From Halieaceae bacterium (GTDB taxonomy: Bacteria > Pseudomonadota > Gammaproteobacteria > Pseudomonadales > Halieaceae), in NCBI GenBank assembly GCA_024640505.1, contig JAHEEV010000003.1, forward strand, positions 1-64,000: a DNA stretch of 64,000 bases. The letters run 5' to 3'. Shown piece after piece: positions 1 through 64,000 of this stretch. Under the pieces are notes generated by a model. That model was not told where the DNA came from and did no database searches. It was given only the letters and a program-made list of their open reading frames with translations. The position numbers were made by a program, and so were the translations under genes. Numbering within the stretch: position 1 is the stretch's first letter; every line of letters starts with the position of its first letter.

Positions 1-985
1 GCATGCGGTCAGCCTGGGCCTCGAAGTCATCCAGGTGCACGGTCGCGCCTGTCTCATCGATGCTCGCGGTCCCGGAGACGAGGAGCGCGACCTTGTTCGT
101 TTCAGCGACTCGCATACCGCGGGAAAAGTCAGAGCCATACTGCGGGGCTTCATTGAGCGTGGGGGTGGTCATGACGGTTCGCCTGGTCGGTGGAACTGAC
201 TTCACAGCATACACACCCAGGCAGATATCGTGCACTGCAGGCACCAGACCGGCACCTATGCCGGTGCTGGCCGGAATCGGATCTATACCCCGTGCCTCGA
301 AGAACTCGCGTCGCGCCCGGTTCAGGTCCGGGTAATCACGTTCCATCTCCGGCAGATAGATCCAGGTGCGCATGACGTCGCTGAATTCCATTCCCGCCTG
401 CTGCAGCAGGTTTTCGGCCACACCGAACATGGCGTGAGTCTGCTCGTAGGCACACTCACCACCCCCGTAGAGACCACCCGCATAAAAACGGACCTCGTCG
501 CCCACGTGGACCCGCAGGCCGTGAGAACGGGTGCACTCGGTGCAGTCGCAGTTGGAACTGGCCTCAATGACCTCGGCCCGAAGTGGATGATCGGGGAGGA
601 CCGCCTGGATCAAAACCTCCAGGTTGGTCCCGTCGTTCAGGGGGGGTTGCTGGATCTCAGCCCTGGCGGGTCGATGAGACATCGCTTCGCGTTGATTGAG
701 CACTCGCTCGCGTGCCGCGCGTGTGGAATCAATATCGGCCCGGGCATTTCGCAGGAAAACCGTCTCAGAAACGATTGATTCGTAACTGCCGCCCTCGGTT
801 TCGAGGGTGTCGAGTATCGCGCGGTAGATGGCTTCTGCCTGAGAACCCGCATCCACCACTTCGGCGGGGGGCTGGCAGCTGAAGAACAGCTCACGGGCCG
901 CAGGGCCCGCTACTCGACGCAGGTTGATCGAGCAGCCATGGGACTGGATCGTTTCGGCAGGGGAATCCTCAGACACTAAGATCAT
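1..985 (-). CDS. Chorismatase-like / RidA-superfamily protein (3' end beyond the window)
   Basis: I translated this frame directly: it is open from an ATG at 985-983, which directly follows an in-frame TAG, to the window edge, giving 328 residues without a stop. Recognisable blocks include LYGGGECAYEQTHAMF, a ROF-like stretch DLNRARREFFEARG, PASTGIGAGLVPAVHD, APQYGSDFSRGMRV and near the end VSGTASIDETGATVHLDD. These resemble FkbO/Hyg5/XanB2-type chorismatases, which consist of two RidA (YjgF)-like folds and hydrolyse chorismate to hydroxybenzoates or dihydro-derivatives. The usual length of about 330-350 residues means only the last few residues are missing. It lies downstream of the beta-helix gene on the same strand with a GC-rich hairpin between. 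The exact reaction cannot be read from sequence; another RidA-type two-domain protein is the alternative. Confidence 0.6.
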   Translation of the reverse strand, partial: MILVSEDSPAETIQSHGCSINLRRVAGPAARELFFSCQPPAEVVDAGSQAEAIYRAILDTLETEGGSYESIVSETVFLRNARADIDSTRAARERVLNQREAMSHRPARAEIQQPPLNDGTNLEVLIQAVLPDHPLRAEVIEASSNCDCTECTRSHGLRVHVGDEVRFYAGGLYGGGECAYEQTHAMFGVAENLLQQAGMEFSDVMRTWIYLPEMERDYPDLNRARREFFEARGIDPIPASTGIGAGLVPAVHDICLGVYAVKSVPPTRRTVMTTPTLNEAPQYGSDFSRGMRVAETNKVALLVSGTASIDETGATVHLDDFEAQADRM

Positions 986-1010
986 CTAGCCTGGGGTCGG
1001 ACTCGGGGTT

Positions 1011-1034
1011 CCCGGGCCGCTCACGCGGCCTCGG
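1011..1034. terminator. GC-rich hairpin between two minus-strand genes
   Basis: GGCCGC-tcac-GCGGCC forms a perfect 6-bp stem with a 4-nt loop and flanking CCCG/CGGG that can extend it. It sits between the stop of the beta-helix gene and the start of the chorismatase-like gene. There is no T tract, so an intrinsic terminator is only a possibility. Confidence 0.3.
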
Positions 1035-1059
1035 GTCTCAGGTCGGCTGGCGAGGACAG

Positions 1060-2277
1060 CTAGCAGCCGTCCGTGGGCAGCTCGCCGTCGGGCTCGGTGG
1101 AGAAATAAGTGAAACCCTCGGGCTTGTTTTTCTTGAAGCAGTTGCCCGACGACGACTCGCCGGCGAGCGCGCCGGCGGAGGCGTAGGTGAGGTCCGCGGC
1201 CAGGTCTTCGAGGGGAGGGCCTAAAGGCGGCGGGTTAGTGCCGTTGCCTCTCACCTTGTTCTGCGAGACCAGATTGTTGTTCACGGAAGGATCGTAAAAA
1301 ACATTGTCGATGAACGGAGGCTTTTCGACGCAATTGTATTCGGGGATGGTGCTGGTCGCGGTGCACCATCCGAGGACCCCGATTCCGACGAAGTCGTTGT
1401 TCTCGACCGTGTTCTTCGCGATCACGTTGTCGGACACGCCCATCACCAGGATCCCGATGCCTGGCGGCAGGGCGCCCTGGAAGCTGGTCGGAGGCGCGGG
1501 ATTCGGCAGATTGTTGCTATAGACGTTGTTGTGCTCGACCACCCAGTTCCCCATGTCCGGACGCGGCAGGTTGCCGGCCGAGTTCGGATGGAACAGGGCG
1601 ATGCCGACGGTGTTGTCGTAGACGTCGTTGTGCATGACCTCGATATCAACCGATACGTTGACCTCGAGGCCTATCGGGCTGTTGGAAAGGTCATTGCCGA
1701 TGACCCGGACGTTCTGGGAGGCCGCCACCCACATCGCGGTGTCCAGCGCGCCGTAGGAGACGTTGTTCTGGACCAGCCCGTTCGCGGAGATGGTCGGATA
1801 GATGCCGTTATGGCGATTGTTCGACGATTCGTTGCGGATGATCTTGAAACCGTTCACGAAGCGGGTCTGGATTCCGTTGCCCGGAAAGTCCTGCACCGTG
1901 AAGCCGCGAATGTAGAAGCCCTGGAGCTCGTCCGCACACCCTCCCACCGGGACCTCGGGCCCACAAGCGGCAGGAGCCGCGTAGACCCCGGTTTCCTGAG
2001 CCCCGGAGTGGCTGAGGATGACCTTGCCCGCGTCGCCCCGGCCCTTCTTCACCTTGCCGATCAGGCGGAGGTTGTCGGTGGAGATCCGGAGGCCGAAATA
2101 CTCGTTCTCGGTTGTATACTCCCCGGGCTCCACGAGGATGGTGTCGCCCGGCGCGGCCGTATCAATGGCTGCCTGGATTGAATCGCCCGGATAAACCCGA
2201 TGGACGGCCGCCTGGGCGGCGGTGGCGGTTGCGAATACCACGACGGCAAATAAGGTACTTAAACAGCGCTTTTTCAT
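1060..2277 (-). CDS. Secreted right-handed parallel beta-helix repeat protein
   Basis: 405 residues. A signal peptide is evident (MKKRCLSTLFAVVVF then AQA|AVHRVYPGD, cleavage near residue 23). The mature protein starts with a pectate-lyase/NosD-like pattern (IQAAIDTAAPGDTILVEPGEY) followed by repeated turns such as NNRHNGIYP, VQNNVSYGA, VIGNDLSNS, VMHNDVYDN and IAKNTVENND, the Asn-rich ladders of a right-handed beta-helix. It resembles the TIGR03805 beta-helix family, whose members usually pair with a TIGR03806 (SO2930-type) cytochrome; a possible remnant of such a gene lies near 8.1 kb. Expected location is periplasm or cell surface. Substrate and enzymatic activity are not evident. It is divergent from the gene at 2592 across about 314 bp. 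Confidence 0.75.
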   Translation of the reverse strand: MKKRCLSTLFAVVVFATATAAQAAVHRVYPGDSIQAAIDTAAPGDTILVEPGEYTTENEYFGLRISTDNLRLIGKVKKGRGDAGKVILSHSGAQETGVYAAPAACGPEVPVGGCADELQGFYIRGFTVQDFPGNGIQTRFVNGFKIIRNESSNNRHNGIYPTISANGLVQNNVSYGALDTAMWVAASQNVRVIGNDLSNSPIGLEVNVSVDIEVMHNDVYDNTVGIALFHPNSAGNLPRPDMGNWVVEHNNVYSNNLPNPAPPTSFQGALPPGIGILVMGVSDNVIAKNTVENNDFVGIGVLGWCTATSTIPEYNCVEKPPFIDNVFYDPSVNNNLVSQNKVRGNGTNPPPLGPPLEDLAADLTYASAGALAGESSSGNCFKKNKPEGFTYFSTEPDGELPTDGC

Positions 2278-2591
2278 TCTGATTCTCCGAGCTCTGTTGC
2301 GGCCATATCCAGCTTTGTCAGATGCAATACACCGCTGCGAGAAGACAATACTTCCCCGACTAGATTGGTATAGACGGTCTCTCTCGGCCTGTCAAATTCG
2401 ATGGCGATCGAGAGACCGCAAGCATCGTGGGGCTATTGGCGGGGCGTCGGCAGCGGGTCGCTACATTGACTTGGAATATCCTATCCACCACACTCGCCGG
2501 ATAGTCTCCAGACAAGAGGCCGGGCAGGCCGCCCGGTGAAATTCCTGCTGATTTCCCTAATGAATAAATGAATAAAGGACAATAATCCGAA
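2278..2591. other. Divergent intergenic region with an inverted repeat
   Basis: This 314-bp gap separates two divergent genes and must hold both promoters. The only clear structure is CGGTCTCTC (2375-2383) and its exact reverse complement GAGAGACCG (2410-2418), separated by 26 nt. It could be a stem-loop in a leader transcript or a paired protein site. No convincing sigma70 promoter or small gene was recognised. Confidence 0.4.
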
Positions 2592-4994
2592 GTGATGGGC
2601 CCGCGACAAAAAAAACGAGGCGGCGTACGTGCACGTCTCTGGGGGGCCTCGACGAGGGCCATACTGTATTTTACCGCGGCGCTCGCCCTGGGCGCCTGCC
2701 AGCGGGATCCCGCCCCGATAGCGCCACTCACATTTCCAACCGGGCCTTCCGGCTCTATCGAAATCACCTATCCCCTGGATGAGACCCTGTTTCCTCCGGA
2801 GATCGTCGCCCCGACTTTCAAATGGAACGACACAACCGGGGGTGTAGGGCAGTGGGAGGTCCTGCTGAGATTCGATGGTGAGGACGAGATGCTGCGCTTC
2901 CCCACGACAGAGCCGAGCTGGCGCCCCTCCCGGGAGGACTGGGCGGAAATAAAACGACAATCCACGCAGCAGGATGCCGAGGTGGCGGTCATCGGCGTGG
3001 GACCGGCGGGTAATGCCGCCTCCGCCGCAAGCGTTCGCATCCGCACATCGACGGACCCGGTCGGGGATTCGATTTTTTATCGCGAAGTCCCCCTTCCTTT
3101 CATTTCCGCCGTCCAGGACCCCTCGCGCATCCGCTGGCGTTTCGGCTCGGTTGACTCCGAAGAGCAGCCGCCGATCGTTCTGGACGATCTGCCCGTCTGC
3201 GGGAACTGCCACTCCTTCTCTGGCGACGGCGGTGTCCTGGGCCTCGACGTGGACTACGGCAACGATAAGGGAGGTTATGCCATTCTTCCTGTATCCGAGC
3301 AGATGGTGCTGAATGACGAGAAGATCATCACCTGGAGCGACTACAGGAAAGATGATGGTGAGGCGACCTTCGGGCTCCTCTCCCAGGTCTCGCCCGATGG
3401 CCGCTATGTGATCAGCACCGTGAAAGACCGGGCGGTGTTCGTGGCGACCCCGGGGATTGAATTCTCCCAGCTCTTTTTCCCGATCAAGGGCATCCTCGTG
3501 GTCTACGACACGGTAAACGGTACCTATACACCGCTGCCCGGTGCAGACGACCCCGAATACGTCCAGAGCAACCCCACCTGGAGCCCCGATGGCCAGTCGA
3601 TCGTCTTCGCCCGTACAAAAGTCTACCAGAAGCAGTCGATTGCCAACGCCAGCAGCATTTTGCTGAACGAGAACGATGTCCCCGAGTTCATCGAAGACAA
3701 GGAACCGTTCAAGTTCGATCTTTATCGCGTGCCGTTCAACGATGGGCGAGGGGGTATTGCCGCACCCATAGAGGGCGCCTCGCACAACGGCATGAGCAAT
3801 TTCTTCGCCAAATTCTCGCCCGACGGCAAGTGGATTGTCTTTACCAAGGCGGAAAACTACATGCTGCTCATGCCGGACAGCGAGCTCTACATCATCCCTG
3901 CAGACGGGGGCGAGGCCCGACGCCTGCGCGCCAACACGTCGCGCATGAACTCCTGGCACAGCTTCTCGTCGAACGGCCGCTGGCTGGTCTTCTCATCCAA
4001 GGCCAATACACCCTACACCCAGCTGTTCCTGACCCACATTGACGAGGAAGGCAACTCCACGCCGCCCGTGGTACTCGATCGCTTCACGGGTGAATACGGT
4101 GCCGCTAACATCCCTGAGTTCGTCCCGCTGCCCGCCGACTCGATCGCGCAGATCAAGGAGCAGTTCCTGGATGCCTACTCCTTCCTGCGCGCGGGCATAG
4201 CCAACGAGCGGACCGGCAACTACCCGGCAGCCGTGCGGGCGTACGACCGCGGTCTCGACGTCGAACCCGAAAACGTGGAGTTGCTGAACGCCAAGGGGTT
4301 CGCGTTGTTTCAGCAGGGCAAAAGCGAGGAAGCAGTAGTCGCATTGGAGAAGGCCCTGGAGGTTGACCCGAAGCACTGGAAATCCCACAACAACATGGCT
4401 CTCGCGTCGATCGATATCGGCGAGCTTGAGTTGGCCGAAGCCCACTATCGTGAGTCTCTGACGATCGAGCCGCAACCTGCTATCTACAACGACCTGGGGT
4501 TCGTGCTGGAACGGCAGGGGTTGTCCTACGAGGCGGTAGAGATGTATCGCAAGTCGCTGGAGCTGGATCCTGAGTCTGAAACTGCCCAATTCAACCTTGC
4601 GGCATCCCTGGCGCGAAGCGGCGAGTTCGCCGAGGCCGAAACCTATTTCCGCAAAGTCCTTGCGAATGACCCAAGCAGCAAGGCTTACAGCGGGCTGGGG
4701 ATCGTGCTGCTGCAGCAGGGTCGCGTGGATGAGGCCATCGCCAGTCTGCGTAAAGCGATCGAGGTGGACCCCGGGAATGCGGTTCCCTACGACCAGTTGG
4801 GTAGCATTCTTGTCCAGCAGGGCAAGCTTGAAGAGGCCGCTTCCACCTACCGTTCCCTTATCCGCAACCAGCCCAGCGCCGCCGCCCACCAGGAGCTGGC
4901 CCAGGTCCTGACGCTTCTCGGGCGCACGGAGGAAGCTCTAAAGGAGCTGGAGATGGCAAAGGCGTTTGAGGGAAGTCCTCGCGCAGCGCTGTAA
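2592..4994 (+). CDS. Lipoprotein with CxxCH motif, beta-propeller-like (PD40) region and TPR array
   Basis: 800 residues from GTG 2592 (ATG at 2595 is the equivalent next start). A transmembrane/lipobox stretch ends LALGAC, giving a probable lipidated Cys36. A Big/Fn3-like segment follows (ITYPLDETLFPPEIVAP), then C203-G-N-C206-H207, a canonical c-type haem attachment motif (CGNCHSF). Repeated PD40/WD-like blades follow: SPDGRYVIST, NPTWSPDGQSIVFAR, KFSPDGKWIVFTKA, FSSNGRWLVFSSK, as in TolB-type propellers. From about residue 535 to the end lie seven or so TPRs (YDRGLDVEPENVELL, LEKALEVDPKHWKSH and similar). It is probably a periplasm- or surface-facing scaffold, possibly haem-bearing. The function is not recognised, and the haem motif needs verification because only one CxxCH is visible. 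Confidence 0.75.
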   Translation: MMGPRQKKRGGVRARLWGASTRAILYFTAALALGACQRDPAPIAPLTFPTGPSGSIEITYPLDETLFPPEIVAPTFKWNDTTGGVGQWEVLLRFDGEDEMLRFPTTEPSWRPSREDWAEIKRQSTQQDAEVAVIGVGPAGNAASAASVRIRTSTDPVGDSIFYREVPLPFISAVQDPSRIRWRFGSVDSEEQPPIVLDDLPVCGNCHSFSGDGGVLGLDVDYGNDKGGYAILPVSEQMVLNDEKIITWSDYRKDDGEATFGLLSQVSPDGRYVISTVKDRAVFVATPGIEFSQLFFPIKGILVVYDTVNGTYTPLPGADDPEYVQSNPTWSPDGQSIVFARTKVYQKQSIANASSILLNENDVPEFIEDKEPFKFDLYRVPFNDGRGGIAAPIEGASHNGMSNFFAKFSPDGKWIVFTKAENYMLLMPDSELYIIPADGGEARRLRANTSRMNSWHSFSSNGRWLVFSSKANTPYTQLFLTHIDEEGNSTPPVVLDRFTGEYGAANIPEFVPLPADSIAQIKEQFLDAYSFLRAGIANERTGNYPAAVRAYDRGLDVEPENVELLNAKGFALFQQGKSEEAVVALEKALEVDPKHWKSHNNMALASIDIGELELAEAHYRESLTIEPQPAIYNDLGFVLERQGLSYEAVEMYRKSLELDPESETAQFNLAASLARSGEFAEAETYFRKVLANDPSSKAYSGLGIVLLQQGRVDEAIASLRKAIEVDPGNAVPYDQLGSILVQQGKLEEAASTYRSLIRNQPSAAAHQELAQVLTLLGRTEEALKELEMAKAFEGSPRAAL

Positions 4995-5142
4995 GGCACA
5001 GGGTGCCTCCGCCACGAATGATGTCACCTCGTCATGGCTGATCAGGCCTTTGCATGATGCGTTCCCTTTACCGGCAGTGGGATCCCGGGCGCGGATATTG
5101 ACGTAGAGTAAGCCGGTGCCCGGCAGGTGTGACAAACCTTCC

Positions 5143-5170
5143 TTGATGCCGCTCTGGCCTCGGTTATAAT
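5143..5170 (+). promoter_or_regulatory. Probable sigma70 promoter of the MBOAT gene pair
   Basis: TTGATG (5143-5148), a 16-bp spacer and a perfect TATAAT (5165-5170) lie about 30 bp upstream of the ATG at 5202, predicting a short leader. The hexamers and spacing match the sigma70 consensus well in an otherwise GC-rich background. Confidence 0.55.
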
Positions 5171-5201
5171 AGGCGCGCTTTTCGCCGGGTTCATAGCGCG
5201 C

Positions 5202-6743
5202 ATGCTATTCAATTCTTTCGAATACCTGTTTCTCTTCCTGCCCGTTGCCTTCATCGCCTTTCAGTTCCTCGCGCGATCAGCGACCACCGAGAAACAGATC
5301 ATCTGGCTGGCCTTTGCCTCACTGGTTTTCTACGCCAGCTGGGAAGCGGTCTACTTGCTGCTGATCGCCGCGTCGATCGCGGGTAATTTTGCCTTCGGCA
5401 AAGTGCTGGCGCGGGGTGCTCCACAGCGCAATCGCGCCTGGTTGTTCGCGGGGGTCAGTTTCAATCTCGGGCTGCTCGGATACTTCAAGTACACGGGCTT
5501 TTTCCTTGAGGGACTGAATGCGCTCGGTCAATGGCTGATACCGATACCCGAGATTACCCTGCCTCTGGCGATCTCGTTTTTCACGTTCCAGCAGATAGCC
5601 TACCTGGTGGATGTCTCTCGTGGTGAATGCCGGGAGTACCAGTTCCACCACTATGCCCTGTTCGTCCTGTTCTTCCCCCAGCTCATCGCGGGGCCGATCG
5701 TGCATCACAAGGAGATGATGCCGCAGTTTGAACAAGTGCGGGACCGGGCGAGGTTGCCCACGGACCTCGTGGTGGGGCTCAGTTTCATCGGCTTTGGACT
5801 GTTCAAGAAAGTGATAATGGCCGATTCGCTGGCCCTCATCGTTGACCCGGTGTTCGATGCGGCGGCCCGCGGAGAACAGATCAGAACCGTGGACGCCCTG
5901 CTGGGCACGTTCGGTTTCAGTTTCCAGATTTATTTCGATTTCTCCGGCTACAGCGATATGGCCATCGGCAGCGCGCGACTGTTCGGCATCAGGTTGCCGG
6001 AAAATTTCCGCTCGCCCTACAAGTCCCGGAGTATGATCGAGATGTGGCGTCGCTGGCATATGACCCTGTCCCGGTTTCTCAGGGACTACCTGTATATCGG
6101 GCTTGGCGGCAATCGACACGGCGTATTCAGGCGCTATCGCAACCTGATGCTCACCATGCTGCTCGGCGGTCTGTGGCATGGAGCCGCCTGGACGTTCGTG
6201 CTCTGGGGCGGGCTTCACGGTATGTATCTCTGCCTCAATCACGGCTGGCGCACCCTGGTGGTTCGCGCAGGATTACAGACGCTGGCCTCGGCGCCCGTAC
6301 TTCAGCCGCTGTTCCTGTTGGTGACTTTCACCGCCTGGGCGATTGCCTTCGTACTGTTCAGGGCCACCGATGTGGGGGTGGCCTGGTCCATCATACATTC
6401 TGGATTTCTCGATTTCTCGACGCAGGGAGGCGCGCTGTTGAACGGCGTACTGGCAGACAGCCTGGTGCGCGAGGCGTCCCTATGGGCAGGGGTGAGTCTG
6501 CCGGGCTACGCCGAGATATACCTGCTGGTCGCTGCCTCGGCGGCCATATGCTGGCTGTTGCCCTGCACTCAGGAACTGATGGCTGACTACAGCCCGGTAT
6601 TGGTGGCGGATAATGCACCGCTGCGACCCGGATCTTTTCGCTGGAAGCCCGGGTTTCGCTATGCGGCTTTAACTGCGGGCCTGATCACCGTCTCGATACT
6701 CAATCTCTCCGCCATCTCCCGCTTCATCTACTTTCAGTTCTAG
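5202..6743 (+). CDS. MBOAT-family membrane O-acyltransferase (AlgI-like)
   Basis: 513 residues with many membrane segments. The N-terminus MLFNSFEYLFLFLPVAF is typical of AlgI/PatA-like proteins. Hallmarks are IYFDFSGYSDMAIGSARLFG, MWRRWHMTLSRFLRDYLYI and LLGGLWHGAAWTFVLWGG, with the conserved MBOAT histidine at residue 326. Family members move an acetyl group across the inner membrane and pass it to an extracytoplasmic SGNH-like partner that acetylates a polysaccharide; the next gene, 2 bp downstream, supplies such a partner. No alginate or other polysaccharide biosynthesis genes are nearby, so the acceptor is unknown. Confidence 0.9.
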   Translation: MLFNSFEYLFLFLPVAFIAFQFLARSATTEKQIIWLAFASLVFYASWEAVYLLLIAASIAGNFAFGKVLARGAPQRNRAWLFAGVSFNLGLLGYFKYTGFFLEGLNALGQWLIPIPEITLPLAISFFTFQQIAYLVDVSRGECREYQFHHYALFVLFFPQLIAGPIVHHKEMMPQFEQVRDRARLPTDLVVGLSFIGFGLFKKVIMADSLALIVDPVFDAAARGEQIRTVDALLGTFGFSFQIYFDFSGYSDMAIGSARLFGIRLPENFRSPYKSRSMIEMWRRWHMTLSRFLRDYLYIGLGGNRHGVFRRYRNLMLTMLLGGLWHGAAWTFVLWGGLHGMYLCLNHGWRTLVVRAGLQTLASAPVLQPLFLLVTFTAWAIAFVLFRATDVGVAWSIIHSGFLDFSTQGGALLNGVLADSLVREASLWAGVSLPGYAEIYLLVAASAAICWLLPCTQELMADYSPVLVADNAPLRPGSFRWKPGFRYAALTAGLITVSILNLSAISRFIYFQF

Positions 6744-6745
6744 CG

Positions 6746-7933
6746 ATGCGACGGCACCTCTTTCTCATCATTATCGCCACGCTGGGTCTGACCGTGTCGG
6801 TGGGCCTGGTGAATTACTGGGTCGATCCGCTGTTGCTGTATCGTCTCAGGGACGGTGGCGGCAACCTGCTCAGTCGGATCGATCAGTTTCCGAATATGCG
6901 CCTGTACAAGCCCTATCATGTCACCAGGCTGAAGCCGGACACACTGGTCATCGGGACGTCCCGGTCGGGCTCCCTGCGCCTTTCTTCGGGTGGGGATGAT
7001 AGATATCCAGCTTACAATGCCTCCATGCCCGGCCTGACCGTGCACGAGCTCGACGCCATGGTAAGGCATACCCATGCCGGAAGCCCGCTGAGCCGGCTGG
7101 TCATCGGGTTGGATTTTCTCGCCCTCGTGACCACTGAACCCTTGTCGCGCCCCGGTTTCGACGACCGGCGGTTGGTCAGATCTGATGACGGATTCCATTC
7201 GGCGGACTTTCTGCTTCAGCGGATGAGTGACGTGAGAGCGACACTGTTCTCGTGGGACATGTTGCGGCAGAGTGTGAGGGCGGTCAGGCGCCCGGAAAAC
7301 CTCCCGAGGAGATATTATTCCGATGGTGCCTGGTCTCAGGTAGGCATGCGACTCTCGGGTACTGCCGGGTATCTCTACAATGCCAGGTTCGGGCTTAACG
7401 TAAAAAACCTGGGTAGCTTTCGCCTCCCGGAAAATATTGAACTGCTCGCCGATCTACTGGATTTCTGCCATCGTAATGGCATTGAAACCACGCTTTTCTT
7501 CACCCCGGTACACGCCTTCTTCGTAGATTTCTGGTACCGCCTGGGACAGGGAGATCTCTGGCGGGATGCCCACGCAGAGGTGCTCAGGGTGAACCGGGCT
7601 GTGGCCGAGGCCCATGACAGTAGTCCGTTCGATGTTCTGGGTTTCCAGGCGGAGGAGCAGGTGGTTGCGGAGCCGATTTATCCCAGAGGCCAGGCCGAAA
7701 AGGCGTGGTTTGGGGACGGGCTTCACTACGGTGACAAACTGGCCGGAAAAATCGGGAGGGCAATCGAGCATTCCCCCCACGGCTTCGGTCTGGTGCTCTC
7801 GGAACATAATCTTGACGTATACCTGGATCAGGTTGAGTCCATCAGTCAGAATTTCGTCAGTAGCAATAAGGGGCAGGTCGCAAAGCTGCACCGGAAACTG
7901 GCGGATGTCGTGAAACTGCAGCCGATACGCTGA
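6746..7933 (+). CDS. SGNH-like (AlgX/AlgJ-type) partner of the MBOAT acyltransferase
   Basis: 395 residues. An N-terminal signal anchor (LFLIIIATLGLTVSVGLVNY) is followed by a short exported segment. LVIGTSRSGSLRLSSG resembles the nucleophile block (GxSR) and WFGDGLHYGDKLAGKI the C-terminal D-x-x-H block of SGNH-fold O-acetyltransferases associated with MBOAT proteins. It starts 2 bp after the MBOAT stop, so the two are surely co-transcribed. Overall identity to AlgX/AlgJ seems low; the call rests on context plus the two short blocks. It would act in the periplasm. Confidence 0.6.
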   Translation: MRRHLFLIIIATLGLTVSVGLVNYWVDPLLLYRLRDGGGNLLSRIDQFPNMRLYKPYHVTRLKPDTLVIGTSRSGSLRLSSGGDDRYPAYNASMPGLTVHELDAMVRHTHAGSPLSRLVIGLDFLALVTTEPLSRPGFDDRRLVRSDDGFHSADFLLQRMSDVRATLFSWDMLRQSVRAVRRPENLPRRYYSDGAWSQVGMRLSGTAGYLYNARFGLNVKNLGSFRLPENIELLADLLDFCHRNGIETTLFFTPVHAFFVDFWYRLGQGDLWRDAHAEVLRVNRAVAEAHDSSPFDVLGFQAEEQVVAEPIYPRGQAEKAWFGDGLHYGDKLAGKIGRAIEHSPHGFGLVLSEHNLDVYLDQVESISQNFVSSNKGQVAKLHRKLADVVKLQPIR

Positions 7934-8040
7934 TTGCGCCGGACGGCGCTCCTGTCCCATCGCGGAGCTTGTAAGGACCTGTCGCCGCCGCCTCCCGCAC
8001 GAGGCCCAGCGCAGGCCCGGATCCTGGTCTATGCCTATTC

Positions 8041-8163
8041 AGTATCGTCCCGGGTGACTCGGATGCGTCCATCATGACCTACCGCATGGATTCTAACGAG
8101 CCGGATGTGCGTATGCCGGAGATCGGTCGCACCCTGATCCACGAAGAGGGCGTCGCCCTATAA
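8041..8163 (+). pseudogene. 3' remnant of an SO2930/TIGR03806-type cytochrome gene
   Basis: Frame +2 across this stretch reads SIVPGDSDASIMTYRMDS then NEPDVRMPEIGRTLIHEE-GVAL and stops at TAA 8161. This resembles the C-terminus of SO2930-family (TIGR03806) proteins, where a VPGDPxxSxxYRxxSxxPxVRMPxxGRxxVHxEGVAL block normally continues into a terminal helix. No upstream part of the protein is detectable in this 257-bp gap, and the final helix is cut by the stop. An ATG at 8074 could start a 29-residue ORF, but the match begins upstream of it. This family usually neighbours beta-helix proteins like the one at 1060-2277, which supports a decayed partner gene. Confidence 0.5.
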
Positions 8164-8192
8164 AAAAACGGCAGGCCAGCCCTCACGAGAGC
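8160..8192 (-). terminator. Possible terminator of the DUF1302 gene
   Basis: On the minus strand, immediately after the stop of the DUF1302 gene, a GC-rich segment with short self-complementary parts (GGC...GCC) is followed by a run of seven T. The stem is weak, so this is a tentative call. Confidence 0.3.
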
Positions 8193-8193
8193 C

Positions 8194-9864
8194 CTAGAAA
8201 GTCCGCTTGATGGTGAAAGTCACATTGTCGCGGTCCTTTAACAGGCCACCGGTGCCGGCCAGTACCGGACCGAAGCGGATATTGTAGGCTCCGCCCACAA
8301 GCCATTTCTGGTTGATATCGAACTGTACCCCGATACTGGCGCTGCCTCCTTCCTCGTCGCCCCCGGCGCTTATGAGCGCCTTTTCTCCGTCGATGGTGTA
8401 GTTCACGCTCATCGGGACGCTCATATCCCAGCCCGGGCGCACCTGAAACCAGGTCGGTTTGAAAAGGGCGAATATCTGGCTAACCACGCGGTCCTCGCTG
8501 ACTCTGCGGTCCAATAACTGGCAGTTTTCATTACAGCTGTCCAACATGGAAAAAGTCGCCTCGACCAGAGCGGTGCCACCATCCCACAGGCCCCAGTCGG
8601 CGTTGAGGAAGGTCAGGCCGTTGATATTTACATGCCACGAATCGCCGACAGCACCGGGGTAATTATCGGAGTCGGCGCCCTTGAAGTCGACGCCCCCTTG
8701 CAACAGAGAAGCAGTGAACTCAGGTGCCAGCCCTGTATCCTTGCGATAAACAACGTCCAGGCCCACGCTGACGCCGGCGATCTCCTTGGCCAGGGCAAAA
8801 CCGAACAACTCGATATCATTCTTGAATACCCATTTGAACTCCCCCAGGTAAACAACACCCGCGTCCAGATCGGGGGCGGGCGTATTGCTGCTACCCGGAA
8901 CACCCACCAAACCGTGCAGATTCTTGTCTGTATGGTTGATATAAACCAGGCTGGTTTCCAGCCCCCAAGGCTGGATGTAGTACTGCAGATTAATACCGTA
9001 GTCCCCTGTGTCCTCGGAAAAACCCCGGCCTTTCAATCCGGCGCGAACCGGGTCGCCGGGCTGAAGAGTTATGAATTCGGAATTTTCAGTCAGGCCTTCA
9101 ATTGGACTCCAGTAGGCGCCATCTTCCGGATAGCGATAGGCCTGGAACTCGTAACTGTAATAGGCATTGAGAGTCAGGTTGTCAGTGAGCTGCCATACGC
9201 TCGAAATTTTACCGGTTGGCATATACAACTCTTTGGCCTCGGAGCCGGGTACCGACAGGGCCTTGTTAAAATCGACCGGTGCCATGCCCCCACCAATGCC
9301 GTGCAGGGCGCCGTTGGTAGCCAGGGCCTGGCCCCAGTAGATCGTGTGACGGCCCGCCCTCACTCCAAGGGTTGTATCACCAAGATTGAAGTTGGCGAAG
9401 GCGAACGCATCCAGCAATTCACCACCGGCGTAATGCATGTCTTCCGTCTCATGGTTGTACTCGCCCACCGGCGTACTCGGTGAACCCCAGGTAAGACGCC
9501 TGTTGCCGGGGTGGTCATTGTTGTCGTCGTCATACTGGGGGTCATACCAGCCGGCAGCGCTTATACGAAAACCGAAATCCTCTTTCCAGACAACATCTAA
9601 CTCCGTCAACAGATCGAGGCGGGTGCTGACCAACCCGGCACCGGAGCGATCCACTGACAGGTCGGCGTCGTCCGCCAGGAACCAGCCGGCTCCTGCCCGG
9701 TCGGTGTAGACGTCCTTATCCTGTTTCGCCACCCTTGACATGACATTAAACTTGAACGTGTTATCCCAACGAATGATCCAGTCTTTCGATGTGTCAAACT
9801 TGAAAGCGTAGGCTTGCATGCTAATCGCGGAGAAGGCGGCAGCTGCAAAAAATCTCTTGTTCAT
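8194..9864 (-). CDS. DUF1302 outer-membrane beta-barrel protein
   Basis: 556 residues from ATG 9864. This start gives a clean signal peptide (MNKRFFAAAAFSAISMQAYA|F); a longer frame runs to 9927 but lacks one, and AGGA lies upstream of 9864. The mature N-terminus KFDTSKDWIIRWDNTFKFN, the segment TTLGVRAGRHTIYWGQA and the C-terminal VTFTIKRTF (terminal Phe, a Bam-recognised barrel end) are typical of DUF1302. These proteins are often paired with DUF1329 in lipid, sterol or aromatic catabolic gene sets, but no DUF1329 is here. The divergent neighbour is a small cytochrome c. Its role is probably outer-membrane passage of a hydrophobic compound, by analogy only. Confidence 0.85.
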   Translation of the reverse strand: MNKRFFAAAAFSAISMQAYAFKFDTSKDWIIRWDNTFKFNVMSRVAKQDKDVYTDRAGAGWFLADDADLSVDRSGAGLVSTRLDLLTELDVVWKEDFGFRISAAGWYDPQYDDDNNDHPGNRRLTWGSPSTPVGEYNHETEDMHYAGGELLDAFAFANFNLGDTTLGVRAGRHTIYWGQALATNGALHGIGGGMAPVDFNKALSVPGSEAKELYMPTGKISSVWQLTDNLTLNAYYSYEFQAYRYPEDGAYWSPIEGLTENSEFITLQPGDPVRAGLKGRGFSEDTGDYGINLQYYIQPWGLETSLVYINHTDKNLHGLVGVPGSSNTPAPDLDAGVVYLGEFKWVFKNDIELFGFALAKEIAGVSVGLDVVYRKDTGLAPEFTASLLQGGVDFKGADSDNYPGAVGDSWHVNINGLTFLNADWGLWDGGTALVEATFSMLDSCNENCQLLDRRVSEDRVVSQIFALFKPTWFQVRPGWDMSVPMSVNYTIDGEKALISAGGDEEGGSASIGVQFDINQKWLVGGAYNIRFGPVLAGTGGLLKDRDNVTFTIKRTF

Positions 9865-9952
9865 CAGTTGATCCATCCTGTTATTATTGAATATGTGTCT
9901 TGGCCAACCTACACCAATACAGACCAAAAAGTGTGTTGTGTCGTGACATTAA

Positions 9953-9980
9953 ATTATAGGTGAATTAAGCCGGTTTTGAA
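9953..9980 (-). promoter_or_regulatory. Candidate promoter of the DUF1302 gene
   Basis: On the minus strand a perfect TATAAT (plus 9953-9958) is preceded by a weak -35 TTCAAA (plus 9975-9980) with 16-bp spacing, about 90 bp upstream of the start at 9864. The poor -35 suggests activator dependence. Confidence 0.4.
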
Positions 9981-10104
9981 GGGGATGATAACTACGGTAT
10001 CTGCAAGCCACCTGTCGCAGCAGGCGCAGGTTCCGGCGGCCTCGACTTCAGTATCGTGCAAGGTGACTCGGAAGCTTCCTTTGCAAAAGGACAGGAAAAA
10101 AGCC

Positions 10105-10509
10105 ATGCCAGTGAACTTCATCCTCCGGTTAATTTCGGTCGCGCTCCTGCTTACAGCCCCGTCCGGTATCGCTTCTGAGCGCGATGTGCGCAACAGCATC
10201 GCCCTGGGCGCGCTGGCCTTTGCGGACAATTGCGGGAAATGTCATCAAGCGGACGGCTATGGAGAGGAGGGGCTTTACCCCTCGCTTCACAACACGGCTT
10301 TACTGGCCGACAAGGACTTGCTGATAAAAACGGTGCTCAGTGGCAGGATGGGTCACGTGGAAAAAGGCGATGACGGTACAGAGCGATTGATGCCTTCAAT
10401 GGACTTTCTCACCAACGGTGAGATTGCAGCCATTATTGCCTTTATCAGTAATAGTTGGGGCGACGATGTGCTGATTGTCACCCCCGAAGAAGTGCAGGAT
10501 GCCCGATGA
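10105..10509 (+). CDS. Small periplasmic class I cytochrome c
   Basis: 134 residues from ATG 10105, chosen because AGGA precedes it and it places a signal peptide (FILRLISVALLLTAPSGIAS) at the N-terminus; the frame is open further upstream to 9976 without a signal. The haem motif is C43-G-K-C46-H47 and candidate distal ligands are Met96 or Met99 (LMPSM). The fold length suits a monohaem periplasmic electron carrier. It is divergent from the DUF1302 gene. The partner oxidoreductase is not identifiable here. Confidence 0.85.
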   Translation: MPVNFILRLISVALLLTAPSGIASERDVRNSIALGALAFADNCGKCHQADGYGEEGLYPSLHNTALLADKDLLIKTVLSGRMGHVEKGDDGTERLMPSMDFLTNGEIAAIIAFISNSWGDDVLIVTPEEVQDAR

Positions 10510-10535
10510 GAGCAAGGCTTCTGCCTTGTTGCTCT
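10509..10535 (+). terminator. Hairpin overlapping the cytochrome c stop codon
   Basis: AGAGCAAGGC-ttct-GCCTTGTTGCTCT pairs as a long stem with a 3-nt bulge, starting inside the TGA stop of the cytochrome c gene. There is no clear T tract after it. It may act as a terminator or mRNA-stabilising structure. Confidence 0.4.
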
Positions 10536-10556
10536 GTGCTTAGGGGTCCTCTCTGC

Positions 10557-10997
10557 TCAGGCCCAATCAGATTCCCTGCGCCCGCGTTTTCTCTCGCGCC
10601 GGTTGGGCTCACCCGTCGTCGTTGAATAAAGGTCTGCCATGAGCACAGATGGATGCCTCCTGTCCTCGTGGAAATCTCTTCGATCTTCGAGGTGACGGTA
10701 TTTGCATGTGCACATAGCCGGATCGCAGCCCGGTAGAGGCAATCTGGGCGCCTCGCCGATCAGATACCGCCTTGCTCCGGCGGCTTTGACAGATTCACAG
10801 GCACTCTCTCCTGCCATGAGAGCTACAGCCTTGTAAGGGTTGTGCGCCGGTGCGGGCTTTTTTCTCTTTGCAGGTTGCGCGGTAGAGCCGTCGAGATTTC
10901 TGCCGCGGCTGCTGCCGCCATCGTTCTTTTTATTGAAAATCACCGCTGACAGACTGAAAAAAATAAACGAAAAAAAGCCAAGAACTGCAGTTTCCAT
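10557..10997 (-). CDS. Small membrane-anchored protein with a Cys/Arg-rich C-terminal motif
   Basis: 146 residues from ATG 10997, preferred over 11015 because GGGGGG lies just upstream. An N-terminal membrane segment (AVLGFFSFIFFSLSAVIF) is followed by a polar linker and a C-terminal motif CDPAMCTCKYRHLEDRR-x-FHEDRR. The C-x4-C-x-C cluster plus His and acidic/Arg repeats suggests metal binding or nucleic-acid contact. I recall similar proteins in marine gammaproteobacteria, but with no assigned function. It converges with the cytochrome c gene. Confidence 0.6.
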   Translation of the reverse strand: METAVLGFFSFIFFSLSAVIFNKKNDGGSSRGRNLDGSTAQPAKRKKPAPAHNPYKAVALMAGESACESVKAAGARRYLIGEAPRLPLPGCDPAMCTCKYRHLEDRRDFHEDRRHPSVLMADLYSTTTGEPNRRERKRGRRESDWA

Positions 10998-11236
10998 GAC
11001 GCCCCCCTGTATCATCCCGGCTACACTTTATTTAGCGATACCTTCAGCACCCTAGCCAAGGAATACCAGGCGTACAAGTATCCTGCTGCTCTTGAATGCC
11101 GGTTTGTGACCTGGAACACAAACTGGCACCGCTGACCCTTATCGAGTCAACACAAGCTGGCAGGGGGTACCTTCAAAAGGGAGTTTACGCCGGGCCCCGA
11201 TTTTGAAACTATTTCCCAGGCATTTGAGATCGGAAG

Positions 11237-11701
11237 ATGATCGGGAACCGAACGGACCACAATATGAAGAAGCCAAGCAAATCATCACCAGAGAAGGAAA
11301 TGCTGAAGTCATTCGAAGCGGCGGGACTGATTGAATACCTGGAGTACCTGCAGTCTGGCAAACGCATCATGATGACCAACTTCAAGGCAGGGGTCGCAAA
11401 AGGCCTGGGCCTGACCCTGGGCATGTCAGTCGTGCTCGCTATCATGGCATGGGTCCTCACACTGCTGGTTGACCTGCCCGTTATCGGTGAGTATGCAAGC
11501 CAGGTAGAGGATTACATGAATGAATACCGCGAGAGTACCAATTACACCGACGAATTTTACGAAATGAATGAACTGCTGCGGAACATCGACGAGAATACCA
11601 GCCTGCCGGAAACGGCGGATATGATAGATGGCAGCACGTCAGAAACAGAGGAAACAGAAGAAAAGCCTCAGGAAGCATCAATGCCGGAGCTTCCGGAATA
11701 G
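11237..11701 (+). CDS. DUF5665-like membrane protein
   Basis: 154 residues (145 if ATG 11264 is used; both have only weak ribosome sites). The pattern LIEYLEYLQSGKRIMMTNFKAGVA, then KGLGLTLGMSVVLAIMAWVL and VDLPVIGEYA matches DUF5665: a short amphipathic N-terminus, a hydrophobic hairpin and a cytosolic tail. The C-terminus is Glu/Thr-rich and probably disordered. Function unknown. It converges on the end of the cox operon. Confidence 0.65.
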   Translation: MIGNRTDHNMKKPSKSSPEKEMLKSFEAAGLIEYLEYLQSGKRIMMTNFKAGVAKGLGLTLGMSVVLAIMAWVLTLLVDLPVIGEYASQVEDYMNEYRESTNYTDEFYEMNELLRNIDENTSLPETADMIDGSTSETEETEEKPQEASMPELPE

Positions 11702-11766
11702 CGGGTAAGATCACGCCACATGATTTGTGCTGAGACCGTGTCCGGCTCCATAGTGGGCCTTGAGGT

Positions 11767-11988
11767 TTACCGGGGTGATGGCACCGGGCATTCGGAATCA
11801 ACCGGTTGGACTTTTTCGCTCGTTCCACTGCTTTGTAAACCCTTACCCTGCGCGATCAGTGCAGCCACCAACTGGCATCCGGTGCAGCACATGCCCTGTC
11901 TTTCACCGCCGAGTGTGATGCTATAGGCCAGGCCAGCTCTGTGAGGCTGGCCGCAGTGGAAACAGGACCGGTAATCGGTGCTTCTCAT
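11767..11988 (-). CDS. Orphan metal-binding protein resembling the N-terminal Cys domain of copper P-type ATPases (PF12156-like)
   Basis: 73 residues. The start ATG overlaps the sufU-like stop by 4 bp (ATGA). Cysteines C9-F-H-C12 and C34-C35-T-G-C38 lie in a context (SCFHCGQPHRAG, MCCTGCQLVA) like the soluble domain preceding CcoI/FixI-type copper ATPases (PF12156). No membrane segment and no ATPase follow: the protein ends after a Ser/Pro-rich tail. It is the last gene of the probable CODH operon. By homology it may bind Cu(I); a role as copper donor for the Mo-S-Cu cluster is inference. A longer frame extends to 12156 but only by overlapping sufU. Confidence 0.7.
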   Translation of the reverse strand: MRSTDYRSCFHCGQPHRAGLAYSITLGGERQGMCCTGCQLVAALIAQGKGLQSSGTSEKVQPVDSECPVPSPR

Positions 11989-12425
11989 CTTCCGCCTGCT
12001 TTGTCGATGGCTTCGGCAAGGGCTTCCCATGACAACAGCACACATTTTTTTCGCGCCGGATGCTCTCGCACCGCCGCAAGCGCCTGCAGATCTGCCGGCA
12101 GGCCTGCTTCCGTTGCCGTCTCGGCAGCGCCAAACCAGGCGCCTATCTGATCGCACAGTCGCCTTGTCGTGTCAGTACTCGAAGCGGTGACTGCTTCCGT
12201 CATCATGGATGCCGAGGCGATGCAGATGGCGCAACCGCGGCCTCGGAACATCACATCCCGGATCAGGTCACCTTGCATGAAAATGCCGATCTCGACCTCA
12301 TCGCCACACCTGGGGTTGGCGCCGCGCGCGACCGCATCTGCCCCGGCAATGGGTCCATCACTGCGGTTTCTGGGGTGCCGGTAGTGGTCCAGTAATGTCT
12401 CCTTGTACAGATCCTGGGCGATCAT
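11985..12425 (-). CDS. sufU: SufU-type sulfur acceptor / Fe-S scaffold protein
   Basis: 146 residues. The pattern LLDHYRHPRN, NPRCGDEV, GRGCAICIASASMMTEAV and FPARKKC-like EHPARKKCVLLSW identifies SufU rather than IscU: it has the SufU-specific insertion between the second and third conserved Cys. Putative Zn ligands are C40, D42, C65 and C128; an extra C68 is unusual. SufU accepts persulfide sulfur from SufS. It overlaps sufS upstream and the PF12156-like gene downstream by 4 bp each. No sufB, sufC or sufD is present, so a general Fe-S assembly role is unlikely for this copy. Confidence 0.85.
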   Translation of the reverse strand: MIAQDLYKETLLDHYRHPRNRSDGPIAGADAVARGANPRCGDEVEIGIFMQGDLIRDVMFRGRGCAICIASASMMTEAVTASSTDTTRRLCDQIGAWFGAAETATEAGLPADLQALAAVREHPARKKCVLLSWEALAEAIDKAGGR

Positions 12426-13687
12426 TCACAGAATACCTTTTGAGCTGTGAGAATGGCGTCTATGAGGGCCTCGACGTCCGACGCATCGTTATAGATGGAA
12501 AAGCTGGCGCGGGTCGTGGCCGCAAGCCCCAGGTGATTGAGCAGCGGCTGCGCACAATGATGCCCCGCACGAATGGCGACGCCCGCTTCACCCGCAACTT
12601 GCGCCAGGTCGTGTGGATGCAGGCTACGGTGCGTAAACGAGACGATTCCCGAGGAGGGAAGCTCGGGATGGGGCAGCAGGCTGATATCGGGAATTGTCCT
12701 TAACTGCTCTGCGGCAAATTGTGTCAGCGAGGCGATATGCCTGCGCACTCCCTCGCGGCCGAGCCCGGCAAGATATTCAGCCGCGGCCGCAAAGCCGGCT
12801 GCGCCAGGCATATCGGGCGAACCCGCCTCGAAGCGCGCGGGGATTTCAGCCCAGCAGCTCTCCCTGGTAGCATCTCCCACGATGTCGACCATGCCGCCGC
12901 CAACCTGCAGGGGCTCCATATCAGCCAACCTGTCCTCCCGGCCGTAGAGCAAACCGATGCCGGTCGGTCCAAACATCTTGTGAGCGGAAAATACGAGAAA
13001 ATCGCAGCCCATTGCGGAGACATCGATTTCCAGGTGTGACACGGACTGGGCTGCATCCACCAGAACAGGAATCCCGTGTTCATTTGCCTCGGCACACAGC
13101 GCCGCAACGGGGTTTTCAATGCCCAGGACATTGGAGACGTGGCAGAGCGCGATGAATTTGGAGCGCTCTGCAAACAGCTCCCGGGAACTGTCCAGATCCA
13201 GTTGGCCCTCCCTGGTCAGTTCAATGAATCTGAGTTCAGCGCCGCTTTCGCGACAAACCCGCTGCCAGGGCAAATAGTTTGAATGGTGTTCCATGCGGCT
13301 GACCCACACCACATCGCCACTGCACAAGCGCGGTTTCAGCCAGCCACTGGCGACCATGTTGATGGCCTCGGTGGCAGATGCGGTAAAAACCAGCGCTTCA
13401 GGGGAGGAGGCGCCAATGAAGTGTTGTAGCGTCCGCCGTGCACGCTCGTATTGGCTGGTGGCCTGCTCCGCCAGGGGATAAAGTCCGCGGTGAATGGGTG
13501 CGTAGCACTGCGTATAGCTGCTCGTGATGGCATCTACGACCGCGCCGGGCTTATGTGTGGTTGCAGCGTTGTCCAGATAATGCAGACGTTGCGGGTCAGT
13601 GGCGTGTTCGAAAATCGGAAAATCGCGCTTTACACGCTCCGGGTCGAACGACTCGGGCTCACGGATGGAATGTACTGCCGGTGACAT
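12422..13687 (-). CDS. sufS: SufS-type cysteine desulfurase
   Basis: 421 residues, class V aminotransferase fold. The PLP lysine is K237 in FSAHKMFGPTG; the HH motif is at RMEHHSNYLPW and the catalytic Cys is C378 in RAGHHCAQPLL, characteristic of group II (SufS) desulfurases. It starts 3 bp after the XdhC-like gene and overlaps sufU by 4 bp. It mobilises sulfane sulfur from cysteine. Placement within the CODH operon suggests delivery to the bridging sulfide of the Mo-S-Cu site or to a molybdenum cofactor, rather than housekeeping Fe-S assembly. Confidence 0.9.
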   Translation of the reverse strand: MSPAVHSIREPESFDPERVKRDFPIFEHATDPQRLHYLDNAATTHKPGAVVDAITSSYTQCYAPIHRGLYPLAEQATSQYERARRTLQHFIGASSPEALVFTASATEAINMVASGWLKPRLCSGDVVWVSRMEHHSNYLPWQRVCRESGAELRFIELTREGQLDLDSSRELFAERSKFIALCHVSNVLGIENPVAALCAEANEHGIPVLVDAAQSVSHLEIDVSAMGCDFLVFSAHKMFGPTGIGLLYGREDRLADMEPLQVGGGMVDIVGDATRESCWAEIPARFEAGSPDMPGAAGFAAAAEYLAGLGREGVRRHIASLTQFAAEQLRTIPDISLLPHPELPSSGIVSFTHRSLHPHDLAQVAGEAGVAIRAGHHCAQPLLNHLGLAATTRASFSIYNDASDVEALIDAILTAQKVFCE

Positions 13688-13690
13688 TCC

Positions 13691-14524
13691 TCAGCTCCGG
13701 TTGATCGACTTCAGTTGCGGCTCGGTATCGGGCTTCTCCAGCAGCCGGTCGCGCATCAGCCCGCCGCTGCCGCCGCGACGTAGCATCACGATTTCGCTGA
13801 TGATGCAAAGCGCAATTTCTTCCGGTGAGCGCGGTGCCAGGTCGATCCCGGAAGGGGTGACCACCCGCTGGATATCCTGGTCAGAAAAGCCCTGCCTCTC
13901 AAGGTAGTCAAGCACCAGGCGGGACCGTTTTCGACTTGCAATCAGTGCGATATATCTGGCGTCGGAGTGTAGCGCGCGACTGATCGATTCGTGATCGCCC
14001 TTGTGTTGCGTGGCGATGACCACGTAGTCATCCGGCTTGGGTTGCAGCTGCGCATAATCCAGGTCATCTGTAATCAGGCGACTCGCCTGCGGGTATTTTT
14101 CCCAGTCGACCCCCGGATCATTGACGATGACCCGCAGGCCCATCAGGTCGCCGATGATGCACAGGCTCTCGGCGACACGGCCGTGACCCATGATCCAGAG
14201 CCCCGGTTTGGGCAGTACCGGCTCGATGTACACGCGCATACTGCCTCCGCAGGGCATGCCCGCTCCCAGTATCTCGTCGTCCAGGTCGATGTCGAGCATA
14301 GCGGTTTCATTCTGGCTGATGCACGCCAGCGCCTGCTCGCAGGTACTGGATTCCGCGCAACCGCCGCCGACCCAGCCGGCCACAACACGACCCTCGCTAT
14401 CGATCACCGCCTTCGACGAGGTTTTCGCTGAGACCGACCCCCTGGTCTCAACGACCGTGGCGATTGCGAATGGATCTCCGGCACTCTGCAGCGCCTGGAT
14501 GACATCAAATATTTCCTTGGCCAT
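13691..14524 (-). CDS. XdhC/CoxI-family maturation factor (second copy)
   Basis: 277 residues. The N-terminal XdhC/CoxI domain contains AIATVVETRGSVSAKTSSKA and AGWVGGGCAES; the C-terminal Rossmann-like XdhC_C domain has LWIMGHGRVAESLC and ends SPEEIALCIISEIVMLRRGG. XdhC proteins bind molybdopterin cofactor and aid insertion and sulfuration in xanthine-dehydrogenase-family enzymes; CoxF/CoxI play this part in CODH. It lies 8 bp after the mocA-like gene and 3 bp before sufS. Confidence 0.85.
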   Translation of the reverse strand: MAKEIFDVIQALQSAGDPFAIATVVETRGSVSAKTSSKAVIDSEGRVVAGWVGGGCAESSTCEQALACISQNETAMLDIDLDDEILGAGMPCGGSMRVYIEPVLPKPGLWIMGHGRVAESLCIIGDLMGLRVIVNDPGVDWEKYPQASRLITDDLDYAQLQPKPDDYVVIATQHKGDHESISRALHSDARYIALIASRKRSRLVLDYLERQGFSDQDIQRVVTPSGIDLAPRSPEEIALCIISEIVMLRRGGSGGLMRDRLLEKPDTEPQLKSINRS

Positions 14525-14532
14525 GGTCTTCC

Positions 14533-15183
14533 TTATCCCGTCATATTCAGCACTTCAGGTGCATCAACGCTTGCGGACAGTCGCTGCTGTGCACTGGCGT
14601 AGGCCTCCGGCGTGTCGAGGTCTATCAGCACGTGGTCATTCGGCATCTCCATGACAGTGACCAGTTCCGGATTCTTCTCTATCAGCCGTTTGCATCCAAG
14701 ATTCCTGCGATCAGCCAGGATCGCCTGGCGGTGCTGATAGTCCAGCACGACAGGGTTTCCCCGCTGCCCCTTGTAGACGGGGACCATTATCGAGGTGGGA
14801 CAGCGGGCAAAGCCACGGGCGATGGCCCCGATATCGTCCACATCGAGCAGGTACTGATCTGACAGACATATCATGACGCCTTTGCAGGGCCTCTTCAGGG
14901 CGGCGAGGCCGCGATACACGGAGGTCATCTGACCCTCGCGATAATCTTCGTTGTAGACGATACGAGCCGGTATGCCCTGGAGCAGTTCACGTGTGGCCGC
15001 CTGCTCATGCCCGACGACCACCACCAGTTCTGCCAGCCCGGATCGGGCAAGGGTCTCGGCGGTACGCCTGACCAGGGGGGTGCCTCCAATGGGCAGCGTG
15101 AGCTTGTTGATAGCGCCCATACGGCGCGACTCACCCGCCGCCAGCAGTATGGCAGACAGATTTTTGTTATCCGATCGGCTCAT
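14533..15183 (-). CDS. mocA: MocA-like molybdenum cofactor cytidylyltransferase
   Basis: 216 residues from ATG 15183, which overlaps the preceding stop (ATGA); an upstream in-frame start at 15207 lies inside the previous gene. The nucleotidyltransferase signature LAAGESRRMG (14-23) and KLTLPIGGTPLVRRT is followed by CLSDQYLLDVDD and VPVYKGQRGNPVV. MocA converts Mo-molybdopterin to the cytosine dinucleotide form (MCD), the cofactor form in CODH. Its presence in the operon suits local cofactor supply for CoxL. Confidence 0.85.
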   Translation of the reverse strand: MSRSDNKNLSAILLAAGESRRMGAINKLTLPIGGTPLVRRTAETLARSGLAELVVVVGHEQAATRELLQGIPARIVYNEDYREGQMTSVYRGLAALKRPCKGVMICLSDQYLLDVDDIGAIARGFARCPTSIMVPVYKGQRGNPVVLDYQHRQAILADRRNLGCKRLIEKNPELVTVMEMPNDHVLIDLDTPEAYASAQQRLSASVDAPEVLNMTG

Positions 15184-16109
15184 GTGGCTGCCTTGCTCCC
15201 GCAGCAACCGGACTCCGTCGGGTTAGGGCGTGGCGCAGTGGGGCGTTGGGGCCTCGGGGCAGTGGTTGCATCAGCCGATGTTGCGTTACCGTCCGGCGAG
15301 AGTGGTTCTGCCGGTGCCGCCAGCTCAGCATGGCGCGCGGCAACCAATCCGGCCAGCACCGAAACGGCTATTTCTTCCGGGGAAGTTGCGCCGATAGCCA
15401 GGCCTGCCGGCGCGATAATGGCGTCTACAGCCTGCGGGTCATGACCCTTGTCTTTCAACAGCTGTTTCAGCTTGTCCGCTTTCCGTTTGCTGGCGATGAA
15501 GGCGCGGTAGTAAGTCTCAACCCCGAGCGCTGCCTGCAGCGCCGCCTGGTCACCCTTGCCCTGGGTCGCCACCACGACCAGCGGTGCACCCGAACATCGG
15601 GCGTCATCGGTATCGAAACCTGCGATGATCTGGTCGGCCCAGGGGAAACTGGCCTCCTCCGCTGCCGGTGAGGCGACCGTCACGGCGAATCCTGCGAAGT
15701 GCGCGAGGGTAGCCAGTGATTTGGCAACTTCGGAGGAGCCAAATAACAGTAATGCGGGCCGCGACAGCATAGGTTCGATAAAAATATCGAGTGAGCCGCC
15801 GCTGTAGCAGGCCGACTTGAAGCCTGCGACATCGTCATCCGGGTGTTCGTCCTCCACGGGGCTGACGCGGATCAGCTGCGGCTGACCATCGCGCAGTGCC
15901 TGTTTGGCGGTTTTGATCACCGCCGGCTGGACACACCCGCCACCGATCCAACCGTGAATATCGCCTGATGCAGTCACCAGCGCCTTGTAGCCGGGTTGCG
16001 CCGAGGTGGGCGGTTTGCAGCGGACCACGGTCGCCAGCGCATAGGGCGTGTGGTCCGCTTCAAGCTGCCGGGCTTTATCGGCGAGTGCTCTGTCTTTGAA
16101 CATGGTCAT
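15180..16109 (-). CDS. coxF: XdhC/CoxF-family maturation factor (first copy)
   Basis: 309 residues; GAGG sits 9 nt before an alternative ATG at 16103, which may be the true start. The N-terminus YALATVVRCKPPTSAQPGYKA and GWIGGGCVQPA and the C-terminus PAGLAIGATSPEEIAVSVLAG are XdhC/CoxF. It carries a C-terminal extension rich in Ala/Pro/Thr ending GCCGSK, with vicinal Cys that could bind metal or sulfur. It lies 13 bp after coxE and overlaps mocA by 4 bp. The gene symbol is assigned from order, not proven orthology. Confidence 0.8.
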   Translation of the reverse strand: MTMFKDRALADKARQLEADHTPYALATVVRCKPPTSAQPGYKALVTASGDIHGWIGGGCVQPAVIKTAKQALRDGQPQLIRVSPVEDEHPDDDVAGFKSACYSGGSLDIFIEPMLSRPALLLFGSSEVAKSLATLAHFAGFAVTVASPAAEEASFPWADQIIAGFDTDDARCSGAPLVVVATQGKGDQAALQAALGVETYYRAFIASKRKADKLKQLLKDKGHDPQAVDAIIAPAGLAIGATSPEEIAVSVLAGLVAARHAELAAPAEPLSPDGNATSADATTAPRPQRPTAPRPNPTESGCCGSKAAT

Positions 16110-16122
16110 TAACCTCTGTCGA

Positions 16123-17319
16123 TCACAGTCGGGTCAGGGCAGGCTCCAGTGCCTGCAGACTGTCCAGGTTGTGTGCCGGCGCAAACAGGTCCAGATAAGG
16201 GAGCGCTGCCTGCATCCCCTGGCTGACCGGCTCGTACCCACCGCGCCCGAGTAAAGGATTCAGCCAGACCAGCTTGCGACAACGCGGCTTGATTCTCGCA
16301 AGCTGTGAGGCCAGATCTTCGGGATTCCCCGTGTCCAGCCCATCGCTGACGATAACGGCAATAGTTCGACTGTTCAGTATCTGACCGTATTTGTCATTGA
16401 AAGTGGCAAGGCTTTCACCGATGCGCGTACCCCCCGACCAGCCCTGTGAGACCATGGCCAGGCTGTTGCGGACACGCATCAAATCGGTTTGTTTCAGTGC
16501 CTCGGTGATGGGCAGCAGGTGGGTGTGGAAGGCAAAAACTGACACGTCACGAAAAATCGATACCAGGCCCCGGGCGAAGCGCAGAAAGAAAAAGCTGTAC
16601 ATCGACATCGAGCGACTGACGTCGACGATAAGCACCAGCCGTGGTTGCCGTTTGACCCGTTCCGTGTAATTGAGTACCAGGGGTGTACCGCCAAAGCGCA
16701 GGCTGCCACGCAGGGTCTGGCGCAGGTTGATCCTGTTGCCTGTTTTGCTGATGCGCTGTCTGCGGATGGCGCGTTTGCGCATCTGTCTGGCCAGGCGATC
16801 GACCAGCGCTTCGACAGCCCGCATCTCATCGGGATCGATCAGCGCCTGGAAATCTGTCTGCGCCAGAGAGGCCTTGAAGCTGGCGCCTTCGCGGGTGCCG
16901 CTGCCATCGAGCGCCTCGTCTCCGTCGTCTGCGCACTGACTGTCGGCATCGCTGTTGCGCACTGACTCCTGCTGCGCACCTGCCGCCTGACTTCGGGCGG
17001 CGGGTCGCTTCTTCGCCACGCCACCGGTCGCAGTGCTATAGCGGCTTTTAACGTTACCCGGGAGCCAGAAGGCATCGAAAAGCTCGTCAAAGCGCTGCCA
17101 GTCATCCTGATCGGAGCACAGCAGGGCTCGCAAGCCCCACCTGAGGCGCTTGCTGTCTCCCAGCCCGCACTTCAGGGCCACATTCTGGGCGTCGAGCTCC
17201 TCTGCCACGCCTACCCGAAAGTTGTTGCTGCGGGCGAGACGGACGAATTCCACCAGCCGCATCTGCAGAAAATCGGCGAGTTGCCGGTCATCCAGCGCTG
17301 TCAGGCTCTGTCCACTCAC
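16123..17319 (-). CDS. coxE: CoxE-like VWA-domain protein
   Basis: 398 residues. The N-terminal helical region (CoxE/YehP-type) is followed by an acidic linker (residues 110-150) and a von Willebrand A domain with an intact MIDAS D233-V-S-R-S237 and VSDGLDTGNPEDL. CoxE works with the MoxR-type ATPase CoxD in building the CuSMoO2 cluster of CODH. The 4-bp overlap with coxD supports coupled translation. Confidence 0.9.
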   Translation of the reverse strand: MSGQSLTALDDRQLADFLQMRLVEFVRLARSNNFRVGVAEELDAQNVALKCGLGDSKRLRWGLRALLCSDQDDWQRFDELFDAFWLPGNVKSRYSTATGGVAKKRPAARSQAAGAQQESVRNSDADSQCADDGDEALDGSGTREGASFKASLAQTDFQALIDPDEMRAVEALVDRLARQMRKRAIRRQRISKTGNRINLRQTLRGSLRFGGTPLVLNYTERVKRQPRLVLIVDVSRSMSMYSFFFLRFARGLVSIFRDVSVFAFHTHLLPITEALKQTDLMRVRNSLAMVSQGWSGGTRIGESLATFNDKYGQILNSRTIAVIVSDGLDTGNPEDLASQLARIKPRCRKLVWLNPLLGRGGYEPVSQGMQAALPYLDLFAPAHNLDSLQALEPALTRL

Positions 17320-18221
17320 AAGGCACGCGCCACCAGTCGCTCAACTTCGAAGGGCTCCAACCTGACGCTGTCTTCACGTGTTTTCAGCAGGCAGACCAGG
17401 GTATCGAGCAGTAGCTGGGGCTCGGTATCCAGGCTGTTGATGCCCAGTTTGAACAAAGCCGCCGCCCAATCAAGGGTTTCAGCAACCCCGGGCTTCTTGC
17501 GCAAATCGAGTTTCCGCAGGTCCTGCACAAAGGCCACGACCTGGCGGGCCAGCTGAGGTCCAATCTCCGGTAGACGGGCGTTGACGATGCGCAGCTCCTT
17601 GTCGAACTCGGGATAGTCGACATAGTGATAGAAGCAGCGCCGGCGCAGGGCGTCGCTGAGCTCACGCGTGCCATTGGATGTTATGACGACATAGGGCTTG
17701 CTGGTCGCGGGTATCGTTCCGAGTTCCGGAATGCTCACCTGGAAATCAGACAGCAGTTCCAGCAGGTAGGCTTCGAATTCCTCATCCGCCCGATCAATTT
17801 CATCAATCAACAGCACCGGGGACTGGGGCTGGGTAATGGCCGCGAGCAGCGGCCGTTCCAGCAGAAAGCGTTTACTGAAGATGGCCCGCTCGGCACTCTC
17901 TGCGGAGACGTGGTCCTGCTCCAGTAATTTGATGGAGAGCAGCTGGTGCTGGTAGTTCCACTCGTAGACCGCCGAATTGACATCGAGCCCCTCATAGCAC
18001 TGCAGCCTGATGAGGGGGCAGTCAAATATACGGGCGATGACGTGGGCAATTTCAGTTTTACCAACGCCGGCGTCCCCTTCGAGCAACAGCGGTCGCTGCA
18101 TTTCGGTGAACAGCAGCAGGCTGGCGCTCAGGCTGCGTTCAGCGATGTACCCCGCATCAGCCAGTCTGGCCTGCAAGGTGGTAATGCGGTCTTCTCCCTC
18201 CATTGCCCGATGGTCCGTCAA
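17316..18221 (-). CDS. coxD: CoxD-like MoxR-family AAA+ ATPase
   Basis: 301 residues. Walker A is GDAGVGKT (49-56) and Walker B VLLIDEIDRADEEFEAY (D140, E141); the sensor region is VVITSNGTRELSDALRRRC. CoxD is the chaperone-like ATPase needed, in Oligotropha, for introducing sulfur and copper into the CODH active site. It lies 24 bp after coxG and overlaps coxE. Confidence 0.9.
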   Translation of the reverse strand: MTDHRAMEGEDRITTLQARLADAGYIAERSLSASLLLFTEMQRPLLLEGDAGVGKTEIAHVIARIFDCPLIRLQCYEGLDVNSAVYEWNYQHQLLSIKLLEQDHVSAESAERAIFSKRFLLERPLLAAITQPQSPVLLIDEIDRADEEFEAYLLELLSDFQVSIPELGTIPATSKPYVVITSNGTRELSDALRRRCFYHYVDYPEFDKELRIVNARLPEIGPQLARQVVAFVQDLRKLDLRKKPGVAETLDWAAALFKLGINSLDTEPQLLLDTLVCLLKTREDSVRLEPFEVERLVARAL

Positions 18222-18245
18222 ATGAGTCCCAGTGCAGAGTCCTGA

Positions 18246-18827
18246 TCACTTGCCACCAAATAGACTCCGCAGCCAGCCGATGAATACGGTCCAGGCGAAT
18301 TTCAGGCCGTTGATCTCCTGGGGTTGCTCCGCGATGTGTTCGCGCGCTTCCTCCGCCTCACGCCCTTCACCCATGGCCGCGATGTGATCGGCGAAATTTG
18401 AACCGAACTGATTCAGTATCTGGTCTGCAACCTGCATCATCATGCGGCCACCCATGCTGGCGGCCTTGCCTGTGACTGTCACCGACGCATTCCCTTTCAG
18501 GGCACTCATGCCCCCGTCGGTCTCGATGATGCTGGCAGTCAGATCCATCGAAGCAGAGGAACTGCCCTTGCTATCCTGGCCTTTCCCGATCAGGTTTATC
18601 TCGCGCTTCACCGCGTCGACGCTGTTAATCACAATATCGCCGTTGAAGGCCATGGCGGCGGGCCCGATTTTCATCTTCACCTTGCCCTTGTAATTGTTGT
18701 CATCGATCTTGTCAGTGATTTCGGCGCCCGGCATGCAGCTGGCCACGCCAGGTATATCCTGCAAAAACTCCCATCCCTGGGTGGTCGACCCGGGTAGGTC
18801 AAACTGTTTATCTAAATCGACTTGCAT
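18246..18827 (-). CDS. coxG: CoxG-like SRPBCC protein
   Basis: 193 residues. An N-terminal START/SRPBCC fold (FDLPGSTTQGWEFLQDIPG, VASCMPGAEI) is typical of carbon monoxide dehydrogenase subunit G; the C-terminus FAWTVFIGWLRSLFGGK is a probable membrane-binding helix. CoxG binds lipophilic quinone and is thought to link CODH to the membrane respiratory chain. It sits between coxL and coxD. Confidence 0.9.
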   Translation of the reverse strand: MQVDLDKQFDLPGSTTQGWEFLQDIPGVASCMPGAEITDKIDDNNYKGKVKMKIGPAAMAFNGDIVINSVDAVKREINLIGKGQDSKGSSSASMDLTASIIETDGGMSALKGNASVTVTGKAASMGGRMMMQVADQILNQFGSNFADHIAAMGEGREAEEAREHIAEQPQEINGLKFAWTVFIGWLRSLFGGK

Positions 18828-18893
18828 TCACATATCTCCAATGAGGGGAAGGTCAGGTCCCGAATTATCTGCGGTCGTTGTTCCAACGGTTTT

Positions 18894-21299
18894 TCAGGCA
18901 TGCTGATCCAGTCCCAGTTCATGCACCTTCTGCCACACGCGATAGGCACTGTGTGGCATATTCATATGGGTCACGTCGAGATGCGCGAAGGCATCCACGA
19001 CCGCAGAGGTAAAGCAGGGAATGCTCCCCACGTGGGGAGACTCCGCGACGCCCTTGGCCCCCAATGGGTGGTGCGGTGAAGGGGTCACGGTGTAGTCGGT
19101 CTCCCAGTGCGGCGTCTCTACGAAGGTCGGGACGAAGTAATCCATCAGGGTATTGCCCAACAGATTGCCCTGCTCGTCGAAAGGCATCTCCTGCCCCATG
19201 GCAACGGCGAAGCCCTCGGTCAGGCCACCGTGTATCTGGCCCTCGATAATCATCGGGTTGATCCGCGTGCCGCAGTCATCGAGTGCGTAAAATCTGCGCA
19301 CCGACGTTTCGCCAGTGGCCTTGTCGATGTCCACGACGCACAGATAGATGCCAAAGGGGTAGGTGAAGTTGGGCGGATCATAGTAATCGACCGCTTCGAG
19401 GCCGGGCTCCATGCCTTCCGGCACATTGTTGTAGGCTGCCCAGGCGACTTCCTTCATGGTTTTTTCCTGGCCGGGAACACCTTTTACCTTGAAACGGTCC
19501 ACTTCCCACTCCAGGTCGTTCTCACTGACCTCGAGCAGGTGAGCCGCGATTTTTTGCGCCTTCGCGCGAATTTTACGCGCGGCAACTGCAGTGGCTGCTC
19601 CCCCCACCGGGGTCGATCTCGAGCCGTAGGTGCCCAGGCCGTAAGGTGCGGTATCGGTATCGCCCTCTTCGATGGAAATCTCATCGGAAGAGATACCCAG
19701 TTCGGTGGCGATGATCTGGGCGTAGGTGGTCTGGTGGCCCTGACCCTGGGTGATGGTGCCCATTCTCGCCATGACGCTGCCCGTCGGGTGCACGCGAATC
19801 TCAGCGCTGTCGAACATGCCGACACCCAGGATGTCGCAGTTGCGTGACGGACCTGCGCCCACGATCTCTGTGAAAGTGCACAGGCCGATACCCATCAGTT
19901 CACCCTGCGCTCGCTTCTCCTGCTGCTCCTTGCGCAGTGCTTCGTAGTCCACGGCATCGAGCACCTTCTCCAGCGCGGTATGGTAATCGCCGCTGTCGAG
20001 TTCCCAGCCCAGGCAGGTCTGGTAGGGGAACTGCTCCGCCTTGACGAAATTGCGCCGCCGGATTTCGGCTTTATCGATACCGAGCTTCTGCGCCAGGACA
20101 TCGATGGTCCGCTCAATCACATAGACGGCTTCTGTTACCCGGAAGGAGCAGCGGTAGGCCACGCCGCCGGGCGCTTTGTTGGTGTAGACCCCATCGACAT
20201 TGAGATGTGCCACCGGTATGTCGTAGGAGCCGGTGCAAATGTGCATGAGCCCCGCCGGGAATTTGGACGGGTCGGCACAGGCATCAAAGGCCCCGTGGTC
20301 AGCCAGCACATTGACACGCAGGGCCTTGATGCGACCTTCGCTGTCGGCCGCAAGCTCGCCGGTCATGTGGTAGTCCCGGGCGAAAGCGGTGGTGGATATA
20401 TTCTCCATCCGGTCTTCCACCCACTTGACCGGCACGCCCAGCACGATGGAAGCCACGATAGACACCACATAGCCGGGGTAGATGCCGACCTTGTTACCGA
20501 AACCGCCGCCAATATCCGGCGAGACGATGCGAATCTTGCTTTCGGGTATCCCGGACAGCATCGATACCACGGTGCGCACCACATGCGGCGCCTGGGAGGT
20601 GAGATGGACGGTAAGGTGCTCGTTGATTTTGTCGAAGGAGGCGACACAGCCGCAGGTTTCCATGGGGCAGGGGTGTACGCGCGGGTAGTACATCTCCTGT
20701 TTGACCGTTATCTCTGCCTGCTCGAAGACCCGGTCAGTCGCCTCTTTTTCCCCGGCCTGCCAGTTGAAGATGTGATTGTCATGCACGCGTTTACTGTGCG
20801 CCCCGTCCATTTTGCCTACCAGGTCCTCGCGCAGGATGGGGGCGTCGTCATCCATTGAACGGTGTGGGTCGACCAGGACATCAAGCTCTTCGTACTCGAC
20901 CTCGACCAACTCAATGGCATCGGCCGCAATGTAGCGGTCGTCGGCAATGACCACGGCCACTTCCTGGTACTGGAAATGAACCTTCTCGTCTGCCAGCACG
21001 GCCTGCACGTCGCCGGCCAGGGTGGGCATCCAGTGCAAATTCAGCGGTTTCAGGTCGTCCGCAGTGAGCACTGCGTGCACGCCGGGCAGGGCCAGTGCTT
21101 TTTCCTTGTTGATGCTCTTGATACGGGCGTGGGCGTAGGGGCTCCGGACCATGTCCGCAAACAGCATTCCCGGTAACTTGAGGTCATCGGTGTATCTGCC
21201 CGTGCCCTGCACGAAACGGGCGTCTTCCTTGCGCTTGCGCGAACATCCGACGCCCTTGATGGAATCTTCGCGTTCCTGTACTTCAGCTGCATTATCCAT
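18894..21299 (-). CDS. coxL: CoxL: aerobic CO dehydrogenase large subunit, form I
   Basis: 801 residues, close to the roughly 809 of Oligotropha CoxL. The diagnostic form I active-site loop AYRCSFR is present with Cys384, which ligates copper in the [CuSMoO2] centre; form II enzymes have AYRGAGR instead. Other MCD-binding blocks are present: PDIGGGFGNKVGIYPG, MARMGTITQGQGHQTTYAQI, YGSRSTPVGGAATAVAA and the C-terminal NPMIIEGQIHGGLTEGFAVAMGQE and LGAKGVAESPHVG (Glu of the catalytic base). It oxidises CO with water to CO2, passing electrons to CoxS and CoxM. It lies 11 bp after coxS. The start gives the expected N-terminus GVGCSRKRKEDARFVQGTG. Confidence 0.97.
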   Translation of the reverse strand: MDNAAEVQEREDSIKGVGCSRKRKEDARFVQGTGRYTDDLKLPGMLFADMVRSPYAHARIKSINKEKALALPGVHAVLTADDLKPLNLHWMPTLAGDVQAVLADEKVHFQYQEVAVVIADDRYIAADAIELVEVEYEELDVLVDPHRSMDDDAPILREDLVGKMDGAHSKRVHDNHIFNWQAGEKEATDRVFEQAEITVKQEMYYPRVHPCPMETCGCVASFDKINEHLTVHLTSQAPHVVRTVVSMLSGIPESKIRIVSPDIGGGFGNKVGIYPGYVVSIVASIVLGVPVKWVEDRMENISTTAFARDYHMTGELAADSEGRIKALRVNVLADHGAFDACADPSKFPAGLMHICTGSYDIPVAHLNVDGVYTNKAPGGVAYRCSFRVTEAVYVIERTIDVLAQKLGIDKAEIRRRNFVKAEQFPYQTCLGWELDSGDYHTALEKVLDAVDYEALRKEQQEKRAQGELMGIGLCTFTEIVGAGPSRNCDILGVGMFDSAEIRVHPTGSVMARMGTITQGQGHQTTYAQIIATELGISSDEISIEEGDTDTAPYGLGTYGSRSTPVGGAATAVAARKIRAKAQKIAAHLLEVSENDLEWEVDRFKVKGVPGQEKTMKEVAWAAYNNVPEGMEPGLEAVDYYDPPNFTYPFGIYLCVVDIDKATGETSVRRFYALDDCGTRINPMIIEGQIHGGLTEGFAVAMGQEMPFDEQGNLLGNTLMDYFVPTFVETPHWETDYTVTPSPHHPLGAKGVAESPHVGSIPCFTSAVVDAFAHLDVTHMNMPHSAYRVWQKVHELGLDQHA

Positions 21300-21310
21300 G
21301 TCCAGTCACC

Positions 21311-21787
21311 TCAGGCTTGTTGTAGCGTTTGCGCGGCGGTTTGTACCGCCTTGACGATGTTCTGATAGCCGGTACAGCGGCACAGGTTGCCGGACATACC
21401 CCAGCGGATCTCCTCTTCTGTAGGATTCGGGTTCTCCTGCAGAAAGCGATAGGCCCTGATCAGCATGCCTGGGGTGCAGAAGCCGCACTGCAGTCCGTGC
21501 TCTTCTATAAAAGCCTGCTGTACGGCATGCAGCCCGTCGGCGTCCGCCAGCCCTTCTACCGTTTTGAGCTCCGCACCATCGGCCTGCACGGCAAGCACGG
21601 TGCAGGATTTGACGGACTTGCCATCCAGGTCGACCGTGCAGGCACCGCAGTGCGAGCTCTCGCAGCCGATATGGGTGCCGGTCAGGCTGAGTGTCTCCCG
21701 GATCGTATGAACCAGTAACTCCCTGGGCTCCACCAGGGCGTCGACGTGCTTACCGTTCAGGTTGAATGAAACATGCTGCTTCGCCAT
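21311..21787 (-). CDS. coxS: CoxS: [2Fe-2S] small subunit of CO dehydrogenase
   Basis: 158 residues. The plant-ferredoxin-type cluster uses C42, C47, C50 and C62 ([17 protein letters not shown]); the helical domain cluster uses C101, C104, C136 and C138 ([16 protein letters not shown]). All eight ligands are intact, at almost the same positions as in Oligotropha CoxS. It carries electrons from the Mo-Cu site to FAD in CoxM. There are 4 bp between coxM and coxS. Confidence 0.97.
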
Positions 21788-21791
21788 GGTG

Positions 21792-22655
21792 TTATCCTCT
21801 TGCCTGTTGCAGTGCTGCTCGAATGGAGCGGCGGGCCATTTCAGCCGCCATGTGGGATTTGTACTGGATGTCTCCTCTCAGGTCCTCTGCGGGGTCACAG
21901 GCCGCGATGACCTCGGCCGCGGCCTGTTCGATCAGTGCGTCATCGATGACCTTGCCGCGCAGTACGTTCTCCGCAGCTTCTGCCCGTATCGCCATGGGTG
22001 CCACGTTGGTCAAAGCGATTCTTATGTCGCGACAGACGTCGCCGTCCAGTTCGACGACGACGGGCGAGCCGGCTACGGCATAATCACCCGTTTTTCGTTT
22101 CAGTTTGCTGTAGCCGTGGCCGACACCCTGCCTGATCACGGGTACGCGCAACTCCACCAGAATTTCGTGCTCCTGGAGATCATTCCAGTAGGTCCCAAGG
22201 AAGAAGCCATTCGCCGGCTGCTGGCGCTCACCGCCCGGACCCTGCAGGACCAGGGTTGCATCCAGCGCCAGCATGACCGCCGGGTGGTCGTTGCCCGGGT
22301 CGCCGTGGACGACATCCCCGCCGATGGTGCCGCGGTTCCTCACCTGTGGATCGGCCACCAACCTGGCCGCCTCCACCAGAAGCGGGCAGTGCTGCTGCAG
22401 AATCTCGGATTCGATCAGCTCGTTTTCCGTGGTCATGGCGCCGATACAGATAGTATCGCCCTCGAGGCGGATGCCCCTGAGCTCTTCTATCCCATTGATA
22501 TCTATGAGGGTTGGCGGCTCCGCGAAGCGCAATTTCATCATTGGCAGGAGGCTGTGCCCTCCCGCCAGCAACTTCGAGTCTTCATGTGCGCCGAGCTGGT
22601 TGATGGCATCCTGGATGCTGGTGGCTTTGTGATATTCAAATTCCGCTGGAATCAT
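21792..22655 (-). CDS. coxM: CoxM: FAD-binding medium subunit of CO dehydrogenase
   Basis: 287 residues. FAD motifs AGGHSLLP (31-38) and TIGGDV (110-115, followed by [11 protein letters not shown]) match CoxM. It accepts electrons from CoxS and delivers them to quinone, possibly with CoxG. It is the first gene of the operon; a candidate promoter lies about 40-70 bp upstream. Confidence 0.95.
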
Positions 22656-22695
22656 GGTGACCTCGCGTCTAGCAGTGAGCCTGGGGTTGTGAGCT

Positions 22696-22723
22696 TATAT
22701 ATTTATAGTCCATAAACTGGCAA
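22696..22723 (-). promoter_or_regulatory. coxM: Candidate sigma70 promoter of the cox operon
   Basis: On the minus strand TTGCCA (plus 22718-22723), 16 bp and TATATA (plus 22696-22701) precede the coxM start at 22655. The region is conspicuously AT-rich compared with its surroundings. It lies between the MetE-like gene stop and coxM, so the cox operon need not depend on upstream transcription. Confidence 0.5.
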
Positions 22724-22808
22724 AGCCAAGAGTCGATACGTGGGTTTTGGTCAATCAGATGAAAATAACGGGCGATCCCCTTACCGGCACACGATTGACA
22801 CAGTTAAA

Positions 22809-23849
22809 TCAGCGTTGCGAGAAGGTCTCGCGCAACTCCCGCGCGGCCGCAACCATCGCCTGGAGTTTGCCAAAGGCCGCTTCGCGGGAAAGGTATTTCA
22901 TCCCGCAGTCCGGCGCCAGGATGATACGGCGTTCGTCGACGTGAGTGAGCGCCCTCAGGACGCGGTTCTTGATCACCTCCACGCTTTCGACTTCCTCGGT
23001 CGACAGATCGAGAACCCCCAGCAGAATATCCTTTCCCTGAAGGGCGTCGAGCACCTCGCAGTCGAGGTTGCTTTGTGCTGTCTCCACCGACACCTGGCTG
23101 CAGCAGGCGCTCGCAAGTTCGGGGAGGTAGGAGTAACCCTCCGGGCGCTCGTGAATCAGCGCCGCGTAGCCAAAACAGATATGTACACAGGTCTTGCCGT
23201 CGACCCCATCGAGAGCCCGGTTCAGCGCTTCCAGGCCATATTCACGGGCCTGGTCGGGCCTGGCCTGCATATAAGGCTCATCCAGTTGCACGACGTCGGC
23301 ACCCGCGGCGAAGAGGTCGCGGATTTCTTCATTGACCGCGGCAGCATAGCCCAGCGCTGCGTCCCGGCGCGAGGGGTAGTAATCGTTCTGCGCCTGTTGT
23401 GACATGGTGAAGGGCCCGGGAACGGTGATTTTCACCTTGCGATCGGTATTTGCGCGGAGGAATGTCAGATCCTCGACGGTGACGGGGTGACGACGCTCGA
23501 TGGGCCCAACGATGCGCGGCACGTATACCGGCTCGCCGCTCCGATCCAGCGCCTCGCCAGGATTGTCCAGGTCGATTCCGGAGAGCGCCGTCGCGAAATG
23601 GTTCGAGTAACTTTCGCGACAGATCTCGCCGTCGCTGATGATATCCAGGCCGGCACGCTCCTGGTCGAGAATGGCCAGCCGGGTCGCGTCACGCTGGGCG
23701 CTTTCCAGCAGATCCGGCGCCACGCGCCAGAGTTCGCGGGCTCTTGTTCTGGGGGGGAAACGTCCGGACAGCTTTTTGCGATCTATCAGCCATTCCGGCT
23801 GTGGATAGCTACCGACGATCGTGCAGGGGAAGAGTGGTAACTCAGACAT
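22809..23849 (-). CDS. MetE-core-like zinc methyltransferase
   Basis: 346 residues, only the C-terminal catalytic barrel of cobalamin-independent methionine synthase. The N-terminus reads TIVGSYPQPEWLIDRKKLSG. Zn ligands are all present: H223-x-C225 (CVHICFGY), E256 (QVSVET) and C315 (LAPDCGMKY). Other blocks are ITVPGPFTMS and QLDEPYMQARPDQ. Short MetE homologues include core MetE proteins, epoxyalkane:CoM transferases and other thiol-alkylating enzymes. It sits 3 bp downstream of a PaaK-like ligase in a catabolic gene set, so transfer of a methyl or alkyl group during substrate breakdown is as likely as methionine synthesis. Confidence 0.75.
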   Translation of the reverse strand: MSELPLFPCTIVGSYPQPEWLIDRKKLSGRFPPRTRARELWRVAPDLLESAQRDATRLAILDQERAGLDIISDGEICRESYSNHFATALSGIDLDNPGEALDRSGEPVYVPRIVGPIERRHPVTVEDLTFLRANTDRKVKITVPGPFTMSQQAQNDYYPSRRDAALGYAAAVNEEIRDLFAAGADVVQLDEPYMQARPDQAREYGLEALNRALDGVDGKTCVHICFGYAALIHERPEGYSYLPELASACCSQVSVETAQSNLDCEVLDALQGKDILLGVLDLSTEEVESVEVIKNRVLRALTHVDERRIILAPDCGMKYLSREAAFGKLQAMVAAARELRETFSQR

Positions 23850-23852
23850 GGG

Positions 23853-25199
23853 CTATTCCTCGAGTTTGGCGACGGCGGGATTCTCACTATCAGAATAATC
23901 AACCAGCTTTGACTTGTAGGTCTCGCGAGGCAGTGTGCCATGGGGCGCGAAGCTCACGTCTGTGGTGACCAGGAGTCTGGACCTGATTTCGTCGATCATG
24001 CGGGATCGCAGCCCCTCCGGGGCGCGCGGGGTATCCTTTCCGAGTTCGATGACGACCGGTAACGGCGGCGTTTGCAGCACACCGCGCGACCGCGGCCGCA
24101 CCTGAAACATGCCGGAGACAGCCGGCGTGAACTGCTCGAGAATACTGCGAATCGCCGTCGGGAAGAGATTGACCCCCCGTACAATCAGCATGTCATCGGT
24201 GCGTCCCACGCAGCGAATTCTCGGCCCGGTTCTGCCGGTGGGGTTCTCCGCCATCGTGACGATTACGTGATCCCTGCTGCGGAAGCGCAGCAGCGGCATG
24301 GCCTCACGCTGTAACGCGGTGTACACGAGCTCGCCTTCAGCGCCGTCCTGCCAGTCAATGGGCTCGCCGCTGACGGGGTCGATGAGCTCGACGTGAACAA
24401 ATCCGCGCGGCATGAAGTGCATGCCCTTGCCATCATCATCCTCCGCCCAGGCGGAGAGCGTAATGTCTCCAATGCCCATGGACTCCCGGACGACGCAGCC
24501 AAAAGCCTCCTGTATCTTGCCCCGCACGAGAGGGTCACCGCCCCCGGGTTCACCCGCCGTGATCATATTCTGCAGGCCCAGGGAGTGTGTCTCGACACCG
24601 TGCTGATGGCACCAGTCGATGAGATAGAGGCCGTAGGAAGGTGTGCAACTGATGCCGGTGGCCCCGAGCTTCTGGATGGCGGTGACCATGCGTTCCGTGT
24701 TGCCGGTTCCCACGGGGATGACAGAACAGCCGATCTTGTCGAAACCGTAGTAGACCGCTCCGGCAACGAAGGGGCCGGCGTTGAACCCCACCACCACTTT
24801 CTGGCCGCGCGAAAATCCTGCTGCCGTGTAACCCCGTGCCACGTTGGTTGCATACATCTCCAGGTCATGAGCGGTCAAACCCAGGTAACAGGGGGTGCCG
24901 GTTGTACCGCTGGTGCTGAATACCCGTCGCAAATCCGTCTCACTCGCGGCAAGGTGCGCGCCAAACGGCGGCGAAGAGGCCTGGGTGGCCCTGATTTCAT
25001 CCTTTTCGGTAAAGGGCAATCTGGCAATGTCTTCAAGCCCGCCAACGTCATCCGCCGAGTGGAAACCGGCCTCCCCGAGTTTCTGCTGGTAGAACGACGA
25101 GTTCTGCAGCAGGTAGGTGATCTGTTCGAGGTACCGCCCCTTGTCGAGCTCGTACTGTTCCGCGACAGGTCGTCTCTCTACTTCCGGATCATAAATCAT
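23853..25199 (-). CDS. PaaK-like acyl-CoA ligase (AMP-forming)
   Basis: 448 residues. The AMP-binding loop FSTSGTTGTPCYLG, the block ESMGIGDITLSAW and the A8-like hinge RCVGRTDDMLIVRGVN, with NLFPTAIRSILEQ, are those of phenylacetate-CoA ligase relatives. It activates a carboxylic acid, probably aromatic, to a CoA thioester in the cytoplasm. It is co-directional with and 3 bp upstream of the MetE-like gene. Substrate unknown. Confidence 0.85.
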   Translation of the reverse strand: MIYDPEVERRPVAEQYELDKGRYLEQITYLLQNSSFYQQKLGEAGFHSADDVGGLEDIARLPFTEKDEIRATQASSPPFGAHLAASETDLRRVFSTSGTTGTPCYLGLTAHDLEMYATNVARGYTAAGFSRGQKVVVGFNAGPFVAGAVYYGFDKIGCSVIPVGTGNTERMVTAIQKLGATGISCTPSYGLYLIDWCHQHGVETHSLGLQNMITAGEPGGGDPLVRGKIQEAFGCVVRESMGIGDITLSAWAEDDDGKGMHFMPRGFVHVELIDPVSGEPIDWQDGAEGELVYTALQREAMPLLRFRSRDHVIVTMAENPTGRTGPRIRCVGRTDDMLIVRGVNLFPTAIRSILEQFTPAVSGMFQVRPRSRGVLQTPPLPVVIELGKDTPRAPEGLRSRMIDEIRSRLLVTTDVSFAPHGTLPRETYKSKLVDYSDSENPAVAKLEE

Positions 25200-25258
25200 G
25201 GTATCTCAGCTCGATCGTTAACGGGCGTGGCAGGCCATCCCAGGGAAGGCTGCCGGCC

Positions 25259-25837
25259 TCAATTCCAGCGCAGGGCGCAGCGCGCCACCCTCTCTCCGAA
25301 GACCCGGGCCGTATCGAGGTCCGCCCTGGTCGGTGCGACCTCCGGACCCTCGTCGACGTTGGACTGCGCCATGGCGCCCAGTGATGCGCCCAGGCGGTTC
25401 TGGTCATCCACGGATCCGCCGGAGTTGTTGTTCCCCGGCAACTGATTGAGATTGACCCAGAGCATGCCGTGCTGGGCCGCGAAGGTGGCCATTTGTATCA
25501 GCGTGTTCTGTTTATCGCCGTTCTGGGACCCGGAGTTGGTGAAGCCCGCCGCCAGCTTGTCTGCCCAGCGCTGCTCCATCCATCGGGCCGATGACAGCTC
25601 CATGAATTTCTTGAAATCGGCCGACGCACTGCCCATGTAGGTGGGGGAGCCCATGATGATTGCGGCTGCTCCGTCGAGGGTTTTCCACTCGGTGGCCTCC
25701 GGGTCGTGCAGCAGGTCCACGGCCATGGCGTGACACTCAACGCCCTCCACGGCAGATACGCCCGCGGCGACAGCCTCTGCCTGCTTCTGTGTGTGGCCGT
25801 AGCCACTGTGATAGACCACGCATATCGATGTGCTCAT
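25259..25837 (-). CDS. WrbA-like flavodoxin/NAD(P)H:quinone oxidoreductase
   Basis: 192 residues. The flavodoxin-type N-terminus ICVVYHSGYGHTQKQAEAVA binds the FMN phosphate; GSPTYMGSASADFKKFME and AAGFTNSGSQNGDKQ are typical WrbA/NAD(P)H-dependent FMN reductase blocks. It probably reduces a quinone or supplies reduced flavin to the pathway. It lies between the PaaK-like and VOC genes on the same strand. Confidence 0.85.
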   Translation of the reverse strand: MSTSICVVYHSGYGHTQKQAEAVAAGVSAVEGVECHAMAVDLLHDPEATEWKTLDGAAAIIMGSPTYMGSASADFKKFMELSSARWMEQRWADKLAAGFTNSGSQNGDKQNTLIQMATFAAQHGMLWVNLNQLPGNNNSGGSVDDQNRLGASLGAMAQSNVDEGPEVAPTRADLDTARVFGERVARCALRWN

Positions 25838-25861
25838 AATCCTGGGATCCCTGTGATTGAC

Positions 25862-26404
25862 TCAGCGATGGAACTGTTCGTTGTTGGGTGTGTGGTCGCC
25901 TGCGAGCCATTTTGCCAGGTCCTCGTGAGCGCTCTTCTTCTTTTCGGCGTTGATCTGTGCGACGTTCTCGTGATCGACAGTGAACTCCACCAGCAGACCG
26001 GAGGGGTCGAACACATACAGCGAATAGCAGTAGCCATGGTTGAGTATGTAGGCCTGTGGCTCCGAGATACCCGCGGCCGCCAGTCGATCCTTTATCCCGT
26101 CCTGCGTCGCCTGGTCAACCTTCATCGCCAGGTGGCGAAAGCCCGAAGGCTGAAGTTCAGGGCCGAACTCCTCGTGGTCCGCCCTGTCAGCGAACTGGAA
26201 GAATGCGAGGCAGGAGCCGTCACCGATATCGAAAAAGCAGTGCATATAGGTGCGTTCCTTGCCGAAGAGTTCGGTTTTCTCCGCCCATGTCGCAACCAGG
26301 GGATAGCCGATAATCTCCTCGTAAAAATGGCGCACGGCCTCCATGTCCTCGGTGACGTAGGCATTGTGGTGCAAGCTCGTTTTGGCCCGGGGTAGCGCGT
26401 TCAT
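25862..26404 (-). CDS. VOC-family (glyoxalase/extradiol-like) protein
   Basis: 180 residues from ATG 26404, which has GGAG 7 nt upstream; the frame is open to 26482 without support. The pattern LHHNAYVTEDMEAVRHFYEE, HCFFDIGDGSCLAFFQF, GFRHLAMKVD and VFDPSGLLVEFTVDHE is a vicinal-oxygen-chelate fold with candidate metal ligands His, His and Glu (E of LLVEFT). It may be a ring-cleavage dioxygenase-like, isomerase or lyase activity. Confidence 0.8.
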   Translation of the reverse strand: MNALPRAKTSLHHNAYVTEDMEAVRHFYEEIIGYPLVATWAEKTELFGKERTYMHCFFDIGDGSCLAFFQFADRADHEEFGPELQPSGFRHLAMKVDQATQDGIKDRLAAAGISEPQAYILNHGYCYSLYVFDPSGLLVEFTVDHENVAQINAEKKKSAHEDLAKWLAGDHTPNNEQFHR

Positions 26405-26430
26405 GTGAATCTCCGTGGGGTTGTTATCAG

Positions 26431-28653
26431 TCAGAACTTCTTGGTAAAGGTCGCGCCCCAGCGCAGCGGCTGCCCGGGCCACAGGAAACTGCCGTTGGCG
26501 CCATCAAACGGGCCCGGGGAGAACTCCGCGTTGTACTCCTCGTCAAACAGGTTCTTGGCCCACAGCGTGAAGGACCAGTCGTCCACTGACTCGATTCCGA
26601 CCCTCATGTCTACCAGATCGACCGGGCTGCGCTTGGAGAGGTTGCCCGGATCCCACCAGGTATCGCCCATGCGCTGGTAGTCCACCCTCACAAAGGTCTC
26701 GGTATCGGCGCCGAAAAAGTCCACAGGAATGCGCCACTCGCCACCCAGATTGACCGTGTATTCCGTCACCAGGGGCGCCTGGTTGCCCTCGTCCGCCGGA
26801 TCGGCCGCGTCCTTGATTTCACCGTCCGTGTACCCGAACCCATAGTAGCCAGTCAGGTTATCGGTAATACTGGCCTTGCCCTCCAGTTCGAACCCGATGT
26901 ACTCGACGTTGGGAACCGTGCCGAGGTTCTGGGTGCTGGTACCGGGGTCGAAGAAGAAAAAGTAGGCGTTGTCGAAATCGGTGTAATAGACCGAGAGCGA
27001 GGTGGCAAAACGACCATCGCCATAGATCGACTTGACGCCCATCTCATAGGTGTCTGCCACCTGGGCATCGAACAGCTCGTCGACGCCCGGCTCGCTGATG
27101 GCTTCCCCCACCCCGCTCTGGTTGAAGCCGCCGCTGCGGAAGCCGCGGCTGTAGCCGCCATAGACGGTCAGGTCGTCATTGGGCTTGTAGCGCACGGTGA
27201 GCTTGGGCTGCCACTCGTCCCAGGTCTCCTTCCGCGTCGAACCGTAGTCGATGAGACCCAGGGTGGGGTCGTAGAGCGGTTCTGTCAGCGTCTTGTTCTC
27301 TCGCTCATCCTCGTCGTAGCGGAGAGAGAATGAGGCCTCCAGGGCATCGGTGAAGTCATAGGCGATCTCGCCAAAGACAGCCCAGGCGAAGTTATCCTGT
27401 TCGTCGACGAGCAGACTCAACTGCGGGCTGGGATCGGTGGGATCGACATACAGCGATGCCCGCGGCGTCTTGCGCACATCGAACACGCCAAAGCCCCGGT
27501 CCACCTGGTTGCCGGTGGAGATGTAGCGGTCCGTGCTGATGGCGTAGGCGCCGGCGATCCAGCGCAGTCGATTCTCCGTCGGCGAGATGAAGCGGATTTC
27601 CTGGCTCCAGGCGTCGGATTCCAGGTATTGAGTCTGGCTGAGGTCTGCCACCGGGTCGCCGGTCAGATTTCTGATGTCATCGGCGACAGGGAAAAAATTG
27701 ATGACCGACTCTTCCCGGGGAAGGAAATTGAACTGGTCGCCGGTCAGTAATTCCTCCAGATCGTCGTACGCCGTGATCGCGGTCACCGTACCCCAGTCAC
27801 CATTCCACTCCAGTTTCAGGCTGTAGTTATAGATTTCCCGCTCATTCTTGCCCGGGTTGTTGACGCGCACGTCCAGGTCGGTATCGTCGGCTTCCTGGTC
27901 GATGGTGAAGTACAGCGCCTGGGTGTCCAGCTGCGACGTACTCAGCCGCAGATCGGCCGAGAAGTTGTCCGACGGTTCCCAGATCAGGCGCGCCCGGGCC
28001 GTGAAGTCCTCGTAGGGATCTGCCTCCTCGTCGAGATACTCGTTGTCGATGTAACCGTCGGTGTCGACATAGGACGCGGCGACGCGGCCCGTGAGAGTAC
28101 CGGATTGATTGAGCGGCCCGCTTATCATTCCCCGGAGGGTATAGCCCGGCCCGGAGTCTCCCCCCACCTCGACGCTCCCCTCTACTTCATCGCCCGGTTT
28201 CTTGGTCACGATCGTGATCGCCCCACCGATCGCGTTGCGCCCGTAGAGTGCGCCCTGGGGACCCCGCAGGACCTCGATCTGCTGTACGTCGATCAGCTGC
28301 TGGGTAAATTGCGCGGGGTTGGGCATGAGCACGCCGTCGACCAGCACGGCCACCGACATCTCGCTGTTCCGCGCCTGGGAGATGCCCCGCACGTTGATGA
28401 ACGCATTGCCCGCGTTCTGGGTTTCGACCAGGGTGACATTGGGCGTGAGGTTCACAAAGTCACGGGGCGTCTCGATACCGGCAGAGGCGATCTCGTCGGA
28501 CGTGAAAGCCCTGACGGACACCGGGCTCTCCTCGAGCGTCTCCGCGCGCTTACGCGCCGTGACCACCACTTCCTCGAGGGCCTGGCTGTAGGCGAGGGGG
28601 GAGGCGACGGCTGCCGCCAGAAGCGCGACGGTTGGTTTTGCGACTGTTTTCAT
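26431..28653 (-). CDS. TonB-dependent outer-membrane receptor
   Basis: 740 residues with a signal peptide (PTVALLAAAVASPLAYSQA). The plug domain includes EEVVVTARKRAETLEESPVS, NVRGISQARNSE and QIEVLRGPQGALYGRNAI; the barrel ends with PLRWGATFTKKF (terminal Phe). This size and type is common among receptors for non-siderophore organic substrates in marine Proteobacteria. It is the first gene of the minus-strand catabolic run and presumably imports its substrate. Two palindromes lie just upstream. Confidence 0.93.
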   Translation of the reverse strand: MKTVAKPTVALLAAAVASPLAYSQALEEVVVTARKRAETLEESPVSVRAFTSDEIASAGIETPRDFVNLTPNVTLVETQNAGNAFINVRGISQARNSEMSVAVLVDGVLMPNPAQFTQQLIDVQQIEVLRGPQGALYGRNAIGGAITIVTKKPGDEVEGSVEVGGDSGPGYTLRGMISGPLNQSGTLTGRVAASYVDTDGYIDNEYLDEEADPYEDFTARARLIWEPSDNFSADLRLSTSQLDTQALYFTIDQEADDTDLDVRVNNPGKNEREIYNYSLKLEWNGDWGTVTAITAYDDLEELLTGDQFNFLPREESVINFFPVADDIRNLTGDPVADLSQTQYLESDAWSQEIRFISPTENRLRWIAGAYAISTDRYISTGNQVDRGFGVFDVRKTPRASLYVDPTDPSPQLSLLVDEQDNFAWAVFGEIAYDFTDALEASFSLRYDEDERENKTLTEPLYDPTLGLIDYGSTRKETWDEWQPKLTVRYKPNDDLTVYGGYSRGFRSGGFNQSGVGEAISEPGVDELFDAQVADTYEMGVKSIYGDGRFATSLSVYYTDFDNAYFFFFDPGTSTQNLGTVPNVEYIGFELEGKASITDNLTGYYGFGYTDGEIKDAADPADEGNQAPLVTEYTVNLGGEWRIPVDFFGADTETFVRVDYQRMGDTWWDPGNLSKRSPVDLVDMRVGIESVDDWSFTLWAKNLFDEEYNAEFSPGPFDGANGSFLWPGQPLRWGATFTKKF

Positions 28654-28702
28654 AGAGCTCTCCGGGCTTGATATCGATCTTATTGTCCAGTAGCTTAATG
28701 AC

Positions 28703-28734
28703 TTCGATATACGAAATCAACTTCGCATATCGAA
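28703..28734. promoter_or_regulatory. Paired 13-bp palindromes, probable IclR-type operator
   Basis: TTCGATATACGAA (28703-28715) and TTCGCATATCGAA (28722-28734) are each near-palindromic; the second is the reverse complement of the first with one mismatch. Centres are 19 bp apart, about two helical turns. They lie in the divergent region between the TonB receptor and the citryl-CoA-lyase-like gene. The TTCG-AT core resembles PcaU/PobR-type IclR sites, and an IclR gene of that group lies nearby at 30493-31308. Confidence 0.6.
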
Positions 28735-28899
28735 AATATTAATAGCATTTGGGTTTAAAAAATGAAAATCTTAGAACTTTTCGCCACTATGCTTGTGCGG
28801 GCAGCGTCAATCCTCGCATGATCAGCCACTTATCAATGGATGACTTCCATAAGCCAGGCTGCGGCAGCTGGTGAAGCCAACGATCGAACAGGTGAACAC

Positions 28900-29664
28900 A
28901 TGAGTGCAAACAGGAGCGGTGGAGCTACAACGGCGATATGCGGGTATGACGCGGATGATATTTCGGTGCGAGGCAGGAATCTCGTCAATGACCTGATAGG
29001 ACAGCGAAGCTTTACCCAGGCTTTCCTGCTGCAGGCGTTGGGCACCGAGCCGAGCGAGATGCAGGTCAAGATCGTCGACGCTGTCCTGGTCACGATCATG
29101 GAGCATGGCCTGGTACCCTCGGCCATTGTGACAAGGCTGACCCATTACGGCGCTCCCGAGTCGTTTCAGGGCGCCATCGCCGCGGGGCTGCTCGGGGTCG
29201 GTGATCGTTACGCAGGGACCGCCAGTGAATGCGGGGAAATCCTGGAGCGCATCGCCGCCGCAAAGGACGGGGCCCGACAGGCCCTGGATGAAGTGCGTGC
29301 CTACCGGGCCAGAAAACGTCCGGTTCCCGGCTTCGGTCACCCGATCCACCACAGCCTCGACCCCCGTGTGGCGCGGCTGCTCGCGGTCTGTGAGGAGGCC
29401 GGTGCGGAGGGGTCCCACATTGCCGCGATGAAACTCCTGGAGACCACGCTGAGCCAGGAACTGGGCAAGCAGCTCGTGACCAATATCAGCGCCGCGATAG
29501 GGGCAGTGCTTGCCGAGGCGGGCGTGCCGTCGAAAATGATGCGCGGCGTCGTGTTGACAGCCCGCTGTGCCGGGCTGGTGGGTCACCTGTTTGAGGAGAT
29601 ACAGAACCCCGTGGCGCACTCCATGTGGGAAGGAGCCCAGGAGAGCGTTTCCTATGAGCCCTGA
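28900..29664 (+). CDS. Citrate-synthase-like protein (citryl-CoA lyase family)
   Basis: 254 residues from ATG 28900, which has AGGTG upstream; the frame is open to 28840. LTHYGAPESFQGAIAAGLL, VPGFGHPIHHSLDPRVARL (catalytic His region) and TNISAAIGAVLAEAG are those of the short citrate-synthase fold proteins annotated as citryl-CoA lyase. Such proteins make or cleave C-C bonds in acyl-CoA substrates. It overlaps the downstream hydrolase by 11 bp. The specific substrate is unknown. Confidence 0.75.
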   Translation: MSANRSGGATTAICGYDADDISVRGRNLVNDLIGQRSFTQAFLLQALGTEPSEMQVKIVDAVLVTIMEHGLVPSAIVTRLTHYGAPESFQGAIAAGLLGVGDRYAGTASECGEILERIAAAKDGARQALDEVRAYRARKRPVPGFGHPIHHSLDPRVARLLAVCEEAGAEGSHIAAMKLLETTLSQELGKQLVTNISAAIGAVLAEAGVPSKMMRGVVLTARCAGLVGHLFEEIQNPVAHSMWEGAQESVSYEP

Positions 29665-30496
29665 CGGGCCCGGCCTGACGCCATCGAGGCGACATCTGCG
29701 CTGCCCGGAAGGCACCCCTGTCGACATTTACCTCGCGGGCGCCGGGCCGCCGCTGGTACTTCTGCACGGGTGGTCCCTCGACCACCGGTCGTTTGCGCCG
29801 CAGATAGAGCCTTTCAGCCGGGAACTGACGGTGGTCACCTACGACCGGCGGGGATTCGGCAGGTCGACAGCGGCTCCCGACCTGGATTCAGAACTTGACG
29901 ACATCGACTGCATCGTGGACTCACTTGGCTTGTCCCGAGTGCACCTGCTGGGCGTTTCGCAGGGTGGCCGTCTCGCCCTGCGATATGCTGTGACGCGCCC
30001 CGAACGCCTGGCCTCACTGATCCTGCAGGGTGCGGTGCTCGATGGCTATGCCGTCGAGGAAATGCCGGAGGAGCAGATTCCCCTCGATCGTTACCGGGAA
30101 CTTGCACGGCAGGGGCGCATGGATGAGGTGCGTCGGCTCTGGCTCGATCATCCGATGATGTCGGCGGGCGTGGACGATCCGGCTCTAAAGGGTAAGCTGC
30201 GCTCGCTGGTTGCAGATTACAGTGGCGCGGATCTCACTGCGGCTGCCCCGGCGGGCGGGTCTTTCCGTGTTGATGTCATGGCCGCCCTGGAGCAGCTCGA
30301 TCTCCCGACCCTCGTTATTACCGGAGCACTCGAGACAGCCGGGCGCAAGGCGCACGCCAGGAAAATCGGTGAACTGTTACGGGGATCGCGGGAAGTCGAG
30401 ATGCCTCACAGTGGCCACCTCAGCAACCTGACCGAAGCCGGGAGATACAATGCTGCTGTGCTGGAATTCTGCCGTGCTGTGGGGAAGGCGGGCTAG
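29654..30496 (+). CDS. Alpha/beta hydrolase (enol-lactonase-like)
   Basis: 280 residues from ATG 29654, inside the end of the previous gene. LVLLHGWSLDHRSF (oxyanion loop), the nucleophile elbow GVSQGG (Ser102) and the C-terminal SGHLSNL histidine give an intact catalytic triad. It is similar in layout to PcaD-type 3-oxoadipate enol-lactonases and meta-cleavage hydrolases. It ends 4 bp into the tail of the convergent IclR gene. Confidence 0.85.
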   Translation: MSPDGPGLTPSRRHLRCPEGTPVDIYLAGAGPPLVLLHGWSLDHRSFAPQIEPFSRELTVVTYDRRGFGRSTAAPDLDSELDDIDCIVDSLGLSRVHLLGVSQGGRLALRYAVTRPERLASLILQGAVLDGYAVEEMPEEQIPLDRYRELARQGRMDEVRRLWLDHPMMSAGVDDPALKGKLRSLVADYSGADLTAAAPAGGSFRVDVMAALEQLDLPTLVITGALETAGRKAHARKIGELLRGSREVEMPHSGHLSNLTEAGRYNAAVLEFCRAVGKAG

Positions 30497-31308
30497 TTGC
30501 TCTGGGCCAGAATCGAGTTGACCAGGGCGGGGTAGCGCCGCAGTTCGATCTCGATCTCCTTGGCTGCCTCCCTGAGGCAGGGCAGGCGGGTATGCAGCAT
30601 TTCTCCAGGCTCCACCCGCGAGGTCGCGGTGGAACAGTTGATGGCCGCGATCACCTCCGGTGAGCCCGCCCGAATAGGCACGGCGACGGAGACGATGCCG
30701 TAGTCCAGCTCATCCTGTATCGTCGCGTAATCGTTCTGGCGGGCCTGCAGTATGATTTTTTTCAGTCGATCCCTGTCCGTGATGGTCTTGTCGGTAAACT
30801 TCTGGAACTCCGTCTTCGCGAAATAGTCTTCGAGCTTCTCATCGGGAAGGTGGGCGAGGAGGATGCGTCCAAGGGAGGTGGCATAGGCGGGAAATCGCGT
30901 TCCGACGCCTGCGGCAAGTCGCACCATGCGGTTGGTGGAGACATGGATGAGGTAGAGAATATCGGGATTTGAGAAGACGGCCAGCGAGGAGCTGTCACCG
31001 GTTCGGTCCCGGACGACCTGCAGGTGGGGCCGCACGACCTCTTCGATGTTCATCGACTCCAGAAATGCGGAGGCAAAACTCATGACTTCCGGCGTCAACA
31101 GGAAGGTCTTGCCTTTCTTGCCGACATAGCCGAGTTGCACCAGGGTGTTGAGACAACGTCTGGCGACCGCGGGACTCAACGAGGTATAGGTGGCCACTTC
31201 GGTCAGGGTCATGGCGGGGCGCTCTTTTGAAAAGGCGCGCAGTACGGACAGGCCCCGGGCGAGCGTATTCAGAAATTCACTGTCCTTTTGCGGCTTTTCC
31301 AGCGACAT
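30493..31308 (-). CDS. IclR-family transcriptional regulator (PcaU/PcaR-like)
   Basis: 271 residues from ATG 31308; the frame continues upstream to 31752 but that part has no protein-like character. The N-terminal winged helix (LARGLSVLRAFSKERPAMTL, VATYTSLSPAVARRCLNTL) and effector domain (FPAYATSLGRILLAHLPDE, DYGIVSVAVPIRAG) match the IclR group controlling aromatic-acid catabolism. It is the likely regulator of the flanking catabolic genes through the palindromes at 28703-28734. Confidence 0.88.
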   Translation of the reverse strand: MSLEKPQKDSEFLNTLARGLSVLRAFSKERPAMTLTEVATYTSLSPAVARRCLNTLVQLGYVGKKGKTFLLTPEVMSFASAFLESMNIEEVVRPHLQVVRDRTGDSSSLAVFSNPDILYLIHVSTNRMVRLAAGVGTRFPAYATSLGRILLAHLPDEKLEDYFAKTEFQKFTDKTITDRDRLKKIILQARQNDYATIQDELDYGIVSVAVPIRAGSPEVIAAINCSTATSRVEPGEMLHTRLPCLREAAKEIEIELRRYPALVNSILAQSN

Positions 31309-31690
31309 GCCAATGTATCCAATGGATTCGCGGCGATTGGCCTGCCGCTGTAGAGTGATGGGATTATACCGTTGAGCGACGGCGGTGCTGCAATCTGTTT
31401 CTGTGATTTCCGGGATGGCTGCCTTACCGCCCACAGTCCAGGCATTCTGCTTCAGCTGTGCGATGACAGCCAGGCAATCGCCGGGCGGTGGAAGTCGCCG
31501 GCAACGGCCGATTGTGAGCGGACTACTGTGTGACTTCCGGGTCTTCGCCGTCGTCCATGGGGACTTTCTCCACATTTCCGCACTTTTTTGTCGCACTTCG
31601 TCCTGATTGCTCCCTAGACTCCAGCAAGTAAAGCACATAAAGCAGTGGCGGCGGGTGTGTCCCCGCAGGTCGCAGCAAGGAGATGCAGGC
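31309..31690. other. Divergent intergenic region, IclR gene / metalloprotease gene
   Basis: About 380 bp between two divergent starts. Apart from AGGAG just before the protease start I see no clear promoter hexamers, no copy of the 13-bp palindrome and no small gene. Confidence 0.4.
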
Positions 31691-33673
31691 ATGCGGTTTA
31701 TCAGGACACTCCAGGGAGGCGGGTCCCTGCTTCTGGCTATTCTCCATAGCACTCAGTCTGCTGCCATGCCGGCTCTCGACAAGCCGGTTCGATTGCAGCA
31801 GCCCGACGGCCAGGTTTTCGAGGCGCAGCCGGTCGGTGATGAATGGAACAACCGGATGGAAACGCCGCCCGGTTTTACGATCGCCCGCGACGCCGGGGGT
31901 ACGTGGCGCTACGTGAAGGGCTTCAGGCCGGACAGGGCACCCGTGCTGGCCAACACGCCGGCGGAACGGCCTGCACCACCGGGACTGAGCAAACATCTGT
32001 CAGCCGGTCGCAGCCGCCCACAGCTTGCACCGGGGCAGGGGGTGGATAGCTCCGGCGGGGATGGCCCGGCCCAGGCGGGCACCGTCGCCACCAGCAGCCC
32101 GGTATTGTTCATTCTCACCGAATTCAACGATCAGAAGGGCGGCACCGTCGAAGCCGACTGGACCGACTTCGTCAGCAACAAGGTAGTGGACTACTACGCC
32201 AGAACCTCCCACGGCAATGCCGCGCTGGCGCCCGCTGCCGACACCTCCGGTACCCCGGGCAACGGGGTGATCGACTGGGTCAACGTGGGTTACAACCACC
32301 CTGATACCCGGGGCAATACGGGAGAAATCAACCGCACCCTGTCGGCACACGCGATTGCGGCTGCCGACCCCCACGTCGATTTTGCTGCCTATGACCGCGA
32401 CGGGAATGGCATGGTCGATGGCGACGAGCTTTCCGTCGTGGTGATCGTGGCCGGTTACGAGACCGCCTACGGTGGCACCGGCGGTGCGCTCTCACCCAGC
32501 GTCTGGGGACACAAGTGGGGTTGGTGGAACAATCTCCCCGCGGTGGACGGCGTGCGCATTACCGAATACGCCCAGTTCGGCGAGTACCACGCGACCAGCC
32601 TGAGCAACCGCCACCAGGCTACCATGGGTATCATGGTGCATGAGCTCGGGCATCTCACCTACGGTCTGCCCGACCTGTACGATACGGACGGCTCTTCCAG
32701 CGGCATCGGCGCATTCGGCCTGATGGCGGGCGGCAGTTGGGGGCGTGCCAGCGGGGAGAACTGGTCAGGTATGACGCCGGTCAATGCCAGCGCCTGGTCC
32801 AAGTATGTGATGAACTGGGTGGAGGGTCCGGAGGGAGGCGGTGTTCACTCGATCACCGCTTCAGGGGACAGCAGCGCGGGCACGGCCGGCACCGCGGTAA
32901 TCCGTGCATCTTCGCCAGACAGTAACCAGTATTTTCTGGTAGAGAACCGCCAGCCCGTCGGCTACGACCGTGGCCTCGAGCGTTATCTGGGAGGCGGTTT
33001 CACAGGCGGCCTGGCCATCTGGCACATCGACGACTCCCGCACCAGCAATGCCGGCGACAACCATCGCTGGGTCGATCTCGAGGAAGCGGACGACAGCAGC
33101 ATGACCGGTTCCAGCGGGAACGTTGCCGACCTGTGGCGGGCAGTCAGTGGCACCGCCTTCGGCGCAACGACCAGCCCGGACAGCTCCCTTTATGACGGCA
33201 GTGACAGTGGTGTGCAGGTCGCGGACATCTCTGCCTCCGGGGCGGTCATGACCGTCTCCTTTGGCGGCGCCAGCGAGCCACCACCGCCGCCGCCCGAGCC
33301 CCCCATGGAGCCGAGTGCGCCCTCCGCCGTCACCGCGACCGATGGTGCCGACGGCACGGCGACGGTCGCCTGGGGACATGACGGCGCGGACGTTACCCAT
33401 TTCGAGATTGTGCGGCAGAAAGAACACAAAAAGCGGGCGGGCAACTGGACCGAGACCGTCACGCTGTCACCTTTCACATACATACAAGGCACTGAATTCA
33501 GTATCAGCGACGCCAGCGGCACCGGTCGATTCCGCTACGGCATCCGGGCCGTCAACGACAGCACACCCTCGGCGACCTGGACCTATTCAGGCACCGTCGA
33601 GGTGACCGACAGCAGCGGTGGGGGCGGTGGCGGCAATCCCAAGCCCTGTCGCGGCAAAAATTGTGGCGGGTAA
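31691..33673 (+). CDS. Secreted M6-type zinc metalloprotease with Fn3-like domain
   Basis: 660 residues from ATG 31691 (AGGAG upstream), which exposes a signal peptide (LLLAILHSTQSAAMPAL). The propeptide-like region is followed by an M6/immune-inhibitor-A type catalytic domain with H317-E-L-G-H321 (MVHELGHLTYGLPDLYD, the third ligand probably the following Asp/His context). FLVENRQPVGYDRGLERYL and LAIWHIDD are family blocks. A Pro-rich linker (PPPPPPEPPMEP) leads to an Fn3-like domain, then a Gly-rich tail ending NPKPCRGKNCGG with two Cys. Expected to be extracellular. Confidence 0.88.
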   Translation: MRFIRTLQGGGSLLLAILHSTQSAAMPALDKPVRLQQPDGQVFEAQPVGDEWNNRMETPPGFTIARDAGGTWRYVKGFRPDRAPVLANTPAERPAPPGLSKHLSAGRSRPQLAPGQGVDSSGGDGPAQAGTVATSSPVLFILTEFNDQKGGTVEADWTDFVSNKVVDYYARTSHGNAALAPAADTSGTPGNGVIDWVNVGYNHPDTRGNTGEINRTLSAHAIAAADPHVDFAAYDRDGNGMVDGDELSVVVIVAGYETAYGGTGGALSPSVWGHKWGWWNNLPAVDGVRITEYAQFGEYHATSLSNRHQATMGIMVHELGHLTYGLPDLYDTDGSSSGIGAFGLMAGGSWGRASGENWSGMTPVNASAWSKYVMNWVEGPEGGGVHSITASGDSSAGTAGTAVIRASSPDSNQYFLVENRQPVGYDRGLERYLGGGFTGGLAIWHIDDSRTSNAGDNHRWVDLEEADDSSMTGSSGNVADLWRAVSGTAFGATTSPDSSLYDGSDSGVQVADISASGAVMTVSFGGASEPPPPPPEPPMEPSAPSAVTATDGADGTATVAWGHDGADVTHFEIVRQKEHKKRAGNWTETVTLSPFTYIQGTEFSISDASGTGRFRYGIRAVNDSTPSATWTYSGTVEVTDSSGGGGGGNPKPCRGKNCGG

Positions 33674-33724
33674 AGTGCGATGTTGACGAACTACCGGCGC
33701 GCCTGCAGCGGACCAGGCATCGAG

Positions 33725-33746
33725 CCCGCCTGTCCCTGCGGGCGGG
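33725..33746. terminator. Hairpin between convergent genes
   Basis: CCCGCC (33725-33730) and GGCGGG (33741-33746) can pair across a 10-nt loop between the convergent protease and DUF805 stop codons. No T tract follows, so only a weak terminator call is justified. Confidence 0.3.
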
Positions 33747-33749
33747 GGT

Positions 33750-34142
33750 TCAGATAGTCGGGGCGCTCTCCCCTGCGAGTGGATCCGGCCCGTATTGATT
33801 GTCCCCGGGGGTGCCTCGCAGCACATAGAAGACCAGCAGCACAATCGGGCCGACCAGGGGAATGAGGCTCAGGAGCAACCACCAGCCGGAACGCCCGGTG
33901 TCGTGCAGTCGCCGCATTGCCACGGCGATGGAGGGGAGCAGGGTGGCCAGCAGATAGATGCTGCTGAGCACACCCACGCTGGCCTCTGGAGTCTCCGCCA
34001 CGCGCAGGCCCAGCAAAGTGTCCAGGGTGTCGAGCACCATAATCACGATCACGTGGAACAGCACGAAGAACCAGTACTCCTTGCGCCGTGCACGCCCGCT
34101 GAATGTGGTGTAGTTCTTCAGGACGTGCAGATACCAGTTCAT
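33750..34142 (-). CDS. DUF805 membrane protein
   Basis: 130 residues. MNWYLHVLKNYTTFSGRARRKEYW is the classic DUF805 N-terminus; four or so hydrophobic segments and the block AMRRLHDTGRSGWWLLLSLIP complete it. An inner-membrane protein of unknown function, stand-alone here. Confidence 0.92.
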   Translation of the reverse strand: MNWYLHVLKNYTTFSGRARRKEYWFFVLFHVIVIMVLDTLDTLLGLRVAETPEASVGVLSSIYLLATLLPSIAVAMRRLHDTGRSGWWLLLSLIPLVGPIVLLVFYVLRGTPGDNQYGPDPLAGESAPTI

Positions 34143-34314
34143 GGCGTAAACCTCCTTGGGTGTATTTTTCGTGCTTCCTGCCAGTTTAACCTTACCCTGC
34201 GACCGTGCAAGCTCGCAGGAACGGCAAGAGAATCCGCAAACCGTGCGCGGCGCCTGCGGCCACTGCGGTAAGCGGTGGCGGATTGGCCGCGGGCGTCTGC
34301 GGCACCGGGCATTT

Positions 34315-34722
34315 TTACTGGTCCTTCGCCTTATTCATGAGAGATTGCATCAGCGGAGCGATTTTGTCGCGGACGACAAACTGGTTCATATACTCCCCCA
34401 CGAAGGCAATCCGGCCGTCCCGGATCCGGAATATAAACACGTGGTCATTCTGGAATGGCTCCCCGTTGGTCAGCGTGCCCTCGGAGCGAACCTCGGCGAC
34501 CACCCGGTCTTCTTCAGTGGTCAGCATATCGACGTGGTAGGTCAGCGTGCCATCGAAGATTGCCGCCAGGGCTTTAACGCCGGCGTGAAACCGCTCTTTT
34601 TCGGACTGTCCTGAATTCACTGACCAGAAGGTCATGTCGGGCGCAACGAGATCATCCGGCAGATTTCCGCCGGAGATCTCCCGCAGGAAATCCCGAGCCA
34701 GTTGCTGGTGGGTTCGCGTCAT
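34315..34722 (-). CDS. SnoaL/NTF2-like protein
   Basis: 135 residues. A small cone-shaped fold is indicated by DFLREISGGNLPDDLVAPDM, FHAGVKALAAIFDGTL, VAEVRSEGTLTNGEPFQNDH and VFIFRIRDGRIAFVGEYMN, typical of SnoaL/ketosteroid-isomerase-like proteins. The start overlaps the TetR stop by 4 bp, so the pair is co-transcribed. It may act on a cyclic intermediate; the reaction is not assigned. Confidence 0.8.
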   Translation of the reverse strand: MTRTHQQLARDFLREISGGNLPDDLVAPDMTFWSVNSGQSEKERFHAGVKALAAIFDGTLTYHVDMLTTEEDRVVAEVRSEGTLTNGEPFQNDHVFIFRIRDGRIAFVGEYMNQFVVRDKIAPLMQSLMNKAKDQ

Positions 34723-35423
34723 GATGTTCTCCTCTCAACGCGATCAACGCCGCGTTCTTTCAAGCCCTCATCGGCGTTGATGCTGATGCCGTCGATGACG
34801 AAATCGATAACGGCTTTCGTGATCTCGTCCTGATCTGCCAGGTCGGCGGGAAAAATCCAGTCCTTGAACAGGACGCATCCCAGAACCGCCGCGAACGAGA
34901 CCCTGACCAGTAAATCGGGATCGACCCGGGGGTCCTTGCCGACCCGGTGGCTCATCATCTCGGCGCCGCGCTGGAAGTAGTGGCGCAGGCTTTCGATCTC
35001 ACCGACGTCCCCCACGCTGTCGGACGAAAAGCGCCGGGCGACCTCGAGCGACATCAGCAACTTCGCATGCTGGTCGAGAAAATCCTGCAATTCGGCAATA
35101 TAGAGCGTAGCTTGATCGCGAACACCCACGGCCCCGGCAGTGTCGGTCGGATGGCGCGCGTTGAATTCGGAGAAATGCCTGTTCAGGGGTTCGAATACCG
35201 CCTCGCGAAAAAGCGCGGCTTTCGAGTCAAAGTAGCGGAACAGCTGTGCTTCCGTGACCTCCGCGTTGCGGGCGATCGCCGCCGTTGTGGCGCCCCCGAA
35301 GCCGCAGCGCTTGAACTCCTCACTGGCTGCGCTGATCAAGCGCTCCATAATTTCTTCTGACGAGCGTCGTTTTCGTTTGGCAGCTGCGCTGCGGGTTGCA
35401 GGCTCTATTTTCTTCTGCTGCAT
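34719..35423 (-). CDS. TetR-family regulator
   Basis: 234 residues. A basic N-terminus (AAAKRKRRSSEEIMERLISA) leads into the TetR helix-turn-helix (FGGATTAAIARNAEVTEAQL, FRYFDSKAALFREAVF). The ligand domain is unlike the second TetR of this window. It is divergent from the VOC gene at 35567; a perfect inverted repeat in that promoter is a probable binding site. Confidence 0.88.
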   Translation of the reverse strand: MQQKKIEPATRSAAAKRKRRSSEEIMERLISAASEEFKRCGFGGATTAAIARNAEVTEAQLFRYFDSKAALFREAVFEPLNRHFSEFNARHPTDTAGAVGVRDQATLYIAELQDFLDQHAKLLMSLEVARRFSSDSVGDVGEIESLRHYFQRGAEMMSHRVGKDPRVDPDLLVRVSFAAVLGCVLFKDWIFPADLADQDEITKAVIDFVIDGISINADEGLKERGVDRVERRTS

Positions 35424-35497
35424 ACGCTGTCCTGCAAATCCTCAGCTTTGTTGAACTGCCTGCGCTGGCCTTTTGCGTTGACGGGTTATGCGCCGGC

Positions 35498-35528
35498 TTG
35501 CCAAACCTATTGATAGCAAATACTATCA
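35498..35528 (+). promoter_or_regulatory. Promoter overlapped by a TetR-type inverted repeat
   Basis: TTGCCA (35498-35503), 17 bp and TACTAT (35521-35526) form a good sigma70 promoter for the VOC gene. The perfect inverted repeat TGATAG-caaata-CTATCA (35511-35528) covers the spacer and the -10 box, an arrangement expected for repression by the divergent TetR. Confidence 0.6.
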
Positions 35529-35566
35529 TGCGTATGGCGTCGCTTAAAGCGCAATCGAATAGGCCC

Positions 35567-36067
35567 ATGAAAAGACCTGCTGCCGTATACAACCCCGCCG
35601 CTGGATTGTTGCGTACCGAGCAATTCCAGATAGCTTATGCCACCAATGATATGGATCGTGCCCGGGGGCTTTTCGAGCAGCGCTACGGCATCGGGGCCTT
35701 CAAGCGGCTGGAAGGTCCCCTGCCGTCGGGCGGGCACATTCACGTAGAACTGGCGTGGGTCGGCAACACCCTGTACGAGCTGCTCACCGCCGAGGGCCCC
35801 GGTTCGGACCTGTATGTCGGGCGCCTGCCAGCGGGCGAGTTCTCGGTTCGCCATCATCACCTGGGCTTTCTGGTCCACAGTGACGAGGAGTGGAGTTCAC
35901 TGCTGTCGGAGATTGAGCGCAGAGACTGGGAACTGCTCTCGAAGAGCAGCAATCCCGGTTTTATGCAGAGTTGTTTTGTCGATGCCCCCGAGCTCGGGCA
36001 TTACCTTGAGTACCTGTTCCCGGAGCCCGCGGGGCTGGCCTTTTTTGAAAGTGTGCCCTGCAATTGA
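35567..36067 (+). CDS. VOC-family protein
   Basis: 166 residues from ATG 35567. In-frame ATGs at 35528 and 35534 lie inside or at the predicted transcription start and are less likely. FQIAYATNDMDRARGLFEQR, HIHVELAWVGNTLYELL, VRHHHLGFLVHSDEEW and GHYLEYLFPEP show the vicinal-oxygen-chelate fold. No specific function; it heads the plus-strand catabolic run. Confidence 0.7.
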   Translation: MKRPAAVYNPAAGLLRTEQFQIAYATNDMDRARGLFEQRYGIGAFKRLEGPLPSGGHIHVELAWVGNTLYELLTAEGPGSDLYVGRLPAGEFSVRHHHLGFLVHSDEEWSSLLSEIERRDWELLSKSSNPGFMQSCFVDAPELGHYLEYLFPEPAGLAFFESVPCN

Positions 36068-36109
36068 ACCGGTGCGCTCCCGTTTAACCTGACCGGCGAG
36101 GTGTCCGGC

Positions 36110-37288
36110 ATGAACTCACAGATCGACTCGACCATTCTCGGATACCTCGGCGAGTTGGAAGGTGCGGTAAGGGAACTGGCCAACACGTGGCATCCCGAGG
36201 ATCCTCGTTACCGCGCCGATGTCTACCGCCAGGCCATGATGAGCCTGTCCTACGCCTATTTTGCCTATTTCCATGCCTCGCCCGAGCATCCGGACTGGGC
36301 GCCGCTGTGGAATCCGGTTTTCACGCTGCAACCCAATCCGGACGACATCTATCTTTACAGCCCGATCCGCGGCGACCTGCACTACAAGGTCAGCGGTAAT
36401 CGCGGCACCGTGAAAATACTGAGCTTCACGACCCAGCGGTATATGTCGGGCATGATCGATGACATCTCTCAGATCGGGGGCCACAACGAGATCGATGACC
36501 AGGATTTTTCGGTTGACGCAAATGGCGATTTCGAGCTGGTGTTCAGCGTCGAGCGACCCGCGGGCCATACCGGCAACTGGGCCCCGATCCACCCTGAAGC
36601 CACCGGCATGATGGTGCGGCTGCGCAGCTATGACTGGGAGAACGAGATCGACCCGAGGCTCTCGATCGAGTGCCTCGATCCGGTTCCGCCCAAACCTCGT
36701 CTGGGCCCCGACGAGATCGTCGAACGCATCCAGGAGATGGCCAGGTTTCCCGCGCGCAAAACCCGCAGTTATTACCGTCTGCAGAATGGGGTAAAGGAGC
36801 GGGTGGGCTTCAACGTGTTCGAGCCCGTGCGCATGAAGGGTGCGTTGGCGAAGCAGGTCTATTGGCCGGCCTGCTTTCAGCTCGAGGACGGCGAGGCGCT
36901 GATTATCGAAACCGAACTGCCCGCGCGACGCCCCTACTGGAACATCCAGCTCAACGACCCCTATTTCAACGCGCTGGAATATGTCTATCGCTTCTCCAGC
37001 CTCAATGGTCACACGGCGAGGGTCAGCCCGGATGGCAGGTTTCGCGCAGTCATAGCACTGGACGATCCCGGCGTTCCCAACTGGCTCGATCCCGCGGGGT
37101 ATCAGGAAGGCGGCATCTACGGTCGCTGGTATGACTGCGATACCAATCCGACCCCGATCATCAAACGCGTTCCCCTGGCAGATCTGCGCAGGCACCTGCC
37201 TGCGGACACGCCGGTGGTGACACCCGGGGAACGGGCCGAACAACTGCGTCGGCGCGTGCGCGCGTGCCAGCGGCGCAGGAGGTGGTAA
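36110..37288 (+). CDS. DUF1214-domain protein
   Basis: 392 residues from ATG 36110, with GAGG 8 nt upstream (a GTG at 36101 is alternative). WNPVFTLQPNPDDIYLYSPI, GNWAPIHPEATGMMVRLRSYDWE and the C-terminal YWNIQLNDPYFNALEYVYR and FRAVIALDDPGVPNWLDPAG are DUF1214-type blocks. No signal peptide is seen. Such proteins are frequent in steroid/alkane/aromatic catabolic clusters without a known activity. Its end overlaps the region of the SDR start. Confidence 0.75.
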   Translation: MNSQIDSTILGYLGELEGAVRELANTWHPEDPRYRADVYRQAMMSLSYAYFAYFHASPEHPDWAPLWNPVFTLQPNPDDIYLYSPIRGDLHYKVSGNRGTVKILSFTTQRYMSGMIDDISQIGGHNEIDDQDFSVDANGDFELVFSVERPAGHTGNWAPIHPEATGMMVRLRSYDWENEIDPRLSIECLDPVPPKPRLGPDEIVERIQEMARFPARKTRSYYRLQNGVKERVGFNVFEPVRMKGALAKQVYWPACFQLEDGEALIIETELPARRPYWNIQLNDPYFNALEYVYRFSSLNGHTARVSPDGRFRAVIALDDPGVPNWLDPAGYQEGGIYGRWYDCDTNPTPIIKRVPLADLRRHLPADTPVVTPGERAEQLRRRVRACQRRRRW

Positions 37289-37293
37289 GTACT

Positions 37294-38076
37294 GTGAATC
37301 CTGAACTTCTTGATTTCACCGGCCGTGTGGCCATCGTCACCGGGGGCGGTACCGGCATAGGCTTCGCGACGGCGCGACAGCTGGTAACGCGGGGCGCCTC
37401 TGTCGTCATCGCCAGTCGTACCGCAGACGAGTTGGAGCGCGCGGCCACGAGTTTGCGCGAGGAAAGCGGCGGGATCTGTGTGGCCGTGCCAACCGATGTC
37501 AAGGACGAGGAGCAGGTCGTCGGCCTGGTCGAGCGCACTATCGAGGAATTCGGCCAGATCGATATTCTGATCAATAATGCCGGCGGCTCACGTATGGGAC
37601 CCCTGGCGAAGCTGGCGACCAGGGCCTGGGACTCGAGTTTCAACCTCAATGTCCGCTCCGCCTATCTCTGCACACGGGAGGTGGGTCAACATATGCTTGC
37701 GCGGAGCGCGGGCGCGATCGTCAACGTGTCCTCCAATGCCGGCATCGGCGGTGTGAAAGGCGGGGCGCATTATGCCTCCGCCAAGGCGGCCCTGCAGATG
37801 TTCACCACGGTAACGGCTGCCGAATGGGGCCCCCGCGGTATCCGCGCCAATTGCGTCGCTGCGGGAATGATTGCATCGGAGCGGGCGGTGGAGGCCTGGA
37901 AAGTAGCCGGGCTGGATACCCGTAACATGACGGCCATACCGCTGCGCCGCACCGGCACACCGGAGGAGGTCGCCAACATGATCGTGTTCCTCGCCAGCGA
38001 CGCGGCCTCTTACGTTACCGGCCAGACCATCGCAGTGAACGGTGGACCAACCATGGGCGGCATTCCCGATGACTGA
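37294..38076 (+). CDS. Short-chain dehydrogenase/reductase (SDR)
   Basis: 260 residues from GTG 37294, preceded by GGAGGTG at 9 nt spacing; another GTG at 37264 lies inside the preceding gene. The NAD(P) motif TGGGTGIG, the NNAGG block and the catalytic Y-x3-K (HYASAKAAL) plus upstream Ser (VNVSSNAG) are intact. A classical cytosolic oxidoreductase in the catabolic run. Confidence 0.92.
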   Translation: MNPELLDFTGRVAIVTGGGTGIGFATARQLVTRGASVVIASRTADELERAATSLREESGGICVAVPTDVKDEEQVVGLVERTIEEFGQIDILINNAGGSRMGPLAKLATRAWDSSFNLNVRSAYLCTREVGQHMLARSAGAIVNVSSNAGIGGVKGGAHYASAKAALQMFTTVTAAEWGPRGIRANCVAAGMIASERAVEAWKVAGLDTRNMTAIPLRRTGTPEEVANMIVFLASDAASYVTGQTIAVNGGPTMGGIPDD

Positions 38077-38105
38077 GCCGGTTACGCCAGGACAAGAACA
38101 ACGCC

Positions 38106-39317
38106 ATGGATGACCGTTACGATCCCCCGCAGCAGTTCGCGACGGCGTTAGACCAGTTGCACGAGCTTGTCGCCGGGGAAGTCGGGACTACTGACTTTGG
38201 CGACGACGATTACCTGCCCGGTCTAGGGGTGCTCCTGCAGTCGATGGATTACGACCCGCACTTTTCCGAACGGGGACGGCGGTATGCCTGGGGTACCGTC
38301 ATCAATGTGCTGAGAGGCAGGGCGCAGGCGATCAGGTCCATGGCGGAGAACCCCGGTTTCGACGCGCGGTCGATCACCAGCCCGGTGGTGATTACCGGGA
38401 TTCCAAGGACGGGCACTACGGCGCTGCATAAGCTGATGGCGGTGGACGCGCGCTTCCAGGGCCTGCAGACCTGGCTGCTCGATACCCCCATGCCGCGTCC
38501 GCCGCTCGAGACATGGCCTGACTATCCCGCCTATCAACGGACCGCGGCTGCGCTCGAAGCCCGCTACAAGGCCGCCCCGACAAAACGGGCTGCCCACAAC
38601 ATCGTGGCCGAGGAGGTGGATGAATGCTGTCTCCTGCTGCGCCAGGGCTTTGTTTCGAATCTCTGGACCTGTGGCTGGTCTGCAGCGACCTACGATGCCT
38701 GGTGGCAGTGCCAGGACGAGGCGGCGTCCTACCGCCATTACTACCGTTGCATGCAGTTGATCGGTAGCAACGAGCCGGAAAAGCGCTGGCTGCTGAAAAA
38801 TCCCGGGCACCTCGACAACCTGGACCTGCTCTTCGCCGTTTTCCCCGATGCGCGGGTAATCCAGACCCATCGCGACCCTGCCCGGGCGGTGCCGTCGCTT
38901 TGCGCACTGCTGATGCAGCTGCATCCCGTCGTTGAACAGGGCCGCTATGAACAGCGGGCACACAACATGCTGGCGCGCGAGGTGGCGAAATGGGCGCAGG
39001 CGGTGCGCAGGGCCCAGGGCGTGCGTCGGGCGCATCCCGCACAGGTGCTGGACGTGATCCACGGCGATTTCCACCACAACCCGATGGCCGTGATAGAGCG
39101 CATCTACCGTTTCATCGGGATGGAGCTGACGCCGCAGGCTTCCACCGCCATGGCGCAACGTGTCGAGGAGAAGCCGGAACTCAGCCATGGCGTACACCAG
39201 TACAGCGTCGCCGATTTCGGCCTCACCGAGGATGAGATACGCGAGCGTTTCGGCGACTATATCGACCGGTTCGATCTGGCGCCCCGAACCTCTTCTACCG
39301 CAGGTGCCGTGAGATGA
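38106..39317 (+). CDS. Sulfotransferase-family protein
   Basis: 403 residues. The PAPS 5'-phosphosulfate loop VVITGIPRTGTTALHKLM (GIPRTGTT at 98-105) and the 3'-phosphate block VIQTHRDPARAVPSL are present, as in Sulfotransfer_3 proteins. It overlaps the ADH gene by 4 bp. It could conjugate or help process a hydroxylated substrate; why a sulfotransferase is embedded in a degradative operon is unclear. Confidence 0.88.
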   Translation: MDDRYDPPQQFATALDQLHELVAGEVGTTDFGDDDYLPGLGVLLQSMDYDPHFSERGRRYAWGTVINVLRGRAQAIRSMAENPGFDARSITSPVVITGIPRTGTTALHKLMAVDARFQGLQTWLLDTPMPRPPLETWPDYPAYQRTAAALEARYKAAPTKRAAHNIVAEEVDECCLLLRQGFVSNLWTCGWSAATYDAWWQCQDEAASYRHYYRCMQLIGSNEPEKRWLLKNPGHLDNLDLLFAVFPDARVIQTHRDPARAVPSLCALLMQLHPVVEQGRYEQRAHNMLAREVAKWAQAVRRAQGVRRAHPAQVLDVIHGDFHHNPMAVIERIYRFIGMELTPQASTAMAQRVEEKPELSHGVHQYSVADFGLTEDEIRERFGDYIDRFDLAPRTSSTAGAVR

Positions 39318-40348
39318 AAGCCGCTGTTTATCGTGAAGCGGGCAAACCGCTTGTCCTGGAAAACCTGCCCGATCCCGAACCCGGTCCCGACGAGGTCATT
39401 ATCAAGGTACACCGCTGTGGGATCTGCGGCACCGACCTGCACATGACGGAAGGTCACGCCTGGCAGTTTTCGACCGGAACCGTGCCCGGGCACGAATACG
39501 CCGGCGAAGTGGTGGAGGTCGGCTCCAGCGTCACCGGATTGAGGAAGGGCGACCTGATCACTGCGCTTCCCTCCACGGGTTGCGGCCACTGTGAAGCCTG
39601 CTACAGCGGCAATCTGGCCCTGTGTCACAACGCCCCCGGCGTGATGGGCGGTTATGCGGAACTGATGCGGATTCCCGTCAGCGTGGCCGTCAGACTGCCC
39701 GGCACATTGTCTGCCGCGGACGGGGCGTTGATCGAGCCTCTCGCTGTGGGCCTTTACGGTGTCAGGGTGTCGCAAATCCAGCCGGGGGATCGCGTCCTGG
39801 TGCTGGGTGCGGGGTCGGTCGCGCTGTGCACCATCTACTGGGCAAAACGCCTGGGGGCCGGACGCATCGTCGCCATGTCCCGCTCGGCGCGACGCGGGGC
39901 CGGTGTGCTGGATATGGGGGGAGATGGCTTTGTGCAGTATGGCGAGAATGAAATCGGTGAGGTGGTCGAGGCGCTTGGCGGCCAGCCCGACATCGTGTTC
40001 GAGTGTGTCGGCAATCCCGGCTTCATCATGAAAGGAATCGAGCATGTGCGCCCCCTTGGCCGGGTGATCTCCATGGGCTTTTGCACCTCGCCCGACCCGT
40101 TGGTCCCGGCACTGGCGGGTTTCAAGGGCGTCTCGCTGCAGTTCCCGGTCGGTTATTCCCTGAAGGATTTTCACCATGTGGCGGATGTCATGGATGCAGG
40201 CCATGTGGACCCCAAGATACTGATCAGCTCGGTGGTTGCGCTCGATGACCTGCCGGCAGTATTCGAGGGGCTGCGCGGCCCCAATAACGAAACGAAGGTA
40301 CAGGTTGCGCCCGGACCCGCGTCCACCCCGGCGGGCAAAAGCGTCTGA
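39314..40348 (+). CDS. Zinc-dependent alcohol dehydrogenase (MDR family)
   Basis: 344 residues. Catalytic Zn residues are in RCGICGTDLHMTEG and PGHEYAGEVVEVG; the structural Zn lobe is CGHCEACYSGNLALC. The Rossmann motif is VLVLGAGSVALCTIYWA. It probably oxidises an alcohol or diol intermediate with NAD(P). Last gene of the plus-strand run, followed by a strong hairpin. Confidence 0.9.
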   Translation: MKAAVYREAGKPLVLENLPDPEPGPDEVIIKVHRCGICGTDLHMTEGHAWQFSTGTVPGHEYAGEVVEVGSSVTGLRKGDLITALPSTGCGHCEACYSGNLALCHNAPGVMGGYAELMRIPVSVAVRLPGTLSAADGALIEPLAVGLYGVRVSQIQPGDRVLVLGAGSVALCTIYWAKRLGAGRIVAMSRSARRGAGVLDMGGDGFVQYGENEIGEVVEALGGQPDIVFECVGNPGFIMKGIEHVRPLGRVISMGFCTSPDPLVPALAGFKGVSLQFPVGYSLKDFHHVADVMDAGHVDPKILISSVVALDDLPAVFEGLRGPNNETKVQVAPGPASTPAGKSV

Positions 40349-40362
40349 CCGCTGCTGAATGC

Positions 40363-40379
40363 CCGGCACTGTGTGCCGG
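40363..40379. terminator. Strong hairpin between convergent operons
   Basis: CCGGCAC-tgt-GTGCCGG is a perfect 7-bp GC-rich stem with a 3-nt loop, located between the convergent ADH and monooxygenase stop codons. There is no T tract on either side; it may still limit read-through between the two operons. Confidence 0.4.
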
Positions 40380-40427
40380 CAATGCTCATGATGTGAGCGT
40401 TCTACCGGACCACTGACCGGATAGGGC

Positions 40428-41993
40428 TTAATCCGTTTCCTGCAGGTCACTCCACAGCTTTTGGAGCGGCGCGACGGGATCGCGGTCGAGGTGGAGCTCC
40501 GCCAGCACGAAGCGGTCGGGTCGCAACAGGATGATGCGGCCGCTTGCACGGCCCAGGAAATCGTCCAGACCCGCCGCGTCCAGTTTCGGCCCGTCGCCGG
40601 ATGCCTGCCCGCCGTCGACGTAGTACACGGCCGGTGCCAGCGTCTGCCACAGCGGGTGAGTGAGCAGGGCGTCCGGTAGCCGGGCATCACCGATTGCGAG
40701 GGCGGTAAAGCCTGGACCGATAACGTCGTCCAGCAGGACTTCGCCCCCAGGCTGGTTGATCAACGGCTGGGGGAGCATCCGACCGCCGAGCTCATCCCCG
40801 ACGAACCAGCCGCATGGCAGTCGGACATCACTCAATGGCGCGATGACGTCGCGGCTGAAGTCCGCAGCCGCCGCGGGATCCCGGTTGATCTCGGCGAACA
40901 TGGCATCGCGTTCCGCAGCTGCCTGCGGGTCGGTGGGTTGTATCTGGTCACCCAGCATGACAGCCAGGTCCACCACGGCTTTGGCCGCATCACGTCGCTC
41001 CAGGTTGTAGCTTTCCAGCAGAGATGCCGGCAGGGAGCCGTCGAGCACCCGAGCCAGCTTCCAGGCGAGATTCTGCACGTCGCGCACGCCGGCATTCAGG
41101 CCCTGGCCGGCAAACGGCGGGGTCATGTGGGCCGCATCACCGGCGAGGAATACACGGCCCTCGCTGAACCGCTCGGCGACCACGGCGCTGAAACCGTAGA
41201 CACATTTGCGATAGACGTCCACCTTGTCCGGGTCGGTATGTTCCGCCAGCAGCGCGTCAATGCGCTCATCCCGCAGCAGATCTTCGTCCGCCTCTCCCTC
41301 GAGCAACATCCACTCCCAGCGACGTTCCCCGCCGGGGCGCAAAATGGTCATGGCCGGGCGCGCGGGATCGCAGAAAAAGCGGCATTCGGGCTCACCCGCC
41401 AGATGACGATCGACGGTGTCCACCACCAGCCATTTTTGCGGCAGGCGGTCGCCGCACATGGATATGCCCAGGCTCTGGCGGACGGTGGAACGACCCCCGT
41501 CACAGCCGATCATATACTGCGCCTGCAGCGACTGTTCCCGGTCACCGGGGAATCGCAGGTTTGCCCTTACCCCGTGTTCATCCTGCTCAAAGCCCAGCAA
41601 TTCCGTGCTGTGGTGAACCGAGACGCAGTCGAACCGGTCCAGACCGGCGAGTAACTGCTGTTCCAGTATCGGCTGGTCAAAGGTGTTCTGCAGGCAGAAT
41701 CCGTAGGGCCGCGACCTCATGTCGGTACTGAACAGGCGGGTGCCCTCGCCGTTGATATAGTCTGCGACGAAGCCCTGCTTGATGGTCTGTGAGATCGTCT
41801 CGACCAGGCCGGTGGCCTGCAGTGTGCGCATGGATTCGCCGTCCAGTGCCACGGCCCTGGGTTCGGGGACGCAGCCCGGATTGCGCTCCACCAGGACCGT
41901 GTCCACACCGGCCGTGCCCAGTAGATTGGCCAGGGTGAGGCCGGCGGGCCCTGCGCCGACAATGAGGATACTGGCGTTATCGGGAAGGCTCAT
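40428..41993 (-). CDS. FAD-dependent aromatic hydroxylase (MhpA/PheA-like)
   Basis: 521 residues from ATG 41993, which overlaps the FAH-family stop (ATGA); a longer frame to 42134 lies inside that gene. GAGPAGL (13-19) binds FAD; the mid block GCDGGRSTVRQSLGI and GDAAHMTPPFAGQGLNAG are characteristic of class A flavoprotein monooxygenases such as MhpA. It hydroxylates an aromatic ring using NAD(P)H and O2, preparing a catechol-type substrate for the dioxygenase encoded upstream. Confidence 0.9.
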   Translation of the reverse strand: MSLPDNASILIVGAGPAGLTLANLLGTAGVDTVLVERNPGCVPEPRAVALDGESMRTLQATGLVETISQTIKQGFVADYINGEGTRLFSTDMRSRPYGFCLQNTFDQPILEQQLLAGLDRFDCVSVHHSTELLGFEQDEHGVRANLRFPGDREQSLQAQYMIGCDGGRSTVRQSLGISMCGDRLPQKWLVVDTVDRHLAGEPECRFFCDPARPAMTILRPGGERRWEWMLLEGEADEDLLRDERIDALLAEHTDPDKVDVYRKCVYGFSAVVAERFSEGRVFLAGDAAHMTPPFAGQGLNAGVRDVQNLAWKLARVLDGSLPASLLESYNLERRDAAKAVVDLAVMLGDQIQPTDPQAAAERDAMFAEINRDPAAAADFSRDVIAPLSDVRLPCGWFVGDELGGRMLPQPLINQPGGEVLLDDVIGPGFTALAIGDARLPDALLTHPLWQTLAPAVYYVDGGQASGDGPKLDAAGLDDFLGRASGRIILLRPDRFVLAELHLDRDPVAPLQKLWSDLQETD

Positions 41994-42955
41994 GTGGCCT
42001 CCCGGGGCACGATGCGGTTGTGGTGGGAGCCGAGATCGATGCGCCCGTCGGGGGTTTTCCCGGAGGCCGTCATCAGGTCGCCGTCTTTGAGGTAATCCGG
42101 GTCCTGCAGGGCGCCCTTGATGAAGAGCTGCCACCGCTTGCTGTCCGGCAGCAGTCGCGCTATCAGCATTTTCAGGGCCCCGGGGGATTTGACCGCGGTT
42201 CCACCGGGTGTGCCGGTGACTACCAGGTCGCCGGGACCCAGGTCCTGCAACTCGGAGAGTTCGGTCAGCGTTTCTGCCGGTTTGAAGGAGATATCCGCCG
42301 CAAGGGACTGCTGGCGCACTTCCCCGTTCACCTCCAGGCGGATGGCAATCTCGTCAAAATGGGCCAGGTCTTCCGCATCCACCAGCGTCAGCCAGGGCCC
42401 CGTTGGTCCAAAGGTGCGATAGCTCTTGCCTTTGTAGAATTGCACCTGTGGCAGTTGCACATCCCGCGCGGAGACGTCGTTGTGCAATACCAGGGCGCCG
42501 ATGTAGTCCGCCAGGTTTTCCCGGGTCACGGTTACCGGGCCGGTGATGGCACGCTTCATGACGATGCCGATTTCCACCTCGTAATCCAGCAGTCGCACGT
42601 GCGGGGGGCGGATGACATCGGTGTCCGCCGGCGCCAGGCAGGATGAGGCTTTGCGGAACAGGGTATTGAAGGGCAGCTTACCCGAGGGTATGCCGATCTC
42701 GCGCAGGTGTGAGCTGTAGTTGAGTCCCTGGGCGATGAGCTGGCGATCGCTGGTGATGGGGCAGAGCAGGCGTGTATCCGCCAGGTCGCGGTCCGGGGAC
42801 GGCTGCGCCGCCGCAGCCCTTGCGAGCGCTATACCATGTTCCATAAAGTCTGCGGTGGAGCCGGCATCCATGTCCAGGGTGTGGATGCGGGAATCGACCA
42901 GCAGCCCCCAGCGTGGGGTGCCGGCGTCGTCAAATCGAACAACGTTCAAAGCCAT
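41990..42955 (-). CDS. Fumarylacetoacetate hydrolase-family protein
   Basis: 321 residues. The metal-binding core LLDYEVEIGIVMKRAITG (E-x-E) and LHNDVSARDVQ, then GDLVVTGTPGGTA, are FAH-family hallmarks. It acts on ring-fission products (C-C hydrolase, decarboxylase or hydratase variants exist). It lies between the dioxygenase and hydroxylase genes, consistent with the step after ring cleavage. Confidence 0.9.
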   Translation of the reverse strand: MALNVVRFDDAGTPRWGLLVDSRIHTLDMDAGSTADFMEHGIALARAAAAQPSPDRDLADTRLLCPITSDRQLIAQGLNYSSHLREIGIPSGKLPFNTLFRKASSCLAPADTDVIRPPHVRLLDYEVEIGIVMKRAITGPVTVTRENLADYIGALVLHNDVSARDVQLPQVQFYKGKSYRTFGPTGPWLTLVDAEDLAHFDEIAIRLEVNGEVRQQSLAADISFKPAETLTELSELQDLGPGDLVVTGTPGGTAVKSPGALKMLIARLLPDSKRWQLFIKGALQDPDYLKDGDLMTASGKTPDGRIDLGSHHNRIVPREAT

Positions 42956-43000
42956 ATCAGTTCTCCAGTAACAAAAACGGGGTATGAGGGGATTACGTAG

Positions 43001-44116
43001 CTAGTCCGGTAAGCTCGCGCTGCGCATGGCGTTGGCCATCAGTTTGATCTCCCGGAAGCCGAAGCTGGATTTGCCCAGCAGGTTGCGCAACAGCTGGAGC
43101 ACTTCGTGCCAGCCGAGTTTAGGGCGCAGGAAGGCGGAGGGTACCGGCGGCCCCCATTGGGAGAGGCCGGCGACCGACATGGCGTGATACCTGGTCGGGC
43201 GCGCGGCATCGAACAGGTCGCCATCGGCGAAGTGCTCAAACTTGCGGCCGTCCGGTCCGAACCAGTAATCGAAGATCTGGCTGCCGAGGATATGGCGACC
43301 GATGCCCCAGGCGCGTCGGAATCCCCCTTCGCGCAGCATCTGCCCGCCCATGCCGACCTCGTCGAGATCCGGCACCTCGAAGGCGGCGTGCTCGAAGTCC
43401 ATGACCGGCAGGCGGGCGACCACGAAGGTGTGATGATCGGTGGGCTCATCGCCGCGATCGCAGCGCAGAAACGCGACAGCCGGTCTGCCGTCAGGCAGGG
43501 CCTGCACATCGGAGGGGATCAGACCGAGCGTCTCGATATAGAAGCGGGCGGTTGCCTCCCACTCGGGCGTTCCCAGCACCATGTGGCCCAGGCGCAGCAC
43601 CCGCGAAGGCGAGCGCTGCGGGCGGCGCGGTGCATTGATGCGCGGCTTGTCGTCTCCGCGATTGACGAGCGCTGCCTCGCCGCAGGCGGGGAGGGTGCGC
43701 CACGCCTCGAAATGTGCCACTTTGACCGAGACACCGTTGGGGTCGGTGAGGATGACACCCGGGGGGTGACCGGGCAGCTGCAGGGGTGCTGGAGCTGCCG
43801 CCCCGGTCCGGGCCGCCAGCTGTTCCAGCTCAGCCACTGTGGTGACCGCAAAGGTGGGGCCCACAAACGACGCCTTTGCGGCCTGCCGGTAGATCACGGC
43901 TACCGGTGCACCCGCTTCGGCCGAGAATTCCAGGCTGCCATCATCTCCCTGCCGGTGCTGCAGACCGAATCCGGTAAAGAATCTTTTTGCTACTTCGGCA
44001 TCCGGCCCCGCGAACTCAAGCAGGGCGAGGTCATGGACTTTCACGTGGGGATCCGCAGCCCTGGCAACCGGGATATAGGGGACACCGGAATCCGGGTGGG
44101 CGCCTGAATCGATCAT
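43001..44116 (-). CDS. Two-domain type I extradiol dioxygenase (BphC/HpcB-like)
   Basis: 371 residues from ATG 44116; the longer frame to 44170 crosses the operators and promoter. The C-terminal VOC half carries the Fe(II) triad in RLGHMVLGTPEW (His), DFEHAAFEVPDLDE (His) and RKFEHFADGDLFDA (Glu); GRHILGSQIFDYW and TDHHTFVVARLP are family blocks. It cleaves a catechol next to its hydroxyls. First gene of the minus-strand meta-cleavage operon. Confidence 0.88.
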   Translation of the reverse strand: MIDSGAHPDSGVPYIPVARAADPHVKVHDLALLEFAGPDAEVAKRFFTGFGLQHRQGDDGSLEFSAEAGAPVAVIYRQAAKASFVGPTFAVTTVAELEQLAARTGAAAPAPLQLPGHPPGVILTDPNGVSVKVAHFEAWRTLPACGEAALVNRGDDKPRINAPRRPQRSPSRVLRLGHMVLGTPEWEATARFYIETLGLIPSDVQALPDGRPAVAFLRCDRGDEPTDHHTFVVARLPVMDFEHAAFEVPDLDEVGMGGQMLREGGFRRAWGIGRHILGSQIFDYWFGPDGRKFEHFADGDLFDAARPTRYHAMSVAGLSQWGPPVPSAFLRPKLGWHEVLQLLRNLLGKSSFGFREIKLMANAMRSASLPD

Positions 44117-44132
44117 GTCTTCATTCCTAAAC

Positions 44133-44184
44133 TTGTCATATGACAAAAAATATAGTTGATAATTTGTCATATTGCAAGTATTTT
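44133..44184. promoter_or_regulatory. Overlapping divergent promoters with two TetR operators
   Basis: A perfect 14-bp palindrome TTGTCATATGACAA (44133-44146) and an imperfect copy TTGTCATATTGCAA (44164-44177) lie 31 bp apart, three helical turns. Towards the TetR gene: TTGATA (44156-44161), 17 bp, TATTTT (44179-44184), with the second operator in the spacer. Towards the dioxygenase: TTGCAA (44172-44177), 17 bp, TATATT (44149-44154), with the first operator at the transcription start. This predicts joint repression of both units by the TetR at 44218. Confidence 0.7.
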
Positions 44185-44217
44185 ATTGGTCGATGAATAA
44201 CGCCAGGTAAATCGACT

Positions 44218-44847
44218 ATGGATAATGAGGGTGCTCCCGCCCACCGTCGGCAACAGCAGCGTGCGATCGAGACCCGCACCGCGCTGCTCGACACCGCCAC
44301 CGCCGCTTTCAGTGCCAAAGGATTCGATGGCATCTCCATACGCCAGCTGGAGGAACTGGCCGGGGTAAAACGGGGCCTCGTTGCGTATCACTTCAGTGAT
44401 AAGGACCATTTGTGGCGCGCGGTGGTTGATCGGCTGTTCGGCGAGCTCGCCCAGGAGTTCGTGGCACGGATAGAAGCGCTGGTCGATATTGCGCCGGAGG
44501 AGGCGGCCCGGGGAATGGTGCGTGCCTTTGTGCGCTACAGCGCTGCCCATCCGGAACTTAATCGCCTGATGATGCAGGAATCCATGAGCGACTCCTGGCG
44601 GGTGGGCTACATCGTGGACCAGCACATCCGGCCGCTGCTGGATAACCTGGCCGGCATCATGCCGGAGGCGGCCGATCGCATCTGGGGCAGTGCGGACCCG
44701 CACCGGTACTACACGTTTATCGGTGCCAGCGCTTTTGTTTTTACCGCGGAGCAGGAATGTCGACGCCTGTTCGGGCGCTCGCCGCTGGAGGATGACTTCG
44801 TCGAGCGCCACGCCGACTTCGTGGTGGCGTTGCTGCTTGGGAATTGA
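44218..44847 (+). CDS. TetR-family regulator of the meta-cleavage operon
   Basis: 209 residues. The HTH is FDGISIRQLEELAGVKRGLV followed by AYHFSDKDHLWRAVVDRLF; the rest is a TetR C-terminal effector domain of the CerR/NalT-like length. It is divergent from the dioxygenase gene and lies directly downstream of two operator-like palindromes. It is the probable local repressor, released by a pathway metabolite. Confidence 0.9.
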   Translation: MDNEGAPAHRRQQQRAIETRTALLDTATAAFSAKGFDGISIRQLEELAGVKRGLVAYHFSDKDHLWRAVVDRLFGELAQEFVARIEALVDIAPEEAARGMVRAFVRYSAAHPELNRLMMQESMSDSWRVGYIVDQHIRPLLDNLAGIMPEAADRIWGSADPHRYYTFIGASAFVFTAEQECRRLFGRSPLEDDFVERHADFVVALLLGN

Positions 44848-45067
44848 TGCTCGCGGAATGACCGGCGGGCGCGAAGGTGTACCTTGCGGCGCGTGCTGAG
44901 GCTCTGCGTTCAAGGGTCTTTGCTGCGTCGCGGCTTTCCCGAAAGCAGGGTTTTCCCGCCTGACTGTTCGTCCGGTGCGAGGGCGGCTACACTGGTCCAT
45001 CTGAACGGGACGGGCGGCGGGTGAAGGACATTCCCGGCGGCACCGCCTGGTGCGATGGAGGTAGCAG

Positions 45068-45619
45068 ATGGCCGAAAAATTCCCCGCGTTGACCGACGAT
45101 CACGTGGACTTTATCCAGCGACAGCACCTCTTTTTCGTGGGTACGGCGGGCGCCGAGGGCCACGTGAATGTCTCCCCCAAGGGCATGGATACTTTCCGTG
45201 TGACCGGCCCCACGGAAGTCATCTGGCTGAACCTGACCGGCAGCGGCAACGAAACCGCCGCCCATGTGCTGGAGAACGGCCGGATGACGGTCATGTTCTG
45301 CTCCTTCGACAAGCAGCCCCTGATCATGCGCCTGTATGGCCGGGCCAGTGTCACCCATCCCCGCGACGATGACTGGTCGCCGCTGATCGAGCTGTTCCCC
45401 GGCCATGCGGGGGCCCGGCAGATCTTTCGCCTGGCGCTCGACCTGGTCCAGACTTCCTGTGGCTACGCGGTGCCCCGGTATCGACTGGTGGACGAACGCC
45501 CCACCCTGGCAAAGTGGGCCGAAAAGCGTGGCCGTGCCGGTATCGAGGAGTACTGGCGGGAGAAAAATACCCGCAGCCTCGACGACCAGGATACGGGCAT
45601 ACTGCCGCCTTCCGGGTAG
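45068..45619 (+). CDS. Pyridoxamine 5'-phosphate oxidase-like (FMN-binding split barrel) protein
   Basis: 183 residues. KFPALTDDHVDFIQRQHLFF, VGTAGAEGHVNVSPKGMD and ENGRMTVMFCSFDKQPLIMR are typical of the PNPOx-like split barrel. The usual ligand is FMN or F420, not seen directly. Stand-alone, AGG-rich upstream region (GGAGG) supports the start. True PNP oxidase activity is unlikely at this divergence. Confidence 0.88.
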   Translation: MAEKFPALTDDHVDFIQRQHLFFVGTAGAEGHVNVSPKGMDTFRVTGPTEVIWLNLTGSGNETAAHVLENGRMTVMFCSFDKQPLIMRLYGRASVTHPRDDDWSPLIELFPGHAGARQIFRLALDLVQTSCGYAVPRYRLVDERPTLAKWAEKRGRAGIEEYWREKNTRSLDDQDTGILPPSG

Positions 45620-45667
45620 CGTGACCCGGTCCGGGATGGGATCCCCAGTCGTTGAGAGGAGCGTGAT

Positions 45668-46126
45668 ATGAGTATCGAGCAGGCCTACAATTTCCGCCGG
45701 GTGAGCGATAGTGTGGCGACGTCGGGACGGGTGGAGCCGGAACAGCTGGCAGAACTGCGGGCCGAAGGTATCGAGGTGGTCATCAACCTGCTACCGGATT
45801 CCAGCACCTATGCGGTGGCGGGTGAACGGCAGATCGTCGAGGGCCAGGGAATAGAGTACCTCTACCTGCCAGTGGATTTCGCCGCTCCAGGGGTGGAGGA
45901 TTACGAGCAGTTCGGTAACCTGATGGCGCAGGCGGGCGAGCGTAACCTGCTGATTCACTGTGCGGCCAACTACCGCGTCAGCGCATTCTATTCCCGCTAC
46001 GCGATTGCAACAGGGCGATGGTCGGCTGCAGAGGCGGATGACTTCATGCTCTCGATCTGGCAACCGGCAGAGTATGAACCCTGGCCGCAGTGGCTCGCAG
46101 CGGTTATGTCACAGCCTTCCCCCTGA
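45668..46126 (+). CDS. Protein-tyrosine-phosphatase-like protein with a shortened P-loop
   Basis: 152 residues; GAGGAG precedes the ATG. The fold resembles DSP/DUF442-type phosphatases (YNFRRVSDSVATSGRVEPEQ, GIEVVINLLPDSS, EYLYLPVDFAAPG). The loop is H97-C98-A-A-N-Y-R103, that is C-x4-R rather than the canonical C-x5-R, although related gammaproteobacterial proteins appear to share HCxxNxR. Catalysis is therefore uncertain. Downstream it converges with the YcbB-like gene. Confidence 0.75.
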   Translation: MSIEQAYNFRRVSDSVATSGRVEPEQLAELRAEGIEVVINLLPDSSTYAVAGERQIVEGQGIEYLYLPVDFAAPGVEDYEQFGNLMAQAGERNLLIHCAANYRVSAFYSRYAIATGRWSAAEADDFMLSIWQPAEYEPWPQWLAAVMSQPSP

Positions 46127-46157
46127 GGAGGTGCGGCGCGTTCTCCGGCCGACCCGG

Positions 46158-47828
46158 TTACCGGCCCCGGGGTATGGCATCTGCGATGCGGGCGGGATCA
46201 GGCACGAGTGGCTGCTCCAGCACGTCGAGAACAAGCCTGTCGCGATCGTAGGGGTCATGCTTGAAGTGCACCTCACCGTCGTCAAGCACCTGCACGGTCC
46301 AGTAGACGAGATAGATAGGCACAGGCTGACGCAGGGAAACGCGTTGGGTCTGGCGGCTGTCGATGGTCGCTTCGATGGCGGCCAGGTCCCATTGCTGGGG
46401 ATCGTCCAGCAGCAACACCGCCAGTGGCTCAATCTGCTCGACGCGGATACACCCTGAGCTGAAGGTACGTTCACTGCGCTGGAACAGTCCGCGATTGGGG
46501 GTGTCGTGCAGGTAGACCAGGTGCTCATTGGGGAACATGATCTTGAGCTGGCCGAGCGCATTACGGGTGCCGGGCATCTGGCGGATCATGTAGGGGAAGC
46601 CCTGTCGGGGATAGAGCTCCCAGTTCACGGTGCCCGGGTCCACCTCCGCTCCACTCATGGTCAGCACGCGCATATCGTTTCTGGCCAGGTAACCCGGGTC
46701 CCTTTTGATGGCGGGCAGGACGTCCTCGGCGAAGATCGTGGGCGGCACGGTCCAGGTGGGGTTGAATTCGATGTAGGTGATACTGTCGCTGAATACCGGT
46801 GTACTGCGGTAGGGGCGTCCTACCTGCGCCCGGCTCCGCAGCAGGCGATGGCCATCCCGCCACAGGGAAACCTCGAAGCCGGCGATATCCACCACGACCG
46901 CGGTTGCGGGAATATCCCGCAGCACCCTGGCGCGTTCCAGGTTGACCCGGATCTGGCCGACCCGCTGTGCAACCGGCACATTCATTGCGGCCAGCGTCTG
47001 GCGCCCGGCGAGGCCATCCGCGTCCAGTCTGTAACGATTCTGGAAGCGCACCAGCGCCCGTTCCAGTTCGGCGTCAAAGAAGTCCGGGTCAACGCTGGAA
47101 CCAGCAAACTGCTCGCCCTCGGCCTGCAGACGCCGCCGTAACTGGGCCACCCTGACATCCCGGTCTCCCGCCCGCAGTGTCGGGCCTTCCGCAACGCTGT
47201 TCCATCCGCCTTGCGCCGCGATCTTGCGGTAGCGGGCGAGCGCCTGCACCAGCTCCTGATAGATGGGATTCCGGGGTTTCAATTGAGCGAGGCCCGCACC
47301 GATACCGCCAGTTGCCAGGACATCGCTCATCCAGCTGACGGGGTCGATGGTGGGCAGTTCCCTGTCGAAGTTCCATGAGGGAACATACTTTTTCGGATCG
47401 ACCTTGCCCAGGGCGTAATGATAGGTCAGACGCACCAGGGCATCGGTCAGCAACAGGTCCCGCTCGGGGATGTCGAGATCGAGAGAGCCGTCCAGCAAGC
47501 CCTGCACCTGCCGCTGGTGGTAGTCCTGGCCATTCATTCCCTCGCGCCAGGCCTGGTCGATAGCCCTCACCAGTTCCTCGATGGCCCGGGGCCTGGTCCA
47601 GGCGGGTGTATGATTGTTGTGCGCATAAAATGTCTGTGTGACGGGCAAGTCATAGATCTGCGCGTCGGCTACCTGAAGCTGGCCCCGGTTGGCGAGTTGC
47701 TGCAGCAGTGGTTGCAGCGACTCCTGCGCGCCCAGGACGTACTGGGGGGCCAGCATGAGGGTGCACAGCCACAACAGGCGGATCAGCGTAAATCTGGGGA
47801 AAGGATAAAAATTCGCTTTATATCGCAC
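46158..47828 (-). CDS. L,D-transpeptidase of the YcbB (LdtD) type
   Basis: 556 residues from GTG 47828. Signal sequence LIRLLWLCTLMLAPQYVLGA; a peptidoglycan-binding-like domain (LRRRLQAEGEQ, RFQNRYRLDADGLAGRQTL) precedes the YkuD domain with HDTPNRGLFQRSERTFSSGC and catalytic Cys460 (SGCIRVEQ). It forms 3-3 crosslinks in peptidoglycan in the periplasm. It is divergent from the YcbK-like gene, the same neighbour as in E. coli (ycbB-ycbK), though the orientation differs. Confidence 0.92.
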   Translation of the reverse strand: MRYKANFYPFPRFTLIRLLWLCTLMLAPQYVLGAQESLQPLLQQLANRGQLQVADAQIYDLPVTQTFYAHNNHTPAWTRPRAIEELVRAIDQAWREGMNGQDYHQRQVQGLLDGSLDLDIPERDLLLTDALVRLTYHYALGKVDPKKYVPSWNFDRELPTIDPVSWMSDVLATGGIGAGLAQLKPRNPIYQELVQALARYRKIAAQGGWNSVAEGPTLRAGDRDVRVAQLRRRLQAEGEQFAGSSVDPDFFDAELERALVRFQNRYRLDADGLAGRQTLAAMNVPVAQRVGQIRVNLERARVLRDIPATAVVVDIAGFEVSLWRDGHRLLRSRAQVGRPYRSTPVFSDSITYIEFNPTWTVPPTIFAEDVLPAIKRDPGYLARNDMRVLTMSGAEVDPGTVNWELYPRQGFPYMIRQMPGTRNALGQLKIMFPNEHLVYLHDTPNRGLFQRSERTFSSGCIRVEQIEPLAVLLLDDPQQWDLAAIEATIDSRQTQRVSLRQPVPIYLVYWTVQVLDDGEVHFKHDPYDRDRLVLDVLEQPLVPDPARIADAIPRGR

Positions 47829-47845
47829 GAAAAGCCTTGTAAATT

Positions 47846-47869
47846 AGAGGCTTGGAAACTCCAGCCTCT
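47846..47869. promoter_or_regulatory. Inverted repeat in the ycbB/ycbK divergent promoter
   Basis: AGAGGCT (47846-47852) and AGCCTCT (47863-47869) are exact inverted repeats separated by 10 nt within the 58-bp intergenic region, in an AT-rich setting. It may be an operator or leader hairpin for either gene. Confidence 0.4.
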
Positions 47870-47886
47870 TAAATTGTTTTAATCAT

Positions 47887-48447
47887 ATGTCCCCTGACGA
47901 TACCCCAGCCGATCTGGTCGACCCCACCCGCCGCCTGCTCCTGCGGGCATCCGTGGCGGGCTCTGTACTGGCGGTTACGCCCCTCTCCAGGGTGTGGGCA
48001 ACCAGTGAGCGGAGTCTCACGCTGCACAATCTGCATACGGGGGAGCGAGTCAGCCAACCTTACTGGATGAATGGCAACTATCTCCCGGACGGCCTGTCCG
48101 CGATCAATACCGTGCTGCGGGATCACCGCAGCGGCGAAGTATACCCCATCGACCCCGGCCTGCTCGATATGCTCTCGGCGCTGCAGGATGGGGTGGCTTC
48201 ACAGCGCGAATTTGAAGTGATATCCGGTTATCGCTCCCCGGCAACCAACGCCAAATTGCAGGCTAACAGTTCAGGCGTCGCGAAGCGCAGCCTGCACATG
48301 CAGGGCCGCGCCATTGATATACGCCTGCCGGGAACCCGATTGAAGCATTTGCACCGCGCTGCCCGGGAGATGAAGGCGGGGGGCGTGGGTCTCTACACCG
48401 GCTCCAACTTCATACACGTGGACACGGGGCGGGTGCGCTACTGGTAA
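47887..48447 (+). CDS. DUF882/YcbK-like murein peptidase (M15A family)
   Basis: 186 residues. The N-terminus has a twin-arginine-like signal (DPTRRLLLRASVAGSVLAV). SGYRSPATNAKLQ, KRSLHMQGRAIDIRLPG and NFIHVDTGRVRYW hold the Zn ligands His, Asp and His of the MepK/M15 fold. MepK-type enzymes cleave the 3-3 crosslinks made by L,D-transpeptidases such as the one encoded divergently. No ribosome site is obvious. Confidence 0.9.
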   Translation: MSPDDTPADLVDPTRRLLLRASVAGSVLAVTPLSRVWATSERSLTLHNLHTGERVSQPYWMNGNYLPDGLSAINTVLRDHRSGEVYPIDPGLLDMLSALQDGVASQREFEVISGYRSPATNAKLQANSSGVAKRSLHMQGRAIDIRLPGTRLKHLHRAAREMKAGGVGLYTGSNFIHVDTGRVRYW

Positions 48448-48532
48448 CTTTCTCCTCACCTGTATCGGGCCAGCCCGCGCAGGTGCCCCATGCCTGTTAT
48501 CACACAGGCTCCTGACAGAGGCTGAAAGGACC

Positions 48533-50374
48533 ATGAGCCCGACGCCTTTCGAGATCGATATCTCCCGGATGATCTGGGACAGCCGGTATCGTTACCGCGG
48601 TGAAGGGGGGGCAGGGGACCGCACTATCCAGGACAGCTGGCGGCGGGTGGCGAGAGCTCTGGCCGGCGCAGAAGCCCGGGAGCAGTCCCGGTGGGAACAG
48701 CGATTTTTTGAGTTGCTGGATGGTTTCAGTTTCCTCCCTGGCGGGCGCATTCTGGCGGGCGCCGGCACCGGTTTCGATGTCACCCTGTTCAACTGTTTTG
48801 TCATGGGAGCCATCGAGGATTCCATGGAGGGCATATTCGATGCCCTGAAAGAAGGCGCCCTGACCATGCAGCAGGGGGGTGGCGTGGGCTACGACTTTTC
48901 TACCCTGCGCCCCGCTGGCACACCGGCGTGGCGTGTGGGGGGGGTGGCCTCCGGTCCTGTCTCGTTCATGCGCATCTGGGACGGCATGTGTCAGACGCTG
49001 CTATCAACGGCCACGCGGCGGGGTGCGATGATGGCGACCCTTCGCTGCGACCACCCGGATATCCAGGCCTTTATCGATGCCAAGCGGGAGCCCGGGGAGC
49101 TGACCAACTTCAACCTCTCGGTCCTGGTGAGTGACACCTTCATGCAGGCGGTGGAAGAGGATGACGATTGGCCCCTGGTGTTCCCGGTTGCGGGCCTGGG
49201 TGGAACGGAGCATCCTGCCGGAGGCGAGGTGGTGGGTCGGGAGTGGCCGGGCCAGGCGGGGGCTGTACCGTGCCGGGTGCTGCACAGGTTGCGTGCCCGG
49301 GACCTGTGGCAGCGGATCATGCGTGCCAACTACGAAACCTCGGAGCCGGGCGTGCTTTTCATCGATCGCATCAACCGTGAGAACAACCTCGGCTACCGCG
49401 AGCATATCAGCGCCACCAACCCGTGCGGCGAAATTCCACTGCCTCCCTACGGCGCCTGTAACCTGGGTTCACTCAACCTCACACGTTTCGTGCGACATCC
49501 TTTCAGTGCAAAGGCGATGCTTGACCTGGACGCACTGGCTGCTGCGGCGGGGGACGCCGTGCGCCTGCTGGACAATGTCACCGACCTGTCGCACTTCCCT
49601 TTGCGGCGACAGCGGGAGCAGGCCCGCGCCAGCCGCCGGGTCGGCCTGGGGGTGACCGGCCTGGCCGATGCCCTGATCATGCTGGGTCTGCACTACAGTA
49701 GCGAAACGGCGCGGGAGCTGGCGGGGCGGGTCATGCGGGCAGTCAGCCACAGCGCTTACAGCGCATCCATTGATCTGGCGGCCGAGAAGGGCAGCTATCC
49801 CCTCTTTGATCCGGATGAATGCCTTGCACGCCCCTTCATCAAACGCCTGCCCGAGGAGCTGCGAGCGGGCATCGCCGATAAGGGCCTGCGCAACAGCCAT
49901 CTGGTCGCCATCGCCCCGACGGGTACCATCAGCCTGTTGGCCAACAATATCTCCAGTGGTATCGAACCGGTGTTCGATTTTGAGTACCGTCGCCGTATCC
50001 GGGGGCCGGATGGGCTCTATTCATGGTATCAGTTGCAGGATTACAGCCTGCGCCAGTGGCGCCAGATCAACGGGAACCGCCCCCTGCCGGAATATTTTGT
50101 CAACGCACATGCCCTGTCCCCGGAGGATCACCTGGCCATGCAGTCGGCGCTCCAGCCTTTTGTCGACAATGCCATCTCCAAGACGATCAACCTGCCCCCG
50201 GATTATGATTTCGAGGCCATGCGATCACTGTACCAGAGCGCCTACCAGGCGGGTCTCAAGGGCTGTACGATTTTCCGTTCCAGCCCAGCGGGCGACGGGG
50301 TATTGCAGGAAAGTGACAGCCGTGAGCAACCCCCCGGTCCCCACTGTTGCGGACTGGACCGGGAGAGTGATTGA
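48533..50374 (+). CDS. nrdJ: Adenosylcobalamin-dependent (class II) ribonucleotide reductase
   Basis: 613 residues; AAAGGA precedes the ATG. Catalytic-core features: TLFNCFVMGAIEDSMEG with the redox Cys88, MQQGGGVGYDFSTLRPAG, the radical loop TNPCGEIPLPPYGACNLGS with Cys298, and NISSGIEPVFDFEYRR. The length matches short TIGR02504-type NrdJ. The C-terminus ends HCCGLDRESD, a vicinal Cys pair possibly acting as the reductant tail. It makes deoxynucleotides independent of oxygen and needs B12. Stand-alone. Confidence 0.92.
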   Translation: MSPTPFEIDISRMIWDSRYRYRGEGGAGDRTIQDSWRRVARALAGAEAREQSRWEQRFFELLDGFSFLPGGRILAGAGTGFDVTLFNCFVMGAIEDSMEGIFDALKEGALTMQQGGGVGYDFSTLRPAGTPAWRVGGVASGPVSFMRIWDGMCQTLLSTATRRGAMMATLRCDHPDIQAFIDAKREPGELTNFNLSVLVSDTFMQAVEEDDDWPLVFPVAGLGGTEHPAGGEVVGREWPGQAGAVPCRVLHRLRARDLWQRIMRANYETSEPGVLFIDRINRENNLGYREHISATNPCGEIPLPPYGACNLGSLNLTRFVRHPFSAKAMLDLDALAAAAGDAVRLLDNVTDLSHFPLRRQREQARASRRVGLGVTGLADALIMLGLHYSSETARELAGRVMRAVSHSAYSASIDLAAEKGSYPLFDPDECLARPFIKRLPEELRAGIADKGLRNSHLVAIAPTGTISLLANNISSGIEPVFDFEYRRRIRGPDGLYSWYQLQDYSLRQWRQINGNRPLPEYFVNAHALSPEDHLAMQSALQPFVDNAISKTINLPPDYDFEAMRSLYQSAYQAGLKGCTIFRSSPAGDGVLQESDSREQPPGPHCCGLDRESD

Positions 50375-50402
50375 GTCGCGGGGACCGTGACAGGGCGCTA
50401 CG

Positions 50403-50909
50403 TTATTTCCACACCTGGTTGGGGGAATCCCCGCAAGCGTCCGTCACCACGTTGGGTCCCGGCTTCTTGGGATCGCCGACAGCCTGCAGGCATTTCTTGA
50501 GCCCGTTGACCAGTCGCTTCTTGCCGTCGTGTTTCCACTGCTGGGACTTGCTCCCTGAGCACTTCTGCAGCACTGCATTGGCGCCGGGTTTGTCGGCCTC
50601 GCCGCTCACGCCTACGCAGGTGCCGCCGTGGCTGACCAGGCGGCCCTTGTCGTCGAAGCGCCACTTCTGGCTGTCCGATTTGGCATTGCAGCTTTTGACC
50701 ACCAGGTTCGCGCCGCTCTTGCCGGGCTCCCCGCTGGCCTCCAGGCACCGACCGCCGGACAAGCTGAACGTGCGCAGGCCTTTTTCCTCCTCCACGATCT
50801 TGTGGCCTTCTTCCTGCATCGACTTGAGCGCATCCGTATTGAAATCCACTGCACCCGCGGCAGGCAGGTAGGCGGCCAGCAGGGCACCCCAGAGATATCT
50901 TTGTTTCAT
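50403..50909 (-). CDS. Secreted ricin B-type lectin-domain protein
   Basis: 168 residues from ATG 50909, giving a signal peptide (YLWGALLAAYLPAAGA|VDF). Three repeats each hold a QxW-type motif: SQKWRFDDKG, SQQWKHDGKK and NQVWK, with paired Cys (CLEASG...KSC, CVGVSG...QKC, CLQAVG...DAC). This is a single beta-trefoil. It may bind a sugar at the surface. No catalytic domain is attached. Converges with nrdJ. Confidence 0.85.
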   Translation of the reverse strand: MKQRYLWGALLAAYLPAAGAVDFNTDALKSMQEEGHKIVEEEKGLRTFSLSGGRCLEASGEPGKSGANLVVKSCNAKSDSQKWRFDDKGRLVSHGGTCVGVSGEADKPGANAVLQKCSGSKSQQWKHDGKKRLVNGLKKCLQAVGDPKKPGPNVVTDACGDSPNQVWK

Positions 50910-51020
50910 TGCCTTCGTCCTTTCAATAGTATTGGCTTGACCCAATGCAACTTAACCCCTGTTTGCCGACCTGACAAGCGTCGGGAAGAGTTTGCCAATA
51001 GACCACGGACCCTGAGATAA

Positions 51021-54000
51021 GTGCCTTCCAGGTTGAAAAAGGTTCTGCTATCCCTGCTGCTGGGCGTGACTGGCCTGCTGTTGGTGTCGGTGTTGTTGCT
51101 GGTACTGGCCGGCACCGAGGCCGGTACCCAATGGCTTGGAGGTCAGGCCCGGCGCTGGTCAGGTGATGACCTGGCGTGGGAGGCCCTACAGGGGTCGCTG
51201 TTTGGCCCCCTGCAACTGCAGGGACTGCGTTTCCGCCAACAGGAACTGGCCGTGGACGCGCAGACCTTGACGCTGGACTGGAAGCCGGGCGCGCTGCTGG
51301 CGGGTCGCCTGCAGATCGATACGGTTGTGGCCGAAGGCCTCCGCATCGCCATTCCGGAATCCACGGAACCGCCCCCGCCTGCCGAGCCCTTCCGGCCCGC
51401 TGACCTGCAGCCCCCACTCGACGTCCGGCTGCGGGAGCTAACCGTACGGGATATGCAGCTGAGCCTGGGTGGTGCCCCCCCCCGGCAGATAGACGAGATC
51501 GGGCTGGCCGCCCGCCTGGAAGACGGTACCCTGCAGCTGGAGCGGCTCGAGGTGCGCGCTCCGGAGGGCGGCCTGGCGGCCAGCGGCACGATCGAACTGA
51601 GCGAGGCCCTGCCCCTGCGCCTGGACCTGGTATGGGATTGGCGCCTTCCGGACCAGCGCGGGGTGGGGGGGCAGTTGCAGGCCCGCGGCGATGCCCGGTC
51701 CCTGGCGGTAGAGCATGCGGGTAGCGGCGATCTGCCGATCAGCCTGCAGGGGGAAATCAGGGATATTCTGGATAGCCCCGGCTGGGAGGTGGAAGTGGAC
51801 TGGCCGGCGCTGGACCTGGCGAACGGCGAAGCTCCCTTGCGGGTGGGCCCGGGCCTGCTGCGGAGCAGCGGGAACACGGAGAGTTACCAGATCTTCAGTG
51901 AGGGACGTATCGAGGGCGCCGGCCTGGAGCCCAGCCAGTGGTCCCTGCAGGCCGAGGGTAACAGCAGTGGACTGCAGCTTGCTCCGCTGACCCTGGTGAG
52001 TCCTCCCGGGGAACTGGCGCTGTCCGGCAGCCTGGACTGGAGCGGCCCCCTCGCCGTTGACCTCGAGTACCGGGCCCGGGGCGATCAGCTGAACGACCTG
52101 TACCCGGACCTGCCTCCGGGCCTTGAGGCCAGGGGCAGATTGCAGGGCCAATACCAGGGTGAGGACCTGATCCTGGAGCGCCTCACCGTGGCCCTGGAGC
52201 AGTCGGGGCCTGCAGTGGCGCCGTTGCACCTCGACCTGCACGGTACCCTGCGACTGCCAGCCGGGGGCGAACCCGCCTTCGAGGGGCAGCTCCAGTGGAG
52301 CGGCCTGCAGTGGCCGCTCGCCGCTGCCAGCCCGGAGCTGGCCAGCCCCGAGGGGAGCCTTGATCTGGCAGGCACCGCGGAAGCCTACGGGTTCACTCTG
52401 GCCGCTGCCCTGGCCGGCAGCCAGGTGCCTTCCGGCGACTGGCGGGGCCAGGGCAGCGGCAACCGCAGCGGCCTGCAATTGCAGCGCCTGGAAGGTGTTC
52501 TGCTGGGTGGCGAGCTGGTGCTGAGCGGCCCGCTGGCCTGGTCCCCGGCTCCCGACTGGACCTTGCGGCTCGAGGGTCGTGACCTCGACCCGGGCCAGTG
52601 GCTGCCGGAGCTTCCCGGCCGGCTGGCCCTGGCACTGCAAAGTTCCGGCCGGATCGACCCGGATCAGGGAATCCAGGCGGATATCGAACTGGAGCGCCTG
52701 GCCGGACAGCTGGCCGGCCGGGAGCTCAGGCTTGCTGCCACGGCTGTGCTGGCGGGAGAACAGATCGCGGTGAAGGCGTTGCAGCTGGATAGCGGTGGCA
52801 ACCAGCTTACCGCCGGGGGCCGTCTGGCACCCGCCCTGGCCCTGGACTGGCGGCTCGAGGCCCCGGCACCCGACGCCCTGGTGCCGGGCGTGGATGGCCG
52901 GCTGGCGGCCCGTGGTCGTCTGGAGGGTACGCTGGAGCAGCCGCGCCTGCAGGCCCGGCTGCGGGGTGAAAACCTGCGCCTGGAAACCCGCTCCCTGGCG
53001 CTGCTGGAGGTCGAGTTGCAGGCCGGGCCGGGCGCGGACGACCCGCTGCAACTGGATCTGGAGTCGGGTCCATTGTCCGAGGGCGACCAGGTGTTATTGC
53101 AATCGGCCCGCCTGCGGGCTCGCGGCCGAACCTCGGACCACTGGCTGGACCTGGACCTGCAGGGACCGGGTGAACAGCTGACCGCACGCCTGGAGGGAGG
53201 GCTGGATGGTTCGCTGGCAGCCTGGAACGGGCGCCTCGCGACGCTGGGCGTCGAGAGCGACGCCTTCGGCGTGTGGCAGTTGGCCCAGCCCGCGAGCCTG
53301 GCCCTTGCCGCCACGAACTTGCGCCTGGGCGAAGCCTGTCTGCAGTCGGTGGCAGACGCCGCGCAGCTCTGTGCCCAGGGAGACTGGGGAGAGGCCGAGG
53401 GGGCCAGCCTGGTGGCCAGACTCGAGGGGCTGCCGCTGGAGCGCCTGCTGTCGAATGTGACCGGGGAGCTCAGTGGTCAACTGGACGCCGGCCTGGCCGC
53501 TGATGGCGCCCTGCGTGCGCGGGCAGACCTCGATATGAGCCCCGGCCAGGTGCGGGTGGAACAACAGCAGGGGGTGCGACAACTGGCCCACGGCGGCGGA
53601 CAGCTGGACCTGACCATAGACTCTGGCGGGCTCGACGCCGTCCTGCAGTTCAGGCCACTGGAGCAGGGGCAGCTGCAGGCCGGGCTGCAGCTGCCGGAAC
53701 TCCACCATCTGCCCCTGCCCGAGCGGCAGCCACTGAAGGGCCGCATCCAGGCGCAGCTGCCAGACCTCAGCGGCCTGCAGGCCTGGGTTCCCGAACTGGC
53801 GGCGACGGCCGGGCGGCTGGACGCGGATCTGCAGCTGGCGGGTAGTCTCGACCAGCCCCTGATCCTGGGTGACCTGGCGCTGGTGGACGGGGCTGCGGAC
53901 ATACCTCTGGCCGGGCTGCAACTGCGCCAGGTAGAACTGCGGGCCAGTGGTGATCCTGATCACCCCGGGCAAATGGCCCTGGCCGGCGGCCTGGTATCCG

Positions 54001-54938
54001 GCCCTGGCCGGGTCGACGTCGAGGGCCGTCTCGACCTGCCCGGCAATGCCTTCCAGTTGAGTCTGCGCGGCGATCGCCTGCAGGTCTACGACACGCCGGA
54101 TGGGAGCGCGCTGGCCTCACCCGACCTGCAGGTTGCCTGGAGCGACGATGTGCTCAAGCTGCGCGGCCGGGTCTTTATTCCCGAGGCCACTATCACTCCG
54201 AGGCTGGGACTCCGTCCCGGCCTGGCCACCGAGGAGCCGGCGGCCGCCGAGGTCCCGGGTCGCATCATTTTACCGTCCGCCGATGTGGTGGTGCTGGGGG
54301 GGGAGGGCGAACCTCCGGAGCCTCCGGCCCCGCCTGCGCCATTTCGCCTGGATAACCAGGTAGAGCTGATCCTGGGCGATCGGGTGTCGGTCAACGCCCT
54401 CGGTTTCATCAGCCGTATCGCCGGTGCGGTGACTTTCACCAACCGCCCCGACCAGGCGGACCTGATCCCCACCGCGCAAGGCAAACTGTCCATCGAGGAC
54501 GGCACTTTCCGCGCTTTCGGCCAGGACCTGGAGATCGAGACGGGGCAGGTCATCTTCGCCGGGGACCCGGTCACCGAGCCAAAGCTGAATCTGCGCGCCG
54601 TGCGCTGGATCGACAACGACACACAGGTCAGCGCCGCCGGGGTACTCATCTCCGGGCCTGCCACCGAGCCACTGCTGGAGCTGTTCTCCCGGCCACAGCT
54701 CGAACCGAACGAGATCCAGTCCTATTTGCTCACCGGGCGTTCGGCCAGCGGCCAGGACAGCGTGCTCAGCATCGGCACCTACCTGACCCCCAAAACCTAT
54801 GTGGGCTACGGCTACAACCTGCTGGAGAGCACCAGCCAGTTCAACACCCTCTATACCATCACCCCGCGCTACGGGGTGGAGGCCAGTGTGGGCGAGGCAG
54901 ACAATACCGTGGGACTGACGTTTACCTATGAGCGCTAG
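51021..54938 (+). CDS. tamB: TamB: translocation/assembly module inner-membrane protein
   Basis: 1305 residues from GTG 51021 (GAG 6 nt upstream; a TTG at 51033 is possible). An N-terminal membrane anchor (VLLSLLLGVTGLLLVSVLLL) is followed by very long Leu/Asp-rich AsmA-like beta-taco repeats and a DUF490 C-terminal domain (DLIPTAQGKLSIEDGTFRAF, GQDLEIETGQVIFAGDP, RSASGQDSVLSIGTYLTPKT) ending VGLTFTYER. TamB bridges inner and outer membranes, acting with TamA in lipid or protein transport. Its end overlaps tamA by 11 bp. Confidence 0.95.
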   Translation: MPSRLKKVLLSLLLGVTGLLLVSVLLLVLAGTEAGTQWLGGQARRWSGDDLAWEALQGSLFGPLQLQGLRFRQQELAVDAQTLTLDWKPGALLAGRLQIDTVVAEGLRIAIPESTEPPPPAEPFRPADLQPPLDVRLRELTVRDMQLSLGGAPPRQIDEIGLAARLEDGTLQLERLEVRAPEGGLAASGTIELSEALPLRLDLVWDWRLPDQRGVGGQLQARGDARSLAVEHAGSGDLPISLQGEIRDILDSPGWEVEVDWPALDLANGEAPLRVGPGLLRSSGNTESYQIFSEGRIEGAGLEPSQWSLQAEGNSSGLQLAPLTLVSPPGELALSGSLDWSGPLAVDLEYRARGDQLNDLYPDLPPGLEARGRLQGQYQGEDLILERLTVALEQSGPAVAPLHLDLHGTLRLPAGGEPAFEGQLQWSGLQWPLAAASPELASPEGSLDLAGTAEAYGFTLAAALAGSQVPSGDWRGQGSGNRSGLQLQRLEGVLLGGELVLSGPLAWSPAPDWTLRLEGRDLDPGQWLPELPGRLALALQSSGRIDPDQGIQADIELERLAGQLAGRELRLAATAVLAGEQIAVKALQLDSGGNQLTAGGRLAPALALDWRLEAPAPDALVPGVDGRLAARGRLEGTLEQPRLQARLRGENLRLETRSLALLEVELQAGPGADDPLQLDLESGPLSEGDQVLLQSARLRARGRTSDHWLDLDLQGPGEQLTARLEGGLDGSLAAWNGRLATLGVESDAFGVWQLAQPASLALAATNLRLGEACLQSVADAAQLCAQGDWGEAEGASLVARLEGLPLERLLSNVTGELSGQLDAGLAADGALRARADLDMSPGQVRVEQQQGVRQLAHGGGQLDLTIDSGGLDAVLQFRPLEQGQLQAGLQLPELHHLPLPERQPLKGRIQAQLPDLSGLQAWVPELAATAGRLDADLQLAGSLDQPLILGDLALVDGAADIPLAGLQLRQVELRASGDPDHPGQMALAGGLVSGPGRVDVEGRLDLPGNAFQLSLRGDRLQVYDTPDGSALASPDLQVAWSDDVLKLRGRVFIPEATITPRLGLRPGLATEEPAAAEVPGRIILPSADVVVLGGEGEPPEPPAPPAPFRLDNQVELILGDRVSVNALGFISRIAGAVTFTNRPDQADLIPTAQGKLSIEDGTFRAFGQDLEIETGQVIFAGDPVTEPKLNLRAVRWIDNDTQVSAAGVLISGPATEPLLELFSRPQLEPNEIQSYLLTGRSASGQDSVLSIGTYLTPKTYVGYGYNLLESTSQFNTLYTITPRYGVEASVGEADNTVGLTFTYER

Positions 54939-56829
54939 CCTGACCCTGCGCATCACCCTCCTGATGCTGGCCCTGCTGTCCGGTCTGGCGCGGCCGGCGC
55001 TGGGAGACGAACAGGTGGAGGTGCAGATCAGCGGTCTGGAGGGCGAGTTGCTGGAGAATGTGCGCGCCTCCCTGACGCTGGAGCAACGTCGCCGGCACCC
55101 CGGCCTCACCGCCGAGACCATCCGCAGCCTGCACGATCAGGCACCGGGGGAGATCGCCCGCGCCCTCGAGCCCTTCGGTCACTATCGCCCCGAGATCCAG
55201 GCCGATCTGCAGGAGCCGGCGCGGCCGGGGGTGCCCTGGCAGGCAGTCTACCGAATCCAGGCGGGCCCCCCCCTGCCGGTCACCGCCCTGGAGATCCTGT
55301 TCGACGGCCCCGGGGCGAGCGATCCCGAGCTGAGCGCACTGGCCGCCGACCTGCCGCTGCAACGCGACCACACACTTGACCATCGCGAGTACGAGGCGGC
55401 GAAGCGGGACCTGGTCAGGCAGTTGCACGAGCGCGGCTACCTCGATGCGGGGCTGGAGGAGCATCGGGTAGAGGTTGACCTGGTCAGCTACGAGGCGCGC
55501 ATTAGGCTGCGGGCCGGCACCGGGCCACACTATGTGTTCGGCCCCGTCGAGTTCGAGCAGGACCCCTTCGACCCCGAGTACCTGGCCCGTTACCTGATTC
55601 TGCAGCCGGGGGAACCCTACGATAGCCGCCAACTGGCCCGCCAGCGCCAGGTGCTGAGCAGAAGCGGCCACTTCCGGGAGGTGGAAATCCAACCCCTGCC
55701 GGCCACGGGGGAGCAGCCGCCCGCCATACCCCTGCGCATCCTGCTGGAACCCTACAAGGCGAACCGTTACCGGGGGCGCGTAGGCTGGGGTACCGATACC
55801 GGGGTGGGCGTCGAGCTGGATTGGACGCGGCGCCATGTCGGCAGCCGTGGCCAGCGTTTCACGCTGGGTGGCGCGGTGGCCGAGGAGCGGAACAGGCTGG
55901 CTGGCAACCTGAGCTACCTGATCCCGCTGGAGCCCCTCGCCAGCAGCTATATCGAACTGGTGGCCCGTCACGAGAGCAAGGACCTCACCTACGACGACGT
56001 GGAACTGGACGAGGGCGGCGAAACCCGCATCGCCACCAACCTGCTATCCGGATTCTGGCACCTGCCGCGTACCCTGTGGGGCGGCTTCGAAGCGGATCCG
56101 GTGGCGGGCGTCAGCCTGGTCACCGAAAGCTACGACGTGTTCGAGGTACTGTTCGGCAACCTCCCCGGAGACGCCCAGCAGTCGATTATCGGTCGCATCG
56201 GCCCGGAGGCCTATGACACCCTGGCACCTGATTTCGAGGCGGTGGTGCCCAGCCTTCGCCTGACCCTGCGCCGCAGTGACGCCCGCCTGTTCATTCGTGA
56301 CGGGGATCAGTTCAGAGCGGAATTGCGCGGTTCCCACGAGAAGCTGGGTTCCAACATCACCTTCTGGCAGGCACGCCTGGGCACCTGGCACATACGGCCG
56401 CTGTTTGATCGGGGCCGGTTGCTGCTGCGCACCGACGTCGGCTACTCCGATGCCGAGAGCCGCAACGTGCTCGGGGCTAACTTCAACCAGATGCCGGAAT
56501 ACTACGAATTCCGCGCCGGCGGAGCGCGCAGTGTGCGCGGCTATGGCTTCGAGAAACTGTACCCCGGCGATGCCATCACCGGCGGCAAACACCTGCTGAC
56601 AGGCAGTATCGAGTATGAGCACGAGGTTATTCCCGACTGGAGCATAGCCGTCTTTCTCGACGGTGGTAACGCCTTCAACAACTTTGACGATATCGATCCC
56701 AAGCTGGGGACCGGTATCGGCCTGCGTTGGCGCTCCCCCGTGGGCATGGCCCGTGTGGATCTGGGTATACCCCTGGACGACGCCGATGATTCATTCGAAA
56801 TTTACATTACGGTAGGCCCCGAGTTCTGA
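54928..56829 (+). CDS. tamA: TamA: outer-membrane Omp85-family assembly protein
   Basis: 633 residues with signal peptide (LMLALLSGLARPALG|D). Three POTRA-like domains occupy about residues 25-260 (VQISGLEGELLENVRASLTL, GPHYVFGPVEFEQ), followed by a BamA-type barrel with the conserved FRAGGARSVRGYGFEKLYPG and ending DSFEIYITVGPEF. It works with TamB; the order tamB-tamA here is the reverse of E. coli. The 11-bp overlap indicates a shared transcript. Confidence 0.95.
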   Translation: MSASLTLRITLLMLALLSGLARPALGDEQVEVQISGLEGELLENVRASLTLEQRRRHPGLTAETIRSLHDQAPGEIARALEPFGHYRPEIQADLQEPARPGVPWQAVYRIQAGPPLPVTALEILFDGPGASDPELSALAADLPLQRDHTLDHREYEAAKRDLVRQLHERGYLDAGLEEHRVEVDLVSYEARIRLRAGTGPHYVFGPVEFEQDPFDPEYLARYLILQPGEPYDSRQLARQRQVLSRSGHFREVEIQPLPATGEQPPAIPLRILLEPYKANRYRGRVGWGTDTGVGVELDWTRRHVGSRGQRFTLGGAVAEERNRLAGNLSYLIPLEPLASSYIELVARHESKDLTYDDVELDEGGETRIATNLLSGFWHLPRTLWGGFEADPVAGVSLVTESYDVFEVLFGNLPGDAQQSIIGRIGPEAYDTLAPDFEAVVPSLRLTLRRSDARLFIRDGDQFRAELRGSHEKLGSNITFWQARLGTWHIRPLFDRGRLLLRTDVGYSDAESRNVLGANFNQMPEYYEFRAGGARSVRGYGFEKLYPGDAITGGKHLLTGSIEYEHEVIPDWSIAVFLDGGNAFNNFDDIDPKLGTGIGLRWRSPVGMARVDLGIPLDDADDSFEIYITVGPEF

Positions 56830-56833
56830 CGGC

Positions 56834-57268
56834 CTACGTAAGAACGCCCCGTTTAACCATCGCACGTGTGTAGAACACCAGAAACAGCGCAATCATCCAG
56901 ATCACCGCGTTAAAAATGGCGGCTCCGCTCCCCATGATCGCCATCCCGTCCGACAGCGCGAAATTGTAGATCGAACTCACCGCGAGGCCGACGAGCGAGG
57001 CGATGAACAGCCAGAATGCCCAGGCCTTGCGCAGCAGCAGGGCCAGTGACCCCAGTACCGAACCCCATACGCCTACCGCCCAGGCGGCCACCATCCATGT
57101 GGGGAAAGCGTAGAAATAGTCCAGTTGCTCCGGTGAAAACTGGCTCATGTAGGATTCAACACCGAACTGGGTCGCGAGGTAGTCGAACGCGCCAATGGCA
57201 TTCCACAACAGGGACACAATGCCTATGATCCAGAGGTGAACGGGGGCTGGAGCCTTGGTCTGGGCCAT
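56834..57268 (-). CDS. Small four-helix inner-membrane protein
   Basis: 144 residues from ATG 57268; GGAG lies upstream and the extra frame beyond has no protein character. Four hydrophobic segments (LWIIGIVSLLWNAIGAFDYL, WMVAAWAVGVWGSVLGSLAL, AFWLFIASLVGLAVSS, AAIFNAVIWMIALFLVFYTR). A conserved type in marine bacteria but without known function. Converges with tamA. Confidence 0.75.
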   Translation of the reverse strand: MAQTKAPAPVHLWIIGIVSLLWNAIGAFDYLATQFGVESYMSQFSPEQLDYFYAFPTWMVAAWAVGVWGSVLGSLALLLRKAWAFWLFIASLVGLAVSSIYNFALSDGMAIMGSGAAIFNAVIWMIALFLVFYTRAMVKRGVLT

Positions 57269-57436
57269 AAGATGCTCTCCTGGTTGCCATAGATAACCAG
57301 GATAAGAATAGCAGCGATTTGACCCGCCACGGTAAGGACTGATGCATAAGCTAGCGGTTATGTCAGAGGACAGCCCTGGAACCGCCCGGCTTTGCCCCGG
57401 CCGCGTGTGATGCCGGTGGGTCCCGCCCCGCCCTAC

Positions 57437-57464
57437 TGTAAACACGTCATATTTTTGGTTTACA
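57437..57464. promoter_or_regulatory. TGTAAAC inverted repeat upstream of the GMC oxidoreductase
   Basis: TGTAAAC (57437-57443) and GTTTACA (57458-57464) form a perfect 7-bp inverted repeat with a 14-bp spacer, centred about 110 bp before the ATG at 57561. The AT-rich block is in contrast to its surroundings and looks like a repressor site. The cognate regulator is not in the window. Confidence 0.45.
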
Positions 57465-57560
57465 CTGCGCCTCTTGCAGTAGCGGGCCATCCCCGCGCGA
57501 TGACCAACACCACGCTAACCGGCAGCCCGATCGCCTGCCATTCCGGAGGATGCTAACAGG

Positions 57561-59018
57561 ATGCTCGGCTCTCTCGACCAGCTCGCCGAAGCCGTTATCG
57601 AGGCGGATGTCTGTGTGGTAGGCGCGGGTCCCGCCGGTATTACGCTGGCTCTGTCGCTCGCAGATCTGGGCCGTGAGGTGGTGCTGCTGGAGGGCGGCGG
57701 GCTCGCGCCTCCCGGTCCTGAGGAACTGGACCTGTATGCCGGGGAAGTCAGCGGGCGCAAATACCCCCTGCGGGCCTCCAGGCTGCGCTTCTTCGGCGGC
57801 ACCACGGGCCACTGGGGCGGGTGGTCCCGTCCCCTGGACCCGATCGACCTGGCGGCAAAGCCGCATATCCCCTTCAGCGGCTGGCCCCTGGAACGATCCG
57901 GGCTGGATCCCTGGTATGCGCAGGCTCACCAATGGCTGGAGATCCCGGCCAACGAGTACTTCGGCGATCGCGCTCCCCCGTTTGCGGGCAACCTCCTGCC
58001 TGCAACGCTGGGGCTGACCACCCGCTATTTCCGGTTTTCACCGCCCACACGTTATGGCACGGCTTACCGGGACCGGGTTGCGGAGAGTCTTCGCGTCAGG
58101 TGCTACCTGGGTGCCAACGCAACGGGCCTGGAACGTGCCGGCGAGGGGCGTATACGGGCCGTTTTCGCCCGTTCCCTGCAGGGTAAACAGCTCGAGGTCA
58201 GGGCGCGCAACGTGGTACTGGCGATGGGCGGGATAGAAAATGCCCGTTTCCTCCTGAATTCGGCCGAGCAAACCGATACTGCGATCGGCAATCACAGTGA
58301 CTGGCTGGGTCGGGGGTTCATGGATCACCCGGGCTGGTCACCGGGTACCGTCATCTCCCAGGACAAGCTGGCCTACCACCAGTTCACCCACGAGGAGCAG
58401 CTGGTCATGCCTGTGCTGGGTATTGCCGACGATGTCCTGATGAATGAACGGCTGGTCAACTGCTGCGGCATCCTGCACCCGGTGTCATTTGATGAAAACA
58501 TAGAGAAGGCCTATTTCAGCAATCCCTGGTCGGGTGGCCTGGGCGCCGCCGGAGAGGTCTCCAGCTATCGTCTGCAGCTGATATTCGAGCCGTCCCCCTG
58601 CCGGGCATCGCGGGTCGACCTCACGGAGCAGCGTGACGCGCTGGGGCTGCGACGAGCCAATCTCCACTGGACCTTCAATGACTATGATTTCGAGATGCTC
58701 GAGCGTTCGATCAGCCTGATCAATGCCTACCTGGGCCAGACGGGGATGGGCCGCCTCAAACTGGTGAAACCCGTCAATGAATCGACCGTCAAGGCTCCCA
58801 TTGGCACCGGCCTTCACCACATGGGCACCACCCGCATGAGTGCGGCCCCCTCGGAGGGTGTTGTCGACGCAGATTGCCGGGTGCATGGCTTTGACAACCT
58901 GTACATCGCCGGCAGTTCCGTGTTTCCCACCGTCGGATTTTCCAACCCGACCCTGACGATTGTCGCCCTGGCCTGCCGCATGGCGAATCGGATTGACCAG
59001 GAGTTGTCCAGAGCATGA
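57561..59018 (+). CDS. GMC-type FAD-dependent oxidoreductase
   Basis: 485 residues; GGAGG lies upstream. FAD loop GAGPAGITLALSLADLG; RFFGGTTGHWGGWSRPLDP; the C-terminal HHMGTTRMSAAPSEGVVD and IAGSSVFPTVGFSNPTLTIV with the active-site His/Asn region place it with GMC oxidoreductases like the gluconate/sorbitol dehydrogenase large subunit. It probably oxidises an alcohol or sugar. It overlaps the next gene by 4 bp. No cytochrome subunit is adjacent. Confidence 0.9.
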   Translation: MLGSLDQLAEAVIEADVCVVGAGPAGITLALSLADLGREVVLLEGGGLAPPGPEELDLYAGEVSGRKYPLRASRLRFFGGTTGHWGGWSRPLDPIDLAAKPHIPFSGWPLERSGLDPWYAQAHQWLEIPANEYFGDRAPPFAGNLLPATLGLTTRYFRFSPPTRYGTAYRDRVAESLRVRCYLGANATGLERAGEGRIRAVFARSLQGKQLEVRARNVVLAMGGIENARFLLNSAEQTDTAIGNHSDWLGRGFMDHPGWSPGTVISQDKLAYHQFTHEEQLVMPVLGIADDVLMNERLVNCCGILHPVSFDENIEKAYFSNPWSGGLGAAGEVSSYRLQLIFEPSPCRASRVDLTEQRDALGLRRANLHWTFNDYDFEMLERSISLINAYLGQTGMGRLKLVKPVNESTVKAPIGTGLHHMGTTRMSAAPSEGVVDADCRVHGFDNLYIAGSSVFPTVGFSNPTLTIVALACRMANRIDQELSRA

Positions 59019-60061
59019 TACTGGAGCGCAGGGCATTCAACCGCTACCTGCTGACGGGGCTGGCAGGGGGTATGGGCATCGGTTTCGCGGTGGGCCGCTA
59101 CGGAATGCCCGTGGACAGCGAAGCGGCCCCTGTCCCCGCTGTGGAGGCATTGCGGGCGACAGCCGACGCGGCGGTGGGTATACACCTCATCGGTCTTGCC
59201 ATCGACGAGCTGCAGCAACTTTCCCTGGCAGGATCCGAGCGATTGCTGCTCGACCGGCTGGAGTTGGAGCAGACGGAGGCAATTCGCGCACCGGATCTGA
59301 TTGTGGGGCTCGACGCCGCTATTCGCAGGGACTATGCCGAGGGCAGGCTGGCGCCGACAGGCGAGTTTCTGTTGAGCGAGACAGAGCAGTTGTTTATCGG
59401 TTACGCCCTGGTCCGCCAGGGGCTCCACGAGGTCGCCTACACCCCCAGCCAACCGGAAGTGCGCGACGGAATCATCGCCCAGCCCGCCAGGTTTGGCCCG
59501 AAATTTACGGTGGTCGGACAGATATTCAACGAACAGCCTGATGGCCATGGTGGCCTGTGGGTGCTGGCAGAGAACACCCCGCCCGGCACTGTCATCACGA
59601 TCAATGACAAAATCATCAAGACCACGCGCAAGCAGAAGGCCCTCACCGGGGCCGTCTACGACGAACACCTGCAGGCGCTCATTTCGAAGCCTGCGCGGCA
59701 TGCGGTGGCCCTGCTGGTGCCCGAAACCGGAGTCAGGCAGGTGATCGGGGAGTTGGAAGTCAGGCCGCGCCCACCTGCGGCGGAGCTGGAAGACGGGAGT
59801 CCATCCACCGTTTTTTGCGAAATCGAGAAATGGTCGGCCAGGCAAGCCGCAGAGGGCGACAAGATCCGCATCAAAACCCTGTGCGGGCCACGCTCTTCCG
59901 CGATTTATATCGGCGATACAGCACTGACGACCCGGGTACTGCCCGCCGCGATCGAGGGGCAGTTCTCGCGCGCCATGTTCAGTCCGGGAGAATACTCCCT
60001 GCGCCTCGTCGATACCCTGTCCGGTGAATCCGTGTCCCTGGGCTCATTGAACATTGATTGA
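59015..60061 (+). CDS. Uncharacterised Tat-type exported protein, partner of the GMC oxidoreductase
   Basis: 348 residues. The N-terminus MILERRAFNRYLLTGLAGGM has a twin-arginine pattern followed by a hydrophobic stretch. Residues 40-150 are helical and soluble; later blocks (QIFNEQPDGHGGLWVLAENT, PPGTVITINDKIIKTTR, VALLVPETGVRQVIGELEV) suggest IPT/TIG-like beta-sandwich domains. No known family was recognised. Start overlaps the GMC stop by 4 bp, so the two are co-expressed, and it may take the place of a gluconate-dehydrogenase small subunit (usually under 250 residues), but this is inference. Confidence 0.6.
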   Translation: MILERRAFNRYLLTGLAGGMGIGFAVGRYGMPVDSEAAPVPAVEALRATADAAVGIHLIGLAIDELQQLSLAGSERLLLDRLELEQTEAIRAPDLIVGLDAAIRRDYAEGRLAPTGEFLLSETEQLFIGYALVRQGLHEVAYTPSQPEVRDGIIAQPARFGPKFTVVGQIFNEQPDGHGGLWVLAENTPPGTVITINDKIIKTTRKQKALTGAVYDEHLQALISKPARHAVALLVPETGVRQVIGELEVRPRPPAAELEDGSPSTVFCEIEKWSARQAAEGDKIRIKTLCGPRSSAIYIGDTALTTRVLPAAIEGQFSRAMFSPGEYSLRLVDTLSGESVSLGSLNID

Positions 60062-60207
60062 AAACGGGCGAGATGCCTGATGCTGAAAGCTGTCTGGGTA
60101 TAGATGGCACGGTTCAGGAGCGGGTAATGGCCGCCCTGGTGGGGCAGGTCTCGGGGAAGTACACGGTATAGCCCCCGGCCGTGCGCGGGGGCATACCGTA
60201 GGGGCGA

Positions 60208-60642
60208 TTACTCCATCGCTTTCTTGGCGTCTTCTGCAGCCTCGTCGATGGCGTCGCCCGCATCATCCATGGCGTCGGAGGTCGCGTCCATTGCGTCTTC
60301 GGCCATGTCCCCTGCGCTATCTGCAGCGTCACTGATTGCGTCACCGGCGTCGCTGGCCATGTCCTTGGTGGCATCTACTGCGTCCTCGGCCATGTCCCCT
60401 GCGCTGTCTGCCGCATCACTGATGGCGTCACCGGCGTCTGCCATCGCTTCGCTGGTGGCGTCTGCCGCATCGCTGGCCATCTCCTTGGTCGCGTCAGCGG
60501 CGTCATGCGCTGCCTTGGAAACAGAGGCGGCCGCCTCTTCCGCGGAGCTTTTTGCTTTCTCGGCAGATTCCTTGCTGCATCCCGTGATCGAGACTGCGAC
60601 GATCGCGGCGAAGATTAAACTGGTCACTTGTTGGATTTTCAT
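60208..60642 (-). CDS. Ala/Asp-rich repeat lipoprotein
   Basis: 144 residues. Lipobox at VSITGCSKES gives lipidated Cys22. The rest is almost wholly built of Ala, Asp, Ser, Met and Glu as an amphipathic helix with repeats such as DAGDAISDAADSAGDMAED occurring twice, 29 residues (87 bp) apart. It resembles LEA/apolipoprotein-like stress or envelope helices. Unknown role; stand-alone. Confidence 0.7.
   Translation of the reverse strand: MKIQQVTSLIFAAIVAVSITGCSKESAEKAKSSAEEAAASVSKAAHDAADATKEMASDAADATSEAMADAGDAISDAADSAGDMAEDAVDATKDMASDAGDAISDAADSAGDMAEDAMDATSDAMDDAGDAIDEAAEDAKKAME
60296..60445. repeat. Two-copy 87-bp repeat within the lipoprotein gene
   Basis: The segment starting GGCCATGTCCCCTGCGCT at 60301 recurs at 60388 with a few synonymous and one Val/Met change, a period of exactly 87 bp. 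This is an internal duplication of 29 codons. Confidence 0.7.
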
Positions 60643-60888
60643 GGGCTTTCCCTACCTGGTTCAATATTGAGAGTTACGCTTGCTGTTTTTGACGTTTCTG
60701 CCGCGGAGCAAACGCGCGCGGTTGCAAACCCTGCAAGACTACACACCAATCAGCGTGCGGTAAAGTGGGGAAATTCCGGCATCGCTTGTCCGGCGCCTAC
60801 CGATAGCACGCCACCTCGGCGGCATCTCTAGTGAATTCTGCTGAATGAGTTAGGATAGGCTTCGCGTTTAAGGACAAGTGAGACGGTG

Positions 60889-63800
60889 ATGAAAAGGCCC
60901 TTTGCCAATGCCGGGATTTTATCCCCGAGAGCGGGTTGCATCTGCCGCTGCCGTCTGCTGTCGCTTTTACTGCTGTTGCTGTCGTTTTCTCCATGGGCGC
61001 AAGTTGCCTCCGATGCCCCTGCCGTCACACCGGCGCTGGTCCAGCAATACATCGATGAAGTCAGCGCGCGGACCGATCTGGAAGACCCTGCGAAGGCGGA
61101 ACTGCTGGACCAGTTGCAGTCGGCGACCAAGCGACTGGAAGAGGAGTCGGCGCACCTCGCGCGGGCTGCCGAACTTCAGCTTGCGATCGACCGGGAGTCG
61201 CAGGAAGTGGCGCGATTCCAGCAGCTCCTCAGACAGGCAGAGAACAGCCGCGACGAGCTGGAAATCGCATCCGACGCGGATCCCACTGAAATTCAGAGCC
61301 AGATCGCCCTGGTTCAGGCTGAGCGGCGGAGTCTGTCTGAGCGGCGCAGCGAGCTGCTGCAGCAGGTCAGCGGGTTTCAGGCCCGCAGGACAGCGGTCCG
61401 GGAGCGCATTGCAAAGGTCAAGGAACTGATCGAAAGCAATCGCAATGACCTGCAGGTAGACGCGAAAAACCTGGAGCAACGCGTTGCCCTGACCGCGGAC
61501 GCGGCTGCCAACCAGGCCCTGGTTGCAGAATCGCGCAATCTGGAGACAGAGTTGTTGAGCGAGTCGGCCCGGGCCAACGTCAGCGCGGCCGAGCGCAACT
61601 GGCTCAATCACGCGCTGGCTGAAACCGACCTGCAATTGCAGGCATTGGGCCGGGAGCTCGATGTCGCTGTGGAGATGGCAACCCGGCAGGAGCTGCAGAC
61701 CGCGACCTCGCTGGAGGCCAGGTTGCAGGGTGAGGATCCGGCCATCGAGGACTTCGCAGAAACGAACCGCAAACTCGCAGAGCAACTCCAGCAAACTGCC
61801 AGCGAGGCTGATAAGGCGCGGCAGGACGATCTCGAGATGCGGGCCCGGCTGGAATATATCGAGCAGGACTCCCTGCTGATGCAGCGGCGCCTGGAGGTCG
61901 CGGGTCGCAAGGAGCTGCTGGGCCGCGTACTGATCAACCGGCTGAACAGCCTGCCGGACGTTCGGGCGATCAAACGTGACATAAAGGTCAGAAACGAGGT
62001 AATAGCCAGTAATTCTATCGCGCATATCAATGTCGAGGAGGAATTGCGGGAGCTGTCGGACCGACAGGGGTATCTCGACAGTATCGTGCCCGATTGGTCG
62101 CAGTGGGATGATAAGTCCCGGGCGCTGGTTAATGAACTGGTTGACCAGCGCCAGCAGCTTCTCGAAGACAATCTGCGGTCGACGGGGGGTCTGCTGCGCT
62201 CGCTGGTGGACAATAACGTAAACGCCAGCGCACTGATTTCCGCGACCGACAGCTTTCACCGGCTGTTGATGGGTAATCTCCTGTGGATACGCAATTTCAG
62301 CTTTGTGGATATCAAGCTGTTCTCTGAGCAGCTCGCGGTACTGTTTTCACCGCGTGATTGGGCCAGCCTGCCCCTGGCCCTCGTCTCGGGTTTTAAAAAT
62401 GCGGGCTGGTCGATGGCCTTGCTGGTCGTGTACGGTATTGTACTGCTGTTGCGAAAAACCCTGAAAAAGCCCCTCAGGGAATTACTCAGCAGGCCAACGC
62501 CCCTGAGCGCGGAGTCCCTCTGGAATATTCTTCTGGGCCTCGGGATGTCTCTCCTGCTGGTGCTGCCCTGGCCCCTGTCCCTGTTTTTAGCGGGATATTT
62601 CCTTGAATCGGCGGAACCGCAGTCGAGGTTCCTCGCCGCGCTGGCCCCGGCGCTCATGGTCACCTCGATATTTCTCTATGCCCTGCTGCTGACCAGGCTG
62701 CTGGTGGGCAAGCGGGGTGTTGGCCGGCGCATGCTCAAGTGGGATTCGCGCATGCTCGATGCACTGCGCCGGGAGTTGAACTGGGCAGGACCGGTCGTGG
62801 TGTTGGCCAGTCTGTTCGATATCTTTGCCCTCGGGCTGGACGTGGTTGCCAGTGGCGGTCCCCTCGGCGTCCTGGCCACGGCCGTGACGGCGATCACGCT
62901 CAGTACCGTTGCCATCCGGCTTCTGCGGCAGGAGATATTTGCCACGGATAAACTACTCAGGCGCTGGCTGTTCGTGGTCGCGCTGCTCGGCGCGGTGGTC
63001 ATCATTCTGCAATTGCTTGGTCTGCTGTTTGCCGCAGATGCCTATCTGGGTGCGGTCAACCTGACGATAGTCGTCGTGTTTGGTACCAAGCTGGTCGGGG
63101 ATATCCTGGAGCGCTGGCTGCTTATTCTGCGAGCGAGGCTGGTGCGAAAGAACCGGGCGCAGATTGCGCAGCAGTCGGCGGGGGGTGAGGCGGAAGCCGA
63201 AAAAGATCAGGCCGTTGACGTGATCACGTTATCGGAGGCCCACCGCAAACTGCTGTTCCTCATCAGGCTGGTGACGCTGGCCAGCGTGTTATGGGTCATC
63301 TGGTCGCCGGCGCTCCCTGCCCTAAACCTACTGGATTCAGTGACGCTCTGGCATGTCACTGACAGCGCGCACCCTGGTGGCGACTTGCGAGCCATCACCC
63401 TGTTCGATGTAACCCTGAGCGTATTCATTTTGATTACCACCGTGCTGGTGGCCAAACACCTTCCGTCATTGGTGCAGGTTTTCATGCTCGAGTGGTTCAA
63501 TGTCAGCGCCGGCTCACGCTATGCAAGCAGTATCCTGATGCAGTATGTCGTGATCGCGGTGGGTGCCTCCCTGTTTCTCGGCGCGGTGGGCTGGGAATGG
63601 GGCAAGGTGCAGTGGCTGGTGGCCGCCCTCGGTGTCGGCATCGGCTTTGGTCTGCAGGAAATCGTTGCCAATTTTATCAGCGGTATCATCATTCTCTTCG
63701 AACGTCCCATCAGGGTCGGGGATATCATCAGCGCCGGTGGTGCAGAAGGCACCGTAAAGCAGATCAATCCCCGGGCGACCATTATCGAAACCTTCGACAT

Positions 63801-64000
63801 GAAGGAGCACCTGATCCCCAACAAGGAGTTGATCACGGGCCAGGTGGTCAACTGGTCTTTGTCGTCGAATGCCATCCGGGTGATCATACCGGTGGGCATT
63901 GCCTACGGCAGCGATGTACGCCGGGCGCTGGCCCTGTTACTCGAGGCGGCGCAAGAGGTACCCCTGGTGCAGGCTGAGCCGCCAGCGCGTGCAACCTTCG
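60889..64000 (+). CDS. MscK-like large mechanosensitive channel (3' end beyond the window)
   Basis: Read directly from ATG 60889, the frame is open for 1037 codons to the window edge. A signal peptide (CRLLSLLLLLLSFSPWAQVA) precedes a long periplasmic coiled-coil region (residues about 45-430, e.g. EIQSQIALVQAERRSLSERR), then a set of membrane helices from about 480 to 900, and the MscS core AALGVGIGFGLQEIVANFIS with LFERPIRVGDIISAGGAEG and TFDMKEHLIPNKELITGQVV. This layout is MscK/KefA (about 1100 residues) rather than small MscS. It relieves osmotic downshock. About 50-100 residues are missing at the end. Confidence 0.93.
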   Translation, partial: MKRPFANAGILSPRAGCICRCRLLSLLLLLLSFSPWAQVASDAPAVTPALVQQYIDEVSARTDLEDPAKAELLDQLQSATKRLEEESAHLARAAELQLAIDRESQEVARFQQLLRQAENSRDELEIASDADPTEIQSQIALVQAERRSLSERRSELLQQVSGFQARRTAVRERIAKVKELIESNRNDLQVDAKNLEQRVALTADAAANQALVAESRNLETELLSESARANVSAAERNWLNHALAETDLQLQALGRELDVAVEMATRQELQTATSLEARLQGEDPAIEDFAETNRKLAEQLQQTASEADKARQDDLEMRARLEYIEQDSLLMQRRLEVAGRKELLGRVLINRLNSLPDVRAIKRDIKVRNEVIASNSIAHINVEEELRELSDRQGYLDSIVPDWSQWDDKSRALVNELVDQRQQLLEDNLRSTGGLLRSLVDNNVNASALISATDSFHRLLMGNLLWIRNFSFVDIKLFSEQLAVLFSPRDWASLPLALVSGFKNAGWSMALLVVYGIVLLLRKTLKKPLRELLSRPTPLSAESLWNILLGLGMSLLLVLPWPLSLFLAGYFLESAEPQSRFLAALAPALMVTSIFLYALLLTRLLVGKRGVGRRMLKWDSRMLDALRRELNWAGPVVVLASLFDIFALGLDVVASGGPLGVLATAVTAITLSTVAIRLLRQEIFATDKLLRRWLFVVALLGAVVIILQLLGLLFAADAYLGAVNLTIVVVFGTKLVGDILERWLLILRARLVRKNRAQIAQQSAGGEAEAEKDQAVDVITLSEAHRKLLFLIRLVTLASVLWVIWSPALPALNLLDSVTLWHVTDSAHPGGDLRAITLFDVTLSVFILITTVLVAKHLPSLVQVFMLEWFNVSAGSRYASSILMQYVVIAVGASLFLGAVGWEWGKVQWLVAALGVGIGFGLQEIVANFISGIIILFERPIRVGDIISAGGAEGTVKQINPRATIIETFDMKEHLIPNKELITGQVVNWSLSSNAIRVIIPVGIAYGSDVRRALALLLEAAQEVPLVQAEPPARATF

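Follow-up and report, generated by a model that had tools for sequence, protein, structure and literature searches.

We found that the window, that is, the whole 64,000-nucleotide stretch of DNA analysed here, carries a form I Mo-Cu CO dehydrogenase (CODH) operon that, with a probability of about 0.6, encodes candidate donors for both of the late ligands of the Mo-S-Cu centre. Going by the encoded protein families, a sulfur route from the cysteine desulfurase SufS through SufU to an XdhC-bound cofactor is likely, and a copper route by way of a small metal-binding module is plausible.

Gene content and order of the operon

The sequence-only reading of this DNA had described a row of twelve minus-strand genes (coxM-S-L-G-D-E-F-mocA-xdhC-sufS-sufU and a small gene), and all 12 open reading frames were found in place:

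21792..22655, minus strand: coxM, FAD subunit of form I CO dehydrogenase (PF00941 174 bits, PF03450 84.8)
21311..21787, minus strand: coxS, 2[2Fe-2S] subunit (PF01799 118.5, PF00111 29)
18894..21299, minus strand: coxL, Mo-Cu subunit, form I (TIGR02416 1477.8 bits, cut-off 991.15; AYRCSFR motif)
18246..18827, minus strand: coxG, SRPBCC-type protein (PF06240 70 bits)
17316..18221, minus strand: coxD, AAA+ ATPase (PF07728 45.1)
16123..17319, minus strand: coxE, VWA protein (PF05762 193.8)
15180..16109, minus strand: coxF, XdhC-family protein (PF13478/PF02625)
14533..15183 (ORF opens at 15207), minus strand: mocA-like nucleotidyltransferase, MobA-like NTP transferase (PF12804 116.4)
13691..14524, minus strand: xdhC2, second XdhC-family protein, directly before sufS (PF13478 91.8, PF02625 65.2)
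12422..13687, minus strand: sufS, group II cysteine desulfurase (TIGR01979 488, cut-off 475.1; K237, C378)
11985..12425, minus strand: sufU, sulfur acceptor with zinc-site residues and R125 (PF01592 70.7, cut-off 22)
11767..11988, minus strand: small stand-alone protein of 73 aa, CxxC...CCxxC, resembling the metal-binding N-terminal domain of cation ATPases (PF12156 42.5, cut-off 27)

CoxL lies above the TIGR02416 cut-off and contains the AYxCSFR motif, and coxM-coxS-coxL occur together with coxD, coxE and coxF; as assigned from its genes, the row is a form I Mo-Cu CODH operon of a distinct type. The genes are as tightly packed as had been claimed, with intergenic distances, from coxM downward, of 4, 11, 66, 24, -4, 13, -28, 8, 3, -4 and -4 bp, the largest gap being the 66 bp after coxL. 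The -28 bp between coxF and mocA shrinks to a 4-bp ATGA overlap if translation of mocA begins at the internal ATG (15183), and the mocA-like protein scores 142.5 against TIGR03310, below the cut-off of 186.45. A promoter and terminator scan of the operon gave sites no more numerous than in shuffles, and so spoke neither for nor against a separate promoter. We infer that the row is co-transcribed. The entire row is also present in two relatives (G002, locus L034; G041, locus L033), and this recurrence, together with a dN/dS of 0.26-0.27 for the small gene, makes a chance arrangement unlikely.

The operon resembles the coxMSLDEFGHI cluster of Oligotropha (Afipia) carboxidovorans pHCG3 in its form I CODH, CoxD, CoxE, CoxF and second XdhC-like protein. 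It differs in gene order (L-G-D-E-F versus L-D-E-F-G in pHCG3) and in its tail, as the 30-kb pHCG3 stretch contains neither an annotated desulfurase or SufU gene nor a PF12156/YHS-like motif. According to the parts of the published account used here, Oligotropha coxE and coxF mutants form CODH with sulfane sulfur and essentially no Cu, the model derived for this organism has CoxD-dependent sulfuration on the folded apoenzyme and gives CoxF a proposed copper site of its own, and the sulfur source of CODH is stated as not known, with missing maturation factors still to be identified (PMC4240915). The sulfuration step and CoxF copper site of that model, as set out in those parts, count against the routes proposed below. 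Linkage of the sulfur pair or of the small copper module to CODH was not found described in a literature search.

SufS and SufU

The residues that had been reported as intact are all present: K237 and C378 in the window SufS, and C40, D42, C65 and C128 in SufU. SufS has the PLP lysine and persulfide cysteine of group II desulfurases and exceeds the TIGR01979 cut-off, and SufU belongs to the NifU_N family (PF01592, 70.7 bits) with Cys-Asp-Cys-Cys residues at positions that we take to be the zinc ligands in B. subtilis. The two proteins match chains A (SufS, E 1.7e-105) and D (SufU, E 5.7e-25) of the solved pair 5xt5, and are like the Bacillus subtilis-type SUF pair in both families, in residues and in S-U order. 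Unlike SUF operons, the window has no SufB, SufC or SufD with the pair, and its SufS clades with other Mo-linked SufS. All 11 of the 11 Mo-linked SufU share the zinc-site residues and R125. SufS H357, presumably the position of the B. subtilis zinc-swap histidine, is conserved in 46/46 SufS, E. coli included, and is thus no discriminator.

No sufBCD gene adjoins the pair in the window operon, as the sequence-only reading had it, and no sufB-, sufC- or sufD-like gene stands beside the pair in the Mo-linked loci. A SUFBD protein was not found anywhere in the draft genome (a 91% complete MAG), which may be an assembly gap. In the SufS tree, the SufS of six form I clusters and two form II operons make up one 100/100 clade, separate from the SUF SufS of the same-genus genomes G001 (L183) and G002 (L181); a second Mo-linked clade of three rows, also 100/100, is placed elsewhere. 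The SufU tree is poorly resolved, and Mo-linked SufU do not all group together in it.

The idea that SufU is rare in this class, and hence telling by its presence alone, was rejected because SUF operons commonly include it. SufU matches at E 1e-10 occur in 286/350 genomes, counting matches of ~1e-16 taken for IscU; 20 loci chosen by hand among ~150 listed comprised 15 SUF operons, 4 Mo-linked loci and 1 that was cut off, and the plasmid contexts examined (4 of 88 records) were SUF operons in 4/4 cases.

Distribution of the sulfur pair

The expectation that the pair without sufBCD would be found beside form I cox genes in other genomes was borne out in G002, G041, Saccharospirillum impatiens (L045) and MAG OFTM308 (L044), and in the latter two it likewise follows xdhC. 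An xdhC gene directly precedes sufS in 10/12 of the Mo-linked sufS loci seen, the exceptions being L184 and L234. Carriers of sufS/sufU are confined to one of two form I CoxL clades (clade 2 12/19, clade 1 0/15, p 1.4e-4), also when counted by genus (6/12 versus 0/14, p 0.004); this test omits the window and L044, which were found through SufU, and sets aside nine loci with early contig ends. An alternative count that includes these two and leaves out G679 and G786 gives 14/19 versus 0/15 (p 9.8e-6), the 12/19 version being the fairer one.

Within clade 2, neither gene was found in G620, G458 and G502, nor in the 2.2-2.4 kb that follow xdhC2 in G860 and G534. G1080 is undecidable, having an xdhC-like gene on a contig that ends before the place of sufU in its kin, and a sufS-like match in L223 (28% identity, opposite strand) was left out of the counts. 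Since the clade 1 clusters and pHCG3 have no sufS or sufU nearby, CODH as such does not depend on the pair. Among a control set of 40 other XOR loci, 7 of them shorter than 14 kb owing to contig ends, sufS occurs in one and sufU in none.

The pair without sufBCD was also found in four form II operons (L185, L186, L189 and L190, all with motif AYRGAGR) and, within the same genus, in an operon for a different molybdenum hydroxylase (L184), whose motif AFRGYG speaks against CODH. The gene order had been read as a delivery system dedicated to CODH. Dedication to CODH was not supported, given these other operons and the form I census, in which 22/35 decidable clusters have neither gene and nine have sufU without sufS. 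The sulfur-delivery part fared better, in that a pair without an Fe-S scaffold accompanies form I cox genes elsewhere, mostly after xdhC, but not specifically those of CODH. With the same pair present in operons other than form I, we rejected both a CODH-specific origin of the pair and, for sufS-sufU, the idea that copper explains the entire tail. To our knowledge, molybdenum hydroxylases other than form I hold no copper, the case of form II not being settled. As judged from their predicted products, the need common to these pair-bearing operons is the sulfur ligand of molybdenum.

The small PF12156 protein and the YHS domain of CoxF

The small protein, correctly described as Cys-rich and 73 aa long, has six Cys and scores 42.5 bits against PF12156. 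Five of its Cys (C9, C12, C34, C35 and C38) are conserved in two relatives, and relatives' proteins score 41.2 and 37.3; its C-terminal third is not conserved, and the PF12156 match spans only positions 1-44 of 86. The start of the gene overlaps sufU by ATGA, an overlap kept in three genomes. Over 48 codons the protein is 52-54% identical to its relatives, and the dN/dS given above is from three pairs over these codons, with dS partly saturated.

PF12156 is the N-terminal domain of CcoI/FixI-type copper ATPases, and the small protein has the CxHCG...MCCxGC pattern of that domain. Unlike those ATPases it stands alone at 73 aa, lacks the second half of the Pfam domain and gave no ATPase domain match, so it is not a P1B copper ATPase. 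Elsewhere in the genome, PF12156 was found only once more, at the start of an 813-aa P-type ATPase, and an ATPase copy is all that is present in G001, G003 and G004, which are of the same genus and have no form I coxL above cut-off. Plasmid matches from Halomonas and Aeromonas, with no cox gene in stretches of 30 kb and 6 kb, are probably ATPase starts.

How often the small gene accompanies the cox sulfur tail had been posed as a question; it is present in 3 clusters, but only in the window's clade. Ten related clusters have a YHS domain (PF04945) fused to CoxF, among them that of the isolate Saccharospirillum impatiens DSM 12546 (L045), which also has the sulfur pair; the window CoxF has a linker and a CCGS tail at this place. 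No cluster has both the small gene and CoxF-YHS. A motif scan found neither in the fetched f15 clusters, G679 and G786, so even clade 2 includes clusters without a copper module of this kind.

The small protein and the YHS domain have in common a CC-x-GC before a helix and after a hairpin, in weak models (pLDDT 64 for the small protein). The small protein does not reach PF04945 at E 0.1 and thus differs from YHS/TRASH domains, and a profile comparison with YHS gave a probability of 59% over 23 columns. A fold search with the model gave no match at E 0.001; the top matches were ribosome entries at E 0.5 or worse, with phenol hydroxylase 2inp at rank 25. We take the ribosome chains to be eL24, which shares a fold with TRASH and YHS, so that these matches agree with a YHS/TRASH-like fold of the modelled protein and prove nothing. 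Possibly the small gene represents a copper module that has become detached or that replaces another, a role that draws on its mutual exclusion with CoxF-YHS and on the Cu-poor CODH of the Oligotropha coxE/coxF mutants.

Proposed maturation routes

In the sulfur branch, SufS would take sulfur from cysteine, SufU would accept it at its zinc site and carry it to molybdenum cofactor bound to a chaperone of the XdhC family, which would load the sulfido ligand; the most likely such chaperone is XdhC2, whose gene lies immediately ahead of sufS. Several xanthine-oxidase-family enzymes could make use of this branch as a module, which would have been recruited at least twice. Rhodobacter capsulatus offers a likeness, as the desulfurase NifS4, thought to have a further essential role, sulfurates the XdhC-bound molybdenum cofactor for xanthine dehydrogenase; the parts of that account used here name no SufU-type carrier, whereas the window has desulfurase, SufU and xdhC in one row (PMC2997495). 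In the copper branch, a small CC-x-GC (YHS/TRASH-like) module would present Cu(I) to CoxF/CoxE, through which the metal would reach CoxL. We infer that the module takes the form of a YHS domain at the CoxF end in the ten sister clusters, and that the free-standing PF12156 protein is its stand-in in the window's clade, where that domain is absent.

Alternative explanations

SufS-SufU normally feeds SufBCD, CoxS carries two [2Fe-2S] clusters, and G002 has sufBCD on another contig, so the pair could build the CoxS clusters, or Fe-S clusters generally under CO growth, on scaffolds encoded elsewhere. We consider this unlikely: the Mo-linked loci lack scaffold genes beside the pair, the SUF operon of G002 (L181) comes with a SufS of its own plus a SufE-like gene, the pair follows xdhC and not coxS in most Mo-linked loci, and a coxS-like [2Fe-2S] gene is present in 33/39 control XOR loci without the pair. 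In other bacteria, molybdopterin synthesis also draws sulfur from cysteine desulfurases, and the operon includes mocA; that the pair serves the cofactor at such a stage before CODH, and not the sulfido ligand, is quite improbable in our view, its association with xdhC and XOR-family genes being a weak counterpoint. The many form I clusters with neither gene would fit a tail that adjoins cox by chance, or a sulfur-stress module of general use that hitch-hikes with cox and has no role in CODH maturation, but the same order in several families, the tie of both SufS clades to operons for molybdenum hydroxylases, and the strong clade effect in the census make this very improbable.

The copper branch meets a stronger competitor. 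The metal bound by PF12156 and YHS proteins may be zinc or yet another one, and the small protein could be a zinc or general metal binder, or the remnant of an ATPase, and have nothing to do with CODH copper, as its size of about half a Pfam domain (44/86), fast evolution, unconserved C-terminal third and restriction to one clade would allow. We hold this to be possible though doubtful, in view of the dN/dS and five conserved Cys, the sufU overlap kept in three genomes, the ATPase-only genomes without form I coxL, and the exclusion with CoxF-YHS.

Significance for CODH maturation

The operons supply two sulfur candidates (SufS and SufU) and one copper candidate (the YHS or PF12156 module) for CODH. 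Related rows keep, lose or swap parts of the tail, a pattern that hints at how the molybdenum-sulfur-copper centre is assembled. We tentatively propose a complete and separable donor set, with SufS-SufU-XdhC2 for sulfur and a swappable Cu(I) module (CoxF domain or free PF12156 protein); its sulfur half, taken from SUF systems on at least two occasions, would correspond in bacteria to the Moco sulfurase of eukaryotes. Gene removal can be tried in the isolate Saccharospirillum impatiens, which carries both the pair and CoxF-YHS. If true, the donor-set reading would answer where CODH gets its bridging sulfur and copper, and the pair, given that it also occurs in form II operons and in one for a different molybdenum hydroxylase, would be a more general Moco-sulfuration cassette.

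Organization of the cox operon in the window

ORF calling and family searches bore out the facts of the sequence-only reading: the twelve minus-strand genes (coxM-S-L-G-D-E-F-mocA-xdhC-sufS-sufU and a small gene for a 73-aa PF12156-like stand-alone protein) have the order, gaps and families it had given. The host draft genome (G000) comprises 4.17 Mb in 257 contigs and is 91% complete, the window being part of contig C76. Three features help to place the row:

15183, minus strand: probable start of mocA, giving a 4-bp ATGA overlap with coxF
11237-11701, opposite strand to the row: gene for a DUF5665 protein, the neighbour beyond the small gene
22809-25199, same strand as the row: MetE-like and PaaK-like genes, 5' of coxM

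The row terminates with the small gene, whose start overlaps the end of sufU through ATGA in the window and in G041 (same family) and through GTGA in G002 (same genus). Since the MetE-like and PaaK-like genes have no counterpart in the ~17 kb before coxM of G041 (in G002 this stretch is just 0.4 kb long), coxM is likely the 5' end.

Recurrence of the row among form I loci

A coxL above the form I (Mo-Cu CODH) family cut-off was found in 5 of the 145 relatives searched, the window's genome counted. The entire row, small gene included, is also present in G002 and G041, where the products are 96% (CoxL), 75–76% (SufS), 74–75% (SufU) and about 50% (small protein) identical to those of the window; the dN/dS of the small gene was 0.26–0.27 in all three pairs. 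The remaining two form I relatives are cut short on those contigs, G128 at coxD and G144 at coxG.

We then took every coxL above the TIGR02416 cut-off in four overlapping sets (145 relatives, 398 at phylum, 369 at class and 390 at order level), which yielded 44 distinct form I loci with their flanks; the CoxL fragment motif was AYxCSFR in 37 of these, SYRCSFR in six and AYRCSLR in G620. Both sufS and sufU were found in four loci (G000, G002, G041 and G1077, Saccharospirillum impatiens), and sufU without sufS in nine (G691, G647 and seven genomes of genus f15 g42, including G144 with its sufU on a second contig). Neither gene was found in 22 loci with sequence reaching at least 1.5 kb beyond the last recognised cox gene, and nine were undecidable. 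Two of the 22, G679 and G786, carry sufS-sufU in a form II operon immediately upstream. The combination of coxL with sufS and sufU and without sufBCD occurs in other genomes (e.g., G002, G041 and G1077); the 73-residue gene accompanies it in G002 and G041 and was not seen beyond the window's clade.

In a CoxL tree built by a quick method, form I splits into two clades, and every sufS or sufU carrier falls into clade 2, whose usual gene order is L-G-D-E-F-mocA-xdhC. Carriers made up 12/19 of clade 2 versus 0/15 of clade 1 (p = 1.4e-4), or 6/12 versus 0/14 per genus (p = 0.004), p-values that are optimistic as kinship above genus persists; the window and L044 (MAG OFTM308, found via SufU) were excluded. 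A SufU scan of genome contigs (best 80 of 122 loci) placed cox-linked sufU in L041 (G002), L042–L045, L047 and L065; L047 has xdhC and no coxL in range, and the short contig of L065 has no coxL.

Two loci are taxonomically out of place: the clade 2 cluster of L044, from a MAG labelled Nitrospirota, has a CoxL 81% identical to that of the window, and L178 (G892:C152), from a genome of another family (f32), has one 96% identical. Each may reflect either transfer or mis-binning.

sufS and sufU in other molybdenum operons

The same pair occurs without sufBCD outside form I. L185 and L186 read coxS-L-M-D-E-mocA-xdhC-sufS-sufU, with the tail ordered as in the window, and L189 and L190 read xdhC-sufS-sufU-coxG-S-L-M-D-E. 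In G001, of the window's genus, genes for the FAD, 2Fe-2S and Mo subunits are joined in L184:546-8869 by xdhC, a partly MocA-like ORF of 550 codons, sufS and sufU. L234 (G055:C23, window's family) has xdhC, a MocA-like gene and sufS, within which the contig ends, and its large subunit is 79% identical to that of G001. In L091, from a Rhodanobacter MAG, sufU runs divergently from a coxM-L-S set that resembles form II. The large-subunit motif is AYRGAGR, of form II type, in L185, L186, L189, L190 and L091, and AFRGYG in L184; the L184/L234 operon encodes a molybdenum hydroxylase other than CODH.

Among 40 control non-form-I loci (26 from the 145-relative set and 14 from the phylum set), sufS was found in one (G055, at the contig end) and sufU in none. 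Together with the pair in several non-form-I operons, this indicates that its linkage to Mo operons is uncommon, yet has arisen more than once. The proposal that sufS-sufU is a delivery system dedicated to CODH was thus too narrow, as the pair is also located in form II operons and in another molybdenum hydroxylase operon (L184–L186, L189 and L190). Separately, in a Caldilineae MAG, coxD-like and coxE-like genes lie directly 3' of the sufS-sufU of a SUF (SufBCD-type Fe-S assembly) operon (L095:1339-5633).

Phylogeny agrees with repeated recruitment. In a tree of 46 SufS sequences, the six form I-linked proteins and L185/L186 form one clade (100/100) beside a Bacillota SUF SufS, L184, L189 and L190 form a second (100/100) nested among SUF sequences, and the SUF SufS of G001 and G002 lie apart from both; SufS was therefore recruited to Mo operons at least twice, with no recent copying from the genus' own SUF operon. 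The SufU tree (53 rows) resolves less well: SufU from form I clusters joins that of L185/L186 in a weakly supported group (82/85) which leaves out L065 and L162, and f15 SufU sits elsewhere on a long stem. K237 and C378 are kept in all 46 SufS, and C40, D42, C65, R125 and C128 in 11/11 aligned Mo-linked SufU.

G001 and G002 have sufBCD, sufS, sufA and a sufE-like gene, and G041 has a NifU_N protein gene between SufS/IscS-like and SufA-like genes. In G000, a 91% complete MAG, we found no SUFBD and no NifU_N besides the operon SufU, which an assembly gap may explain.

A possible sulfur route

The recognised gene directly 5' of sufS or sufU is xdhC in 14 loci (the window, L033 (G041), L034 (G002), L042–L045, L047, L065, L162, L185, L186, L189 and L190); this does not hold for L184, L234, L091 and the f15 genus. 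In Rhodobacter capsulatus, according to PMC2997495, XdhC-bound cofactor is sulfurated by the desulfurase NifS4 prior to insertion. The simplest reading of the gene order is that sulfur would pass from SufS to SufU to a cofactor bound by XdhC2, the xdhC product encoded directly before sufS. Clusters with sufU only would draw on a housekeeping SufS; SUF operons that encode a further SufS and SufU are indeed present in G691 and G647 (L193, L192). This makes SufU rather than SufS the more constant part. The general sulfur role first proposed for the pair is likely right. Section 23 of PMC4240915 states that the CODH sulfur source is not known, and that article assigns sulfuration to the folded apoenzyme with CoxD, so CoxD or CoxL, instead of XdhC2, may be the hand-over point.

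Some neighbouring genes were also recorded. In G144 the cox-linked sufU product is the only NifU_N protein found in the genome. Others are:

L171:3255-4741 (G908, f15 genus): sufU convergent with a gene weakly matching MoCF_biosynth, at the cox cluster end
L045:10415-11131, plus strand: PF13759 (2OG-Fe(II) oxygenase family) gene after sufU in Saccharospirillum
L171:5730-6413, minus strand: PF13759 gene among the form I cox genes of G908

A possible copper module: small gene or CoxF domain

The match of the small protein covers the first half of PF12156, a family annotated as metal-binding and typical of cation transport ATPases. The single other copy found in the host genome opens an 813-aa P-type ATPase, which we read as CcoI from its neighbour genes. 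No coxL of G001, G003 or G004 exceeds the form I cut-off, and the PF12156 copy in these genomes is ATPase-like only.

A counterpart search aimed at other clade 2 clusters located a C-terminal YHS (PF04945) metal-binding domain in CoxF of ten clusters (L043/G691, L044, L045/G1077, G458, G860, G647, G534, G620, Paraburkholderia aromaticivorans pBN2 and Caballeronia SBC2), by Pfam for seven (36.8–60 bits, cut-off 30.3) and by motif alone for three. CoxF of the window, L033, L034 and L042 has no YHS and ends after a linker closing with a CC motif; linker motif and YHS occur together in CoxF of L043 and L165. No cluster combines the small gene with CoxF-YHS, L042 stopping at sufU and thus not judgeable for the small gene. 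A scan for the small-gene/YHS motif gave none in clade 1 loci, f15 loci, G679/G786, G502 or the Oligotropha carboxidovorans plasmid pHCG3, and none in xdhC products of 48 non-form-I loci, a weak control since xdhC is visible in only 12. Both small protein and YHS have a predicted E-E-E-E-H order, at modest model confidence, and their profiles match with a probability of 59% (E = 9e-5, 23 columns).

Genes for Met-rich membrane proteins (6–10% Met), a possible copper importer, were also seen, those of L159 and L158 having no Pfam match:

L159:3962-4633, minus strand
L158:14872-15564, plus strand
L250:19882-20568, plus strand

In G691 such a gene comes after sufU, in G860 after xdhC2; the one in Paraburkholderia, of like appearance, is flanked by mocA and xdhC.

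In open-access literature, judged by title and abstract start, we found no description of sufS-sufU/cox or XdhC-YHS linkages. The observation made on the sequence is real and informative. According to PMC4240915, CODH from O. carboxidovorans coxE and coxF mutants contains sulfane sulfur and is essentially devoid of Cu; CoxF protein, too, is missing from the coxE mutant. The copper idea of the sequence-only reading is possibly right, through a swap with the CoxF YHS domain unseen at that point: the mutual exclusion of small gene and CoxF-YHS, together with these Cu-poor mutants, suggests that a small CC-x-GC module cooperates with CoxF in copper supply, as a separate gene in the window's clade.
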